64,000 bases of DNA, from assembly GCF_023371205.1 (NCBI RefSeq), contig NZ_JAMCCO010000001.1, positions 182,662 to 246,661 on the forward strand. Direction: 5' to 3'. The DNA comes from Parvivirga hydrogeniphila (GTDB taxonomy: Bacteria > Actinomycetota > Coriobacteriia > Anaerosomatales > Anaerosomataceae). Within the stretch, counting starts at the first letter, position 1. Every line of letters begins with the position of its first letter. The notes beneath the pieces are model-generated. The model saw nothing but the letters and a program-made list of their open reading frames with translations. It did not search any database and was not told the DNA's origin. Shown in pieces: positions 1 to 64,000 of this stretch. The position numbers were made by a program, and so were the translations under genes.

Positions 1-3000
1 TTGAAGTCCACGACGAGGGCCTCGTCGTCGGATGTGGCGAACACGTCCATGCGTCCCGACAGCACCGTCTCACCGAGCGCGAAGGCGAACGGCGCTTCTG
101 CCAGCACGCGCTCGTGCGCCCGGAGCGCTGCGGCAAGCTCGCTTCGGTCGAAGGTCTGCACCGCTTCGACGAGGCGCGCTTCGTCCTCGTGGGACATGCG
201 GTGCCGGCGGCTTACGGCCGCACGCCTGTCGGCGTTCCACGTGCCTGTCACCGCGTAGCGGAGCGCTTCGTGGACGATCGTGCCGAACTCGGTCGCGCCG
301 CGGTCGGCGTGCGGATCCGCCAGCCTGAGCACGTGGCTTGCGTAGTAGCGGTAGGGACACCGTTCGAAGTCCTCCAGCCCCGACGGCGACACGCGGCGCG
401 GCGCGTGGCCCGCCTGCTCGAGCGGCGGCCGTGGGCTGCGCTTTTTCTCGAGCGGGCCGCTCCTGAGAGGCGCAGCATCGAAGTCCCGCGCACCGTCGGC
501 GTTGCGCTCCGCGGCCGCATCCGGGACCGTACGAGCGCCTCGGGCCGCGGCGTCATCCTGCCGCCCGTTCGGTGCCGGCCCTCCTGCTGTCTGAAGCGCT
601 CGGCGCACGACGGGAACCGCGACCCCGCCGGCGACGACTGAGTCTTGGTCGGAAGCCGCCTCCAGCTCGATGCCGAGCGCTTCGAGCACGGCCCGCCGCG
701 CGCCCCCGGGACGCCCTGGCGCCGCGCCGACCACGAAGAGCGCTTCTTCCGCACGGGTGAACGCCACGTACAGCAGCCGTTTCTCCTCCTCTTCGCGCTC
801 CTTCTTCTCCTTCTCTTCGAGGAAGGCGTACGCGAACGGCTTCGGCTTCTTGGAGCTTCTCGACAGCGTCTCTGTCCCGCTCAGCAGCTCGGTCGGCATC
901 CTGGTCGCGACCCTCGCCACCTCCCCCGAGCAGTCCACCATCGCGTCAGGGCTGTCGGACTTCTCCTGCTCGGTCATGCCCACGACGAACACCACGGGGA
1001 ACTCGAGGCCCTTGGCTCCGTGCACAGTCATGATGCGAACGGCCTCGGTGCCCTCTGGGACCGGAGCCTGCGCGACGCCGAGCGCGGCGAGGTCCTTCTG
1101 GTCGGCCAGAAACCCCCGGATGCCGCGCCCCGACAACGCGTCGCTTTCGTCGGCGAGCCGGGCAAGCAAGAGCAGGTTCTGCCAGGCCCGCGCGCCCGCC
1201 GCACCTTGCTCGGCGAGGCGGGCGTCGTGCCCCATCGCCACAAGGGCGTGCACGAGGACGTCGCCTGGAGACAGCGCGCCGCGCCGCGATCGAGCGGACT
1301 CGACGGCGCTGCGCACCCGGCGGACCCGCTCGAGATCCGTCCCTGCGAGCACGGATTCTGCCTCGCGGACAGCCGACCACAGGCCGGCCTTCCCAGAGGC
1401 GTGGCGGAGACGGTACAGCCCGCCGTCGCTGACCCCGCCGAGACCGCCCGCGAGCACGTGCACCCACGCTTCGTCGTCGTGCACGTTGTCGATGACCCTC
1501 AGCAGCATCACGCCGTCTTGCGCCTCTGGCGTCGCGAAGAAGTCGCCGGCCGTGCTCACCGACTCGATGCTTCGCCGCCTCAGCGCCTCCTCGAACACGC
1601 GCGCCCGGCCGCTCAGCTGCCGCGAAAGGATCGCCACGTCGGAGGGCTTCACGATGCCCGCGTCGCACAGCCGCGCGATCTCCTCGGCCACGAGCGCGGC
1701 CTCTGCACGCCGCGCTTCGTGCGCTCGAGCGCCCTCGCCCACCGCGAGCAGCACGCGCACGCGCGGCTCGTGCGCAGGCCACGAGACCCGCTCCTGCTGG
1801 CGTGCGGGACGCAACCTGTCGTGCGCTGGGCCGAACAGCGCCGGGGCGCCGAACACGTGGTTCACGACCGCCAGAACGTCCGGGTGCGACCGCCGGTTCT
1901 CGGTGAGCGTCTTCACCACGCCCGTTCTCGCGAGCTCGTCGAAGACCGTCACGTCGGCGAATCGGAACCGGTAGATCGACTGCCGTTTGTCCCCCACCGC
2001 CACCAGGCTGCGGCCTGGCAAGGCGCTCACGATGCGGCTCTGCAGGCGGTTCGTGTCTTGGAACTCGTCGACCATGACCTCCACGAACCGCTCGCGGAGC
2101 TCGTCGGCGACGTCCGGCTTCTGGCTCAAGAGCCGCGCGACGAGTGTCTGCAGGTCTTCGAAGTCCACCGCCGAGGCCGCGCGTTTCGCGCTCGCATACG
2201 TCTCGGCGAACCGCGCCACCAGCGTGGCGATGCCGCGCTCGTACGGCGCGCACGCGATCTGCGCCAGGAGCGCCTTCGCCGACCCGAGCAGGTCTTTCGC
2301 CGCGCGCGCGGCTTCCTTGAACTCCTCGTTTCCGCGGGCCTCGATTCGACACTCCTCGAGTTCGTCGAGCGCATCGAGCGCTTGCCTCGGATCGCCGAAG
2401 CGAGCGCTCCTGGCAACTGCTTCCAGGAGCTCTGCTGCCCGCCGCGCGCTTTCGACGTTCGCGTCCCTCGTCGCGGTCTGCCTGAATCGCTCCATGTACG
2501 TGCCGAGCTCGCGCAGGCCTTCGGCCATGCGCTCGACGTGAAGTGGAGCCGGCGGATTGTGCGCGACGACGTTGCGCGGGTCGAGCCCTGCGGAGGCGAC
2601 CTGGTCGTGCACGCTCCTGACGGTGCGCGCAACGGTCGCGACGCCCCACACGTCGAGCACGGCCAGCACGTCGGGGTCGCCCTCGTCCGCGCACGACGAG
2701 ATCGCTGTCTCCATCGCCTGGGCCGCGAGGATGAGCGCTTCGTGCTCCGAAAGGACCCGGGAGCCCGGGTCGACGCCGATCTCGAGCCCGTGCTCCCGCA
2801 AGATCCGGCGGCACAGCCCGTGTATCGTCGAGACCCACGCGTCTGGGACCCGCCGCGCAGCGGCCCGGTCTCCCTCGGCCACCAACGCATCCCGTATCCG
2901 GCGCTTCAGCTCGCCGGCCGCCTTCTCGGTGAAGGTGACCGCAACGATGTTGTCGAGGTCGAGCCCCTGCTCGAGGCGGCGGAGGAACCGCGCCGTGAGC

Positions 3001-3098
3001 ACCCGCGTCTTGCCGGCGCCCGCGCCGGCCGACACGACGACGCGCGGCGCTTCGGCCTCGACGGCGTCTCTCTGCTCGTCTGACAGCTCGATCCTCAT
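1..3098 (-). CDS. addA: AddA-type UvrD-family helicase/nuclease (3' end cut by window)
   Basis: Helicase-nuclease subunit of an AddAB (RexAB) double-strand-break resection complex. The frame is open from the ATG at 3098 down to base 1, giving 1032 visible codons and no stop. The N-terminus carries Walker A (GAGAGKT, Lys about residue 30), and the UvrD motif II DEFQDTN lies at about 344-350. A C-terminal PD-(D/E)XK nuclease domain begins with a Leu-Glu-Asp-Phe-Glu-Arg-Cys-Pro stretch (near base 390) and reaches VVDF at the window edge, where the catalytic Lys would follow. The ATG overlaps the addB stop by four bases (ATGA), so the two are translationally coupled. Family assignment rests on motifs and the addB partner. 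The C-terminus lies outside the window. Confidence 0.93.
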   Translation of the reverse strand, partial: MRIELSDEQRDAVEAEAPRVVVSAGAGAGKTRVLTARFLRRLEQGLDLDNIVAVTFTEKAAGELKRRIRDALVAEGDRAAARRVPDAWVSTIHGLCRRILREHGLEIGVDPGSRVLSEHEALILAAQAMETAISSCADEGDPDVLAVLDVWGVATVARTVRSVHDQVASAGLDPRNVVAHNPPAPLHVERMAEGLRELGTYMERFRQTATRDANVESARRAAELLEAVARSARFGDPRQALDALDELEECRIEARGNEEFKEAARAAKDLLGSAKALLAQIACAPYERGIATLVARFAETYASAKRAASAVDFEDLQTLVARLLSQKPDVADELRERFVEVMVDEFQDTNRLQSRIVSALPGRSLVAVGDKRQSIYRFRFADVTVFDELARTGVVKTLTENRRSHPDVLAVVNHVFGAPALFGPAHDRLRPARQQERVSWPAHEPRVRVLLAVGEGARAHEARRAEAALVAEEIARLCDAGIVKPSDVAILSRQLSGRARVFEEALRRRSIESVSTAGDFFATPEAQDGVMLLRVIDNVHDDEAWVHVLAGGLGGVSDGGLYRLRHASGKAGLWSAVREAESVLAGTDLERVRRVRSAVESARSRRGALSPGDVLVHALVAMGHDARLAEQGAAGARAWQNLLLLARLADESDALSGRGIRGFLADQKDLAALGVAQAPVPEGTEAVRIMTVHGAKGLEFPVVFVVGMTEQEKSDSPDAMVDCSGEVARVATRMPTELLSGTETLSRSSKKPKPFAYAFLEEKEKKEREEEEKRLLYVAFTRAEEALFVVGAAPGRPGGARRAVLEALGIELEAASDQDSVVAGGVAVPVVRRALQTAGGPAPNGRQDDAAARGARTVPDAAAERNADGARDFDAAPLRSGPLEKKRSPRPPLEQAGHAPRRVSPSGLEDFERCPYRYYASHVLRLADPHADRGATEFGTIVHEALRYAVTGTWNADRRAAVSRRHRMSHEDEARLVEAVQTFDRSELAAALRAHERVLAEAPFAFALGETVLSGRMDVFATSDDEALVVDF

Positions 3099-5902
3099 GC
3101 TCTGCTTCCCTCGCACCACGTCCGCGCGATGCAGCTCGCGCACGCCTGGTCTTGGTACGGCTCGGGCTTCACGTTCCCCGACCGGATGCCCTTCACCGCT
3201 TCGGCTGCCCGCTCGACGGCCCTCGCGATGAGCGCCTCGATCCCCTCGGCGTCACGCGCGTCGCCGGCAGCAAGCCACGGGGAGCTCACGACGAGGGGGA
3301 GGTACGCGCCCCGGTCTTGCCCCACAGACATCGTACGGTAGATCATCCCGACCACCGGTTGGTCGTACAGCTTGGCGGCCGCGTACGAGTACAGCGGTGC
3401 CTGCAAGATGCGGTCCTCCTCGAACCGCGCTGCGCTCACGCCGCCTCCGGTCTTGTAGTCGCACACGATGAGACCGGCCTCGCCCGCATCGATACGGTCG
3501 ATCCTGCCCCTGAGCTGCCATCCGTCGAGCTCGACCGCGCCGCTCTCCCCCACGCCGAAGGCGATCTCGTGAGCCACCGGAGCGAACCCCTCGAAGCTGA
3601 CGGCGTCGCGCTCGAGCACCCGCCGCGTCCCGACGACCGCGCGGTCCATCTCCGCTTGCTCGTCGAGCGATTCCGGCGGCGGCTCGGACTGCACGACTTC
3701 GTCTGCGACCTTGGCGTGCACCTCGAGTGCTCGCGCAAGGAGCGCGGGCGTCACGCGTGCATTTCCCATTTCTTGCCATGCCTCGTAGAACCGCTGCAGG
3801 ATCCGGTGCGCCACGCGACCCCTCTCGCGCGCGTCGATCGCCACGTCGATGCCCGCAGGCCTGAGCTCCCGTTCGTAGAACCAGCGCCGAGGACACCTCA
3901 AGTACGCTTCGAGTTCGCTCGCGGAGAACGCCGTTCGGCGCGCGAGCTCTTCCGCGACGTCCTCGGGCAGGCCGCGGCCACTCTCGTGGAGGACCGCGTG
4001 CGGAGCGCTCCCGCGCGTGCCGGCCTGCGACCGCAAGGCCTCTGTCCCGGGCGCCAGCGCCGGCGCGTCCGCTCGAGACTGGACGATCTGCGGGCCACGG
4101 CCTGGTTCGTAGGCGTCCAGGAGTTCGTCGATGAACAGCGAGGGGTCCTTCTCGTTGCCGTCGTCGTCGACCGCCTGCCACACGAGCACGAGCCGCCGCC
4201 GCGCTCCCGTGACGGCTTGGTAGAACAGCAGGCGCTCGTCGTCCAACCCGGCACGCGGGGCCGCGTCGATACCGAGACGCTCCAAGTCGTGCGTGGTCCG
4301 GCGCGGGAGGCCGAGCCCCGCGTCCACGCGCGGGAACTCGTCGCCTGTCATGCCGAGCACGATCACGGCGTCGAACCGGCGAGCCCGCACGCGCTCCGTG
4401 GAAGTCACGACGACGCCCGCAGCCAGGCCTTCGTCCGCGGGGATCCGCGCCTGTTCCAGCACGCGCGCCAGCGAGGCGGCATCGAGGCGGCCTTTGGCTT
4501 CCAGAACGGCGGAGGCGGCGTCCAGGACCGCCTGCCGCGCACGCGCGTCGAGCCGGCCGTCGCGATCCAGCACGGGAGATACCCCGTGCCGGTTGCGCAG
4601 CATCCGGTCGGCGATCCGTTGAAGCGCTTCGACGGCGGTAGCCTCATCGAGTGCCTCGAACGCAGCGAACGCCTCGCGCAGGAGCCGTCCCGCTTCGTCG
4701 GGCGCCCGTTCCGCTTCCCGCCGCATCTCGACCCCGTGAGGCGTGCGCCGCGTTCGCACGTCTCTCAGGTACCCGTCCGCCTCTTCGTGGCTCAGCCCTG
4801 CGTAGCCGCTTTGCAGGAAGCTGGCGAGGTGTTCTCGCCTCCCCTCCGCCACCAGCCTCACGAGCGAGACGACGGCGCGCCCAAGGCCGCTGTCGCGGAG
4901 GTGCCACGTGCCTTCGTAGCACCACGGGATCCCAGCAGCCTCCAGCGCCGCTCCCAGGCGTCGCGCGCGTCGACTCATGCCCCGCGCCACCACGGCGATT
5001 TCTTCTGCTGGAATGCCAGTATCTACCATCTCTGCTGCGGCGGCGGCTGCGGCCTCCGCTTCCCCGCGCAGCCCCAGAGCCGCCACCAGGCGCACCGCTC
5101 CTGTCGCGATCGCGTCTCGCGAGCCTCGTGCGAGCGACGACTGCAGCGCCCGCATCTCCTCTGCCGAGCCGGGCGGTGAGCCGGACACCTCGACTGTCTG
5201 TGTGGCGGGCAACCGCTGGAGCCGCTCCAGAAGCCCCGTCACCGCCCTGGTCGCGTCCGAGCCGGGCACGTACGTCAGCGCGACCATCACGTCGGTGTCC
5301 GCCCGTGCGGCCGACTCGATGAACGCCATCTGCGGCGGCGTGAAGGTCTCGAACCGGTTGATGCACACCACGTCCGGGAGCGCATCGCGCGTGACGGCCT
5401 GTGCGACGGCCGTGCGGGCCGCCGCCGCCTCGATGAGCCCTCGGGCGGCTATCTCCTCGTGGTACGCAGCGATCGCAGCGGCGAGCGCGCGGGCCTGCGG
5501 GTCGCTCGCAGCAGCGTGCTGCACGCCGGTCGGCTGCTCAGCTGCCCGCTGCACGAGCACCGGGAGGATGCGCATCGCTGCGCTTCTCGGAATCGCCTCG
5601 CTTACCAGGGATCCGAGGCGGTCGACGACTTCTTCAAGCACGACGAGCCTCTCGATCTCGCTGATACGCCGCCGACCGTCTCCCAGGGTGTTCCAGAGCC
5701 CGTCGAGGAACGCGTCCATCGTTTCGATCGAGACGCCGACGGGCAGCGACGTGCACAGCTCGCGCAGCGCCCGCTCGCGCTCAGGGATCGTAGGCAGCAG
5801 GACGGCAGCGCTCAGCCCGCGGCGCGCCGCGTCTCTCACCCGCTCGTACAGGACGCCGGTCTTGCCGGCGCTGCGATCGCCGATGACTATCGTGAGCCCC
5901 AT
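3095..5902 (-). CDS. addB: AddB-like helicase/nuclease subunit
   Basis: Partner subunit of AddA in recombinational repair, 935 aa. The N-terminus has a Walker A-like GDRSAGKT (residues 8-15). The C-terminal region has a PD-(D/E)XK nuclease core (CDYKTGGG) framed by cysteines (LRCPRRW upstream; CASC and WCEG at the extreme end). This is the arrangement of the AddB iron-sulfur nuclease domain. The chosen ATG has a GAGGAGG ribosome site just upstream; a longer open frame would add 10 residues without a better site. The gene follows ytxH at 42 bp and overlaps addA by 4 nt, so the two repair genes form one unit on the minus strand. Confidence 0.92.
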   Translation of the reverse strand: MGLTIVIGDRSAGKTGVLYERVRDAARRGLSAAVLLPTIPERERALRELCTSLPVGVSIETMDAFLDGLWNTLGDGRRRISEIERLVVLEEVVDRLGSLVSEAIPRSAAMRILPVLVQRAAEQPTGVQHAAASDPQARALAAAIAAYHEEIAARGLIEAAAARTAVAQAVTRDALPDVVCINRFETFTPPQMAFIESAARADTDVMVALTYVPGSDATRAVTGLLERLQRLPATQTVEVSGSPPGSAEEMRALQSSLARGSRDAIATGAVRLVAALGLRGEAEAAAAAAAEMVDTGIPAEEIAVVARGMSRRARRLGAALEAAGIPWCYEGTWHLRDSGLGRAVVSLVRLVAEGRREHLASFLQSGYAGLSHEEADGYLRDVRTRRTPHGVEMRREAERAPDEAGRLLREAFAAFEALDEATAVEALQRIADRMLRNRHGVSPVLDRDGRLDARARQAVLDAASAVLEAKGRLDAASLARVLEQARIPADEGLAAGVVVTSTERVRARRFDAVIVLGMTGDEFPRVDAGLGLPRRTTHDLERLGIDAAPRAGLDDERLLFYQAVTGARRRLVLVWQAVDDDGNEKDPSLFIDELLDAYEPGRGPQIVQSRADAPALAPGTEALRSQAGTRGSAPHAVLHESGRGLPEDVAEELARRTAFSASELEAYLRCPRRWFYERELRPAGIDVAIDARERGRVAHRILQRFYEAWQEMGNARVTPALLARALEVHAKVADEVVQSEPPPESLDEQAEMDRAVVGTRRVLERDAVSFEGFAPVAHEIAFGVGESGAVELDGWQLRGRIDRIDAGEAGLIVCDYKTGGGVSAARFEEDRILQAPLYSYAAAKLYDQPVVGMIYRTMSVGQDRGAYLPLVVSSPWLAAGDARDAEGIEALIARAVERAAEAVKGIRSGNVKPEPYQDQACASCIARTWCEGSRA

Positions 5903-5944
5903 GCCGCCTCCTCTACCGAGGGACGATAGCACGGGGCCCTGACA

Positions 5945-6247
5945 TCATGGCGCCATCACGGTCCGGGAGTAGCGCTGGACACCGTCGCGCAGCCGAGCCA
6001 CCCGCCTCCACGCCGCCTCTTCTTCGCGACCGAGGGCGTGATCCACCTGCGTCCCGATGAGCGCTGCCACGCGTTCTGCCCGATCGGCGACCGAACGAGC
6101 GAGGTCCGCTGCGCGCATGGCCTCGTTGGCGAGACGCCTGCGGGTTCGGGCCCCGCTGTCTGGCGCGACCATCAGCCCGATGATCACGCCCGCCGCCAGC
6201 CCGGCCGCTGCACCTATAGCAAAATATGTTACTCTCCGGCCGCTCAT
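5945..6247 (-). CDS. YtxH-like small membrane protein
   Basis: A 100-aa protein with one N-terminal membrane segment (about residues 8-26, Ala/Gly/Ile-rich), then LMVAPDSGARTRRRL and a charged helical tail. The Gly/Ala-rich helix followed by APxSG and a basic amphipathic tail is typical of the YtxH/gas-vesicle-GvpP-like family. That family has no settled biochemical role, but some members respond to general stress. The ATG overlaps the parB stop (ATGA), so it is likely coupled to the parAB operon. I infer membrane anchoring only. Confidence 0.72.
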   Translation of the reverse strand: MSGRRVTYFAIGAAAGLAAGVIIGLMVAPDSGARTRRRLANEAMRAADLARSVADRAERVAALIGTQVDHALGREEEAAWRRVARLRDGVQRYSRTVMAP

Positions 6248-7113
6248 GGTGTAGTCTTCTTCCCTTCCTCGCCCGCGAACAGGATGCTCGTGATGCGTTC
6301 CAGGTCGCTCTCGTCTTGGAACTCTATCTCGATCTTGCACTTCCCTCTCGCCTGCCTGACGCGCACGGGCGATCCCAGCATGCGGCGCAACCTGCGCGCG
6401 ATGATCTTGAACGTCCTCGGCATCGGCGGCCGTGGCTCGCGAGGGGCCTGGCCGGCCGCCATCAGCCGTGCCTGGTTCTCGGCCTCGCGGACAGAGAGCC
6501 CTCCTTGAACGATGCGGTGCGCCAGCGCGATCCTCTGCTCTTCGTTCGGAACGGAGAGAATGGCCCGGGCGTGGCCTGCCGTGAGGCGTCCGTCGTAGAC
6601 CATCTCTTGCACCTCGTCAGGAAGGTCGAGCAATCGCAGCGCGTTGGTGACTGCCGAGCGGGACTTCGAGACCTTGTCGGCGAGCTCTGCCTGCGTCATC
6701 TGGTAGTCGGTCAACAGCTGGCGATAACCTCTCGCTTCTTCGATGGGATTCAGATCCTCGCGCTGCAGGTTCTCGATCAGCGCCAGCGCCAGCGCCTCGG
6801 TCTCAGAGCACGCGATGATGCGCACCGGGACCTTGTCGAAGCCCGCTGCCCGCGCCGCGCGCCACCTGCGCTCCCCTGCGATGATCTGGTAGCCCTCGGC
6901 GTGCGGACGCACGACGATGGGCTGCAGCAGGCCGACCTTCCGCAGGGAGTCCGCAAGTTCGTCGATCTGCTGCTCGTCGATGGCTGTCCGCGGCTGGCTG
7001 GGGTTCGGGCTTATCAGCTCGATCGCCACTTCCTGCGGCTCTGTACCCGTGAACTCCTGCCCGGCCCCCGGAATCAGCGCCGACAGACCCTTGCCGAGAC
7101 CTCTCTTAGACAC
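6244..7113 (-). CDS. parB: Chromosome partitioning protein ParB
   Basis: CTP-dependent DNA clamp that loads at parS and spreads to organise the origin region for segregation. At 289 aa it is of normal length. Visible elements: the N-terminal GLGKGLSALI motif that contacts ParA, the NPSQPR segment, the CTP-binding GERRWRA box at about residue 80, the ENLQREDLNPIEEA box, and a KorB-type helix-turn-helix (MTQAELADKVSKSRSAVTN), followed by a C-terminal dimerisation domain. It overlaps parA by 8 nt. Two parS sites lie about 1.6 kb away at the start of rsmG. Confidence 0.96.
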   Translation of the reverse strand: MSKRGLGKGLSALIPGAGQEFTGTEPQEVAIELISPNPSQPRTAIDEQQIDELADSLRKVGLLQPIVVRPHAEGYQIIAGERRWRAARAAGFDKVPVRIIACSETEALALALIENLQREDLNPIEEARGYRQLLTDYQMTQAELADKVSKSRSAVTNALRLLDLPDEVQEMVYDGRLTAGHARAILSVPNEEQRIALAHRIVQGGLSVREAENQARLMAAGQAPREPRPPMPRTFKIIARRLRRMLGSPVRVRQARGKCKIEIEFQDESDLERITSILFAGEEGKKTTP

Positions 7114-7912
7114 GGCTCAACACCTCCGCAGCCAAGGACCGGTACGCTTCGGCACCGCGCCCAGTGGGATCGAACACCGTCACCGGCTGCCCGAAGCTTG
7201 GCGCTTCTGACACCCGCACGCTTCGCGGAATCACCGTCTCGAACACCTTGTCGCCGAAAAAGTCCCGCACCTCCTCTAAGACGGCTTGCGAGAGCTTCGT
7301 CCGCGAGTCGTACATGGTCATCACGACACCGAAGATCTCCAGGCCGGGGTTGAGGTGCGTCTTCACAAGCTTGAAGCTTTCCAGGAGTTTGCTGAGGCCT
7401 TCGAGCGCGTAGTACTCGCACTGGACGGGGATGATCACACCATCTGCGGCCGTGAGCGCGTTCACCGTGAGCAGACCGAGAGACGGCGGACAATCGATGA
7501 GTACGAAGTCGAAGTCGTGCAGGATGGGGGAGAGCACGCCTTTGAGCTTGGTCTCCCGGCTGAATGCAGAAACGAGCTCGATCTCGGCCCCCGCGAGCTG
7601 GATGGTCGCCGGCACGACGAAGACGTTCTCGACAGATACCGGCTCGATCAGCGTCTCTACGGGCGTTCCTGACAGAAGTGCGTTGTACACGCATTCTTGG
7701 CGCTGGTTCTTGTCCAGCCCGAAGCCGGAAGTCGTGTTTCCCTGCGGATCGAGGTCGACCAGTAGGACCCCCCTGCCCATGTCGCCCAGGGCGGCCGCGA
7801 GGTTGACCGCGGTCGTGCTCTTGCCGACGCCGCCCTTCTGGTTCACCACCGCCAGCACGCGAGCCTTGCGAGACTCCCCGCCCGTCGCTTCCGTTCCCAG
7901 ATCTGCTCCCAT
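7106..7912 (-). CDS. parA: Chromosome partitioning ATPase ParA (Soj)
   Basis: Deviant-Walker ATPase that drives origin segregation with ParB and can influence DnaA; 268 aa. The deviant Walker A KGGVGKST is at about residues 26-33, with VDLDPQGN (Walker A' / switch) and IDCPPSLG (Walker B) following in the usual spacing. The ATG is preceded by an AGAGGAG ribosome site, and a TATACT -10-like hexamer lies on the minus strand at 7941-7946. parA and parB overlap. The gene is separated from rsmG by only 67 bp, so read-through from the upstream operon is also possible. Confidence 0.96.
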   Translation of the reverse strand: MGADLGTEATGGESRKARVLAVVNQKGGVGKSTTAVNLAAALGDMGRGVLLVDLDPQGNTTSGFGLDKNQRQECVYNALLSGTPVETLIEPVSVENVFVVPATIQLAGAEIELVSAFSRETKLKGVLSPILHDFDFVLIDCPPSLGLLTVNALTAADGVIIPVQCEYYALEGLSKLLESFKLVKTHLNPGLEIFGVVMTMYDSRTKLSQAVLEEVRDFFGDKVFETVIPRSVRVSEAPSFGQPVTVFDPTGRGAEAYRSLAAEVLSRV

Positions 7913-7979
7913 GGACGCTCCTCTTCACGAACCCCTCCGCAGTATATGCTACGGCGTGGGGGCAGGGAAGAAGGCGCCG

Positions 7980-8759
7980 TCATCCGAGCGGGCGTTTGGC
8001 CGCCATTCCTGGTCGGCGCGGCAGGCGAACCGTCGGCTCGGCGATCTTCTCGTACACGATCGCGACCCGCTGGTGTCCGCTGGGAAGCTCGTACCGGCGT
8101 TCCGAGCGGATCGCCATCCCACACAGCTTCGCAGCGCGCGCGCCCCGGTCGAGTTCGTCAGTCGTCGGTCGGCCCTTGTACGCGAGCAGCCAGCCTCCGA
8201 CGCGCAGCAGCGGAGCCGCGAGCTCCACCACCGTGGCAAGCTCCCCTACTCCGCGCACCACTGCGAGCGAGAAGAGGCCAAGGCTCGCATCGGCGTATTC
8301 CTCTGCGCGCGCGTTCACGACGCTCACGCCTGGGAGTCCGACCGTCTCGACGACCTCTTCGAGGAAACCTGCCTTCTTCTGCGTGGCCTCCAGCAAGACA
8401 CACGGGCGTCCCGTCACGATGGCGAGCGGTATTCCCGGATACCCCCCGCCTGTGCCGATGTCGACCATCGGGCCCTCAGGTCCCCCGACCGCTTCGTGGA
8501 CGGCCGCAACCGAGTCGACAATGTGGAGCTCCACGAACTCCTGAACGTCTTTGATCGCGGTGAGGTTCATGCGCTCGTTCGCAGCAAGCACGAGATCGGC
8601 GTGATGCGCGAGCGCCTCTGCCTGTTCGAGAGAAACGGGAACGCCGGCCGCGTCGAGTGCGGAGCGCACGCTTTCCGCATCCACCGTCGTCGGCCAGCGC
8701 TCTGCATGTTTCACGTGAAACCGTCCGTTCGTTGCACCCAGGTGTTTCACGTGAAACAC
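7980..8759 (-). CDS. rsmG: 16S rRNA (guanine527-N7)-methyltransferase
   Basis: Methylates G527 of 16S rRNA (family also called GidB). It has the SAM-binding motif VDIGTGGGYPGIPL and the RsmG N-terminal signature with NERMNLTAI. The frame opens with a GTG at 8759 (259 aa), but residues 2-6 and 14-18 (FHVKH twice) are simply the translation of the two parS palindromes. No convincing ribosome site precedes this GTG. Translation may instead begin at an in-frame GTG near residue 16, 26 or 31. The C-terminus ends with a basic tail. Location between jag and parA is the usual origin order. Confidence 0.92.
   Translation of the reverse strand: MFHVKHLGATNGRFHVKHAERWPTTVDAESVRSALDAAGVPVSLEQAEALAHHADLVLAANERMNLTAIKDVQEFVELHIVDSVAAVHEAVGGPEGPMVDIGTGGGYPGIPLAIVTGRPCVLLEATQKKAGFLEEVVETVGLPGVSVVNARAEEYADASLGLFSLAVVRGVGELATVVELAAPLLRVGGWLLAYKGRPTTDELDRGARAAKLCGMAIRSERRYELPSGHQRVAIVYEKIAEPTVRLPRRPGMAAKRPLG
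8707..8722. promoter_or_regulatory. parS site (one mismatch)
   Basis: TGTTTCACGTGAAACC matches the near-universal parS palindrome TGTTTCACGTGAAACA at 15 of 16 positions. It lies inside the annotated 5' end of rsmG, 36 bp from a perfect copy. ParB encoded nearby is expected to load here. Confidence 0.95.
8743..8758. promoter_or_regulatory. parS site (perfect)
   Basis: TGTTTCACGTGAAACA is the exact consensus 16-bp ParB loading palindrome. It sits at the jag-rsmG boundary, about 2.5 kb from the origin, and overlaps the proposed GTG start of rsmG. Confidence 0.98.
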
Positions 8760-8770
8760 CGGCGAAGCTC

Positions 8771-9496
8771 TTAGCGCGGAGAGATGACCACCTGGCGGGC
8801 CGGCTCGTCGCCTTCGGACGCCGTCGTCACGCGCTTGTCGTCTCGCAGCGCGACGTGCACGGCCTTGCGCTCGAACGCCGACATGGGCCGAAGGGTCACG
8901 GGGCGTCCCGTGCGAGCTACGCGCTCGGCCGCCCGCTTCGCGATCTCTTCGATCTTCATGCGCTGGCGGTACCGGTAGCCGGACACGTCCACCATCAGCG
9001 GATGCCGGACCTCGCTCACGCGGTGTGCGATGGCCGCGACCAAGACATGGAGCGCATCGAGCGTCCGGCCGTGCCGTCCGATGAGAACGCCAAGGTCGTC
9101 GCTTCCCACGACGTCGAGGATGAGCTCACCCTCGTCGCCCTCGTACTCCTCGATCTCGGCGGACATCCCGATGAATCCCAATACGCGCGTGATGACGTCG
9201 CTTGCGGTGTCGGCCAGAGCGTCCAGCTCCTCGTCCTCTGGGGACAGCTCGAGTTCGTCACCTTGATCTTCGACGACGTCGCCAGGAACCTCCGCATCGT
9301 GCGATTCCGACACAGGTACCGGGTCTTTGAGCCAGACGCGCACCTTCGCCGGCCGGTCGTGACCGATCACGCGGTGAGCGCCTTCGTCCAGGACCTCGTA
9401 GCGCACGGCGTCTTGCTGGACCCCGAGACGCTCAAGCGCGGCATCGATCGCCTCCGCCACGGACGGGCCTTCTTGGATCACTTCTCGTTCCGTCAC
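8771..9496 (-). CDS. jag: Jag/KhpB RNA-binding protein (Jag-N, KH, R3H)
   Basis: RNA-binding protein of 241 aa that in Gram-positives acts with KhpA in post-transcriptional control of cell division and elongation. The N-terminus (EGPSVAEAIDAALERLG) is a Jag-N domain. It is followed by an acidic linker, a KH domain (IGRHGRTLDALHVL) and a C-terminal R3H domain (PMSAFERKAVHVAL). The GTG start at 9496 overlaps the yidC stop (GTGA). A longer frame upstream would lie inside yidC and is disregarded. Confidence 0.93.
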   Translation of the reverse strand: MTEREVIQEGPSVAEAIDAALERLGVQQDAVRYEVLDEGAHRVIGHDRPAKVRVWLKDPVPVSESHDAEVPGDVVEDQGDELELSPEDEELDALADTASDVITRVLGFIGMSAEIEEYEGDEGELILDVVGSDDLGVLIGRHGRTLDALHVLVAAIAHRVSEVRHPLMVDVSGYRYRQRMKIEEIAKRAAERVARTGRPVTLRPMSAFERKAVHVALRDDKRVTTASEGDEPARQVVISPR

Positions 9497-10206
9497 TTCT
9501 CGACCTCTTTCTCGGAATACGCACGCGTCAGTGCATACTGCTGGACGAGTTGAAGAACGCTCGACGTCACCCAGTAGACGAGGACGCCGGCGGGCACGCT
9601 CCACCCGAAGAACAGCATCATGACCGCCATGTACAGCCCGATCATCCGCTGCTGACGGTCCTTCGACTGCGTCACCTGCGGCAGATACACGCTGAGTCCG
9701 AAGAGCACGACGAGCAAGATGTAGGGGAGTGCACCGACCAAGCCGGCTTCACCGAAGACGGTTTTCGGCGTCGATGTAAGGTCGGGCAGGATCACCCAGA
9801 AGCGCTTCGCGGCCTCCGCCTGCGCGGGCCCCATGGAGGCGATGTGCTTCAAGAAGAGGCCCGGTTTCTCCGGTGTACCGCCGAGGGTTCGGTACAGCGC
9901 GATCAAGATGGGGAACTGCAGGAGCGTAGGCAGGCATCCGCCAAATGGATTGACCTTGTGCTCCTCGTAGAACTTGAGCGTCTCGGCCTGCAGCTTCTCC
10001 TTGTCGTTCTTGTACTTCTCCTGCAGCGCCTTCAGCTTCGGTTGGATCCTCTGCAGCTCGTGCATCGACCGTATCTGCTTGACCGTGAGCGGCAGGAGCA
10101 CGACGCGCACCGCCACGGTGAGCAACACGATGGCGAACCCGTAGTCGTGCACCCACCCGTAGAAGTAGTTGAGGATTGCGAAGAGCGCGTTCTCTAAGGC
10201 CTGCAC
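9493..10206 (-). CDS. yidC: Membrane protein insertase YidC
   Basis: Inserts proteins into the cytoplasmic membrane, alone or with SecYEG. At 237 aa it is of the short Gram-positive/Oxa1 type without the large periplasmic domain. Membrane segments are visible near residues 20-40 (with the functionally important Arg in AVRVVLLPLT), around NPFGGCLPTLLQFPILIALY, and in three C-terminal segments ending with VPAGVLVYWVTSS. The cytoplasmic coiled hairpin (KLKALQEKYKNDKEKLQ) is present. It lies between yidD and jag with a GTGA overlap to jag. Confidence 0.95.
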   Translation of the reverse strand: MQALENALFAILNYFYGWVHDYGFAIVLLTVAVRVVLLPLTVKQIRSMHELQRIQPKLKALQEKYKNDKEKLQAETLKFYEEHKVNPFGGCLPTLLQFPILIALYRTLGGTPEKPGLFLKHIASMGPAQAEAAKRFWVILPDLTSTPKTVFGEAGLVGALPYILLVVLFGLSVYLPQVTQSKDRQQRMIGLYMAVMMLFFGWSVPAGVLVYWVTSSVLQLVQQYALTRAYSEKEVEK

Positions 10207-10294
10207 TGTTCACTCCTCTGTCCGTCACGGCCTGCTGCCGCGAAGCATCTCCGGTCTGCGCGGAAACGCGCGCTCTTTGTATTGGCTCTGTCGC

Positions 10295-10516
10295 TCATGG
10301 CACTGGATCGAACCCGCCTGGGTGGAATGGGTGGCACCGTGCTATCCGCTTCAGCGAGAGCCACGAGCCCTTGACGAGCCCATACCGCTCGAGCGCCTCC
10401 ACTGCATACTGGGAGCACGTCGGATAGTACCTGCACGAAGACGGTAGGGCAGGGGAGACGACCCTCTGATACGCCCGGACGACCCAGATGGCGAGCTGTG
10501 CGCCCGGCGACCTCAT
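10295..10516 (-). CDS. yidD: Membrane insertion efficiency factor YidD
   Basis: Small 73-aa protein that aids YidC-dependent membrane insertion. It carries the complete family signature: [32 protein letters not shown]. Its ATG overlaps the rnpA stop by 4 nt. An 88-bp gap separates it from yidC. Confidence 0.95.
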
Positions 10517-10848
10517 CGCTTCACACCCGCTCGGTCGAGCGCGCTGCTGAGGGCCTCATCCAGGTCCGCTGGGCTGGCAGAGAGCGCGCTGGGTCGGGCG
10601 ATCACAGCCACGTGGTGTCCTGGCCACGGACCGCCGGCGCGGCGCACCGCCTCTCGCAAGACGCGCTTCGCCCGGTTGCGACGCACCGCGTTCCCTATAC
10701 TTCGGCCTGCCACGATCATGAGGCGCCCGTCTCGGGCGGACTCGCCGCCGCACTCGCGCACAATTACTGTCAGAAAATGGGTTCTCGCGGCCCTGCCTTC
10801 ATCGAACAGCCGTTCGATATCCGCCTTCTTGGTCAGCGTGCCCCGCAT
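10513..10848 (-). CDS. rnpA: Ribonuclease P protein component
   Basis: Protein subunit of RNase P, which removes 5' leaders from tRNA precursors. The conserved RNR box region [16 protein letters not shown] is present, preceded by the [12 protein letters not shown]-terminus. I chose the internal ATG at 10848 (111 aa), which gives the normal family length. The longer frame would overlap rpmH and adds nonconserved sequence. It starts 25 bp after the rpmH stop and is coupled to yidD. Confidence 0.95.
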
Positions 10849-10873
10849 CGCGGGCACCGCCTGATCCTCGCCG

Positions 10874-11017
10874 TCAGGCCGCGCTCGGAGCGAGGACCTT
10901 CCGGCCCTTCCGACGTCGCGCCGCGAGAACGGCACGCCCGCCCTTGGTGGACATGCGCGCCCTGAACCCGTGGGTCTTCGCCCTCTTGCGATTGTTCGGC
11001 TGGTATGTCCGCTTCAC
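10874..11017 (-). CDS. rpmH: Large ribosomal subunit protein bL34
   Basis: A 47-aa highly basic ribosomal protein. [17 protein letters not shown] and the RRRKGRKVL tail are diagnostic. It uses a GTG start at 11017 with GGAGG six bases upstream. It is the first gene of the minus-strand origin operon rpmH-rnpA-yidD-yidC-jag-rsmG. Confidence 0.97.
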
Positions 11018-11070
11018 AGTGATCCTCCGTTCACGCCGAGCACATGGCTGGCACAGTAGTAAGCCGCATG

Positions 11071-11100
11071 ATACTACCCGTCTGGCCTCCTCGTGGTCAA
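11071..11100 (-). promoter_or_regulatory. Putative sigma70-type promoter of the rpmH operon
   Basis: On the minus strand TTGACC (11095-11100) and TAGTAT (11071-11076) are separated by 18 bp. The predicted start, near 11064, leaves a leader of about 47 nt before rpmH. Based on consensus match only. Confidence 0.6.
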
Positions 11101-11149
11101 GGACCGGCGGCGCGATCGCACCCCGTGGCAGGCTTCGGCGTTTCGACAA

Positions 11150-11744
11150 CCTCTGCACACAAAGCCCCGGAAACAAATTCTTCGAAATCTGTGGATAGTG
11201 GGGAAAACGCAGGATTCTCTCGTGTGGAACCTGTGGATAACGCGTTTCGCTCGATTGTTGGGCCCGTCGGCCCTCTGGTAGAATCGCCGCTGTCGCCGAG
11301 CCGACCGTCTTTGGCTCAAGACCTTGAAAAACCGCAGGTAGAAGCCCTGATTGTGTCGGTTCGTGCAATCTCGCACAGGTGGATGCCGCACCGCCGACGC
11401 CACCAGCGAGATCGTACGGAACGGGTTTTCTCGCGTATCCACACCGCTGGCCTCGAGGATCGGCGGCGCGGACGACTCCGACGCCCGTTTTCCACGGGGA
11501 CCCATCTCGTGTGCGTGCCGATCGGGGCTTTTCGAAGACAGGATTCCGGGCTTGTCCACAGATGTGGAAAGGTCTGTGGATACTCCCGGAAAACCGCTCG
11601 CTGGCTGGTGTCTTGGCTGATGCCGGAAGCTGAAAGCGGGCAGACGCTGCGCCACGACTGTCGCTCGCTTCGGCGCGAAGGGGTGTGGACGGCGTTGTGG
11701 ACGACGATGTGGATATTCCGCGCTTCCGGGCGAGAGGGGGTGTG
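11150..11744. other. oriC, upstream half (DnaA-box cluster between rpmH and the GHKL gene)
   Basis: The 727-bp gap between rpmH (ends at 11017) and the next gene (11745) holds no convincing coding sequence. It is rich in DnaA-box-like 9-mers (consensus TTATCCACA or its complement TGTGGATAA). A perfect copy is at 11232-11240. One-mismatch copies are at 11190-11198 (TGTGGATAG), 11435-11443 (GTATCCACA), 11552-11560 (TTGTCCACA), 11575-11583 (TGTGGATAC) and 11708-11716 (TGTGGATAT). The stretch 11168-11220 is distinctly AT-richer than its surroundings and is the best candidate for the unwinding element. Gene orientation diverges here, as expected for a bidirectional origin. Confidence 0.85.
11255..11284 (+). 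promoter_or_regulatory. Putative sigma70-type promoter inside oriC
   Basis: TTGTTG (11255-11260) and TAGAAT (11279-11284) have 18-bp spacing on the plus strand. A transcript from here would have a leader of about 450 nt before the GHKL-dnaA pair and would cross most DnaA boxes. It could serve dnaA with DnaA autoregulation, or act on its own. Consensus match only. Confidence 0.45.
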
Positions 11745-12575
11745 ATGAGGCAGTTCTACGCGGCCACTGAGACCGCCTCTGGCGGTGCCGTTGTGGACTA
11801 CCCTTCGTCCGCCCAGACAGCTGCGGACGCCCACGACGACCTCGGCGCACTTCGCGCCCGGATCGCGGTCTACGACTCCCCGGCCGCTCCTCCCCGCGTG
11901 GAAGACGTCGTCGCTCAGGGGGCGCGCGCCTTCATCGACACGCTTTCGTCTACCGTGTACGAGCTCGCTCACCAAGCAGGCGGGTCGATCCCGTTCGTCG
12001 TGATTCGCGAGATCGCCGAGAACCTGATTCACGCCGATTTCCGGGAGGCCGTCGTCACCATCACCGATGGCGGCAACACCATCCGCTTCTCCGATCAGGG
12101 CCCCGGCATCCGCGACAAGGACCGCGCGGTTCTTCCAGGCTTCTCCACGGCGTCTGCCAGCATGAAGTCGATCATCCGCGGGGTCGGCTCTGGTCTTCCG
12201 GTCGCCCGGGAATGCCTGTCATTCAGCGGCGGTTCGCTGTCGTTGGAAGACAACCTCGGGCACGGAACCGTCGTGACGCTTACGGTCTCCGGCGACCACG
12301 GGCACGCGTCTGCGCGTGAAGAACCGTATGCCTCGTCGTTTCCACGGCTCTCGACCCGGCAGAAGCAGATCTTGTCGCTCACGCTCGAACTCGGCTCGAT
12401 CGGCCCATCGTCTGTTTCCCGCGAGCTTGGCATCGCCTTGTCCACGGCGTACCGCGACCTTGAGGCGCTCGAGCGGCTCTCGTTGCTCGCGAGCGACGAC
12501 ACCGGTAAGCGCTCCTTGACACCTCTCGGAGAACGGGTGCTGGTCCGGCTGCTGGACGGAGGGGCAGGGCTGTGA
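11745..12575 (+). CDS. GHKL-type ATPase with C-terminal helix-turn-helix, coupled to dnaA
   Basis: A 276-aa protein with a histidine-kinase-like ATPase fold: N-box [11 protein letters not shown] (about residues 88-98), DQGPGI (G1), [11 protein letters not shown] (G2) and [10 protein letters not shown]. No phosphoacceptor His domain is present, so it is a stand-alone ATPase module similar to anti-sigma or regulatory GHKL proteins. The C-terminal 70 residues form a winged-helix-like DNA-binding region ([11 protein letters not shown], then [21 protein letters not shown]). The ATG has a GAGAGGGGG ribosome site. The TGA stop overlaps the dnaA start, so the two are co-translated. I infer a regulator of replication initiation or of dnaA transcription; the function is unproven. 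Confidence 0.82.
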
Positions 12576-13951
12576 TGGTCGCTGGCACCGCCGCTCTGTG
12601 GACAGACGCGCTCGAGATCGTGCGCTCAGAGCTCAACACACCCACATTCAAGACGTGGTTCGAGCACACGGCGCCGCTCCGCCTCGATGAGGACGTGTTC
12701 GTCGTGGGCGTTCCGAACGAGTTCGCTCGCGACTGGCTGGATTCTCGCTACTCCGGGCTGCTCGCTGCCGCACTGAGCCAGGTCGCCGGCCGGCCGCTTC
12801 GGGTCTCTTTCGAGGTCTCGGACAGCCCCGCCGTCGTGGTGGAGCGCGCGGTCGTCGAGCAGCAGGCCGCGGAACCGGATCGCCCGGATGGGCGCCGCTC
12901 CCGGCACACAGACGAGGTCGAGTTCAACCCGAAGTACACCTTCGATTCGTTCGTCGTCGGTTCGTCGAACGAATTCGCCTACCACGCAGCGCTCGCAGTC
13001 GCGGAGACGCCGGGCGGCGCGTACAACCCCTTGTATATCTATGGCGGGGTCGGCCTTGGCAAGACGCACTTGCTTCAAGCCATCGGCCACTACGTCTCAG
13101 CGAGCTTTCCCCACAAACGTGTCAAGTACGTGTCAAGCGAGCAGTTCACGAACGACTTCATCAATTCCATCGGTGATCGCGACAAGAGCCGCATCGACGG
13201 TTTCCGGCGACAGTACCGCACCAACGACGTGCTGCTCGTTGACGACATCCAGTTCATCGCGGGCAAGGAGCAGACCCAAGAAGAGTTCTTCCATACCTTC
13301 AACGCGTTGCAGCAGGCAGGAAAACAGATCGTCTTGTCCTCAGATAAGCCCCCGAAGGACATCGGCAACATCGAAGACCGGCTGCGCAGCAGGTTCGAGA
13401 TGGGCCTTATCACGGATATCCAGCCGCCTGAGCTCGAGACGCGTATCGCCATCCTGCGGCGCAAGGTGGAAGCCGAGCGCCTGCTCGTGCCCGACGAGGT
13501 CCTTTCATTCATCGCAGAGCGCATCGCGAGCAACATCCGCGAGCTCGAGGGTGCACTCATCAGAATCGTGGCCTTCAGCTCGCTTACGCGCGCGCCGATC
13601 GATCTCGACCTTGCTTCGGCGGTCTTGAAAGACATCTTCCCTGAGCGCTCCGCTCGACCGATCTCCATCGCGACGATCCAGCAGGAGGTCTGCAAGTTCT
13701 ACGGGATTTCGAAGGCCGATCTCACAGGAAGCAAGCGCTCGCAGGCCTACGTGTACCCTCGTCAGATCGCCATGTACCTTGCGCGCGAGCTCACTGACTT
13801 CTCGCTTCCTCGCATCGGACAGGAGTTCGGTGGGCGTGACCACACCACCGTCATCCACGCCACTGCGAAGATCCGCAAACTCATGAACGAGCAGCGCGAA
13901 GTCTACAATCAAGTGCAGACGCTCACGAACCAGATCAAGAAACGGAGTTGA
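12575..13951 (+). CDS. dnaA: Chromosomal replication initiator DnaA
   Basis: AAA+ initiator that binds DnaA boxes and melts oriC. The 458-aa protein has a domain I start ([22 protein letters not shown]), a short linker, Walker [12 protein letters not shown] at about residue 156, Walker [12 protein letters not shown], and the domain IV signature [11 protein letters not shown] at about 419. Two starts are possible, GTG at 12572 and ATG at 12575, both overlapping the stop of the upstream GHKL gene. Domain II is short. Flanking DnaA boxes suggest autoregulation. Confidence 0.97.
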
Positions 13952-14167
13952 TAACCGTGTGGAGAACAGGTGAGGGAGGTGTGGATAACACGTCTGATGT
14001 GTTGACAGGTGTCGGTGTGTACACGTCCTGTGGGAGAACCTCTGTTCTATCCACAGGTGCCGTCCTCATGGACACACCCGCTCCGAACTCGAAAGACCGT
14101 GGTTTTCCACACTATCCACAGCCCTGACTGTTACGATGAGGTTTGTTGAGAGAAGAGAGGAATAACC
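13952..14167. other. oriC, downstream half (dnaA-dnaN intergenic DnaA boxes)
   Basis: The 216-bp gap holds a perfect DnaA box TGTGGATAA (13980-13988) and two CTATCCACA boxes (14047-14055, 14112-14120). The last is directly preceded by TTTTCCACA (14103-14111). No open reading frame is convincing. Together with the upstream cluster this makes a bipartite origin around dnaA. Confidence 0.8.
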
Positions 14168-15265
14168 ATGAAGGTCTCGCTCGCCCGAACCGAACTGGCA
14201 GACGCGCTTTTCATCATCAACCGTGGTCTCTCTTCTCGAACCACGCTCCCGATCCTCTCGGGTGTGCTGCTCACAGCCAAGGGCGACGATCTCGTGTTGA
14301 ACTCGACAGACCTCGACGTGTCGGTGAAGACCGGAGTCAAAGCACGAGTCGATGAAGCCGGCAGCACCGTCGTACCGGGGAGGTTGTTCGGGGACATCAT
14401 CAGGAGCCTTCCTGAAGGCGCGGTGAGCGTCGAGACTGAAGGAACGAGCGTACGTGTCGTGTCTGGCACGAGCTCGTTCACGCTGAAGACGCTCTCACCG
14501 GACGAGTTCCCGCGCTTCCCAGAGGTCGATTCCGAGAACGAAGTGACGCTCGAGGTCGGGCTGTTCACGACGATGGTGCAGAAGGTGGCCCGAGCGGTGA
14601 GCAAGGACGAGACGCGACCTGTGTTGACAGGAGCCCTCGTCGAAGTGAGCGACGGGAACGTGACCATGGTCTCGACCGACTCGTACCGGTTGTGTCTAGC
14701 AGAAGCGAGCGGACAGAACGAGTCACGGCAGTTCAGCGCAGTCATCCCAGGTCGAGCACTCGACGACGTGTCGAAACTGGTCGCCGGATCCGAGGGCGTC
14801 ACGATCGCCTCAGCACAGAATCAGATCGTGTTCGTGTTCGGAGGGACGACGTTCGTCACACGGAGGATAGAAGGCGTCTTCCCGAACTACAAACAGCTTC
14901 TGCCCTCCGAGTACGAGACGCGCGTCACTGTGAACAAAGAAGAGATGCTCTCCGCCGTGCGCCGTGTGTCTCTCATGGCGCAGCACAGTGCACCTGTGAG
15001 AGTGACGGTGTCTCCAGAGGAGCGGACGCTCGTGCTCTCGGCACAGACGCACGACGTCGGCGATGCGACCGAGGTCGTCGAGGCCGACGTCGAGGGCCAG
15101 CCAGTCGAGATGGCCTTCAACCACGCGTACCTTACGGACGGCATCACCGGCGCCGATTCGGAGAAGATCACGCTCGACATCGTGAGCCCCATGAAACCCG
15201 GCGTGATCCGCGCAGGGGAGGACATCTCCTACACCTACCTGCTCATGCCTGTTCGACTCGGGTGA
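14168..15265 (+). CDS. dnaN: DNA polymerase III beta sliding clamp
   Basis: Processivity clamp of the replicase, 365 aa, the usual length for three clamp-fold domains. Recognisable parts are the N-terminus MKVSLARTELADALFIINRGLSSR shortened to KVSLARTELADAL, then LPILSGVLL, the middle domain with DETRPVLTGALVEV, and the C-terminal YLLMPVRL that forms the peptide-binding edge. The ATG has AGAGAGG eight bases upstream. dnaN is followed by recF after 3 bp, so they are one operon. Confidence 0.97.
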   Translation: MKVSLARTELADALFIINRGLSSRTTLPILSGVLLTAKGDDLVLNSTDLDVSVKTGVKARVDEAGSTVVPGRLFGDIIRSLPEGAVSVETEGTSVRVVSGTSSFTLKTLSPDEFPRFPEVDSENEVTLEVGLFTTMVQKVARAVSKDETRPVLTGALVEVSDGNVTMVSTDSYRLCLAEASGQNESRQFSAVIPGRALDDVSKLVAGSEGVTIASAQNQIVFVFGGTTFVTRRIEGVFPNYKQLLPSEYETRVTVNKEEMLSAVRRVSLMAQHSAPVRVTVSPEERTLVLSAQTHDVGDATEVVEADVEGQPVEMAFNHAYLTDGITGADSEKITLDIVSPMKPGVIRAGEDISYTYLLMPVRLG

Positions 15266-15268
15266 GAC

Positions 15269-16373
15269 GTGCCGCTGCACATTGGCCGCATCACGCTCGA
15301 GCACTTCCGGAACCACCGGTTCTTCGATTCCGGGACGCTTGCACGCACGGCGGTCTTCATCGGGCCGAACGGCTCAGGGAAGACGAACGTGCTCGAGGCT
15401 ATCGACCTTGTGATAAGCGGGAGGTCCTTCCGGCAAGCGCGCCTCGAAGACGTCGTCGAATGGGGGGAAGCCAGCGCGCAGGTGCGCCTGTTCGGAACGC
15501 GCGACGGTGCACAGACCGAGGTCGAAGAGAGGATCGCGTTCGACGGCGACAGACGCCTTCTCATCGACGGGATCGAGAAGAAGCGCAGAAGCGAGGCCTT
15601 GCGAGGCACGCACACGGTCGTGTTCCGCCCAGACGACCTCGATCTCGTGAAGGGCTCCGCAGACGTACGGCGCGACGCGATCGACGCGCTCGGAGGCCGC
15701 CTGTCGGACGCGTACGCGCACACGCGGCGGGAGTACCTGAAGGTCGTCCGTCACAGGAATGCGCTGCTTCGGGAGTGGAAGGCCACCAAGACCGACCTCG
15801 CGGTGTGGACGCAGCAGGCCGTCATGCTCGGCGCTCGCCTGCTCGTGCACCGGCGGAGGCTCGTCGCGCGGCTGTTCGATCACGTGGCGGCACAGCACGA
15901 GAACTTGAGTGAGGCTGCTGTGCTGTCAGTCGAGTACCACGACCGGTGCGGTCTTGGGATCACAGACCCGCACGTCGAGGTTTCTCTCGACGAGGCGAAG
16001 GCCGCGCTCGCGGCCGAGTTCGTGAACCGCGAGAGCGACGAGCGAGAGAGGGCGACGACCGTCGTCGGGCCTCACAGAGACGACCTCGTGCTCTTGCTCG
16101 ACGGGCGAGAGGCCAGGCGGTTCGCGTCACAAGGCCAGCAACGGAGCATCGCGCTCGCGTGGAGGATCGGCGAGATGCGGACGATCGCTGACGTGTCAGG
16201 GGCGGAGCCTATCCTTCTGCTCGACGACGTGATGTCCGAGCTCGACGAGCGAAGGCGAGCAGCGCTGCAGGCGTGCATCGGTGAAGCGGTGCAGACGATG
16301 ATCACGACGACAGACAGGTCGCACGTCCCGGAAACAGGAGAAGCGGTCAGCGTGGTCGACCTGGGAAGAAGCG

Positions 16374-16381
<8 letters not shown>
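15269..16381 (+). CDS. recF: DNA replication/repair protein RecF
   Basis: SMC-like ATPase that loads RecA at gaps. The 370-aa protein has Walker A GPNGSGKTN near residue 32, FRPDDLDLVKG, the ABC signature region QGQQRSIALA, and Walker B PILLLDDVMSELDERR. GTG start 3 bp after dnaN. The 3' end overlaps dciA by 8 nt. Confidence 0.95.
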
Positions 16382-18906
<2,525 letters not shown>

Positions 18907-18935
18907 GGCCGGCACGCGGAGGCGGGCGACACGAC

Positions 18936-19469
18936 ATGGGCGATGTCCCGCGCAGAGAGCCACGGAAGTTCGAGCCGCCTCCCTGGGAGCGCGACGCGTT
19001 CGAGGAGCTCCGGCGCCGCAAGGAGCAGGAGCGGGCGGAACGCGAGCTGGAAGAAGCGCTCGAGCGGGCGCGGCTCTCTGCAACGCAGCAGGCGCAGCAG
19101 GCGGCCCAAGGCCAACCCGCGGCCGAGCGGCCCGAAGCGGAGCGGCCCGAAGCGGCGCCTGCCGTTCCGGCGGCGGGGCAGATCGACGAGCGGCAGATCG
19201 AGCGGATGCTGATCGAGCTCTCGCTCGAAGAGCCGCGGGCCTCCGAGCACGTATCGGCGGTCGCGACGGTGGTCGCAGCGGCGATGGCGGCAGCGGGGCT
19301 CGGGTTCGTGGTGTGGTCGGCCGTGCTGTTCGCACGGACGCGGGCATCAGACGCGGTGGCGGCGGCATCTCCGCTGGTCACGACCATCGCGTCGCTTCTG
19401 ATGATGTTGTGGGGCTTCATGATGATCGGGGGCGGCGTGCTTCTCTGGAGGAGGCACAACGTCCGATGA
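18936..19469 (+). CDS. Hypothetical membrane protein between gyrB and gyrA
   Basis: I do not recognise a family. The 177-aa product has a highly charged N-terminal half that is probably an extended helix or coiled coil (Glu/Arg-rich, about residues 18-50), then an Ala/Pro/Glu-rich linker. Two C-terminal membrane segments follow (around [19 protein letters not shown] and [19 protein letters not shown]), then a basic end. It has codon use like its neighbours and begins 29 bp after gyrB, so it is likely in the gyrB-gyrA operon. Confidence 0.75.
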
Positions 19470-19490
19470 CAGATGGTGAGGAGCGGAAGC

Positions 19491-22035
<2,545 letters not shown>

Positions 22036-22049
<14 letters not shown>

Positions 22050-22746
22050 CGCTGGCGCCCCGGACGGCCCGCTTCAGGCGGTCCTGTTCGACTTCGACGG
22101 GACGCTCGCCGACAGCATCCCGCACATCCGCGCGTCGTTCCAGCACGCCGTACGCGAGGTGCTCGGCGAGGAGATCCCCGACGAGGTGCTGCTGCGCAAC
22201 GTCGGGATGCCGCTCGCGCAGCAGATGCGGATCTTGACAGACGACGAGGAGGTCGCCGAGCGCCTGCTCCACGCCTACCGCGCGTACAACCACGCGACGC
22301 ACGACGAGATGGTGCGCGCGTTCCCTGGCGCGCACGAAGCGCTAGCGGCCATCCGGTCGACAGGGGCGCGGCTCGGGCTCGTCACCTCGAAGAGCAGGCC
22401 GATCGCAGAGCGCGGCATCCAGCTTCTCGGCATGCGCGACGCGTTCGACGTGGTGGTGACAGCGGACGACGTGGCGGCTCACAAGCCGGACCCGACGCCG
22501 GTCCTCCACGCGCTCGCCGGGCTCGGGGTGGACGCTTCGGATGCTGCCTACGTCGGCGACAGCTCCGCAGACGTCGCCTCAGCCAAGGCGGCCGGAGTGC
22601 TCGCCGTGGCCGTTACCTGGGGAGTCGCGCCGCGCGAGCGCCTGATGGAAGCGGAGCCGGACCTCATCGTGGACTCGCTGGACGAGCTCCTTGCTGCGCT
22701 CGGGTTCGAAGCGGTCGCCTGCGAGAGCGACGGTACGGACGGGTAG
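22036..22746 (+). CDS. HAD-family phosphatase (PpaX/Gph-like)
   Basis: A 236-aa HAD hydrolase with motif [10 protein letters not shown], motif II GLVTSK, a conserved Lys in AAHKPDPTP and motif [16 protein letters not shown]. An alpha-helical cap of type C1 follows motif I. Closest in layout to phosphoglycolate phosphatase or pyrophosphatase PpaX; the substrate cannot be deduced. The ATG at 22036 overlaps the gyrA end by 14 nt. Confidence 0.88.
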
Positions 22747-22784
22747 GAATCCGCACAGGACCGAAGACCGTTACGGAGGCTCGT

Positions 22785-24301
22785 ATGTCGAAGAACAAGG
22801 CGCTCGTCGGTGCCGCGGCCGTGGTGCTCGTCGCGGCAGGCGTGACTTGGGCCGTCGTCGGCCGTGGCGCGGGGGCCGTAGAGGTTTCTGTCGAGAAGGC
22901 CGCGCGAGGGCCGCTCGAGGTGACGGTGAGCGCAGCCGGTTCGGTCGCGCCTGGCACGAAGGCCGACATCTTCCCGCCGGCCGCGGGGACGCTCGCCTCC
23001 ATCGAAGTCTCCGAAGGCCAGCAGGTGAAGGCCGGCGACGTCATCGCGGTGATGGACACGCGCCCGCTCGAGCTCCAGGTCGCCCAGGCGCAGGCGGCAT
23101 ACGACGCCGCGCTCGCGCAGGCCGACGCGGTCGGCCAGCAGCAGCCCTCATCGGCCGACGAGAAGGCGGCGTCGGCGGCCGTCACCGCAGCGTGGTCGGC
23201 CTATCAGGCGGCAGCGAAGCAGTACGAGCTCGTGAGCTCTGGCGGCGTGAGCGACCCGGCGGCGCTCCAGCAGGCGCAGACCGCGGTCACGCTCGCGCAG
23301 GCCGCCTACGACGCAGCCGCAGCAGCCTACGACGCCTACAAGGCGAGCGTGTACGATCCGGCCCCCGAGCCGAAGGACCCGACGATCGTCGAGGCCCTCG
23401 AAGCGCTCGAGTCCGCGAAGCAGCAGGCGGCCGACGCGCTGGCGGCAGCGCAGGCCAACCTCGCGGCGCTGACGTCCGCTGGCGCGAACCCGACGGCCGT
23501 GGCGAGCGCCAAAGCGGCACGCGACCAGGCGTGGGCGGCATACCAGGCGGCGCTCGCGCAGCAGGAGAAGCTCGCCAGGGCCGACACGAGAAAGGCCCGC
23601 TCTTCTGCGGCGGCCGGGGTGGAGGCGGCCCGGCAGGCGCTGGAGTACGCCGCTGGCGTGCTCGAGCGGGCGACGCTTCGCGCACCCATCGACGGGACCG
23701 TGCTCTTCAACAGCGCGACGGCCGCACTGCCCGCAAGCGCGCTCGGTGGTTCGGGCGGGGGCGCGGCGGGAGGCGAACCGGTCGTCGGCAGCGCCGTGTC
23801 GCCGGCGTCGGCGCCGTTCACCGTGGTCGCCTTGGACGACCTGACGTTCGAGGCGCAGGTAGACGAGGCTGATGTCGTCAACGTGAAGCCGGGCATGAAG
23901 GCGACAGTCGTGCTCGATTCGCTGCCTGGCCGTTCGTTCGCCACCACGGTCGAACGCATCGGCACGGCGTCGGTTGTGACACCGACGGGCGGAACGGCCT
24001 TCCCCGTGGTCTTCCGACTGGCGAACGCGAAGGAGACGGTGCTGCTCGGCATGAACGGCACCGCCGAGATCGTCGTCGAGTCGCTGCAGGACGTCTTGAG
24101 CGTGCCCATCGAAGCGGTGCTCGACGACGCTGGGACGAGCTACGTGTACACGGTCCGGGACGGCAAGGCGAAGCGCGTCGAGGTCACGACCGGGCGCATG
24201 ACCGAGACGCGGGCGGAGATCGTCTCGGGCCTCACGGCCGGCGACGAGGTCATCGTCGGCGGGCTGTCCTCCGTCAAAGACGGCGCCGCCGTCAAGGTGA
24301 A

Positions 24302-24305
<4 letters not shown>
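22785..24305 (+). CDS. MacA/HlyD-type periplasmic adaptor-like efflux protein
   Basis: A 506-aa membrane fusion protein. It has an N-terminal signal anchor (about residues 6-25), a biotinyl-lipoyl half (VSEGQQVKAGDVIAVMDT) and an unusually long Ala/Gln/Lys-rich helical hairpin (about residues 95-295). The second lipoyl half (LRAPIDGTVLF), a Gly/Ala-rich loop, a beta-barrel domain and a membrane-proximal domain (GLTAGDEVIVGGL) follow. GGAGG precedes the ATG. It is directly followed by MacB-type ATPase and permease genes. In a Gram-positive there is no TolC, so it probably works at the cell surface with the permease. Cargo is unknown. Confidence 0.88.
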
Positions 24306-25071
<766 letters not shown>

Positions 25072-25075
<4 letters not shown>

Positions 25076-26265
25076 ACTTCCCAGAGGCGTTCCGCATCGC
25101 GATGCGAGCGCTCGCGGCCAACAAGGCGCGAAGCGCGCTCACGATGCTCGGCGTCATCATCGGCGTCGCCGCAGTGATCCTGCTGGTGGCCATCGGAACG
25201 GGCGTGCAAGGCGAGATAACCGGGCAGATCGAGGGCCTCGGCTCGAACTTGCTGTTCATCGTGCCCGGTCAGTACAGCGGCGGCATGGGCGGAGACCAGG
25301 CGCCGCCGGCCCGGCGGCTCACGTTGGAGGACGCGGACCTCATCGCGCGCAAGGTCGAGGGACTCTCGGCCGTGGTGCCCGTGCTGCAGGGCGGGGCGAC
25401 CATCAAGGCCGGCAACCGCTCGATGCGTGTCGTCGTGGCCGCGGGCAACGAGCAGGGCACCGAGGTGTTCGCTTCGACGCTCGCCGGCGGCCGCCACTAT
25501 CGCCGCAGCGAGGTGCAAGTAGCGGCCCGCGTGTGCGCTCTCGGGTCGCGAGTGGCCGAGACGCTCTTCCCGGGCAAAGACCCGGTGGGGCAGCGGGTGA
25601 GCATCAACGGGCAGCGCTTCACGGTCATCGGACACTACGAGTCGCTCGGCGGAGGCCTGTCGGGCGATCAAGACAGCCAGGTATACATTCCGGTCACCAC
25701 AGCACAGCGCCTGTTCGGCGTGAACTTCATCAACACCATCGTCGTGAAGGCGGCGACCGCCGAGGACGTGGAGCGGGTGAAAGCGGAGATCCGCCGGGTG
25801 CTCACGCCCCGCTACGGCGAGGAGTTCACTGTCTTCACCCAGGAGCAGACGCTCGGGCTGCTTTCCGACCTGCTGGGGACGCTGACCTACATGCTCGCGG
25901 GCATCGCGGCAATCTCGCTTCTTGTCGGCGGCATCGGCATCATGAACATCATGCTCGTGAGCGTCACCGAGCGCACGCGCGAGATCGGCATCCGCAAGGC
26001 CGTCGGCGCGAGGACCTACGACATCCTGTCGCAGTTCGTCATCGAAGCGGTGGCGCTGTCGGTGCTCGGCGGCACGATCGGCATCGCGCTCGGGTGGAGC
26101 GGCGCGGTTGCGATGGCGCGGTTCACGCCTGTTCCGACCGACGTCACGCCGTGGGCCGTGGCGCTGGCGTTCTTCTTCTCCGCGGGCGTCGGGGTGTTCT
26201 TCGGCGTCTATCCGGCCTGGAAGGCGAGCCGCCTCGACCCGATCGTGGCGCTGAGGTACGAGTGA
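25072..26265 (+). CDS. ABC transporter permease, MacB/FtsX family
   Basis: A 397-aa MacB-type permease. One membrane segment is near the N-terminus (about residues 20-42), followed by a large extracytoplasmic MacB-PCD domain (about 45-250). Three further segments are in the C-terminal FtsX domain, including MLAGIAAISLLVGGIGIMNI and the conserved TERTREIGIRKAVGA. It overlaps the ATPase gene by 4 nt. Together with the adaptor it forms a mechanotransmission-type exporter for peptides or lipids; the substrate is unknown. Confidence 0.93.
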
Positions 26266-26303
26266 GCCTGCGCCCTCCGCAGGGGCCAGCGGCGCGAGAC
26301 GCG

Positions 26304-26801
26304 TTACGAGGTGAAATCGCTCGGGTCGACGTGGTCGAGGAACTCGCGGAAGCGCCTGAGCTCCTCCTCGACGTCGTCTTCCGTCTCGATGTGGACCGCT
26401 GCTTCCAAGAACACGTCCTCAGCGACGTAGATGGGGCAGCCGCACCGGACCGCAAGCGCGATGCTGTCCGAGGGCCGTGCGTCGACAACGACTTCGCCCT
26501 CGTCGGTCGCGAGCACGATCTCGGCGTAGTATGTGCCGGCCTCGAGCCGCGTCACCGCGACGCGCATGACGCGCGCGCCGAATGCGTCGATCACGCTCTT
26601 GAGCAGGTCGTGCGTGAGCGGCCGCGGGAACTCCTCGCCTTCGAGCGCGAGCAGGATCGCGGTGGCCTCAGGGTGGCCGATCCAGATGGGAAGCAGCCGG
26701 CCATCGAAACCCAGCAGCTCGTCTTCGAGCGGCTTGAGCAGCACGATCGGCTGCCCCGTGGCGGCGTCGGCGTTCAGGCTGGCTATGCGGACCTCGATCA
26801 T
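26304..26801 (-). CDS. Bifunctional nuclease family protein (DUF151)
   Basis: A 165-aa DUF151/BFN-domain protein. The core includes IVLLKPLEDELLGFDGRLLPIWIGHPEATAIL shortened to LLPIWIGHPEATAI, RPLTHDLLKSVIDAFGA, and VDARPSDSIALAVRC. A C-terminal acidic region resembles a UvrC-like interaction helix (EEELRRFREFL). Family members have DNase/RNase activity in plants and mycobacteria and are implicated in oxidative stress. The ATG at 26801 has GAGGAG 11 bases upstream; a GTG three codons earlier is too close to it. Transcribed divergently from yjbQ. Confidence 0.87.
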   Translation of the reverse strand: MIEVRIASLNADAATGQPIVLLKPLEDELLGFDGRLLPIWIGHPEATAILLALEGEEFPRPLTHDLLKSVIDAFGARVMRVAVTRLEAGTYYAEIVLATDEGEVVVDARPSDSIALAVRCGCPIYVAEDVFLEAAVHIETEDDVEEELRRFREFLDHVDPSDFTS

Positions 26802-26875
26802 GGCTTGCACATCTCCTCACGCTTACGGTACCACGATTGCGTGCACTCTAACCGGCGCATCGCGAGGAGGCAGCG

Positions 26876-27271
26876 GTGGACACCGTGCTGGTACGCACGA
26901 CCAGGCGCGAAGAGCTCGTGAACGTCACCGAGCACGTGGAGGTGGCAGTCGCCCGGAGCGGGATCCGCGAAGGCGTCGCCGTCGTCTGGGTGCCGCACAC
27001 CACCGCCGGCGTGACGGTGAACGAGGGAGCCGACCCGTCCGTTGCTCGCGACCTGCTTGCTGCTCTGGCGCGGCTGGCACCGCTCTCGTCGGCGTGGGAG
27101 CACCGCGAGGGGAACAGCGACGCGCACGTCAAAGCGACGCTCGTCGGATCGAGCGTGGCGATCCCCGTACACGACGGAGCGCTTGCGCTCGGGACGTGGC
27201 AGGCGGTGTTCTTCTGCGAGTTCGACGGGCCGAGACAGCGGCGGATGGCGATCTCGGTGCTCGCGGGATGA
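26876..27271 (+). CDS. yjbQ: YjbQ family protein (UPF0047)
   Basis: A 131-aa protein with the family motif PHTTAGVTVNEGADPSV, then EGNSDAHVKATLVGSS and GTWQAVFFCEFDGPR. YjbQ proteins form a small beta-rich trimer with a conserved His/Glu/Asp pocket, and some show weak thiamine-phosphate-synthase activity. The true role is unsettled. GTG start with GAGGAGG upstream. Stands just before tRNA-Ile. Confidence 0.9.
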   Translation: MDTVLVRTTRREELVNVTEHVEVAVARSGIREGVAVVWVPHTTAGVTVNEGADPSVARDLLAALARLAPLSSAWEHREGNSDAHVKATLVGSSVAIPVHDGALALGTWQAVFFCEFDGPRQRRMAISVLAG

Positions 27272-27281
27272 GGCCCGCGTC

Positions 27282-27310
27282 TTGACGCTCGCGAAGGGCT
27301 GGGCTATGGT
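27282..27310 (+). promoter_or_regulatory. Promoter of tRNA-Ile
   Basis: TTGACG (27282-27287), 17-bp spacer, TATGGT (27305-27310). The predicted start near 27317 is about 9 nt before the mature tRNA 5' end. Confidence 0.7.
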
Positions 27311-27325
27311 ATCGTGGCTGTCCAG

Positions 27326-27402
27326 GGGCCCGTAGCTCAGTCGGTTAGAGCGCACGGCTGATAACCGTGAGGTCAGTGGTTCGAATCCACTCGGGCCCAC
27401 CA
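27326..27402 (+). tRNA. tRNA-Ile (GAT)
   Basis: Cloverleaf with acceptor GGGCCCG/CGGGCCC, D-arm GCTCAGTCGGTTAGAGC, and anticodon arm CACGGCTGATAACCGTG with anticodon GAT at 27360-27362. The T-arm is GTGGTTCGAATCCAC, and the CCA end is encoded (27400-27402). It stands alone, with no rRNA nearby. Confidence 0.97.
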
Positions 27403-27416
27403 GCATCCTCAGGCGT

Positions 27417-27926
27417 TCACTGCTCGATCGCGTATCTCCGCCACTCGAGCGGACCGGTCCGCTTCAGCCACACCATCTTGGTGAGGTCCATCAGCACGTA
27501 GGCCGCCTCGACCGTCGTGCCGCCGTCCCGCCGCTCGATCCGAACGACGCGCCATCCCACCGGCCGGCTCAGCCCTCCTCTGCTGCTGAAGGCGTGCCGC
27601 ACCGCGAGCGTGCCGCCGTCCGACGCCGGGTAGGACTCCCCCGTGCCCTCCCACAGGACGAGCGTCCCGCCCGAGACGCCGAACTCGCGCTGTTCGGACG
27701 ACCAGGAAAGGGGAGACGTGACGCCCTCGACCTGGACAGTGGTCTCATCGATGAGCGTGACGCGCGTCGGCGTGAACCAGTCGCCGGGGACGAACACCAC
27801 GTCGATCGCGGGAAGCCCTATCCCGGTCGTGCCCACGAGCGCGCGGATCCCAGCGAGAAGGCCCACCACGATCGCGACGCCGATCGAGATCGTGATGACC
27901 AGGTCAAGGAAGCGCCGAGGGGTCAC
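27417..27926 (-). CDS. Hypothetical membrane-anchored protein
   Basis: No family recognised. The 169-aa product has one N-terminal membrane segment (about residues 9-30) followed by an extracytoplasmic region rich in beta-strand-forming residues (TLIDETTVQVEG, RVVRIERRDGG). GTG start with GAAGGAG upstream. It starts 14 bp after the stop of the baeRF-like gene on the same strand, so the two may be co-transcribed. Its 3' end faces tRNA-Ile. Confidence 0.68.
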   Translation of the reverse strand: MTPRRFLDLVITISIGVAIVVGLLAGIRALVGTTGIGLPAIDVVFVPGDWFTPTRVTLIDETTVQVEGVTSPLSWSSEQREFGVSGGTLVLWEGTGESYPASDGGTLAVRHAFSSRGGLSRPVGWRVVRIERRDGGTTVEAAYVLMDLTKMVWLKRTGPLEWRRYAIEQ

Positions 27927-27940
27927 TGGATCTCCTTCGT

Positions 27941-29089
27941 TCAGTAGCGCAGGATCGCGATGGCAGGCTCCTGGTGCGGCATCTCATCGGCCGCAAGGAC
28001 GTGCACCGCACCGTTGCTCCGCAGCGTAAGCACGCTTGCGACGTCGAGCAAGTCCTCGTCGCCTGGCTGCTGCACGGGATGGACCTCAGGCACGGGCCCG
28101 CCGTTGCGCCAGGCGCCCCAGAGCTCGGCGTCGGTCGCCACGAAGAGCGTGTCCACCCGGTGCTCGGATGCGGCCTCGAGAAGCTGGAGCGGGTCGGTCA
28201 CCACCTTCGGAGACGTCCACTGTTCGACGACGCGCTCCAGCGCGGCACGCTTCTCCCGGTCGAACACCCGCTCGGCTATGGCGAGCGCTCGAGCGTGAAG
28301 CTCGGTGTCCGCCATCTCGTCCGGGCTGCCAGTCACGGCCTCAGAGGCAAGCGTCTTCAGGCCGCTCACCTCGCGGTAGAGAGGTACGAGGTAGTCCACC
28401 GCAGCAAGCACAACAGGCGTGCGTTCGTCGAGGTGCTCGACGAGCACGCGGTCGATGCCGCGGAAGTAGCGCGCGATCTCTTCTTTCGGGTCCGGTTCGC
28501 CGGAGCCGTGGAACACCGCAGGCCGCCGTCCGCCCGGCGCCGCTGCGGTGCGCGTATGGAACTGCAGCGAGCGTTTCTCGAAGTCGTCCCACCGGAGCGC
28601 GTCTTGGAGGCCCTCAGGCATCTCCTCGACCGTGAGTTCGCGCAGCCCGTCCGGCCCACCGAGCAGCAGGCGCGGGCGCTTCAGCGACAACGACAGGACG
28701 TAGAAGCGCTGGTCTGCTCGAGGCGCGGCAAGAAGGGGACGGACGCGGAACCGCTCCCCGACGTACACCGACTCCTCGAACGCCACGGGAAGCCTGAACG
28801 CGCGGGTGCCGCCGTCGATGAACAGGGCGAGCCCATCGCGAGCGCCGAGCCAGAACTGCCGGTCGTCTGCCAGCGCATGAACGTCTTTGAGCATCTCGTC
28901 TGCAGAAGCGGGGCGCACCGCGCGGGCGATGAGCTCGGCGCGTGCTTCCTTGAGCAGGTTCTTGAGGCGCGTGGCGTTCTCGAAAACCGCGTCGGGGGAG
29001 AAGCGCTTAGTGGGCATGTACAGCGACACGCGGATCCCGCCATGTGCAGAAGCGAGCTCTCGCACGGTCTCTGACGACAAGACGTCCAT
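27941..29089 (-). CDS. baeRF-family protein (bacterial eRF1/Pelota-like)
   Basis: A 382-aa protein resembling bacterial archaeo-eukaryotic release-factor homologues (baeRF). It has the N-terminal VSLYMPTKRFSPD segment, a middle region with FYVLSLSLKRPRLLLG, a cytosolic region with HLDERTPVVLAAVDYLVPLYRE, and the C-terminal eL30-like part (VDTLFVATDAELWG, VLTLRSNGAVHVLAADEMP). Members are proposed to act in ribosome rescue or stress translation, often beside hibernation factors. No GGQ is visible. AAGGAG precedes the ATG. Assignment is by pattern only. Confidence 0.7.
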   Translation of the reverse strand: MDVLSSETVRELASAHGGIRVSLYMPTKRFSPDAVFENATRLKNLLKEARAELIARAVRPASADEMLKDVHALADDRQFWLGARDGLALFIDGGTRAFRLPVAFEESVYVGERFRVRPLLAAPRADQRFYVLSLSLKRPRLLLGGPDGLRELTVEEMPEGLQDALRWDDFEKRSLQFHTRTAAAPGGRRPAVFHGSGEPDPKEEIARYFRGIDRVLVEHLDERTPVVLAAVDYLVPLYREVSGLKTLASEAVTGSPDEMADTELHARALAIAERVFDREKRAALERVVEQWTSPKVVTDPLQLLEAASEHRVDTLFVATDAELWGAWRNGGPVPEVHPVQQPGDEDLLDVASVLTLRSNGAVHVLAADEMPHQEPAIAILRY

Positions 29090-29116
29090 GAGTGCTCCTT
29101 TCGTGAAGCGCAGGAC

Positions 29117-29776
29117 CTAGCGTGAGAAGACGCCGGTGATGACGCCTTTTCCGAGCACGTGGCCCTCGACGGCGCGCTCGATGTCGGCCGCGGTCGGGGC
29201 AACAGGCACCTCGAGCCGCGCGACGTCGAGGGCGTACACCGTGACCTCGTACGGGTGGTCGCCGGTGCCTGGCGGCGGCATCGGACCGCCGTAGCCGCGG
29301 TCGCCGAACGTGTTGACGAGCTCGCGCGCGGGCGATGCGAGCGAGCCGGAGGCGCCGGCCGGCAAACTCGTCGTCGACGGCGCGAGGTCCACGACCGCCC
29401 AGTGCACCCAGTTCCGGGCCACGGGGTGGCGGTCGATCACGAAGACGGCGAACGAGGCCGTTCCCGGCGGCGCATCGCTCCAGGAGAGGGGGAGCGAGAC
29501 GTTCTTGCCGCCGGGGACCCCTTCCATGCAGTGCTCGACCGGGATCCTGCCGCCGTCGGTGAACGCTGGAGACGTGACGACCATCGTCGCGGCACCTCCT
29601 TCTTGCACGGGGGCGGCCTGCTGCGGGCCGGGCCGCTCCGGGGCCCCGGCCGGGGCCTTGCCTGCCTGGTCGGCGCACCCCGCGATGACGCACGCCAGCA
29701 CGAACGCAGCGCACACGGCCGCCGCGCGCCGGACGGCGCTGACGGCCCTCCGTCGGTCATAGGTGCGCGGAGTCAT
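29117..29776 (-). CDS. YbhB/YbcL-type PEBP lipoprotein
   Basis: A 219-aa secreted lipoprotein. The signal peptide ends with lipobox VIAGC near residue 34, followed by a Pro/Ala-rich linker. The phosphatidylethanolamine-binding-protein fold follows, with SPAFTDGGRIP, NVSLPLSWSDAP, FAVFVIDRHPVARNWVHWAV and GYGGPMPPPGTGDHPYEVTVYALD, which contain the ligand-pocket residues. The role of bacterial members is unclear; some inhibit serine proteases. The neighbour across the divergent gap is a secreted subtilisin, which makes a protease-inhibitor role worth noting. Confidence 0.87.
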   Translation of the reverse strand: MTPRTYDRRRAVSAVRRAAAVCAAFVLACVIAGCADQAGKAPAGAPERPGPQQAAPVQEGGAATMVVTSPAFTDGGRIPVEHCMEGVPGGKNVSLPLSWSDAPPGTASFAVFVIDRHPVARNWVHWAVVDLAPSTTSLPAGASGSLASPARELVNTFGDRGYGGPMPPPGTGDHPYEVTVYALDVARLEVPVAPTAADIERAVEGHVLGKGVITGVFSR

Positions 29777-29897
29777 ACCGACTTGATACCCCGTTCGAGC
29801 GGAGACTCGACGACGGACCGGACGAACGGACACCGCGCGGCTTGCGCGGCGTGCCGGTGCGTGCCAAGCTCCACACACGCCTAGGAAGGAGCGGCTG

Positions 29898-32078
29898 GTG
29901 TCGGCAAGAGCGGTTCGGCGATGGGTCGCGGCGGCGGTCGTGGCCGCGTTCGTGTGCGCGGGAGCGTCGCCCGTGCTCGCGACGCCGTCCAGCGCGGGAG
30001 CGGAGCGTGGGGCCGAAGCGATCGTCTCATTCGACCCTGCCAAGCAAAGCGAGGCGCTCGCGTCGGTGCGTGCGGAAGGCGGGCGCGTGCTCCGTCTGCT
30101 GCGCAGCGGGCACGACGCGCTCGTGGTCTTCCCGGAACGGGCGACGATGCGCGCGATCGGCGAGCGGCTGACGCGCTCCGGGGCGGTCCGCCGCGTCGCG
30201 CCCAACGGCATGTTGCGCCCCGCGTGGGTGCCGAACGACCCCCTCTACCCGCAGCAGTGGGCGCTCGCGTCGATCCGGGTCCCTGCGGCGTGGAACCTCA
30301 CCCGCGGCTCGGCCTCCGTGGCGGTCGCGGTGATCGACAGCGGCGTCGACCTGTCGCACCCGGATCTGGCGGCCAATCTCGATACGGCCCACGACTGGGA
30401 CTTCGTCAACAACGACGCTGTAGCGGACGAGGAGTACCCGCACGGCACGCACGTCGCCGGCATCGTGGCGGCGGTTGCCGACAACGCCACTGGCGTTGCT
30501 GGCGTCGCTCCGTCCACGAAGGTCCTGCCGCTCAAAGTCATCGGGAGGAGCGGCGTCGCCAGCACGGCCGACTTCGTCGATGCGCTTCGCTACGCTGCCG
30601 ACGTCGGCGCCAGGGTCGTCAACGCGAGCCTCGGCGAGGCGTTGGATCCTGCGGTTCCTGACGATGCTGCGGAGATCGCAGTCCTGCAAGAAGCGGTGGA
30701 CTACGCCCGGGCGAAGGGCGCGCTGGTGGTGGCCGCGTCCGGAAACGGCAGCGGCCCGCCGGTGTGGTACCCGGCAGCGTGCGATGGGGTCGTCGCAGTC
30801 TCCGCCACGGCCCGCGATGGCTCGCTCGCTCCGTACTCGAGCACCGGGCCTCAGGTTGATCTGGCAGCTCCCGGCGGGTGGGCGGTTGACCAGGCGAGGC
30901 TGCCGGCCGAAGGCATCCTTTCGACCTGGAACGGCGGCGGATACGCCTACGCGCAGGGCACCTCGATGGCCTCGCCGCACGTCGCGGGCGTCGCAGCGCT
31001 GCTGCTGGCACTGAAGCCGAGCACGAGCCCAGCGGAGCTCGAGGCGGCCCTCGAAGCGAGCGCCAAGGACGTCGGCGCCCCGGGGGTCGACGCCCAGTCC
31101 GGCTACGGGCTCGTGCAGGCCGACGCCGCCGTGAACAGGCTCGGGCGCGTCTTCCGCATCGGGGGCGCAGACCGCTACGCCACGGCGGTCGCCGCCTCGA
31201 AGGCGGTCTTCGGCTCGGGCGAGTGCGCCACGGTCGTCATAGCGAGCGGCGAGCGCTTCCCGGACGCGCTCGCGGCGTCTCCGCTGGCAGGCGCTCTCCA
31301 TGCGCCGGTGCTGCTCGTGAGGCGGGACGCGGTGCCTGACGTGACGCTCGCGGAGATCGAACGGCTCGGCGTGACCCGCGTGGTCGTCGTCGGCGGACCC
31401 GCAGCGGTCGCGAGCGGCACGGTCGCGGCTCTCGAGGGCGCCGGGCTTGCCGTCGAGCGCATAGGGGGTGCCGACCGCTACGAGACCGCGGCGCTCGTCG
31501 CGCGCCGGGTGCTGGCGTCGAGTGCGGAGACCATCACCGTGCTCGTCGCGCGCGGAGACGAATTCCCCGACGGAGTGGCGGCCTCTGGGCCGGCGGCATC
31601 GTCGGGAAGCCCGCTCGTGCTCGTCAGGACTGCAGCGCTTCCCGGGCCTGCGAAAGACGCGATCGCCGCCGCGGCGCCGTGCTCGGTGGTCGTGCTCGGC
31701 GGCGAGGCCGCGGTGAGCGAGGCGGTGCGCCGCGAGATCGCCGCGATTCCGGGCGTCATCGGTGTCACGCGCTGGGGCGGCGTGGACCGCTACGCCACCG
31801 CCGCCGCCATCGCGACAGGAGCGGTCGAAAGCGGCCTGTGCGGCACCGACCTCGTGGCTGTCGCGAGCGGCGTGGACTTCCCCGACGCGCTGTCGGGCGG
31901 GACGGCCGCGGGGGCGCGGCGGGGCGCGGTCGTGCTGTCGCGGCCGCTGTCGCTGTCTGAGGACGCGCGCGGCTTCGTGTCCCGCTCGCTTGGGCCCGCG
32001 AGCGCCGGATGGGTGCTCGGAGGGGCTTCGGCGCTTTCGTGGACGGTGCAGGCCGACCTCATCCGCGCGATGCCGTGA
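29898..32078 (+). CDS. Secreted subtilisin-like protease with three CWB2 cell-wall repeats
   Basis: A 726-aa S8 peptidase with a Sec signal (about residues 1-28, ending SPVLA). A short propeptide (IVSFDPAKQSEALASV) precedes the catalytic domain, whose triad is Asp about 146 (VIDSGVD), His about 182 (HGTHVAG) and Ser about 356 (GTSMASPHVAG). Three cell-wall-binding type 2 repeats follow, starting at RIGGADRYATA (about 421), RIGGADRYETA (about 522) and RWGGVDRYATA (about 625). CWB2 repeats attach proteins non-covalently to wall polymers. GTG start with AAGGAG upstream. Its stop lies 6 bp from that of the convergent glucan synthase. Confidence 0.94.
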   Translation: MSARAVRRWVAAAVVAAFVCAGASPVLATPSSAGAERGAEAIVSFDPAKQSEALASVRAEGGRVLRLLRSGHDALVVFPERATMRAIGERLTRSGAVRRVAPNGMLRPAWVPNDPLYPQQWALASIRVPAAWNLTRGSASVAVAVIDSGVDLSHPDLAANLDTAHDWDFVNNDAVADEEYPHGTHVAGIVAAVADNATGVAGVAPSTKVLPLKVIGRSGVASTADFVDALRYAADVGARVVNASLGEALDPAVPDDAAEIAVLQEAVDYARAKGALVVAASGNGSGPPVWYPAACDGVVAVSATARDGSLAPYSSTGPQVDLAAPGGWAVDQARLPAEGILSTWNGGGYAYAQGTSMASPHVAGVAALLLALKPSTSPAELEAALEASAKDVGAPGVDAQSGYGLVQADAAVNRLGRVFRIGGADRYATAVAASKAVFGSGECATVVIASGERFPDALAASPLAGALHAPVLLVRRDAVPDVTLAEIERLGVTRVVVVGGPAAVASGTVAALEGAGLAVERIGGADRYETAALVARRVLASSAETITVLVARGDEFPDGVAASGPAASSGSPLVLVRTAALPGPAKDAIAAAAPCSVVVLGGEAAVSEAVRREIAAIPGVIGVTRWGGVDRYATAAAIATGAVESGLCGTDLVAVASGVDFPDALSGGTAAGARRGAVVLSRPLSLSEDARGFVSRSLGPASAGWVLGGASALSWTVQADLIRAMP

Positions 32079-32084
32079 GCGCTC

Positions 32085-35000
32085 TCAGCCGCCGAGCATG
32101 ACGACGCGGACGAGGTGCGCCTTCCCGTCGTCGAGAAGCGGCACGAGCCCGTCAGCAGTCACGACGCCATCGCACTCGACCCGCTCGACGCCGCGGTTGA
32201 CGCCCCGCGGGTTCTCGAACGAGATCTCGTAGCTGCTCGATCCGAATCGGTAGGTGACCGTCCAGGCGCTCCACGACTTCGGGACGCATGGCTCGAAGGC
32301 CAAGAAGCGCGTTCCGTCGCGCGCGAGCAGGTGAAGCCCGCAGACGTCACGCACCGCGACCCGGTAGTACCAGGCTGCTGAGCCGGTGTACCACGTCCAG
32401 CCGCCACGACCGACGTGCGGTTCGACGGAGTACACGTCCGCCGCCAGGGCGTACGGCTCGACTTTGTAGCGCGCCACCGCTTCTGCATCGACGGCGTGCG
32501 AGAGCGGGTTGATGAGGTCGAGGATCGCCACCGCCTCGTCACCGTCGCCGAGCGCAGCGTACGCCAATGCGACCCACACGGCGGCGTGGGTGTACTGCCC
32601 GCCGTTCTCTCGCACTCCTGGCACGTATCCCTTGATGTAGCCGGGGTCGTGCGGCATGCGGTCGAACGGCGGAGCGAGCAGCGCCACGAGCCCGTCGTCC
32701 CACCGGATGAGCTTCTCTTCCACGCTCTCGAGGGCGCGCTGCATGCGAGCGGGGTCGCCCGCGCCGGAGATGGCCGCCCACGCTTGCGCGATCGCGTCGA
32801 TCTTACACTCCTCCGACGAGCGGCTGCCGAGCGGCGTCCCGTCGTCGAAGTACGCGCGGCGGTACCACGCGCCGTCCCACGCCTCGCGCTCGACGGCGGC
32901 GATAAGGTCCCGGGCGCGCTGTCGCCAGCGCTCGGCGGCCTCGACGTCTCCGCGCCCATCGGCCACGTTCGCGAACGAGCGAAGCACGACGTCGAGGAAC
33001 CACGCCATCCACACGCTCTCGCCGCTCCCGCCGATACCGACGCGGTTCATGCCGTCGTTCCAGTCGCCGCCGCCCATCAGCGGGAGGCCGTGCGGGCCGG
33101 TGCCCGCGCTTGCCTCGATCGCGCGCACGCAGTGCTCGTAGACGGTGGCGACCTCCACCGACGGCTTCGGCTCGAAGTACAGGTCTTCGCGTTCGGGAGG
33201 CACGGGTGGCCCTTCCACGAACGGCGTCTCCACATCCAGCACGCTCTCGTCGCCGGTCGCGTTCACGTACTCGGCCACCACGAACGGCAGCCACAGTCGG
33301 TCGTCCACGAAGCGCGTACGCACGCCGCGGCCGCTCACGGGCTGCCACCAGTGCAGCACGTCGCCCTCGCGGAACTGGCGCCGCGAGGCCTCGATGATGT
33401 GTTCGCGCACGAGGTCCGGGCGCACGTACAGCAGCGCGAGGCAGTCCTGGAGCTGGTCGCGGAAGCCGAACGCGCCGCTCGACTGGTACAGCGCCGTGCG
33501 GCCCCAGAAGCGGCACGCGAGCGCCTGGTACAGCACGGGTCCGTTGATGAGGCGGTCGAGCGTCTCGTCGGGCGTGCGCACCTCGAGGCGGCCGAGGAGG
33601 TCGCGCCAGAAGGAGCGCGCGCGTTCGGCCTCGCGCTCGACCGAGCCGGGCTCGCGCAGGGCGTGCAGGAGCGCGTGCGCGTCCTCGACGGTCTCCGTCT
33701 GTCCGAGGAAGAACGCCGTCTCGGCGCGCTCGCCGGGAGCGAGGTCGAACGAGACCTGCAGCGCGCCGCAGTTGTCGAGGAACCGCCCGGTCGTCCCCGC
33801 GAGGCGTTCGTTGCGCATGGCAGCAGGCCAGGCGGGGTGGCCGTTCCGGCCCAGGAACTCGGTCCGGTCGGCGGTGAACGACGCGACCTTGCGATCGGCA
33901 GCCAAGAACGCCGGGCGGCCCGGGAAGTCCAGGTTGAACCAGTTGTGCGCCATGAGCGCCTGGGCCTGGTCGTCCCACCACGTCACGACGCGCTGCTGCG
34001 CCTTGCTCCGGGAGTCGCCGAGGCTCCACTCGACCACGTGGAACAGGGAGATGCGTCGCGGACGGCCGGAGCGGTTCTCGACGCTCACCCGCACGATGCG
34101 CACGGGCCTGTCGGCAGAGACGAAGTACGCGACGCGCTGAGCGAGCCCGTGGCTCTCGTGCTCGAACGAGGTGCACCCGGGCGCATGCCGAACGACATAC
34201 GGCGCGTCCGCCCGAGCCGGCGCCGGGGTCGGGCTCCAGTACTCGCCGGTCGCATCGTCGCGCAGGTACAGAAGCTCGCCCGTGCCGTCGCTCACCGGGT
34301 CGTTGTTCCACGTGGAGATGCGGTTCTCGTGGCTGTTGAGCGCCCATGTGCACCCGACGCCGGCCTCCGAGACGTACGCCCCGAAGGCCGGATTCGCGAA
34401 CACGTTGATCCACGGAGCGGGGGTCGTCCGCCCAGGCTCCAGGACGATCACGTACTCGCCGGTCGCCGGGTCGAACCCGCCGATGCCGTTGTCGAGCACA
34501 AGCCGTGGCCGCTCGAAGGGCGGCAGCGGGTCGTTCGCGGGCGGGTCTGTCGGCACGAGCGGATTCGGCGGGAGCGGGCGCAGCGCGCGCTGCTCGAGCT
34601 GGAGCGCGATCGGTCCCGCATCGGCCTTGAGCACGGCACGGGCCACGCTGCGCAGCGCGTCCACGATCTCCGGCGCGATCTGGTCGGCGGCGCGCAGGTG
34701 CACGCCGGCGGGCCGGTCGAGCATCTGCAGCGCATGCCCGGTGCGCACGAGCGCGCGCAGCCGGCCGTCGAGGGCAGACGAGTACGCGCTCGGCTTGGTG
34801 TTGAGGACGACCAGGTCGCACTCGAAGCCCCGGCTCCGCCAGTACTGGTGGGCGAGCAGCGCTTGGCGCACCAGCGGCGTGTCCTCCAGCCGCTCGATCT
34901 CGACGAGCAGGATCGGGTAGTCGCCCGAGATGCCGATCGACCACAGCGCGGAGATCGGGAGGCGGTTCTCCGTCTCGGTGTAGACCTTCAGGCGCGAGTA

Positions 35001-38000
35001 CGGGTCGGTGAGCAGCAGCCGCGACGCCAACCGCTGGTACACGACGGCCTCCTGCGGCGTGATGCCCAGGTCCCGAAGCTCGATCTGGCTCGTCGACCAC
35101 GCCAAGTCGAGCGCCCGCTGGGCGCTCCGGATGTCGCGGTACTTCTCCGCGTACGCGACGGCCCTCTCGCGGCTGTCCGCGACCCCGAGCGCGAGCGCAA
35201 GCCGGGCGGACTGCCCGGGCTCCAGCACCAGCGTCTGGCGGATGGCGCAGATCGGGTCGAGCACCGCGCCGGTGGCGCCCGTCAGGCGCCCATCGCCGAC
35301 GATGGCCTGCGCCGCGGCGGGCGTCCCGAGGCGCCCGAGGAACGCGGCCCGATCGGTCTCGTACGACCACGTGCAGCGCGACGTGAGGTCGCACGCGATC
35401 GTGTGGACCGCCCAGACGCGCGGCTCTTCAGAAGAGCGCGGGCGGCGGGAGAAGAGCAGCGCGCCCAGCTCGTCGAGCGCCTCCGTCTCCACGAACAGGT
35501 TGCTGAATGCGCGGTGCGCCCGGTCCGCCCCCCGCACCGCGAGCGTGATCTCAGCGTACGAGGTGATCTCGAGGTACGCGGGCTCTCGGCGGCGGTTCGT
35601 CACCGTCAGGCGGCGCACCTCCACGTCGTCTTCCGGCGAGACGACGATCTCGGTGTGCGTCTCGATACCGTCGTCGATGCGGCGGAACTCCGCCTTGTCC
35701 GGCGAGAACACGACGTGGTACTCGTCGGGCTCCGTGCAGGTCGGCTGGTATGCCGCCGACCACGCCCGCTTGCTCTCAACGTCCTTCAGGTACACGAAGA
35801 AGCCCCAGCAGTCGCGCGTGAGGTCCTCGCGGTAGCGCGTCACGGTGCGGTCGCGCCAGCGGGAGTATCCGCCGCCCGCGTTCGTGACCATCACCGAGTA
35901 CGAGCCGTTCGACAGGAAGTGCGTCGCGGGCACCGGCGTGTGCGGCGTCGGGTACGAGCGGGCGACGGGCGGCGGCACCTCGCGGACGGAGCGGACGAAC
36001 TCCACCTCCTCGACGTGCGGCTTGGCGGTCTGGACACGCCGAGGCACGCGCTCCTGCAGCAGGAGCTCGGCCGTCTGGACCACCGGGTCGCGGTGGAACC
36101 GCTCCTGCATCGCGCCGTTCGTGAGGGCGTTGCCGAGCGCCACAAGACCCATGCCCTGGTGGTGCGCCATGTACGCCCGCACGATCGCGCGCTCCTGTCC
36201 GGGCGGGACGCGCCCGGGGGTGTAGTCGATCGCCTCGTAGTACCCAAAGCGACCGCGTGCGCCCTGGTCCGCCAGCACAGCGAGGTTCTGCGCGGCCGCG
36301 AGCGGGTCGACGAGGAGCGCAAGCATCGAGGCGTACGGAGCGACGACGACGTCGTCGGAAAGCCCGCGCTTGAGGCCCAGGCCTGGAACGCCGAACGCCT
36401 GGTACTGGTAGGTCATGTTCGCGTCGCGCGCCGCGAAGGCGGACTCCGACACGCCCCACGGCACGCCGCGCTGCCGGCCGTACTGGACCTGCCGCCGCAC
36501 CACCGCACGGCAGGTGAGGTCGAGCAGCGTTCCGGGATAGGAGCGCATCACCAGAAGCGGCATCAGGTACTCGAACATGCTCGCGCTCCAGCTGACGAGC
36601 GCCTTGCCGCCGCCGGTCTCGGTGATCGCGCGGCTCAGGCGGAACCAGTGCTCCTGCGGCACGTCGCCTTTCGCGATGGCCACGAAGCTCGCCAGGCGGC
36701 ACTCGCTCGCGAGCATGTCGTAGAACGACGCGTCGAGGCGGCCTTCCGCGGTGTTGAATCCGATCGAGAAGACTTTGCGGTTCTCGTCGAAAAGCATGCG
36801 GAAGTCCATCTTCTGCCACATCTGCTGCGAGATGTCGACATCTAGCCTGAGCTCCGCCAAGACCCGGGAGCACTCAGGGCGCGCCGTTCGCAGGGCCGCG
36901 AGGACAGCGGATGCCCACGCGCCGGCCGTGCCGTCGGAGGCGAGCTCCTGAAGCCTGCGCTCGACGACGTCGAGCCCTTCGGCAAGGCCGACCAGGCTCG
37001 GGACGTGCTGCACGATGGGTGCGAGCGCTTCGTCCTCGCGCACCGACGCCGGGGCCGAGCCAAGCAGCGACGCCCACGGTGCGAAGGCGTCGATCTCCGC
37101 GAGCACTGCATCGATGTGCCGGACGACGGCGGAGACGGCGTCGCGGACCGCCTCGCACTCGCAGCGGGCGTCGTCCGCGGGAACGAGGCCGGAGGCGAGG
37201 TCGGACGCCTTCTTCGCGAGCGGGCGCCACGTTGCGAGCGTCGAGCGCCATTCGGCCAGGTCGCGCGGGTCCGTGTCGAGCTCGATGCGTCGCGCGAGCT
37301 CCTCCAGCGTCGTTCGTACCGCCGTCGCCGCGCGCGCATCGCCGTACGCGTGGCGCGCGTCGATCACGTCTTCGAGCGCGACGCGGACGGTATCGGCGAT
37401 CCCCGCGCGCGTTCGGGGCGAGACGATCGGGCCTTCTGAGATCTCGAGAAGCCCGACGCCGAGCGCGATGAGGTGTCCCGCCAGGTTGCCGCTGTCGACA
37501 GTGGACACGTAGGTGGGGCGAAGCGGCTGGAGCGTGAGCGTGTCGTACCAGTTGTAGAAGTGGCCCCGGAACCGCTCGAGGCCGACCATGGTGGCGAGCG
37601 TGCGCGAGGTGCGGTCGACGGCCTGCGAGGTGGTGACGTAGCCGAGGTCGTGGGCCGTGAGCGTCGCCAGGAGCTGGAGCCCCATGTTCGTCGGCGAGGT
37701 GCGGTGCGCGACCGTCGGTGCCGGGTCTTCCTGGAAGTTGTCCGGAGCGAGGTAGTGGTCCTCGGCCGTCACGAAGGTCTCGAAGAACCGCCACGTCCTG
37801 CGTGCGATGCTGCGAAGCGACGCCTTCGTCGGCTCGTCGAGCGGCAGCGCGGCCGTACGCGCGGGTAGACTGATCCGCCACGCGGCGTAGGGGCCGGCCA
37901 GCCACGCGAGCGCGAGCGGAACGAGCGAGCCGGTCGACGCCGGGTCCGCGACCGCTGCCGCGGCGAGGAGCGCGACGGCGCCGCCCTGCGCCGGGAGCAT

Positions 38001-40853
38001 CCGCTTCAGGTGGCCGGGAAGGTCGCGCGCTGCACGGCGCTCTGACTCCGCGGCGGTCTCCCACTCGAGAAGGCCGCGCTTCGAGACGAACAGTCGCCAC
38101 ACCGCACGGCCGATGGCGTCGAGCATCACCCACGCTTGGTGCGGCAGGACAGCGAGGCTGAACAGCGCGCGGGCGGAATCGCGCCAGAAGTCGCGGACGA
38201 TGGAGGGGACGTCGCCGCGGACGTCTGCGCCGCGAGGCCGGAACAAGAGCGAGTCCGCGACGCTGAAGTACACGGGGAAGAACACGACGCCGAGGACGAC
38301 CAAAAGAAGCGCCCAGTCCGGGCCCGGCAGCAGCGCCGCGCCGCCTGCCGCGAGCGCCACCATGACAGGCGGGAACAGGCTGCGCCGCAGGTTGTCGGCG
38401 ATCTTCCAGCGATGCAGGCCCTTAAGCGGCGTTCGCTCGTGACCGCCCTTGCACGGCACCCGTGGGAGCAGCCACAAGATGGTCTGCCAGTCGCCGCGCA
38501 CCCATCGATGCAGGCGCGCCGTGTGCGAGATGTACGTCGAGGGCTGGTCGTCCAGCACCTCGATGTCGCTCGCCAGCGCGGTCTTGAGGTAGCTTCCCTC
38601 GAGCAGGTCGTGCGAGAGCAGGAGGTTCTCGGGCAGTCTGTCGGCGAGCACCGCGTGGTAGACGTCCACCTCGAAGACGCCTTTGCCCGTGAACGAGCCC
38701 TCGCCGAAGACGTCTTGGTACGTGTCAGACACCGCGCCCGCGTACGGGTCGATGCCGGTGGCTCCGGAGTACAGCCACGCGAACGGCGAGCGTAGCGACC
38801 CCTCGAGCGACATGCCGACGCGCGGCTGCACGAGCCCGTACCCGCGCACCACCGCTCGCCGCGAGACGTCCACCTCGGCCCGGTTGAGCGGGTGGGCGAT
38901 GGTGCACACGAGCTTGCGGGCAGCGTCTCGCGGCAGGACGGTGTCGGCGTCGAGCGTGATGACGAAGGCCACGTCAGCGAGCTCGTGGAGGGGCCCTTCC
39001 TTCACGATGAAGCCGCTTCCGTTCCCGCCCCGCACGAACCTGACGAGGTCCTCGATCGCTCCTCGCTTGCGCTCGCGGCCCATCCACACGCCGTCGCGCT
39101 CGTTGAAGCCCCGCTGGCGGATCAGGAGCGCGAACGGCGCGCGCCCGGAAGCCCCGTGCCGTGCGTTCAGGACCGCGATGCCGTTGCGCGCAGCGTCGAT
39201 GATGGCAGCGTCGCGCGGCATCGTTTGCTCGGGCGCGACCGGCAGGTCGCCGAGGACGGCGAAGGTGAGGTTCTCGTCCGTGTTGGCGAGGTATGCGACC
39301 TCGAGGTTGTCGATGACTCGCTGCGTCGATTCCGGTGACGAGAGCAGAGCGGGGATGACGACGAGCGTCTTGTGCGAAGGGAGGAGCGGCCTGAGGAAGT
39401 CGAGCTTCGGCAGCACGCGTGGCGGCCAGATCCACGCTGCGATGCGATTCGTGAGGTTGAGCGCGAGGTCGGATGCAGGAATGAGAGCGAGCACGGTGGC
39501 CGCGACGACGCGCCACCCCGTCGCTCCGAGGCCGGTCGCAACAAGCGCGAATCCGCACGAAAGGAGCACCGTGAACAGGGCGATGAGCCCCCAGTAGATG
39601 ACGCCTTTGCTCGCGAGCGGCCCGCGATACATGAGCTCGCGCACAAGGGGCCGGTACTGCACGCTCTGCTCGAAACGGTACCGGCCGCGACTGATGAGGT
39701 AGTAGCCGACGTGCGCTCCCCGAGCGTCGGTCGGGTCGTCGTCGAGGGCCGTGAGCGCGTGGCTCACGGCCGCCTCCGCCACCTCGATCTCGGTAAGCGG
39801 GCTTCGTTTGGCGATCTGCTCCACGGCCTTGCGGTAGCGGTCGCGCGACGCGAAGTCCATGCGGTCGTACACGCCTGCCGGGTCCTGCCGCAAGACGTGG
39901 TCGACGACCGAGCAGTCCTCGAAGAAGTCGCGCCATTCGAGGGCCGACAAGAAGCGCATCGCCGTGATGGTGTTGGCGACCGAGACCTGGTCGACCGCCT
40001 GGCGGTGCTGCTCTTCGTGCGCGAGCTCCTCGAACGAGACCCCGAGCTCCGCTAGCCGCTCGTCTCCCCACGCAACGGCCGGATCCACCGATGGGTCCTG
40101 GTCGCGCAGGCGCTGCAAGAATCGCAGCAGGAACGACGCCGAAGGCCTGCGGACAGAGGAGGCGAGCTCCTCGACGACGGACCCGACTCCTTCGCCGGAC
40201 CGGATCGCGGCCTCGATCACGCGGTTGGCCCACTCGTCGGCTTCGACGCTCGCGACGTGGGCGGCGAGCACCCGGCGGCCGAGCCGTGCGAGGTTCTCCA
40301 CGAGGGTGATCCGCAAGGCGATGGGGACGGCCCACAGCTCGCCGATCGTGAGCGGCGAGACGTCTTGGTACGCCATGACGAACTGCTCGAGCAGCCCCTT
40401 GTCCAGCCGCGCGTCGGTGCCAGCCACGAGGAGCGCCACGGCCTCGAAGATGCGCGGGAGACCGGCAAGCGGCCCTTCTGTCAGCCGCGGCAGCTCTGCG
40501 CCGAACGCCGCCGGAAGGTCTTGGCGGGCGACGCGGATCTGCTCCTCGACGAGGTAGTGGTTGTCCAGCAGCCACTCCGCTGCGACGGAGACCGAGACCT
40601 GCGCGTGGGCGTCTTCAGCGAGCCGGCGATGCGTCGCGGCCACCGAGCGCTCCGCTTCGTCCAGGAGGCCCAGCAGCGGGGTGCGCACGGCCAGCCGCTT
40701 GGACTCCCATGACTGCGCAGCAGCGAGCGCCCGCCCCTCGTCGGCAAGGCGTTGCGCGCTCATGAGCTCGATGCGGAGCGGCGCCCCCTTCTCGACCGCT
40801 TCCCACAGGGCCGACCGCGCGTCGCGCATATCGTCTCCACCGCTCATCGACAT
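32085..40853 (-). CDS. Giant cyclic beta-1,2-glucan synthase-like protein (GT84 + glycoamylase-like + GH94)
   Basis: A 2922-aa multidomain membrane enzyme of the NdvB/ChvB/Cgs layout. The N-terminal third has membrane segments near residues 420-470, 825-865 and 955-990 around a processive glycosyltransferase, with LDADT at about 634 and LHRWVRGDWQ at about 784. A glycoamylase-like domain follows (about 1330-1560, FSIGFNTAEGRLDASFYDML). Two carbohydrate-binding/GH94-type beta domains and a C-terminal GH94 phosphorylase domain complete it (GGDWNDGMNRVG at about 2594). Known members make periplasmic cyclic glucans in proteobacteria. The ATG at 40853 follows AAGGGA; two later ATGs are possible. 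Confidence 0.93.
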   Translation of the reverse strand: MSMSGGDDMRDARSALWEAVEKGAPLRIELMSAQRLADEGRALAAAQSWESKRLAVRTPLLGLLDEAERSVAATHRRLAEDAHAQVSVSVAAEWLLDNHYLVEEQIRVARQDLPAAFGAELPRLTEGPLAGLPRIFEAVALLVAGTDARLDKGLLEQFVMAYQDVSPLTIGELWAVPIALRITLVENLARLGRRVLAAHVASVEADEWANRVIEAAIRSGEGVGSVVEELASSVRRPSASFLLRFLQRLRDQDPSVDPAVAWGDERLAELGVSFEELAHEEQHRQAVDQVSVANTITAMRFLSALEWRDFFEDCSVVDHVLRQDPAGVYDRMDFASRDRYRKAVEQIAKRSPLTEIEVAEAAVSHALTALDDDPTDARGAHVGYYLISRGRYRFEQSVQYRPLVRELMYRGPLASKGVIYWGLIALFTVLLSCGFALVATGLGATGWRVVAATVLALIPASDLALNLTNRIAAWIWPPRVLPKLDFLRPLLPSHKTLVVIPALLSSPESTQRVIDNLEVAYLANTDENLTFAVLGDLPVAPEQTMPRDAAIIDAARNGIAVLNARHGASGRAPFALLIRQRGFNERDGVWMGRERKRGAIEDLVRFVRGGNGSGFIVKEGPLHELADVAFVITLDADTVLPRDAARKLVCTIAHPLNRAEVDVSRRAVVRGYGLVQPRVGMSLEGSLRSPFAWLYSGATGIDPYAGAVSDTYQDVFGEGSFTGKGVFEVDVYHAVLADRLPENLLLSHDLLEGSYLKTALASDIEVLDDQPSTYISHTARLHRWVRGDWQTILWLLPRVPCKGGHERTPLKGLHRWKIADNLRRSLFPPVMVALAAGGAALLPGPDWALLLVVLGVVFFPVYFSVADSLLFRPRGADVRGDVPSIVRDFWRDSARALFSLAVLPHQAWVMLDAIGRAVWRLFVSKRGLLEWETAAESERRAARDLPGHLKRMLPAQGGAVALLAAAAVADPASTGSLVPLALAWLAGPYAAWRISLPARTAALPLDEPTKASLRSIARRTWRFFETFVTAEDHYLAPDNFQEDPAPTVAHRTSPTNMGLQLLATLTAHDLGYVTTSQAVDRTSRTLATMVGLERFRGHFYNWYDTLTLQPLRPTYVSTVDSGNLAGHLIALGVGLLEISEGPIVSPRTRAGIADTVRVALEDVIDARHAYGDARAATAVRTTLEELARRIELDTDPRDLAEWRSTLATWRPLAKKASDLASGLVPADDARCECEAVRDAVSAVVRHIDAVLAEIDAFAPWASLLGSAPASVREDEALAPIVQHVPSLVGLAEGLDVVERRLQELASDGTAGAWASAVLAALRTARPECSRVLAELRLDVDISQQMWQKMDFRMLFDENRKVFSIGFNTAEGRLDASFYDMLASECRLASFVAIAKGDVPQEHWFRLSRAITETGGGKALVSWSASMFEYLMPLLVMRSYPGTLLDLTCRAVVRRQVQYGRQRGVPWGVSESAFAARDANMTYQYQAFGVPGLGLKRGLSDDVVVAPYASMLALLVDPLAAAQNLAVLADQGARGRFGYYEAIDYTPGRVPPGQERAIVRAYMAHHQGMGLVALGNALTNGAMQERFHRDPVVQTAELLLQERVPRRVQTAKPHVEEVEFVRSVREVPPPVARSYPTPHTPVPATHFLSNGSYSVMVTNAGGGYSRWRDRTVTRYREDLTRDCWGFFVYLKDVESKRAWSAAYQPTCTEPDEYHVVFSPDKAEFRRIDDGIETHTEIVVSPEDDVEVRRLTVTNRRREPAYLEITSYAEITLAVRGADRAHRAFSNLFVETEALDELGALLFSRRPRSSEEPRVWAVHTIACDLTSRCTWSYETDRAAFLGRLGTPAAAQAIVGDGRLTGATGAVLDPICAIRQTLVLEPGQSARLALALGVADSRERAVAYAEKYRDIRSAQRALDLAWSTSQIELRDLGITPQEAVVYQRLASRLLLTDPYSRLKVYTETENRLPISALWSIGISGDYPILLVEIERLEDTPLVRQALLAHQYWRSRGFECDLVVLNTKPSAYSSALDGRLRALVRTGHALQMLDRPAGVHLRAADQIAPEIVDALRSVARAVLKADAGPIALQLEQRALRPLPPNPLVPTDPPANDPLPPFERPRLVLDNGIGGFDPATGEYVIVLEPGRTTPAPWINVFANPAFGAYVSEAGVGCTWALNSHENRISTWNNDPVSDGTGELLYLRDDATGEYWSPTPAPARADAPYVVRHAPGCTSFEHESHGLAQRVAYFVSADRPVRIVRVSVENRSGRPRRISLFHVVEWSLGDSRSKAQQRVVTWWDDQAQALMAHNWFNLDFPGRPAFLAADRKVASFTADRTEFLGRNGHPAWPAAMRNERLAGTTGRFLDNCGALQVSFDLAPGERAETAFFLGQTETVEDAHALLHALREPGSVEREAERARSFWRDLLGRLEVRTPDETLDRLINGPVLYQALACRFWGRTALYQSSGAFGFRDQLQDCLALLYVRPDLVREHIIEASRRQFREGDVLHWWQPVSGRGVRTRFVDDRLWLPFVVAEYVNATGDESVLDVETPFVEGPPVPPEREDLYFEPKPSVEVATVYEHCVRAIEASAGTGPHGLPLMGGGDWNDGMNRVGIGGSGESVWMAWFLDVVLRSFANVADGRGDVEAAERWRQRARDLIAAVEREAWDGAWYRRAYFDDGTPLGSRSSEECKIDAIAQAWAAISGAGDPARMQRALESVEEKLIRWDDGLVALLAPPFDRMPHDPGYIKGYVPGVRENGGQYTHAAVWVALAYAALGDGDEAVAILDLINPLSHAVDAEAVARYKVEPYALAADVYSVEPHVGRGGWTWYTGSAAWYYRVAVRDVCGLHLLARDGTRFLAFEPCVPKSWSAWTVTYRFGSSSYEISFENPRGVNRGVERVECDGVVTADGLVPLLDDGKAHLVRVVMLGG

Positions 40854-40882
40854 GGCCGATCCCTTGTATTCTGCCACGAAAC

Positions 40883-40936
40883 GGGCACGCAGACGGCATG
40901 GCGTTTGCATACGACAGGGGCACGACGACGGCATGG
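40883..40936. repeat. Imperfect 19-bp direct repeat in the divergent promoter region
   Basis: The 19-mer at 40883-40901 (GGGCACGCAGACGGCATGG) recurs at 40918-40936 with only CA changed to AC, offset 35 bp. Both copies are followed by TTGC-containing sequence. They lie between the glucan synthase start and the selenoprotein promoter. They could be paired regulator sites or a small promoter duplication. Confidence 0.65.
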
Positions 40937-40939
40937 AGA

Positions 40940-40968
40940 TTGCTATAGCATACCCAACGGGGTATACT
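40940..40968 (+). promoter_or_regulatory. Promoter of the rhodanese-thioredoxin selenoprotein gene
   Basis: TTGCTA (40940-40945), 17-bp spacer, TATACT (40963-40968). The predicted start near 40975 gives a short leader with GGACGGAG six bases before the ATG. The spacer and -10 overlap an inverted repeat, consistent with repression by a DNA-binding protein. Confidence 0.72.
40950..40965. promoter_or_regulatory. CsoR/CstR-like operator (inverted repeat)
   Basis: ATACCC-AACG-GGGTAT is a perfect 6-bp inverted repeat with a 4-bp spacer. Such AT-flanked C-tract/G-tract dyads are the binding sites of CsoR-family repressors (copper-sensing CsoR, persulfide-sensing CstR). It overlaps the -10 hexamer of the selenoprotein promoter. 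The regulated gene encodes a rhodanese, so sulfane-sulfur control is plausible. No CsoR-family gene is in the window. Confidence 0.62.
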
Positions 40969-40998
40969 TAGCACGATAGCGAGAGGACGGAGCCATCC

Positions 40999-41760
40999 AT
41001 GGCGAACGGCAAGAAGGCGGTGGGAAGCACGCAGACGCAGCGGAGCCCGAAGGCCCGGTGGATCGTCGCGGGCGTCGTGCTGCTCGCGCTGGCGGCGATC
41101 GTGGCGATCGGAGCGCTCGGGCGCTCGGGGCCGCTGCCTGCCTCGGGAGACGTCTCGAATGTCGAGGCGAAGTCCCTGATCAAGCGCGGGGCAAGAATCG
41201 TCGATGTGCGCACCCCCGAGGAGTTCGCGGCGGCGCACATCCCCGGCGCCGAGAACGTCCCGATGGATCGGGTCGTGGCGCAGGCCCAGTCGTGGGACAA
41301 GACCGAGCCGGTGCTCCTGTACTGCGCCACGGGCGAGCGCTCTGCATACGTGTTCCAGCAACTTTCGCAGGCGGGGTTCCAGCACCTGTACAACCTGAAG
41401 GCGGGGATCGTCGCGTGGGACGGCGACGTGGACTCCGGTTCGTCGACGAAGACGGCCGATGGGCTCCAGCCGCTTGCGAGCGGCCTGCCGGCGATGTACG
41501 AGTTCTTCACCGACTGGTGACCCACCTGCCGGAAGATGGCGCCCGTGGTCGACGGGCTGAAGGGCCAGTACGAAGGCAAGGTCGAGTTCAAGCTCTACGA
41601 CGTGGAGAAGGATCAGGAGGGCTCGCGCCTCGCTGACTCCTTGGGTCTGCAGTACGTGCCGACGTTCGTGTTCGTGTCCTCGGACGGCTCGATCGTCCAG
41701 AAGGTCGTCGGCGAGATGACAGAAGCGAAGATGCGGGAGATCCTCGACTCCTTGAAGTGA
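40999..41760 (+). CDS. Membrane-anchored rhodanese-thioredoxin selenoprotein (TGA read as Sec at residue 174)
   Basis: I annotate one 253-aa gene through an in-frame TGA at 41518-41520. Residues 1-20 are basic and cytoplasmic; about 21-40 form a membrane anchor. A rhodanese domain follows (DVRTPEEFAAAHIPGA at 69-84; catalytic Cys109 in CATGERS). Next is a thioredoxin-like domain: YEFFTDW-U-PTCRKMAP, then YDVEKD, YVPTFVF with the cis-Pro, and VGEMTE. The TGA replaces exactly the first Cys of CxxC, giving UPTC. The downstream ATG at 41536 has no spaced ribosome site and would lack the redox motif. A SECIS-like hairpin follows at 41541-41557. Likely a thiol or sulfane-sulfur reductase facing outside. 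An alternative is a nonsense mutation or base error. Confidence 0.85.
41541..41557 (+). other. Bacterial SECIS-like hairpin
   Basis: Stem GCCCGT (41541-41546) pairs perfectly with ACGGGC (41552-41557), closing a 5-nt loop GGTCG. The loop begins 27 nt after the TGA and carries GGUC, the SelB-contacting element of the Escherichia coli fdhF SECIS. A lower GGC/GCC helix (41538-41540 with 41564-41566) can extend it across an asymmetric bulge. It lies within the coding sequence, as bacterial SECIS elements do. Confidence 0.8.
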
Positions 41761-41780
41761 CGCGGTCCCGAGGGTATAAG
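41752..41780 (+). promoter_or_regulatory. Strong sigma70-type promoter of a candidate RNA gene
   Basis: TTGAAG (41752-41757), 17-bp spacer, TATAAG (41775-41780). It overlaps the last codons of the selenoprotein. The predicted start is near 41787, at the first base of a stable hairpin. No long coding frame follows, which points to a non-coding transcript. Confidence 0.7.
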
Positions 41781-41785
41781 AAGTC

Positions 41786-42083
41786 GAGAGGAGCGTTCTC
41801 CTCTCAGCCTGACCGACGGAGGTGAGGGTATACCGGTGGCAGAGATGGAATCCCAGGCTTCGGTCGGGGCGGCAGATGAAGGCGCCGGTGCCTTCGCCGA
41901 TCGCGACGGTGCGGGCACAGGCGGCCGGGCATAAGCCCCTGGCGATCCGGGAGGTGCGGCCGACAGGGAACGCTCAGTCGGCCAAGAGCTTCCGAGGATA
42001 GCCCTATGGAGGGGCGGCTCGGGCGGTGCGAAGGTCGTCCCGGCCACGGCTTCGAGAGGTCCGCGCATGCGGGCCTCTCGTTT
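41786..42083 (+). ncRNA. Candidate structured non-coding RNA, about 300 nt, unidentified
   Basis: The 345-bp gap between the selenoprotein and tRNA-Ala has its own promoter and intrinsic terminator but no convincing gene. The transcript would open with a perfect 8-bp hairpin, GAGAGGAG-CGTT-CTCCTCTC (41786-41805). Further perfect stems are GAAGGC/GCCTTC (41878-41895) and GGCCGAC/GTCGGCC (41958-41983, 12-nt loop). AGCCTG (41806-41811) can pair with CAGGCT (41854-41859), or GACCGA (41811-41816) with TCGGTC (41860-41865), but not both. I see no RNase P, tmRNA, SRP, 6S or common riboswitch signature. The raiA motif is a class worth testing. A 32-codon frame from GTG 41836 exists but looks incidental. 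Confidence 0.6.
42053..42083 (+). terminator. Intrinsic terminator of the candidate RNA
   Basis: A 12-bp stem (CGAGAGGTCCGC with GCGGGCCTCTCG, one T-G pair) closes the tetraloop GCAT and is followed by TTT. It ends just before the -10 of tRNA-Ala. Confidence 0.78.
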
Positions 42084-42089
42084 CGATGC

Positions 42090-42095
42090 TATACT
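42090..42095 (+). promoter_or_regulatory. -10 element of tRNA-Ala
   Basis: TATACT lies 10 bp before the mature tRNA. No clear -35 is present, because its position falls in the upstream terminator stem. Confidence 0.45.
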
Positions 42096-42105
42096 GCGCG
42101 GTTGC

Positions 42106-42181
42106 GGGGACGTAGCTCAGTTGGGAGAGCGCGGGCTTTGCAAGCCTGAGGTCGAGGGTTCGAGCCCCTTCGTCTCCACCA
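42106..42181 (+). tRNA. tRNA-Ala (TGC)
   Basis: Acceptor GGGGACG/CGTCTCC (one G-T pair), D-arm GCTCAGTTGGGAGAGC, anticodon loop TTTGCAA with anticodon TGC (42139-42141). The T-arm is GAGGGTTCGAGCCCCTT, and CCA is encoded. No rRNA is nearby. Confidence 0.97.
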
Positions 42182-42264
42182 AAGCGCAAGCGGGAGCGGG
42201 CCGGAAGGCCCGCTCCGTCGTGGTTACGGGCGGTTGCGGCCGCAGTCCATGAGGGAGATGGCCG

Positions 42265-43158
42265 GTGTCGCGTGAGAGGATCGAGGCGGGCACGCTCCTT
42301 TCTGTGGGCACCGCGCTGCTTCTGTGGTCCTCCGCGTTCGCGGGAATCAAGGCCGGTCTCCGTGGGTTCGGACCGGGAGAGCTCGCGCTGCTGCGGTTCC
42401 TGACGGCCTCGGCCTCCCTCGGCATCTATGCCCTTGGCGCGCGCATGCGGCTGCCCCGCCGCGAGGACGTCGGGCGCATCGCGCTCGGTGGGCTCTTCGG
42501 CATCACGATCTATCACCTCTCGCTGAACTTCGGCGAGACGGCGGTCTCGGCGGGCGCTGCGAGCCTGATCATCGCTTCCGGCCCGGTCTTCACGGCGATC
42601 CTCGCACGCATCTTCCTCGACGAGCGGCTGACGCGGTGGGGATGGCTCGGCATCGCCATCGCCTTTTCGGGCGTCGCGATCATCACCCTGGCGGAAGGCG
42701 GGGGCCTTTCGTTCGAGCCGGCCGCTGCCCTCGTCGTCGCCGCCGCGATGTCCACGGCCGGCTACTTCGTGGTCACGAAGCCGCTGCTCGTCCGCTACAC
42801 CCCGCTCGAGTACACGGCGTACTCGATGTGGCTGGGCACCCTCCCGATGCTCGTGTTCGCGCCCGGGCTCGCGGCGAGCATCGGCTCCGCTCCGCGCTCC
42901 GCGCTTCTCGCCGTGCTGTACCTCGGCGTCTTTCCAGGAGCCATCGCGTACCTGCTGTACTCTCGCGCGCTCGCGAAGCTGCCGGCTTCGGTCGCCTCGA
43001 GCTTCCTGTACGTCCAGCCGGTCATGGCGGCGGTCATCGCATGGGCGTGGATCCGAGAGGTGCCGCAAGCGCTGACCGTCGTCGGAGGGGCGGTGGCGCT
43101 CGCCGGTGTGACGCTCGTGACGACGAAAGGAAGACAGCCGAAGCTCAACGGACGCTGA
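42265..43158 (+). CDS. EamA/RhaT-family drug-metabolite transporter
   Basis: A 297-aa protein with ten predicted membrane segments in two EamA repeats. Signatures include LLLWSSAFAGIKAGLRGFGPGELALLRF shortened to WSSAFAGIKAGLRGF, PVFTAILARIFLDERLT in repeat 1 and QPVMAAVIAWAWIREVP in repeat 2. Exports or imports small metabolites; the substrate is not deducible. GTG start after GAGGGAG. Its 3' end overlaps the convergent acylphosphatase by 14 nt. Confidence 0.9.
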   Translation: MSRERIEAGTLLSVGTALLLWSSAFAGIKAGLRGFGPGELALLRFLTASASLGIYALGARMRLPRREDVGRIALGGLFGITIYHLSLNFGETAVSAGAASLIIASGPVFTAILARIFLDERLTRWGWLGIAIAFSGVAIITLAEGGGLSFEPAAALVVAAAMSTAGYFVVTKPLLVRYTPLEYTAYSMWLGTLPMLVFAPGLAASIGSAPRSALLAVLYLGVFPGAIAYLLYSRALAKLPASVASSFLYVQPVMAAVIAWAWIREVPQALTVVGGAVALAGVTLVTTKGRQPKLNGR

Positions 43159-43417
43159 AGCCCGCGAGCCCTTCGACCGGCTCGCTCGCGACTTCGACGC
43201 GGTCGACCACGGCGCGGGGAGGGCCGATGCGCATCCATGCGAGCACGCGCTCTACTGCGTCGCGCGGCCCTTCGAGCACGGCCTCCACGCGTCCGTCGGG
43301 CAGGTTGCGGACCCACCCGGCGACGCCGGCCGCGCGCGCCTGCTCGACGGTCGCCGCGCGATAGAAGACGCCTTGCACGACGCCCGAGACCCATACGTGG
43401 ACGTGGACAGTCTCCAT
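43145..43417 (-). CDS. acyP: Acylphosphatase
   Basis: A 90-aa enzyme that hydrolyses acyl-phosphate bonds. The active-site loop VSGVVQGVFYRAAT carries the catalytic Arg, and GWVRNLPDGRVEAVLEG the catalytic Asn. ATG with GGAG seven bases upstream. Normal single-domain length. Confidence 0.95.
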   Translation of the reverse strand: METVHVHVWVSGVVQGVFYRAATVEQARAAGVAGWVRNLPDGRVEAVLEGPRDAVERVLAWMRIGPPRAVVDRVEVASEPVEGLAGFSVR

Positions 43418-43454
43418 AGGCGCTCCATTGCCGGACGGGAAAACGGGCATCATC

Positions 43455-45491
43455 ATGAAGATACCGCACGAGCGAGGAACGGAGCAGCAGCTGATGCACA
43501 CGCGGCACGACGAAGCGTCCGAGGTGTCGCGCTACTTCGCGATGCTCGCAGAGAGCATGCCGTGCCCTGTCGTGCAGTTCGGCGGCGACGGTCGCGTGGT
43601 CATTGCCAACGCGCGGGCCGATCTGCTCGTGAGCCGAAGCGCTCCTGACGGAACGCCACGGGTGCTGCTCGCCGATGGAGGCGACTTCTGGCAGGCGCTG
43701 TGCGCGGAGGCGGCGATCGGGGGCTCGCTTCTGGACGGGAGCGCGAAGGTGCGTCTCTCTGATGGCGCGGCGGCCCTCATCTGGTACGCAGGCTTTCCCG
43801 CCGCCACGCAGGCCGGGGCGCTCACGGGCGCGGTGGTCCTGGTGTACGACGCTTCCGACGAGCGCCTTGCAGGGGGCCGGCCGAGCTCTGCGCTGCCCGT
43901 CGAACCGAGGACGTTCGCGAGAGCGGCCCGAGAGCTTGCTGAGGCCGCTGGGGCTGGGAGCGTGTTCATCGCCGAGATCGAGCCCGACCGGCCGCGTCTC
44001 TCTCGCACGCTGGCCGCAATCATCGAGGGAGAGGAACGGCCGGACCGCGACTGGGACCTTGGCACCTCGCCTGCGCCGATCGCGCCCGCGAAACCCATCG
44101 TCGTGGTGCGCGATGGCCTCGCAGAGCGGTTCAGCGATGACCCCGTGGCAACGGGGCATGGATATCGCGCGTTCGCCGGGGCCTTGCTCCTCGACGAGGA
44201 GGGCGAGCGCATCGGTGTCATCGGAGCGTACTTCGCCCATCCCATCGAACGCGAGCCCGCGGTGCGAGGCATGCTGCGCTTGTTCGCGGCGACGGTCGCT
44301 CCGTCGATCGCCGCCCTGAAGGCGCAGCGGGCCTTATGCGAGAGCGAGGAGCGCTACGCGGCGATGTTCGCGCACGGGCACATGCCGATCGTGCTGATCG
44401 AGCCGGACTCGACGCAGATCGTCGAAGCGAATCGAGCGGCGTGCGTCCTGTACGGGCTCGACGAGCGCGAGCTCACGACGATGAGCTTCTTGCAGCTTGC
44501 TGCCGAATCGCCAGAGGCGCTTCACACGGATCTGCGCGCAGTTGCGCGGGGGCATCGAGACTACTTCATCGCCCGGCAGGTCGTCGCGGGAGGTGAGGTG
44601 AGGGACGTCGAGGTCTTCGCGGGACCGCTCTCCATGGGCGGCCGCACGCTCGTGTACGCTGTGCTGCACGACATCACCGAGAAGCGCAGGGCAGAAGCCG
44701 AGGTGGCCCGGTATCGCCGAGAGCTCGAGACGGTGGTGCAGCGCCGCACGGCCGATCTGCTGGACGCGACGAGCGCGCTCGAGCAGGAACGCGAGCGGCG
44801 GTCGCGCTTGTACCGGGACATGGGCCACCAAGTCCGGACGCCGCTCCAGACGATTCTCGGCTTCTCGGAGGCGCTCGCGTCGGGGCTTGCGGGCGAGCTG
44901 AGCGCTGAGCAGATGCGGCAGGTCGCGATGATCGGGGAAGCGGCCAAGCGCCTGAACGAGCTCGTGGACGACATCCTCGAGCTCACGCGTCTCGAGTCCG
45001 GCGCCGTCGACCTGCGCCTCGAGCCGTTCGACCTGCGTCAGCTGGCGGAGTCCGTTGCCGTGAGCGTGCAGGCGGAAGCGTCTACGAAGGGCCTGTCCGT
45101 GCGCACCGAGGTTCCTGGGGAACCGGTCGGCGTCGAGACCGACCGCACGAAGGTCGAGCAGATCCTCGCTGAGCTGCTCGCCAACGCGCTCAAGTACACC
45201 GAGACGGGCGGGATCACGGTGCGCGTCGTCGGTCCGACGGGCGGCCAGGTCGCGGTGGAGGTCGCCGACACGGGCGTGGGCATCTCACCAGAGAGCCTGC
45301 CCCACGTCTTCGAGGAGTTCCGGCACCTGCGCGAAGGCGAGGGAGGCGCGCACGTCGGGACCGGGCTCGGCCTCGCGCTGTGCAAGCGCTTGGCGCAGAC
45401 CATCGGCGGGCGGATCGAGGTGGAAAGCACCCGCGGGAAGGGATCCACGTTCCGGGTCTGGTTCCCTGTCCGCTACGAGGCGGGCGCGTGA
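43455..45491 (+). CDS. Soluble PAS-GAF-PAS histidine kinase
   Basis: Sensor kinase of 678 aa without membrane segments. Likely order: PAS (about 25-135), GAF-like (155-290), PAS/PAC (305-420, ending DITEKRRAEAE) and a helical linker. The HisKA domain has the phosphoacceptor His in GHQVRTPLQTILGFSE (about 458). The HATPase domain has ELLANALKYTETGG, VADTGVGI and GTGLGLALCKR. No response regulator is adjacent. Start uncertain: ATG 43455, TTG 43428 or ATG 43494 (the last has GGAG at fair spacing). Divergent from acyP. Confidence 0.9.
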   Translation: MKIPHERGTEQQLMHTRHDEASEVSRYFAMLAESMPCPVVQFGGDGRVVIANARADLLVSRSAPDGTPRVLLADGGDFWQALCAEAAIGGSLLDGSAKVRLSDGAAALIWYAGFPAATQAGALTGAVVLVYDASDERLAGGRPSSALPVEPRTFARAARELAEAAGAGSVFIAEIEPDRPRLSRTLAAIIEGEERPDRDWDLGTSPAPIAPAKPIVVVRDGLAERFSDDPVATGHGYRAFAGALLLDEEGERIGVIGAYFAHPIEREPAVRGMLRLFAATVAPSIAALKAQRALCESEERYAAMFAHGHMPIVLIEPDSTQIVEANRAACVLYGLDERELTTMSFLQLAAESPEALHTDLRAVARGHRDYFIARQVVAGGEVRDVEVFAGPLSMGGRTLVYAVLHDITEKRRAEAEVARYRRELETVVQRRTADLLDATSALEQERERRSRLYRDMGHQVRTPLQTILGFSEALASGLAGELSAEQMRQVAMIGEAAKRLNELVDDILELTRLESGAVDLRLEPFDLRQLAESVAVSVQAEASTKGLSVRTEVPGEPVGVETDRTKVEQILAELLANALKYTETGGITVRVVGPTGGQVAVEVADTGVGISPESLPHVFEEFRHLREGEGGAHVGTGLGLALCKRLAQTIGGRIEVESTRGKGSTFRVWFPVRYEAGA

Positions 45492-45504
45492 CAGCGTGCG
45501 CGGC

Positions 45505-46344
45505 CTACCAGTCGTTCGCGAAGGCGGGCACCGAGCTCCGGTCGACGAGGCCGATCGCTTTCGGTCGGCACGTGCCAGCGCACAGCCCACACCCGTAGCA
45601 GCGCGCCGCGTCGAGCACCGCGACGCGGCGCGCGCGGTCGAGCGAGAGGGCCACGAAGGGGCAGCGCTGGGCGCATGCTCCGCAGCCCGTGCACGCGTCG
45701 GCGTCCAGGCGGGCGATGCGCTCGCCTTTCCACATCACCTTCACGCCGAGCTCGAGCGTGCTGCGCATCGCCATGCATCCGGCTTGAAGCGAGCAGTTGC
45801 AGATGCCTGCGATGAACGGCGTCTTGAACGTCCACACGGAGTGCATGAGCCCCTGCTCTTCGCAGCGGGACAAGAGCGCGAGCGCCTCGGCTCGTGACAG
45901 GCGTTGGAGCCCGGGCGTGTCCGGTTCCGACAGGTGGCCCGCGAACGCCTCTTCGATGACGTCGTCCGTCGGCCGGGTGGTGATCGCCAGGCACACGCCG
46001 TCGTCGGGCGTTCGAGCGAAGTGCCGGCACACGCACGGGACACGGACGACGCTCGTGGCGATGTCGAGGATCGCGGCGCAGTCCTCAAGCGTCACAGGCT
46101 GCCCGAAGTGGTCGCGCTGCATGCGTCGGCTCGACGCCGTCCGGACCGCGTCGCCGAGCGGCTTCGGCAGGACGCGGAGACGTTCGAGGAGCGGCACGGT
46201 CCGGCGCATGCGCTCGTCGAAGCCGCTCACGAACTCGACGAGGTAGCCGCGTCGTTCCAGGTCGCTTTGCAAGTCAGCGGCGTACGAGGCCGCTGCCAAG
46301 TACCACTTTTGGCCGTCGCCGTGCTTGTGGCAGAACTCGCACAT
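45505..46344 (-). CDS. Iron-sulfur protein with N-terminal CxxC and two 4Fe-4S motifs
   Basis: A 279-aa protein. It opens with MCEFCHKHG, has a central Cys pattern CVCRHF and later CNCSLQAGC, and ends with a double ferredoxin module, CTGCGACAQRCPF and CYGCGLCAGTCRPKA. The central region is helical and not recognised. The combination suggests an electron-transfer or redox-sensing protein, not a simple ferredoxin. The partner is unknown. The start ATG 46344 gives the CEFC motif at the very N-terminus. The gene lies antisense-adjacent to the hemolysin III gene. Confidence 0.8.
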   Translation of the reverse strand: MCEFCHKHGDGQKWYLAAASYAADLQSDLERRGYLVEFVSGFDERMRRTVPLLERLRVLPKPLGDAVRTASSRRMQRDHFGQPVTLEDCAAILDIATSVVRVPCVCRHFARTPDDGVCLAITTRPTDDVIEEAFAGHLSEPDTPGLQRLSRAEALALLSRCEEQGLMHSVWTFKTPFIAGICNCSLQAGCMAMRSTLELGVKVMWKGERIARLDADACTGCGACAQRCPFVALSLDRARRVAVLDAARCYGCGLCAGTCRPKAIGLVDRSSVPAFANDW

Positions 46345-46426
46345 CGCGTCTCCAAAGCCGTGTGCTGCTACAGTACCAAGACGCAGGCGCGCGCGGCGCG
46401 TGTTCGCGCAACGAGCAGGAGGCGGC

Positions 46427-47119
46427 ATGGACGAGGGCGCTCCAGGGAGAGCAAGCGACGGGTCGGCGAGGTCTGAACGGCGCAGAGAGTACTCGGTGGG
46501 CGAGGAGATCGCCAACGCTGTGACGCACGGCGTCGGCGTTGCGCTCAGCCTGGCGGCGCTCGTGGCCCTCGCGGTCCTGAGCGCGTTCAGCAAGGATCCG
46601 TGGCGGATTGCGGGCGCCGTGACGTTCGGCGTGACGCTGGTTCTGCTGTACGCGGCCTCGACGCTGTACCACAGCATCCCGAACGAGCGGGCCCGGCACG
46701 TGCTGAAGGTGCTCGACCACGCCAGCATCTACCTCTTGATCGCTGGCACCTACACGCCGTTCACGCTCGTCACCCTGCGAGACGAAGGCGGGCTTGTCCT
46801 CTTCGGCGTGATCTGGGGCCTCGCGCTTTTCGGCGTCGCGCTGGAGTCGTTCTGGGTCTACCGGCCGAAGTGGGTCTCGACGGTCGTCTACCTCGCGATG
46901 GGCTGGCTCGTCGTCGTGGTCATCCGCCCGCTGTCAGCGGCGCTCCACCCGGGAGGCGTCGCGCTTCTGGCTGCCGGTGGCGCCGCATACACGCTCGGCA
47001 CCATCTTCTACCTGGCGAAGCGCGTCCGGTACATGCACATGGTGTGGCACCTGTTCGTGCTTGCAGGAAGCGCCTGCCACGTTCTCGCGGTGGTGCTGCA
47101 CGTGCTGCCCACGCCTTAG
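46427..47119 (+). CDS. Hemolysin III family membrane protein (YqfA/PAQR-like)
   Basis: A 230-aa protein with seven predicted membrane segments. Signature residues are EEIANAVTHGVG, STLYHSIPN, LDHASIYLLIAGTYTPF and MHMVWHLFVLAGSACHV, which hold the conserved His/Asp/Ser metal site of the PAQR/HlyIII superfamily. Family members may act as ceramidase-like or lipid-related hydrolases. ATG 46427 has GGAGG upstream. The stop overlaps the convergent Usp gene by 4 nt. Confidence 0.92.
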   Translation: MDEGAPGRASDGSARSERRREYSVGEEIANAVTHGVGVALSLAALVALAVLSAFSKDPWRIAGAVTFGVTLVLLYAASTLYHSIPNERARHVLKVLDHASIYLLIAGTYTPFTLVTLRDEGGLVLFGVIWGLALFGVALESFWVYRPKWVSTVVYLAMGWLVVVVIRPLSAALHPGGVALLAAGGAAYTLGTIFYLAKRVRYMHMVWHLFVLAGSACHVLAVVLHVLPTP

Positions 47120-47964
47120 AGGCGCGGCTCGCGCAGGCAGTTCGGCGGAATCGCGAGCACAGGCGCTGCAGTGTTGCGGATGACGGCATTCGTTACGCTA
47201 TCGAGCATAGAAGAACCGGGCGGGGGCTCGTGAGGCGCTACCACGACGAGCGTGTGCTCGTCCGTGCGGACCCGTTCGGCAACCACGGTGGCGACGCTGC
47301 CGAAAGCGATGCGGGGCTCGGCCGATACTCCCATCTCAGACAAGCGGACGGCCAACGGCTCGAGCCGTTCTCCGGCAGACCGGGCACGGAGCTGCGGGTG
47401 CTGCTCGCCGAGCGGCACGACGTGCAGGAGCTCTGCACGCTGAAGCCCCTTGCGAGCGAGGGCGATAAGGTAGCGCGCTGCGAGCTCGGACTGCTCTGAG
47501 AAGTCCGTCAAGAAGAGCGCCGAAGCGAGGAGCCGGGAGCATGCTTGCCGGCTTCGGTCAGGGCCCCCGAGCGCTTCCAACGCGACGAGCAGCACGGGGC
47601 GCGACGCGATCCGCAGAACGTCAGAGGATGTGCTGCCCGAGAACGTGGCCGGGTAGAGGCCCTTGCGGTGCGATCCGACGACGATGAGTTCGGCTCGGTG
47701 GGCGTCCGCCACCGCTTCGATCTCGAACGCCGGGTACCCGAGCGCGGCGTCCACGCTCACGTGCAAACCGGCCTGCTCGAGGATTTCGGCTTGACGCTCG
47801 AACACGCCGCTCCCAGGAAGGCTCCCTGCGTTCGTCGCGGCAACGTCGATCACGTGCACCAGGACGACTTCTTGGATGCCGAGGGCGCCGAGCGCGCCGG
47901 CGCACGCAACGACGCTTGCGGAGGACTGCGTGAGGTCGGTGCATATCACCGCACGCTCGAACAC
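47116..47964 (-). CDS. Tandem universal stress protein
   Basis: A 282-aa protein with two UspA domains. The first (about 1-130) starts FERAVICTDLTQSS and has ELIVVGSHRKGLYPATFSGSTSSDVL, with the nucleotide-binding G-x2-G-x9-G(S/T) loop changed. The second (about 145-275) has ASALFLTDFSEQSELAARYL and TLVVVAPHEPPPGSSMLDSVTNAVI, where the ATP loop is weak. Stress-related; ligand unknown. Confidence 0.9.
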   Translation of the reverse strand: MFERAVICTDLTQSSASVVACAGALGALGIQEVVLVHVIDVAATNAGSLPGSGVFERQAEILEQAGLHVSVDAALGYPAFEIEAVADAHRAELIVVGSHRKGLYPATFSGSTSSDVLRIASRPVLLVALEALGGPDRSRQACSRLLASALFLTDFSEQSELAARYLIALARKGLQRAELLHVVPLGEQHPQLRARSAGERLEPLAVRLSEMGVSAEPRIAFGSVATVVAERVRTDEHTLVVVAPHEPPPGSSMLDSVTNAVIRNTAAPVLAIPPNCLREPRL

Positions 47965-48084
47965 AGCGTCCTCCCTGACAACATCTGGCCGGTGACCCGG
48001 GTCACGGACAAGCGCTCTCTCTTTCGCCTAGTATTCCCGCGCGGCGCGGTTGCTCCGCCTGGCCGGAAGGGAATACAGGGCTCG

Positions 48085-49710
48085 ATGGGCGCAGACATCG
48101 ACACGACAGTATTCGACGCCGCCCCCTGCGGTCTCCTGGCGGTCGATCGCGCGACTGGTGCGATCGTCCGGGCCAACCGCCGAGCGGCGTCGCTCTTGGG
48201 CGTGGACGAGGACGCGCTGAGCGCAGCGAACCTCCATGAGCTGTTCGCCGAGCGGGATCGTGACGCGGCCGAGGCGTTCTTGCGCGCAGACAACGGGCCA
48301 TCGGCCCCCGTCGTCGTGAGGTCGGCGAGCGGCGCCGCGGCCGAGATCGTCGTGAGCGCCTCGCACGCCGTGCACGCAGGGCGCTCTGTCGTCGTGCTTG
48401 CGCTCCTTCCGGTGGCCGACGCGGCGGGAGGCGCTCCTCTGTCGCTGCACGAAAGCAGGCGCAGCGCCCTTTCTGCCCTCGAAGCCGCATCGAGGGTCCT
48501 TGAACGGCCCTGGCTGATGTTCGTGGACGTCGACCGCTTCCGCTCCGTGGTCGCGCAGGTAGGGCACGTGGAGGCCGAGGCCGTCCTCGACGCGACAAGC
48601 GCCCGCTTGCGAGAGGCGCTCTCGCCCCGCGACGCGCTCGTGCGTTTCGGGGCGGACGAGTTCGTCGCGCTTCTCGACGCGCCCGGCGGCGCGCGTGAGG
48701 CAGAAGAGACGGCCGAGCGCGTGCTGCGCGTGACGAGCGAGCCCTGCACGATCGGCCAGCATCGCGTGCGGGCGACGGTGAGCATCGGTCTAGCGGCTCT
48801 CGAAGGGGCGCCGGAGCACATCGAGATCGCCCTCGCGCGCGCAGAGGCGGCGGCTCAGGCCGCGAAGGCGGCCGGCCGCGCGCGCTACCGGGTATTCGAC
48901 CCGATGCTCGCAGAACAAGCAGAGCAGGCGGCCGACATCTCTGAAGGACTCCGGCAGGCGCTCGAGCGCGGCGAGCTCGTGGTGCACTATCAGCCGGTGA
49001 TCGACGTGCATCGCCGCACGGTCGCGGGGGCAGAAGCGCTGCTGCGCTGGGAGCGCCCCGGTCACGGCCTCGTGATGCCGACCACGTTCATACCGGTCGC
49101 GGAGCGGACAGGGCTGATCTCCGACGTCGGCGCCTGGGTTATCCACGAGGCGTGCAGGCAAATGCGCCAGTGGGCCCACGAGGGCCTCGACGACGTGTGG
49201 GTCTCGGTGAACGTGAGTGCGCGGCAGCTGCGCTCGGGCGAGGTCGTCGAACACGTGAGAGACGCGATCGCCGACACGGGAGTCCGTCCCGACAGGTGCG
49301 TGCTCGAGGTGACGGAGACCGCGATCGTGGAAGACCCAGACACTGCGGCCGAGGTGTTGCGTATCCTGCGGGGGATGGGCGCTCGAGTCGCGCTCGATGA
49401 CTTCGGCACCGGGTACTCGTCGCTCAGCAGGATGCGCGACATGCCGTTCAGCGAGCTCAAGATAGACCGGTCGTTCTTGAAGCAGATCGACACGCACGCA
49501 CAGGACGCTGCGCTCGTGGCGGCGATGGTGGCGCTCGCGCACAGCTTCGATTCGCTCGCTATCGCTGAAGGCGTGGAGACTGCCGAGCAGCTCGGCTACC
49601 TCAAGGCCCTGAAGTGCGACATGGCGCAAGGCTTCGTCTTCTCCCGGGCCGTTCCCCCCAACGCGTTCAAGGAGTTCGCCGCTGCGGACCCATCGTGGCT
49701 TTCCCTGTGA
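48085..49710 (+). CDS. PAS-GGDEF(degenerate)-EAL cyclic di-GMP phosphodiesterase
   Basis: A 541-aa cytoplasmic protein. It has an N-terminal PAS domain (about 1-110), then a GGDEF domain with a changed active site (VRFGADEFVALLD; GADEF instead of GGDEF). An apparently intact EAL domain follows: EALLRWERP, VTETAIVEDPDTA, DDFGTGYSSLSRM, KIDRSFLKQ, AEGVET and QGFVFSRAV. Expected to hydrolyse c-di-GMP, with the GADEF domain perhaps binding GTP. ATG 48085 is the first start compatible with the PAS fold; the open frame continues far upstream without homology. Confidence 0.9.
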   Translation: MGADIDTTVFDAAPCGLLAVDRATGAIVRANRRAASLLGVDEDALSAANLHELFAERDRDAAEAFLRADNGPSAPVVVRSASGAAAEIVVSASHAVHAGRSVVVLALLPVADAAGGAPLSLHESRRSALSALEAASRVLERPWLMFVDVDRFRSVVAQVGHVEAEAVLDATSARLREALSPRDALVRFGADEFVALLDAPGGAREAEETAERVLRVTSEPCTIGQHRVRATVSIGLAALEGAPEHIEIALARAEAAAQAAKAAGRARYRVFDPMLAEQAEQAADISEGLRQALERGELVVHYQPVIDVHRRTVAGAEALLRWERPGHGLVMPTTFIPVAERTGLISDVGAWVIHEACRQMRQWAHEGLDDVWVSVNVSARQLRSGEVVEHVRDAIADTGVRPDRCVLEVTETAIVEDPDTAAEVLRILRGMGARVALDDFGTGYSSLSRMRDMPFSELKIDRSFLKQIDTHAQDAALVAAMVALAHSFDSLAIAEGVETAEQLGYLKALKCDMAQGFVFSRAVPPNAFKEFAAADPSWLSL

Positions 49711-49820
49711 GACCCGAGACCTCACCGGGGACGCTGTCCGAGTAGCTCGCCGCTCGTCGTGCCGTTCGGTACCGCACCTGACCGCATACACCACGAGAGA
49801 TGCCGCTCGTACCGGACCAT

Positions 49821-49848
49821 TTGATTCATGGTGCCGTTCGGATACACT
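49821..49848 (+). promoter_or_regulatory. Putative promoter of the winged-helix gene
   Basis: TTGATT (49821-49826), 16-bp spacer, TACACT (49843-49848). The leader from about 49855 contains the perfect hairpin GGGTGCG-TCAC-CGCACCC (49907-49924), which ends just before the GGAAGGG ribosome site. Confidence 0.5.
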
Positions 49849-49943
49849 CTATGTCGACGCAGCGAGGGAGACAGCGCATCGGCGCAGGCTGCAGCAGGCG
49901 AGGGGCGGGTGCGTCACCGCACCCAGCACTGGAAGGGTCGCGG

Positions 49944-50300
49944 GTGTACGATCTCGAAGGAGTCCTGGGTCCGAAGGTCACCGAATTCGTGGAGCGACAC
50001 GTGAGGTCGCTTCTGACTTGGGACATCCTTGTTTTCTTCTACCGCAACCCGGACGCGGTTCTCGACCTGAACGGCCTTGCTTCGCGGCTCGGCCGGAAAG
50101 CAGACGAGATCGAGCCGGAGGTCGCCGCTCTGCAAGATGCGAGGATCCTCTCGGTCGCAGGCGGCCTCATCCGGTACAAGCCCACGCCGGAGATGCGGGA
50201 GACGGTCGCGGAATTCGTTCGCGCGTGCCAGGACCGGAACCGGCGGCTCGCGCTCATCGCGCTGGTCTTGTACCGGATCGCTCCGCACTCCGAGATGTAG
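49944..50300 (+). CDS. Small winged-helix-like protein
   Basis: A 118-aa protein, family not firmly recognised. The region WDILVFFYRNPDAVLDLNGLASRLGRKADEIEPEVAAL looks like a winged-helix DNA-binding fold with a recognition helix after DLNGLASRLG. The wing is ARILSVAGGLIRY, followed by a C-terminal helix. GTG start preceded by GGAAGGG. Convergent with the HD-GYP gene, 18 bp away. Confidence 0.72.
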   Translation: MYDLEGVLGPKVTEFVERHVRSLLTWDILVFFYRNPDAVLDLNGLASRLGRKADEIEPEVAALQDARILSVAGGLIRYKPTPEMRETVAEFVRACQDRNRRLALIALVLYRIAPHSEM

Positions 50301-50317
50301 CGCGAGCAGCAGCGACC

Positions 50318-51637
50318 TCACAGGCGCTCAAAGACATCGAGCGCCAGGCTCCTGGGGTCGAGCACCTCGACGATATCCAGCCCTGAGCCTGCGAGTTCGA
50401 GAGTGCGCCCACGCTCGGTCTCTGTCCCGTCCGGCTCGAAGAGGAGCTGGATGCGGGGCGTGAGCGGCGACGGTCCTGGCGCGATCACGACACCGACCGA
50501 TTGATCGGACAGGCGGACGACGCACCCGACAGGGAAGACCCCGAACGCCTTTGCGAGCAGCCGCGTGAACATAGGGTCGAGCGACGCCCCGCCTTCGCGG
50601 AGCACCTGGATCACCGCGCGGTCCCGGGAAAGGCCAAGTCCGTGCGGCTTCGGGGTGACGAGATGGTCGTAGCGGTTCGCGATGGCCACGAGCCGGCTGT
50701 ACGGGTGGGTGACGTAGCCTGCCTCGCGGTCGGGGTGGCCTGAGCCGTCGACCCCCATGTGGTGTTCGTACGCGACCAGCATCGGGGTCCGGTCTGCGTC
50801 TGGCAGGCGGCTCAAGATCTCAGCGCCGAGCGAGGGGTGCAGGACCTCCGCACGCTGCGCTTGTTCAGGGTCGGTGAGGTCGAACGGCACCTTGCCGATG
50901 TCGTGCAAGAGCGCGGCGATACCCAAGGAGGCAAGCCCCTCTTCCGGAATCCCGAGCTCGGCCCCCATGACGAGCGCGTACGCCATCGTGTTGATGGCGT
51001 GGAAGAGCGACGGCTCGCTCGCCGAGGCGATGGTGGTAAGCCCGAGGACGGCGGCGGAGTCTTCCATCAGACGTGCGAGCACGCCTTCCACCAAGATGCC
51101 CGCCTGTTCGAGGTCGGGCTCGCCGCGCCGCGCGACCTGCTCGCTCAATCTCTGCATCAGCGCGAGAAGGCGGTGGTAGAGCGCGCGGTCCTGTTCCTTC
51201 TTCCGGTTCCGCTCCTCGGCCTTCTGGGCGTCTTCATCCGCGATGACGCCGATGGTCACGCCCACGACGCCAGCCCGCTCCAGCTCGGCGGCCAGGTCGT
51301 AGCCGGCTTCGGGCTTGGCGCTGAGGGCCTCGAGCAGTGCGACGAGCTCGTGCTGTGCGACGTCCGGGTGGAATGTGACGCTCTCGACGTTGTGCGACTC
51401 GAACGTCTCGGCAAGCGATCGGACGGCAGGTACGTCTAAGGGAAGCGGCGCGTTCTCGTGGTACAGGCGGCCAGCGTACACAGCGAGCGTGCACGGACGA
51501 GCGGCCACGCAGGCGGACACCGCATTGGTGAAGCTCGCGATCGCTTCCACGTACGAGGGGTGCGTCTGCGGGTACAGGTGCGCCGCCCTGCGCGCCGTCG
51601 AGAGCGCCGCGACGAGATCCACGGCTTCACGGGTCAC
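50318..51637 (-). CDS. HD-GYP-type phosphohydrolase (copy A) with LYP N-terminal module
   Basis: A 439-aa protein. The N-terminal module (about 1-110) contains ARRAAHLYPQTHPS, shared with three other proteins in the window. A charged helix (KAEERNRKKEQDR) links it to an HD domain with FHAINTMAYALVMG, LLHDIGK at about 244 and YEHHMGVDGSGHP, where the usual GYP is GHP. The C-terminal domain has FPVGCVVRLSDQS. Likely c-di-GMP phosphodiesterase or sensor. The ATG overlaps the upstream HEAT gene by 4 nt. Confidence 0.88.
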   Translation of the reverse strand: MTREAVDLVAALSTARRAAHLYPQTHPSYVEAIASFTNAVSACVAARPCTLAVYAGRLYHENAPLPLDVPAVRSLAETFESHNVESVTFHPDVAQHELVALLEALSAKPEAGYDLAAELERAGVVGVTIGVIADEDAQKAEERNRKKEQDRALYHRLLALMQRLSEQVARRGEPDLEQAGILVEGVLARLMEDSAAVLGLTTIASASEPSLFHAINTMAYALVMGAELGIPEEGLASLGIAALLHDIGKVPFDLTDPEQAQRAEVLHPSLGAEILSRLPDADRTPMLVAYEHHMGVDGSGHPDREAGYVTHPYSRLVAIANRYDHLVTPKPHGLGLSRDRAVIQVLREGGASLDPMFTRLLAKAFGVFPVGCVVRLSDQSVGVVIAPGPSPLTPRIQLLFEPDGTETERGRTLELAGSGLDIVEVLDPRSLALDVFERL

Positions 51638-53619
51638 GGCGACACACCTCCTCGCGCTCTGGCCGCAAGGGCCTGGCGCGCGCAGTCGACGACCTCTGAG
51701 AAGTGCCCGCGCTTGATGAGCGCCTTGCGGTTCGCGATGCGTTGCAGCACGGCCTCGCTCTCGTCATCGGGGCAACGCGAGAGCGCCTGGATGATCTCCC
51801 GGCACGCGGAGAAGTCCTTCCCGTCGCAGTCGAGCTCGTCGAAGAGCTGCGCGAGGGCCGATGCTGCGCCCGGAGCGGGGCTCCTGCCGAGCGCGCGGAC
51901 GGCGGCCGCCCTCACCTCGGGAGCGGGGTCCTTCGCGAGCGCTTGCAGCAGCCGGACGGCGTGCGGAGCACTCGCTGCTCCGAGCCCACGCGCCACCTCC
52001 TGGCGCGTCTGAGCATCAGGCCGCGACGCAAGCGCCTCGATCGCGGCGCGCGCACGCGGCTCGTCGCCCGCCTCCATGAGCAAGCGAACGAGCTGCCCGG
52101 CCTCGAACCACCGCGCCGACGGTGCGAGCGCGGCGGCCACGTCGAGGATGCGGCGACCCAACACGAGCTGCGCTGCTCCAAGCGCTTCCGGGTCGCGCGA
52201 CGCCAGGGCGGCGCGCACGAACTCCGCAGCGGAGTCCGGCGTAGCGAGCGAGAGCAGCGACTTCGCGTCCGGAGCGAGCCGCTGGTCGTCCGCCACCGCG
52301 TGCAGGAGCTCTTCCATCGCGTGCGTGTCCGTCGCGCGGGCGATCGCGCCGGTGATGCGGTTCGACAGCTCCGGCCACGGGAGGTCTGTGCGCTGTTCCC
52401 GCGCCGAGAGCTGCTGGAGGACGGACCGCGCGAGGCCGAGCTGCCGCGTCGCGATGAGCACGGGGACCGTGGAGGCGAGGCCGTCGAGGATCTTGCAGTA
52501 CATCTCGAAGTCGGTCTGCCGGTCGAGCATATCGAGCATCAGGCGGACCGAGCGCTCAGGGAGGGCCTCTGCGGCATGGGCCACGTCGCGGCGCATGGTC
52601 TCGATCGCAGCCGAAGCCTCCTCGGCGCGCAGGGCAGCGTCGCGGTGGCCGGCCTCGAGGTCGATGAGCGGTACCTCGGGCTCGGCGCGTGAGCGCACCT
52701 CGAGCATGTGCTCCATGAAGCCGATCTCGGTCCCGCTTCTCCCAAGCGCTTCGAGCGTGGGCTTCAGGTCCGCGAGCACGCTTCCCAGTCGTTCGCCGAG
52801 CGGAAGCTTGGCCAGCGCATTGGAAAGCGAGAGCATGTTCGCGCCCGCCGCACCGGCGGCGAGCGCCTGGGCTATCTTCGCGGAGTCGATACGACTGAGT
52901 GCGGGGCCGACGACCGCCGCCGCGGTCTCTTCCCGCACGGCCGCGGCGAACAGCGCGTCCTTCGCGTCCTGCGACAGACCGTCGAAGGCGTGCGCGAGCG
53001 TGTCGGCGACCGTCGTCGAGCCATTCGGGCCTGCGGCCTGCGCGAGAGCGGCAAGCCCCTCCGCGAGCGCTGCGGGGTCCTTGCCGCTCATCGACGCAAG
53101 CCACGAGGAGATCGCGGAGACGTCGCCGGCCATGGACGCCAAGAAGTCGTCGAAGTCAGGCGTCTGCTCGCCTGCGCGCTGGTCGACGACGGTGATGGCC
53201 ACCTCTGAGACGCGGATGCCCTCGACGCCGGCGGCCTCGAGCGCTGCGGCAAGCCCGCCTTGCCGCAGGACCTCTTCGGGGTCGCGCAACGCGGTCACGA
53301 GGAAGGCGGTGACGTCCCCATCGGATAGTTCGGGCGTGAAGACGATCTCGGCGATGCCGTGGGACGCGAGGAGCTCGGCCACGTCGGGAGCGCCAAGCGC
53401 TGAGTCCGAGCCCGCGAGCGCAAGCCCGTCGCGGGCGAGCGTGAACGGAAGCGCGGGAAGCCCGCTGTCGTGAAGCGCAGCCAGAAGCGCGTCGGACGCC
53501 GAGCGCGCTGACTGCTGCGGGATGGGCGAGGCCGGAGGATACAAGCGCGCGGTCTTCAGTGCGGTGGACAGCGCGCGCACCGCATGTTCGAGCGCTTGTG
53601 GACGTTCGGGTCCCGCCAT
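51634..53619 (-). CDS. HEAT-repeat protein with LYP N-terminal module (copy A)
   Basis: A 661-aa protein. The N-terminal part has TARLYPPASPIPQQSA followed by an alpha/beta-looking region and a mostly helical middle. The C-terminal third is HEAT-like (PEALGAAQLVLGRRI, QEVARGLGAASAPHAVRLL, PEVRAAAVRALGR). No membrane segment or enzyme motif is seen. It is co-transcribed with the HD-GYP gene (4-nt overlap). The same pair occurs again at 59.4-63.1 kb. Probably a scaffold working with the HD-GYP protein; inference. Confidence 0.82.
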   Translation of the reverse strand: MAGPERPQALEHAVRALSTALKTARLYPPASPIPQQSARSASDALLAALHDSGLPALPFTLARDGLALAGSDSALGAPDVAELLASHGIAEIVFTPELSDGDVTAFLVTALRDPEEVLRQGGLAAALEAAGVEGIRVSEVAITVVDQRAGEQTPDFDDFLASMAGDVSAISSWLASMSGKDPAALAEGLAALAQAAGPNGSTTVADTLAHAFDGLSQDAKDALFAAAVREETAAAVVGPALSRIDSAKIAQALAAGAAGANMLSLSNALAKLPLGERLGSVLADLKPTLEALGRSGTEIGFMEHMLEVRSRAEPEVPLIDLEAGHRDAALRAEEASAAIETMRRDVAHAAEALPERSVRLMLDMLDRQTDFEMYCKILDGLASTVPVLIATRQLGLARSVLQQLSAREQRTDLPWPELSNRITGAIARATDTHAMEELLHAVADDQRLAPDAKSLLSLATPDSAAEFVRAALASRDPEALGAAQLVLGRRILDVAAALAPSARWFEAGQLVRLLMEAGDEPRARAAIEALASRPDAQTRQEVARGLGAASAPHAVRLLQALAKDPAPEVRAAAVRALGRSPAPGAASALAQLFDELDCDGKDFSACREIIQALSRCPDDESEAVLQRIANRKALIKRGHFSEVVDCARQALAARARGGVSP

Positions 53620-53730
53620 GTCCTACGCTCCGCGTCGTGTCAGACGCTTCCATTGTGTCCGAACGGCGTCGTGCCGTACAGACCGATGCCGCCGGTTATG
53701 CTCGCGGGACGTTACGGTACTCTTATCGGC

Positions 53731-55092
53731 ATGGACGCATACATCGCTCAAGCACTGATCGTGCTTCTCCTCATAGCGGCGAACGGCGTGTTCGCTGCTG
53801 CGGAGATCGCGCTCGTGAGCGCCCGCCGCTCAGCGCTGAAGGCCGAGGCGGAACAGGGATCGAAGCGGGCCGCCGCGGTGCTGAGGGTAGCCGAAGACCC
53901 ATCGCGCTTCCTCGCAGCGATCCAGGCGGGCATCACGCTCATCGGCTTCGGCGCGTCGGCCGTTGCCACCGCATCGCTCGCCATGCCGCTCGCGCGCTGG
54001 CTCAAGGCGGCGGGTCCTGCGTGGGTGGCGCGGATATCCGGCGGGCTCGCCGTCATGCTCGTGACGCTTGCGGTCTCGTACCTCACGCTCGTGTTCGGCG
54101 AGCTTGCGCCCAAGCGTGTCGGTCTCCACCGTGCGGAGGCGGTGGCCAAGACGGTCGCTGGTCCTATCGCCGTGCTGCAGGCCGTGATGGCGCCGCTCGT
54201 GTGGCTGCTCGCGCGGAGCACCGACCTCGTCGCCGCCGCGCTCGGCGTCCCACGCGGCGCCGTGCGGCCGGGCGTGACCGAGGAGGAGATCAAGCTCCTC
54301 GTGACCGAGCAAGGGACGCTGCTTGATGAAGAGAAGCGCATGATCCACGGGATCCTTGCACTCGGCGACACGGTCGCGCGCGAGGTCATGGTGCCGAGGG
54401 TGGACGTGGCGATGCTCCCGGAAGACGTGACGGTTGTGGAAGCCGTCGGCTTGTTCCAGCGCACCGGCTTCTCACGGATGCCTGTCCACCGGGGCGATCC
54501 CGACTCGATCGTGGGCGTGCTGCTGCTCAAGGACCTGATCTCTGAGATGACCCGCGGAGAGCGGCTCCGGCGCGTGGGGGAGATCGTGAGGCCGGCCATG
54601 TTCGTCCCGGAAACGAAGCCCATCTTGGCGTTGCTCTCCGACATGCGGTCGGCGCACACGCACCTGGCGATCGTGGTCGATGAGTACGGCGGCACGTCAG
54701 GCATCATCACGATCGAGGACATCGTCGAGGAGATCGTCGGCGAGATCGCAGACGAGTTCGATCGGGACCGGCGCTACGTGGTGCCCGTGCGCGACGGGGA
54801 GTGGCTCGTCGATGCGCAGCTGCCGGTGTCGGACGCGCGGGAGATGCTCGGCGTGGACTTGCCTGAGTCGGACGAGTATGACACCGTGGCGGGGTGGGTC
54901 CTCGCGGAGCTCGGGCGCATCCCTGCTCCTGGCGAGACCATCGAAGGACCGGGATTCACCGCGCGGGTGGAGGCGATGCGTCGCCGCAGGATCTCCCGGC
55001 TGCGGATCTCCGTGCGGCGAGGCGACGCTGCCGACGTGAGCGCCAGCGAGCAGAAGGAAGGGGGATCCGATGGCAGAGAGGCTGTACCGTAG
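53731..55092 (+). CDS. CorC/HlyC-type CNNM transporter with CBS pair
   Basis: A 453-aa protein. The CNNM/DUF21 membrane domain occupies about residues 1-190 with four segments and FAAAEIALVSARRS, plus VFGELAPKRVGL. Two CBS domains follow (VPRVDVAMLPEDV to VVDEYGGTSGIITIEDIVEEIVG), and then a CorC C-terminal domain (DEYDTVAGWVLAELGRIP). Linked to Mg/Co efflux in the family. The ATG 53731 has no good ribosome site; an earlier ATG at 53698 is possible. Confidence 0.9.
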   Translation: MDAYIAQALIVLLLIAANGVFAAAEIALVSARRSALKAEAEQGSKRAAAVLRVAEDPSRFLAAIQAGITLIGFGASAVATASLAMPLARWLKAAGPAWVARISGGLAVMLVTLAVSYLTLVFGELAPKRVGLHRAEAVAKTVAGPIAVLQAVMAPLVWLLARSTDLVAAALGVPRGAVRPGVTEEEIKLLVTEQGTLLDEEKRMIHGILALGDTVAREVMVPRVDVAMLPEDVTVVEAVGLFQRTGFSRMPVHRGDPDSIVGVLLLKDLISEMTRGERLRRVGEIVRPAMFVPETKPILALLSDMRSAHTHLAIVVDEYGGTSGIITIEDIVEEIVGEIADEFDRDRRYVVPVRDGEWLVDAQLPVSDAREMLGVDLPESDEYDTVAGWVLAELGRIPAPGETIEGPGFTARVEAMRRRRISRLRISVRRGDAADVSASEQKEGGSDGREAVP

Positions 55093-55534
55093 CCGCTCGG
55101 ACCGGATGATCGCTGGTGTGTGCGGAGGACTGGCCGAGCACTTCGGGTGGGACCCCGTGCTGGTTCGTCTGGCGGCACTGGCGCTGCTGTTCGTCACGAG
55201 CGGCGGCATGGCGCTTGCGTATCTGGTGATGGCGGCGGTCGTCCCGGAGGCCCCGGACGACGCATCGTCCGGCGAGCCGCAGCAGCCGAGCGCACCACCT
55301 GCCAACGCCGAAGACCGCGCCGCGGCGCCAGCCTCCGCACCGCCTGCGACAGCGCCGGCCGTGCCGTCTGAGCGCTCGTACCGTCGCGGCACGACCTGGG
55401 CGGGCGTCGTGCTGGTCGCACTAGGCGTCGCGCTGCTTGTCGCCCGGTTCGTCGACGTCGAGCTCTGGCGCTTCTGGCCGGTGCTTCTCATCCTCGTCGG
55501 CCTGAGGATGGTCGTGAGGGGGGTGCGGTCATGA
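55070..55534 (+). CDS. PspC-domain membrane protein 1
   Basis: A 154-aa protein with an N-terminal PspC domain (LYRSRSDRMIAGVCGGLAEHFGWDP, shortened to RMIAGVCGGLAEHFG) and its membrane segment. A Pro/Ala-rich linker and two C-terminal membrane segments (VVLVALGVALLVARFVD, FWPVLLILVGLRM) of LiaF/DUF5668 type follow. It overlaps the CorC gene by 23 nt and the next gene by 4 nt. Probably envelope-stress related. Confidence 0.88.
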   Translation: MAERLYRSRSDRMIAGVCGGLAEHFGWDPVLVRLAALALLFVTSGGMALAYLVMAAVVPEAPDDASSGEPQQPSAPPANAEDRAAAPASAPPATAPAVPSERSYRRGTTWAGVVLVALGVALLVARFVDVELWRFWPVLLILVGLRMVVRGVRS

Positions 55535-56457
55535 TGCGTGCGAAGCGGGTCGTCGAAGGGCTCACGGTCGTCGCGCTCGGGAGCGTCTTGCTCGCCAACA
55601 CGCTGGGCGCGCTGTCGTGGTCGGTCTGGGCGGACGTCTTCTCGCTCTGGCCGCTACTGATCATCGCAGCCGGTCTGGACATCCTCGGCAAAGGGCTCGG
55701 GCGCGAGTGGGTCCGCGTTGCGGCGAGCCTCGTCGTGCTCGCGGGCCTGTTGTATGCGGTGTTCGCGTCAGCGAGCGGTATCGGGGTGGCGCCAGCGCAG
55801 CGGACCGCTTCGGGAGCCACAGAGGACTTCTCCTTCGTGGAGCCCGCATCTGCATCGGTGATGCGAGGGGTCGCCGTCGTTCGTGGGGGCGCAGGCCGCG
55901 TGTCCGTCGAGGCGGGCGAAGCGCTTGCAGCGGCCTCGGGCCGCTCGCCGTTCGTCCCGACCTTCGATGTCAGCCGCCAGGACGGCACCGCGCGCGTCGA
56001 GACCTCGCTCGGCTCCCACCCGTGGCTGTGGACAGGCAGGGCCCCTTCGGCCGAGCTCGACGTGGCGCTCAGCCGCGACCTGCCCTGGGACCTGACGATC
56101 GAGGCCGGCGCAGGCCAGCTCGAGGCCGACCTCACCGAGCTGCGCCTGACCAGAGCGCGGATCGACGCGGGCGTCTCGGAATCGACGCTGACGTTCGGTG
56201 AGGCAGACGGCGTGGTTCCCGTCGAGATCCACACGGGCGTGTCGTCGGTGACGCTCAGGTTCCCGCGCGACGCTGCGTTCCGGGTGATGGTCCGAGGAGG
56301 GCTGGTGTCGTTCGAGTCCGACGAGGCGGGCGGGGTCGAGCGGACGAGCGACGCGAGCGGTGTGCGCACGTACGAGCACGGGCCAGAGCAGGCGGCGGAC
56401 CGTTTCGACGTGGAGATCCAGGCGGGTTTGAGCAGCGTCGCGATCGAACTCTACTGA
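55531..56457 (+). CDS. LiaF/LiaI-like membrane protein with beta-rich C-terminal domain
   Basis: A 308-aa protein with three N-terminal membrane segments (about 8-85) of the type FSLWPLLIIAAGLDIL seen in LiaI/LiaF. A soluble region of repeated beta-strands resembling a LiaF C-terminal/toastrack domain follows (WDLTIEAGAGQLEADL, RARIDAGVSESTLTFGEA, VEIQAGLSSVAIELY). Such proteins act in envelope-stress signalling. It lies between two PspC genes. Confidence 0.83.
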   Translation: MMRAKRVVEGLTVVALGSVLLANTLGALSWSVWADVFSLWPLLIIAAGLDILGKGLGREWVRVAASLVVLAGLLYAVFASASGIGVAPAQRTASGATEDFSFVEPASASVMRGVAVVRGGAGRVSVEAGEALAAASGRSPFVPTFDVSRQDGTARVETSLGSHPWLWTGRAPSAELDVALSRDLPWDLTIEAGAGQLEADLTELRLTRARIDAGVSESTLTFGEADGVVPVEIHTGVSSVTLRFPRDAAFRVMVRGGLVSFESDEAGGVERTSDASGVRTYEHGPEQAADRFDVEIQAGLSSVAIELY

Positions 56458-56470
56458 GCGAGGTGTGAAG

Positions 56471-56911
56471 ATGGCTGAGAACGGCAGACCCCGGCAAGAA
56501 GCGCTGGTCATCGTCGGCGCGATCGTCATCGCGGCGGGCGTGTGGGCCTTCGCCGAGAAAGCCGGCCTCGTCCCGAGCGCCGTGTGGGTGTGGTGGCAGA
56601 CGATGTGGGCCGCGCGGAGCGCGATCGCACTCGTCGTCATCGGCGCGCTCCTCATCGTGGCGGCCTCTCGTGACGCCGGGCCGCACGTGCCCTCAGCAGG
56701 GACGCGGCTCTACCGCTCACGCCACGACAGGTGGGTCTCGGGCGTGCTCGGGGGCCTTGCGCAGTACTTCTCGGTCGATCCCACGCTGGTGCGCCTCGCG
56801 TTCCTCGCTTTCGCGGTGTTCGTGAACGGTGGTGGGGCAGTGATCGCCTACCTCGTGATGGCCCTCGTCGTCCCGGAAGAGCCTGAGCAGGGGGCCGGGC
56901 AGCTGGCGTGA
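56471..56911 (+). CDS. PspC-domain membrane protein 2
   Basis: A 146-aa protein with two N-terminal membrane segments and a C-terminal PspC domain (SRHDRWVSGVLGGLAQYFSV, then AYLVMALVVPEE). Here the domain order is the reverse of PspC protein 1. The ATG has GAGG seven bases upstream; a GTG two codons earlier is too close to it. The TGA overlaps the next start. Confidence 0.87.
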   Translation: MAENGRPRQEALVIVGAIVIAAGVWAFAEKAGLVPSAVWVWWQTMWAARSAIALVVIGALLIVAASRDAGPHVPSAGTRLYRSRHDRWVSGVLGGLAQYFSVDPTLVRLAFLAFAVFVNGGGAVIAYLVMALVVPEEPEQGAGQLA

Positions 56912-57846
56912 TCGCGGGAGCGTCGATGGCCGGCCGCAGCACCGTTCCGGGGGACGTCGTCGACGCCCACGTCCACCTGTTCGCGCGCGGACTCTTCCTC
57001 GAGCAAGTGGAGCGAGGGCGAGCGCTTCCCGAGCCGCTCGCGCGTGCGCTCGAGACGAGGCGCCTGGGCCGCAGAGGCGAGCCGCTGCCCGACCTCGCGC
57101 CCGAGGAGATGGCCGCGTGGTACGCGCATCGCCTCGACGAAGCGGGGATCGCGAAAGCCGTCGTGATGTCGGTCTTCGAGGACTCGGAGTACATGCGCCG
57201 GTTCGTCCGCGCGGCAGCGGGGCGCATCTTCGCGCTCACCACGCTCGACCCGACGGCTTCCGGAGCGGCTGTCCTTCTCGAACGCGAGATGGCCGCGGGC
57301 TTCCGCGGCGTCAAGCTGCTCCCGGTGAACCGACACTTCTACCTCTCGGACCCAGCGTGCCGGCCGTTCTTCGAGAAGGCTGCGGAGCTTGCGTGCCCCA
57401 TCACGGTCCACTACGGCGTCACGATCGGGCCGACAGGCGACTTGCGATACGCGGACCCGACAGACCTGTCGCCGGTGGCGCGCGACTTCCCCGAGATCAC
57501 GTTCGTGATTGCGCACTTCGGCGCGGGGTACTTCTCGGAAACGCTGCGTCTGGCATACCAGTGCGACAACGTGTGCGTGGACTCCTCCGGGACGAACAAC
57601 TGGATGGACTACGATCCGCACGGCTTCACCCTCGCGCAGGTCTTCGAGCGCGCGCTGCTCGCGCTCGGTCCGGAGCGGATCCTGTTCGGCACCGACTCCG
57701 GCACCACGGCGCCGTACCGCTCCTGGATCGCGTACCAGCAGCGGCGGACGCTCGAGGAGATCGGGCTTGGCGAGCGGGAGCGCGACACCATCCTGCGCAG
57801 GAATGCAGTGCGCATCTTCTCGCTCGATGAGGAGGAGCTGCGATGA
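56908..57846 (+). CDS. Amidohydrolase family protein
   Basis: A 312-aa TIM-barrel metal-dependent hydrolase of the amidohydrolase-2 type. Motifs are DAHVHLF (first metal His pair), GVKLLPVNRHFYL, VHYGVT, VIAHFGAG and LFGTDSG with the metal-binding Asp. Possible starts are GTG 56908 and ATG 56926. The substrate is unknown. Overlaps the next gene by 4 nt. Confidence 0.87.
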   Translation: MIAGASMAGRSTVPGDVVDAHVHLFARGLFLEQVERGRALPEPLARALETRRLGRRGEPLPDLAPEEMAAWYAHRLDEAGIAKAVVMSVFEDSEYMRRFVRAAAGRIFALTTLDPTASGAAVLLEREMAAGFRGVKLLPVNRHFYLSDPACRPFFEKAAELACPITVHYGVTIGPTGDLRYADPTDLSPVARDFPEITFVIAHFGAGYFSETLRLAYQCDNVCVDSSGTNNWMDYDPHGFTLAQVFERALLALGPERILFGTDSGTTAPYRSWIAYQQRRTLEEIGLGERERDTILRRNAVRIFSLDEEELR

Positions 57847-58655
57847 ACGGACGTGCCGGCGACTACGACGTGCTCGTCGACTGGGAGCGGCGGCTCCAGC
57901 GCGAAGGCCCGTTCTTCCGCACGCTCTTCGAGCGCTACAGGGTGCGCTCGGTCGCGGACGTGGGAGCCGGAAGCGGACGGCACGCTGCGCTCTTCGCGTC
58001 GTGGGGCCTTGAGGTCTGGGCGATCGACCCTTCGGAGGAGATGCTCGAGCGCGCTCGCGAGCACGCGTCGAGAGTCGGTGTGGGGGTGCGCGTCGTGCGC
58101 GGCGCATTCGGCGACGTCTGCCGGCTCCTCGGCGCTCCGGTCGACGCCATCACCTGCACCGGCAACGCGCTTCCGCACGTCGACGGCGTCGAGGGGCTAC
58201 GGCGCGCCGTCGAGGACTTCCGCGGCGCTCTGCGGCCAGGCGGCCTGCTCGTCTTGCACCTGCTGAACCACCACAGGATCGTTGCGAACGGCGTGCGCAC
58301 CGTGCCGCCGGTCTTCCGCGAAACGGACGACGGCGACGCGTTCTTCTTGCGGGTGATGGACGCCGACGCGAGCGCAGGGCGGCTCTACTTCGACTTCGTC
58401 ACGCTCGTGCGCGACCCGAAGGTCCGCGACGCGCTTTCGCCTGAGGCGTGGAGCCGGTCGCTCGAGGCCGACGCGTCCGGCGGTTGGCGTCTTTCCTGCC
58501 GAAGGTCGGTGCACGCGCTTCTTCCGCACGAGCTGCTCGTCGCGGAGCTTCAGGCGGCCGGGTTCCGCGACGTCGAGCTCTACGGCGCCCACGACTTCAG
58601 CGCGTTTTGCCCCGAGGAGGACGAGAGCGTCATCGTGGTCGCGCTCAGGGAATGA
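57843..58655 (+). CDS. Class I SAM-dependent methyltransferase
   Basis: A 270-aa protein with Rossmann motif I VADVGAGSGRHAA, the acidic residue in VWAIDPSEEM, and ITCTGNALPHV. The substrate is not deducible. It overlaps the amidohydrolase by 4 nt and the convergent maf gene by 11 nt. Confidence 0.88.
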   Translation: MNGRAGDYDVLVDWERRLQREGPFFRTLFERYRVRSVADVGAGSGRHAALFASWGLEVWAIDPSEEMLERAREHASRVGVGVRVVRGAFGDVCRLLGAPVDAITCTGNALPHVDGVEGLRRAVEDFRGALRPGGLLVLHLLNHHRIVANGVRTVPPVFRETDDGDAFFLRVMDADASAGRLYFDFVTLVRDPKVRDALSPEAWSRSLEADASGGWRLSCRRSVHALLPHELLVAELQAAGFRDVELYGAHDFSAFCPEEDESVIVVALRE

Positions 58656-59319
58656 GGCCGCAGAGCCTCGGCCCCAGGCGACAGGTCCTGGCCAGCGCGG
58701 CGTCGCACCGGACGACCGGCGGCGTGATGCCGACGAGGTCGCCGAACGCGCCGGTGGCGAGCTCCGCGTACAGGTGGCACAGCGGGAGGCCCGCGACGTT
58801 CTGGAAACACTCGTCCTCTGTCACGCGCGCGAGGTGATGCTCTATGTTGTAGGCGCCCGCACAACCCAGATGTTCGCCACGGGCGATCCACCGTTCGATC
58901 TCGTCATCCCCGAGGGCATGCATCTCCACGTCGGTCGTCACGGCGAACGAGCGCGCCAGGCGGCCGCCGATCACGATCGCCACGCCCGTCACGACCTCGT
59001 GGTGGCGGCCGGAAAGCGCGTGAAGCATCTGCCGCGCCTCGCTATCGAAGCCCGGCTTGCCGAGGATCCGCTCGTCCAGCACCACGATCGTGTCGAAGCC
59101 CAAGACGAGGTCGTGAGGGCCTGCGCTCCACGCTCCGGCGAGCGCTTTCGATGCGGCGAGGTGCTCCGCGAGCTCCTCCGGGGGAAGCGACAGGTCGAGC
59201 GGCTCGTCGATGCCGAGCGAGCGCATCTCGACCGGCAGGCCGAGCCACTCGATGAGGCGCCGTCTGCGGGGAGACGCAGACGCAAGCACGATGCGAGGGC
59301 GAGCGTCGGTGGTGGCCAT
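58645..59319 (-). CDS. maf: Maf/Ham1-like nucleotide pyrophosphatase
   Basis: A 224-aa Maf protein that hydrolyses non-canonical or modified nucleotides (house-cleaning). The signature IVLASASPRRRRLIEWLG is at the start, with GFDTIVVLD, LGKPGFDSEARQML, and GCAGAYNIE in place of the usual GCAGGY region. The C-terminus extends past the usual end. ATG 59319 or 59328. Confidence 0.9.
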   Translation of the reverse strand: MATTDARPRIVLASASPRRRRLIEWLGLPVEMRSLGIDEPLDLSLPPEELAEHLAASKALAGAWSAGPHDLVLGFDTIVVLDERILGKPGFDSEARQMLHALSGRHHEVVTGVAIVIGGRLARSFAVTTDVEMHALGDDEIERWIARGEHLGCAGAYNIEHHLARVTEDECFQNVAGLPLCHLYAELATGAFGDLVGITPPVVRCDAALARTCRLGPRLCGLIP

Positions 59320-59403
59320 GCGGCGCATGATAGCACCCGGCGGGAAGACAGGGCATAATCAGAGCGGCGCACACGGCAGAGCGAGGGGACGAGAGGCAGG
59401 GCT

Positions 59404-61572
59404 GTGGCGGACAGCAAGGCACCGAAGCGCGCACCGGGCGACATCGAAGCGTTCGTCAAGCAGCTGCTTGTCACCTACAAGGCGGTGCGGCTGTATCCGC
59501 CTTCGAGCAGCATTCCCCAGCAGAACGCCCGCCTCGTCGTCGAGAAGCTCCGCCCGCTGCAGCGCAAGAACCCTACCGTCAGGATGGTCGTGAGCAGAGA
59601 CGGGCTGTTCTTCGAGGGGCTGCAAGCGCTTCCAGGCCAGCAAGCGTTCGTGAACTTCGCGCGCGAGTCCTTCCGGCATGGCATCGGCGACGTGCGGTTC
59701 CACACAGGTGTCACGCCCGAGGAGATCGCTGCGTTCCTGCAGGGAGTGACACTCGAGCCCGGCGACATCCAGAAGCAAGGCGGCTTCTCCTCGTGGCTGT
59801 GGGACCACGGTGTGCACCAGATCACCGTGGGCGAGATGGAGACGAAGGTCGTCGACGCGGGCGAAGCGGAACAGGCGGAGCTCACGGACAGGGTCTCAGA
59901 GCCCGAGGAGGCATGGCCTCCCGGGCCGGAGGCCATCGACAGGTTGCTCGGTTCGGTCCGGGACCTGCACCATCGCGACCAGCGCGTCTTGGTGCGTTTC
60001 CTGCTCGAACCGAAGCTGGTCGGCGCCTACCTTGAGCACGTTGCGGCGCAGGCCGCAGCGGACCCTGTCTCGCGGCTCGCAGACCGCATCTTCGCCATGA
60101 CGCGCGCGATCTCCGGCGACATCGACGAGGAGCAGGGTCAGCTCGATCGGTCGGCAGCAGAGGCGGTGATGGCGCTCGATCAGGACACACGAGCACGGCT
60201 CATCGCGGACCACCTGCTGCCCCGGGCGCGCGTCGACGAGAACGTTGCAGCGCTGCTCTCGCAGATAGCCCTCGACGACCTGTGCGCCGCACTCGTGGCA
60301 GGCGCCGGTGGCGATGCGGCGTCGAAAGAAGGGCTGTCGCGCGCGCTTCTGAACCTCGCGCTGATCGGCATCCACTCGCGGCAGGAGGTCGCCGAAGCAG
60401 CGGTGCGCGCCTTGGTGGAGGCCGGGATACCCGAACCGACCGCGCGAGGGTTCGCCGCGCGGGCGCTGCCGGAGAGGATCGAGACGCCGAAAGGGCGGGG
60501 CACGACTGCCCCGAAGGACATCGAGGAGGCGGTGCGTCTCGTCGACTTGGGCGTGACCAAGTCGGTGGCGGACGCCGACCCGGAGCTGGCGCGCCTGCGG
60601 CAGGAGGTCTCCGCTGGCCTGTCGGACGCGGACGTGTTCAAGACGCTCGTGAGACTGCTTTCGCTGGAGCGTCGTCCCGAGACCTTCGCGTCGCTCTTGG
60701 CGCTCGTCGAGGACGGGCTTCCCGTGCTGCTCGATCGCGACGAGTTCGAGGCGGTAGCGGTGGCCGTGGCTGCGCTCGCGGCGCTCAGGAGCGACGAGGG
60801 AGTGCCCGAGGAGGCGCGAGGCAGAGTGCACGCCGTGCTTTCGAGCATCGCCACGGCAGAACGGCTTTCCCACCTCTGCCAAGCGGCCCGGCTCGCCGAA
60901 CCCGGCACCGATCAGCATGCCGCCTGCGCCCGTCTCGTGCGGATGCTCGGGGACGTCAGCATCGACCCGCTCTTGGAGGTGCTTGCGAGCGAGCAGGACA
61001 TGGCCGCGCGAAAGGCGCTCGTCGAGATGATATCGGCCATCGCCTCCAGCCATGTCGAGCAGCTCGGGAAGCACGTCGAAGACGGCCGGTGGTACTTCGT
61101 CCGCAACGTCGTGGCGATCCTCGGTTCGACGCGCGATCCTGCGGTGTTGCCGTACCTTGCGCGGACGCTCCGGCACGCCGACGCACGCGTGCGGCGCGAG
61201 ACCGTCCGGGCGCTGGCGTCTGTCCGTGACCGCTACGCAGAAGAGCTCCTGGTTGCGGCGCTTCAGGACGACGACGCCCAGAACGTGGCTCTCGTCGCGC
61301 GCTACCTCGGCACGCTCGGTGTGCGAGGCGCCGCGCACGCGCTGGCAGATGTCGCGCGAGGGGCAGGCGCAGGGAACAGGGACGTGGCGCCCCGTGTCGA
61401 GGCGATCGAAGCGCTGGTCCGTCTTGGCGCCCGAGAAGCGGTCCCTGTGCTGGAGCAGCTGGCGAGCAGGCGAGGAGGGCTGCTCAGGGCCCAGAGAGAT
61501 AGAGCGGTGGCGGCCGCGGCCGAGCAGGCAGTACGAGCGCTGAGCGAGACGTCGTCGGACGGTGAGCGATGA
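59404..61572 (+). CDS. HEAT-repeat protein with LYP N-terminal module (copy B)
   Basis: A 722-aa paralogue of the 51.6-53.6 kb protein. The N-terminal VRLYPPSSSIPQQNA is followed by VVSRDGLFFEGLQ and FRHGIGDVRFHTGVTPEEI. The C-terminal part has HEAT-like helices (PAVLPYLARTLRHADARV, RRETVRALASVRDRYAEEL). GTG start. Overlaps the HD-GYP gene by 4 nt, in the same order as copy A. Confidence 0.84.
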   Translation: MADSKAPKRAPGDIEAFVKQLLVTYKAVRLYPPSSSIPQQNARLVVEKLRPLQRKNPTVRMVVSRDGLFFEGLQALPGQQAFVNFARESFRHGIGDVRFHTGVTPEEIAAFLQGVTLEPGDIQKQGGFSSWLWDHGVHQITVGEMETKVVDAGEAEQAELTDRVSEPEEAWPPGPEAIDRLLGSVRDLHHRDQRVLVRFLLEPKLVGAYLEHVAAQAAADPVSRLADRIFAMTRAISGDIDEEQGQLDRSAAEAVMALDQDTRARLIADHLLPRARVDENVAALLSQIALDDLCAALVAGAGGDAASKEGLSRALLNLALIGIHSRQEVAEAAVRALVEAGIPEPTARGFAARALPERIETPKGRGTTAPKDIEEAVRLVDLGVTKSVADADPELARLRQEVSAGLSDADVFKTLVRLLSLERRPETFASLLALVEDGLPVLLDRDEFEAVAVAVAALAALRSDEGVPEEARGRVHAVLSSIATAERLSHLCQAARLAEPGTDQHAACARLVRMLGDVSIDPLLEVLASEQDMAARKALVEMISAIASSHVEQLGKHVEDGRWYFVRNVVAILGSTRDPAVLPYLARTLRHADARVRRETVRALASVRDRYAEELLVAALQDDDAQNVALVARYLGTLGVRGAAHALADVARGAGAGNRDVAPRVEAIEALVRLGAREAVPVLEQLASRRGGLLRAQRDRAVAAAAEQAVRALSETSSDGER

Positions 61573-63119
61573 GCGATGAGAACGGGCGGATGCCCGAGGA
61601 GAAGACCGGTTTCGCCGAGGAAGAGGCCGCACGGATCGACGAGCGCGGTCCCGAACAGGGCGCTGTACGCGAAGCCATGGGCGCCCGCCCTGCCGACGAT
61701 GAGCCGGCCGCGCCGGTTGCGGAAGGCCGCCAAGGCGTCCCTGTGTTCTCCGCCAAGCAGCTCTCACGCGCGCGCGACGTCCTTGCGCGCCTGCACGCGC
61801 TCAGGCGAGCCCGCCAGCTGTACCCGATCGGCCATCCCTCGGTTGCACAAGCGGCGAGCGATCTGCTCGCGGTCGCGAGCCGCTACCATGAGGAAGGCGT
61901 CGACGTCCCGCTCGTCTTCTACGACGACCAGGTGCTTCTCGGCGAGCAGATGCTGCTCGAGGAAAGCATGCTGTTCGACCAGCTCACCCGCGACCTCACC
62001 GCGATCGGTGCCGGGAGCATCGTCATCAAGCGCGGGGCGACGCTCGAAGACGTGCTCAAGCTCGCAGACGTGATCGCGCAAGACCCTGCCCGCATCATCG
62101 CTGAAGGCGGCGCAGCGGAACTGGCGCGGCGAAGCGGCGTCGAGGGCATCGAGATTCGTGCCGTCGCGGTACAGCGCGGTTCGACAGTCGCTGGAGGGCC
62201 GAGCAGCGCCCGGGCCGTCTACACCGACGCGCTCGACCTCATCCGTGAGATCGACCGCATCCTGCGGAGCAACCAGGTCATCGACGCGGGGCACGTGCGC
62301 AGCGTCGTCCGGAGCCTGGTCTCCTCTGTGCTGGAGAACCGGTTCGCGATGCTGGAGCTCGCGAGCCTCAAGCGGTTCGACGAGTACACCTTCTACCACT
62401 CGGTGAACGTCGCCATCCTGTCCATCGCGCTCGGCTCAAGCATCACGAACGACGTGCGGTTCCTCTCGACGCTCGGCACAGGGGCGCTGCTGCACGACAT
62501 CGGGAAGATGATGGTCCCGCTCGAGGTGCTGAACAAGACCGACCCGCTGACCACCGAGGAGTGGGCCCTCATCCGGCATCACCCGATCTACGGAGCCGAG
62601 AACATCATGCTGACGCCGGGGTTGGACAAAGCGGCGGCGATCATGGTGCTCGAGCACCATGCGCGTTATGACCTCACCGGCTACCCGACGCTCCACGCGA
62701 CCGCTCAACACGTCTCGAGCCGCATCGTGGCCGTGGCAGACGCATACGACGCAATGACCTCGCGGCGTTCGTACAGCGCAGCGAGGCGGCGGGACGAGGC
62801 CATCGGCATCCTCGTGCGCAACGCGGGCTCCGCTCTCGACCCGGGCCTCGTGCGCCTGTTCATCAGGATGATGGGTGTCTATCCTCCTGGGTGCGTCGTG
62901 CGGCTGAGCACGGGCGAGCTCGCGGCCGTCGTGGCGCCGTCTGTCGGCGACGCGCGGTCGCCGCGCGTGCGCATCGTGGCGGACGAGGCGGGCGTGCTCG
63001 TCGACGGTCCCGAGATCGATTTGAGCGACCCGAGCGAGGCGGGCGGCCGCGAAGTCGTGCACTGCGTCGACCTCGACGACGCGGGCGTCGTCGCCCGCCG
63101 CCTGCTTCAGGAAGGGTGA
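61569..63119 (+). CDS. HD-GYP phosphohydrolase (copy B) with LYP N-terminal module
   Basis: A 516-aa protein. A disordered acidic/Pro-rich N-terminus (about 1-60) precedes the LYP module (LRRARQLYPIGHPSVAQA, FYDDQVLLGEQMLLEE). The HD-GYP domain has YHSVNVAILSIALG, LLHDIGKMMVP at about 308, HHPIYGAENI, and HHARYDLTGYP with an intact GYP. The C-terminal FPPGCVVRL-like stretch is YPPGCVVRLSTGE. Likely an active c-di-GMP hydrolase, unlike copy A with GHP. Confidence 0.9.
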   Translation: MSDENGRMPEEKTGFAEEEAARIDERGPEQGAVREAMGARPADDEPAAPVAEGRQGVPVFSAKQLSRARDVLARLHALRRARQLYPIGHPSVAQAASDLLAVASRYHEEGVDVPLVFYDDQVLLGEQMLLEESMLFDQLTRDLTAIGAGSIVIKRGATLEDVLKLADVIAQDPARIIAEGGAAELARRSGVEGIEIRAVAVQRGSTVAGGPSSARAVYTDALDLIREIDRILRSNQVIDAGHVRSVVRSLVSSVLENRFAMLELASLKRFDEYTFYHSVNVAILSIALGSSITNDVRFLSTLGTGALLHDIGKMMVPLEVLNKTDPLTTEEWALIRHHPIYGAENIMLTPGLDKAAAIMVLEHHARYDLTGYPTLHATAQHVSSRIVAVADAYDAMTSRRSYSAARRRDEAIGILVRNAGSALDPGLVRLFIRMMGVYPPGCVVRLSTGELAAVVAPSVGDARSPRVRIVADEAGVLVDGPEIDLSDPSEAGGREVVHCVDLDDAGVVARRLLQEG

Positions 63120-63124
63120 TTCCT

Positions 63125-64000
63125 GTGGAGCGCAGCACCAGCAGCGCGACCGCGAAGCGGGCCGCCTGGCTCTTCGCGGTCCTCCTGCTCGTCTTCGGCT
63201 TCAGTGGAGCCGTGGCGCGGTTCTACACGGACGTGCTGTGGTTCCACGAGCTCGGACACGAGGCCGTGTTCTGGACACGTCTCGTTTCGAAGTGGGCCGT
63301 CTTTGGCGTCGCGCTCGTCGTCGCATTCGTCACCACGTACCTCAACGTCCGTATCGCCTGGAAGCTTCGGCCCCGAGCAGTGCTGCGGGCCACCGACGAG
63401 GCGTCGTACCGTCTCGAGATGGCGCTCGAGGACTTCAAGCGTCGCGTCGAGCGGTTCGCTGGAGCGGCAGCGCTTGCTGCGTGCGCGGTCGTCGCGCTGA
63501 TGCTTGCCGACGGCGCCTCACGGCAGTGGGCGACCGTGCGGCTCGCGCTGTCGGCGGTGCCGTTCGGGAAGGTCGACCCGCAGTTCGGGCGCGACCTCTC
63601 GTTCTTCTTCTTCACCGCCCCTGCTCTGCGGGCCGTCGCGGACTGGGTGATGGGCGTCCTGTTCGTGACGCTCCTGTTGACGGCCGCAGCGCACCTGTTC
63701 TCCGGAGCCTTGCGGCCCTGGGCGCGCCTGAAGGGTTTCGACCCGCACGTGAAGGCGCACCTGTCGGTGCTCGGTGGCCTCATGATCGTCGTGCAGGCGT
63801 TCAAGTACTGGCTCGACATCTTCGAACTCGACTTCTCGCCGCGAGGCCAGGTCATCGGCGCCTCGTACACCGACGTCCACGCGCAGATCCCGGCGTACCA
63901 GATCCTCATCGTGGTCGCCATCGCGTGCGGCCTCGCCCTCATCGTCAACATCCGCTTCCGAGGATGGCGCCTGCCGGCCATGGCGCTGGGCGTGTGGGTT
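63125..64000 (+). CDS. UPF0182 membrane protein (5' part)
   Basis: The frame is open from GTG 63125 to the window end (292 codons). It has membrane segments near residues 12-30, 55-75, 100-120, 165-190 and 210-235. The family signature FYTDVLWFHELGH is at the start and GRDLSFFFFTAPAL in the middle. UPF0182 proteins are large (about 900-1000 aa) with about seven membrane segments; the function is unknown. Confidence 0.88.
   Translation, partial: MERSTSSATAKRAAWLFAVLLLVFGFSGAVARFYTDVLWFHELGHEAVFWTRLVSKWAVFGVALVVAFVTTYLNVRIAWKLRPRAVLRATDEASYRLEMALEDFKRRVERFAGAAALAACAVVALMLADGASRQWATVRLALSAVPFGKVDPQFGRDLSFFFFTAPALRAVADWVMGVLFVTLLLTAAAHLFSGALRPWARLKGFDPHVKAHLSVLGGLMIVVQAFKYWLDIFELDFSPRGQVIGASYTDVHAQIPAYQILIVVAIACGLALIVNIRFRGWRLPAMALGVWV

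Follow-up and report, generated by a model that had tools for sequence, protein, structure and literature searches.

The window (the whole 64,000-nucleotide stretch of DNA analysed here) contains a gene in which a membrane-anchored rhodanese is predicted to be fused to a thioredoxin carrying selenocysteine (Sec) in its redox motif. From comparative sequence evidence, insertion of Sec at codon 174 is near certain, and the selenoprotein reading of the fusion gene is strongly supported. The covariation in the SECIS hairpin, the operator with its regulon and the stand-alone Sec-thioredoxin paralogues go beyond what the first-pass annotation had noticed. The function is assigned with less confidence: we consider it probable that the product is a Sec-decoded extracytoplasmic sulfane-sulfur reductase under CsoR/CstR-type control.

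Reading frame and in-frame TGA

The features that define the gene are as follows.

40999–41760, plus strand: complete reading frame of 253 residues including Sec174, with the stop codon TGA at 41758–41760
41518–41520, plus strand: TGA read as selenocysteine (Sec174), the first residue of the U-P-T-C motif; invariant position
41527–41529, plus strand: resolving Cys177, invariant in an alignment of 36 orthologues
40982–40992, plus strand: ribosome-binding site AGAGGA-c-GGAG before the ATG, found by sequence inspection

The frame starts at ATG 40999 and runs into the in-frame TGA at codon 174. The first-pass annotation had located this TGA exactly at the first cysteine of the thioredoxin CxxC motif; both the frame (EFFTDW-U-PTC) and the Cys-containing thioredoxins of the same genome, which have WCGPC at that site, agree with this placement. 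The frame also ends as a normal thioredoxin, as had been proposed, but only 79 sense codons, and not 80, separate codon 174 from the stop. Gene calling with the standard code splits the gene into ORFs 40999–41520 and 41536–41760, the outcome that had been foreseen. Decoding of TGA as tryptophan, or a reassigned code, was discarded, because the fusion gene and its neighbours terminate at TGA and a dedicated tRNA-Sec is present.

On the minus strand, positions 32085–40829 encode a cyclic beta-glucan-synthase-like protein, about 2914 residues long, in which a glycoamylase and a GH94 domain were recognised. The interval of roughly 345 bases that leads from the selenoprotein gene to a tRNA-Ala (41761–42105) gave no Rfam match, and this tRNA is the sole member of a known RNA family 3' of the fusion gene. 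The same interval includes a direct repeat, GAGGGTATA, and, on the minus strand, a hairpin that resembles a terminator.

Selenocysteine machinery of the host

The host genome (1.84 Mb, 99.99% complete) encodes the full Sec decoding set, selA, selB, selC and selD, the four genes that the first-pass annotation had proposed to look for. The tRNA-Sec, with anticodon TCA, scored 74.9 bits, above its cut-off, and the matches to selB and selA reached 378.6 and 613.4 bits; the three are clustered within C1:437649-441124. Near this cluster lies selD, which has an in-frame TGA of its own (C1:434796) in the motif SGUAAK (SG-U-AAK) and is an independent Sec gene within the same genome. Its TGA corresponds to L108:797-799, and standard callers would place the selD start too late. 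A bacterial selenoprotein is expected to come with a complete decoding set and with a TGA that aligns with the catalytic cysteine of homologues and is kept in relatives; both are found for the fusion gene.

Conservation across the order

The 253-residue fusion protein was used to search 99 relatives and then 69 genomes of the host's order. The fusion is present in 51 of the 69 genomes of the order (class Coriobacteriia), in 53 copies with 38–100% identity. Every one of these copies contains exactly one TGA, at the equivalent of codon 174, and the frame continues past it. The proposed comparison of homologues at this codon thus returned neither a cysteine nor a copy ending there. No Cys version of the fusion was found among the 69 genomes of the order at an E value of 1e-25, nor, at 1e-20, among 396 genomes sampled from the phylum, where the fusion was detected only in the three genomes of the same genus. 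In genome G043, the two halves are adjacent in different frames with an ambiguous base between them, most likely as the result of an assembly fault.

A sequencing error, in which TGC or TGT would be the true codon at 41518–41520, had been raised as an objection in the first pass. It is excluded because the identical TGA recurs in more than 50 independently assembled genomes, and the conservation of the TGA and the frame in 53 copies likewise rules out a pseudogene or a split gene. A candidate fusion from Comamonas (L058, residues 48–228, from the search of genome contigs) was rejected: its alignment starts in a rhodanese gene, crosses a stop and continues in a frame that resembles a glutaredoxin.

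Across the order, about 36 stand-alone TGA-containing thioredoxin-like genes (L087, L089-L104, L109-L127) share the same UxxC site. Most have lipoprotein-like signals, and they usually have the same hairpin as the fusion gene (described below). Two of them, L114 and L119, are immediately preceded by an ATACCC-N4-GGGTAT operator.

Domain structure and topology

The protein is divided into the following parts.

41050–41115, plus strand: N-terminal membrane helix, residues 18–39 (AlphaFold model)
41146–41439, plus strand: rhodanese domain, residues about 50–147 (PF00581; AlphaFold model; Foldseek matches 3mzz and 3iwh, E about 8e-9)
41323–41325, plus strand: rhodanese active-site Cys109 (YCATGERS; alignment of 36 orthologues)
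41470–41757, plus strand: thioredoxin domain, residues 158–253 (PF00085; AlphaFold model; Foldseek matches to thioredoxins)

Pfam delimits the rhodanese domain to residues 56–141 (E 2.8e-19) and the thioredoxin domain to residues 166–250 (E 7.9e-13). The AlphaFold model, obtained with 36 orthologues, has a mean pLDDT of 88.9 and a pTM of 0.59; each domain is predicted with confidence, whereas their relative placement is not, and the linker at residues 148–152 is weak. The best 50 Foldseek matches are all rhodaneses and thioredoxins.

In the model, residue 174 is located just ahead of a long helix (residues 175–190), and the 36 orthologues show no variation at position 174, at Cys177 or at P221, the proline of the VPT loop. 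The C-terminal domain thus displays the PF00085 fold, the redox motif at the helix start and the cis-Pro loop of a thioredoxin. The rhodanese domain carries its cysteine in a CxxGxRS loop (C109-ATGERS), from which sulfurtransferase competence is predicted. As the first-pass annotation had held, cysteine is retained at this site, in at least 90% of the 36 orthologues; one (L029) has a tyrosine. Because L029 lacks the rhodanese cysteine and stand-alone Sec-thioredoxins exist, the two domains can work apart.

The membrane anchor that had been claimed agrees with the predicted helix at residues 18–39, which is replaced in 12 of the 53 orthologues by a lipobox-like N-terminus. The basic N-terminus, together with these lipoboxes, suggests that both domains are situated outside the membrane.

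A covarying SECIS hairpin

A hairpin with the consensus GCCYGU-GGUCG-ACRGGC starts 20 nt past the UGA.

41541–41557, plus strand: SECIS hairpin with a 6-bp stem (41541–41546/41552–41557) and the apical loop GGUCG (41547–41551), defined by comparative pairing

The published model of bacterial SECIS elements calls for a G within the first two loop positions and a UGA-to-loop distance of 16–37 nt (PMC13188914); here the loop starts with GG and lies 26 nt past the UGA. Folded as a single sequence, the hairpin of the window is of unremarkable stability (z -0.94). As such a fold is uninformative, comparative counting was used, and the support for the hairpin as a SECIS element is comparative.

Among 50 distinct 54-nt orthologue sequences, all 300 of 300 stem cells are paired. 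Changes on both sides of the stem were counted in 27 cells, compared with 7.0 expected by shuffling, and none of 500 shuffles reached 27. When the partner strand was slid by 1–3 nt as a control, pairing fell to 24–54%. The pair 41544–41554 occurs as U-A, C-G or G-C, so that synonymous Pro codons co-vary with a Gly/Arg residue, and the pair 41545–41553 changes jointly in Val-to-Leu and Asp-to-Glu replacements. On a tree built leaving those codons out, these two pairs have undergone at least seven and at least five changes. Both sides moved together in every independent comparison, the independent pairs being too few for a significant sign test.

Promoter, operator and the predicted regulon

Two overlapping elements were identified upstream of the gene.

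40940–40968, plus strand: sigma-70-type promoter, TTGCTA (40940–40945), 17-bp spacer, TATACT (40963–40968), found by pattern search
40950–40965, no strand assigned: predicted CsoR/CstR-type operator, palindrome ATACCCAACGGGGTAT, located in the 17-bp spacer and extending into the -10 box

The promoter is the sole promoter-like site in 40880–41900, where 0.1 would be expected in shuffled sequence. The pattern ATACCYNNNNRGGTAT occurs at five sites genome-wide and at none in the reversed control, and ATACC-N6-GGTAT precedes 43 of the 52 orthologues with enough upstream sequence. The other four genomic sites (C1:922662, 930964, 508127 and 966319) are found before genes for a cytoplasmic WCGPC thioredoxin, a CcdA/DsbD-TM protein, a methyl-accepting chemoreceptor (MCP) and an FAD/FeS oxidase, respectively. 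A multihaem cytochrome gene adjoins the chemoreceptor site. The genome has a single gene of the CsoR family (PF02583), at C1:923667-923972 and 0.6 kb from the thioredoxin gene, and an N7 variant of the operator is located at its promoter. Seven relatives have one to five operator sites each and none in the controls; the same site is beside thioredoxin, CcdA, chemoreceptor and fusion genes, with the N7 variant again at the regulator. Some sites in relatives adjoin membrane transporters and an iron-sulfur membrane protein. Membership of the regulon varies by genome, and some of the genes (MCP, FAD oxidase, transporters) have no obvious link to sulfur.

ScCsoR of Streptomyces coelicolor, which senses sulfane sulfur, binds ATACCn6GGTAT and acts as repressor of a rhodanese and a persulfide dioxygenase, and similar operator sites are known for the copper regulators CsoR and RicR (PMC7533328). 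Because this geometry is common to copper CsoR and RicR, the operator DNA alone leaves the inducer unfixed. The regulator has the CsoR fold and keeps both cysteines, and serine occupies the position of the copper-ligand histidine in all genomes checked. This combination of a Cys pair with serine in place of the metal-binding histidine is that of a CstR-type sensor and favours assignment to the persulfide-sensing class. No persulfide dioxygenase was found at the operator sites examined. Reactive sulfur appears to switch on the fusion together with the partners that supply its electrons.

Proposed mechanism and alternative explanations

We infer a scheme that extends from the identity of the repressor and its inducer, through topology, substrate and electron donor, to the direction of sulfur flow and the chemistry. 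The gene would yield one membrane-anchored protein, composed of the N-terminal helix, the rhodanese with Cys109, a short linker and the thioredoxin with Sec174-Pro-Thr-Cys177. UGA 174 would be decoded by the host SelA, SelB, SelD and tRNA-Sec, as directed by the SECIS loop 26 nt downstream. The single CsoR/CstR-type regulator probably represses the gene, acting at the operator between -35 and -10, and modification of its Cys pair by reactive sulfane sulfur would release repression, so that the fusion, the thioredoxin and CcdA are made. Outside the membrane, Cys109 would become persulfidated with sulfane sulfur drawn from polysulfide, persulfide or thiosulfate. Sec174 would attack the persulfide on Cys109, and Cys177 would then resolve the selenosulfide with release of sulfide. 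The oxidised thioredoxin domain would be re-reduced by CcdA with electrons from the co-regulated cytoplasmic thioredoxin. An interaction between thioredoxin and a rhodanese, GlpE of Escherichia coli, is the topic of a paper cited in PMC2593051. That the fusion and its regulon act as a sulfane-sulfur relay has, in our judgement, about an even chance. The complete version, a sulfane-sulfur-inducible transmembrane depersulfidation relay in which cytoplasmic thioredoxin and CcdA serve an extracytoplasmic rhodanese-selenothioredoxin that discharges its own rhodanese persulfide outside the cell, as a persulfide/polysulfide reductase characteristic of the order, is tentative and falls a little short of even odds.

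A genuine Sec protein might instead be a ResA/CcdA-type reductase that serves extracytoplasmic disulfides in general or cytochrome c maturation, and in which the rhodanese is a docking or accessory part and not the source of the substrate. The CcdA homologue under the same operator, the multihaem cytochrome encoded beside another operator site and the stand-alone Sec-thioredoxin lipoproteins that lack a rhodanese would all suit such a role. We regard it as unlikely, given the conservation of the catalytic rhodanese cysteine in at least 90% of orthologues, the retention of the fusion in most of the order, and the resemblance of operator and regulator to sulfane-sulfur systems that control rhodaneses. 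That a genuine Sec protein belongs to a stress regulon for copper (or another metal), governed by a copper-sensing regulator of the CsoR type, is less probable still. The operator geometry would fit, one site has a gene with an HMA domain immediately upstream of it, and next to the regulator is a gene for cation efflux; but serine replaces the ligand histidine of copper CsoR in every genome checked, the recurring members are thioredoxin, CcdA, MCP and the fusion, and no copper ATPase was found at the operator sites examined.

Rhodanese-type proteins are able to bind selenium, and the rhodanese might handle selenium rather than sulfur, as a selenotransferase or in the reduction of selenium compounds at the cell surface, with the Sec-thioredoxin as reductant. 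This capacity and the dependence of the protein on a selenium supply speak for such a role, which is nevertheless improbable to the point of being marginal, as the gene is unlinked to selABD (more than 200 kb away) and the regulator type indicates sulfur or metals. Finally, the TGA might be a sequencing error, the gene a pseudogene, or the codon a true stop, so that the rhodanese and a truncated thioredoxin would be made separately; the two ORFs of a standard caller would accord with such a reading. Set against the TGA in 53 copies from 51 genomes, the selA/B/D/C genes, the covarying SECIS element and the frame conserved past the TGA, the chance that no selenoprotein is made is negligible.

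Relation to known selenoproteins and regulons

As the first-pass annotation had stated, UxxC thioredoxin-like and rhodanese-type selenoproteins are already known: a 2026 inventory includes Sec-thioredoxin (UxxC), four Sec-in-rhodanese forms and TsoB (PMC13188914). The UxxC thioredoxins (PF00085) likewise have Sec at the N-terminal Cys of CxxC and a SECIS element in the coding region. The fusion differs from them by the membrane-anchored rhodanese in front, the motif W-U-P-x-C, the CsoR/CstR-type operator and, in the genomes searched, its confinement to one order of Coriobacteriia. A rhodanese domain is shared with forms 1–4 of the rhodanese selenoproteins (PF00581/NF041203; PMC13188914), which have Sec inside the rhodanese (UxxS, UxxG, CxU), whereas the fusion keeps Cys109 and has Sec in the partner domain. 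TsoB (NF045694), a rhodanese/DsbD fusion-like selenoprotein, also combines rhodanese with Trx/DsbD-type parts. Its model, however, spans 572 positions with two Sec in UxxxxU. The fusion is only 253 residues long, has a single Sec and leaves CcdA to a gene of its own, and it matches the TsoB model weakly (26 bits, cut-off 805). With the CstR regulon of Staphylococcus aureus and the ScCsoR regulon of S. coelicolor, the system shares the ATACC-N6-GGTAT operator, the two-Cys regulator and a rhodanese target; cytoplasmic thioredoxin, CcdA, the chemoreceptor and a selenoprotein are targets beyond theirs.

The combination of a Cys-rhodanese with a Sec-thioredoxin (UxxC), thought to be undescribed in the first pass, is absent from the 2022 and 2026 reviews; an earlier report is possible in the subscription literature, which was thinly covered. 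Selenium and rhodanese both go unmentioned in a paper on EMTCatB1, a genome of the same genus. Sec-thioredoxins and Sec-rhodaneses are thus known, and the fused architecture and its regulon are new relative to the 2026 inventory.

With this gene, the known selenoproteins gain an architecture that annotation pipelines break into two genes, from a lineage of which very few members have been cultured. The use of Sec would be tied to sulfane-sulfur chemistry: a single chain would unite the rhodanese with its likely reductant, and Sec would be placed where a persulfide needs to be attacked. With Sec in all 53 copies and Cys in none within the order, the family lends itself naturally to the question of why Sec is retained. 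The predicted regulon offers direct tests of operator binding, induction by polysulfide and release of sulfide.
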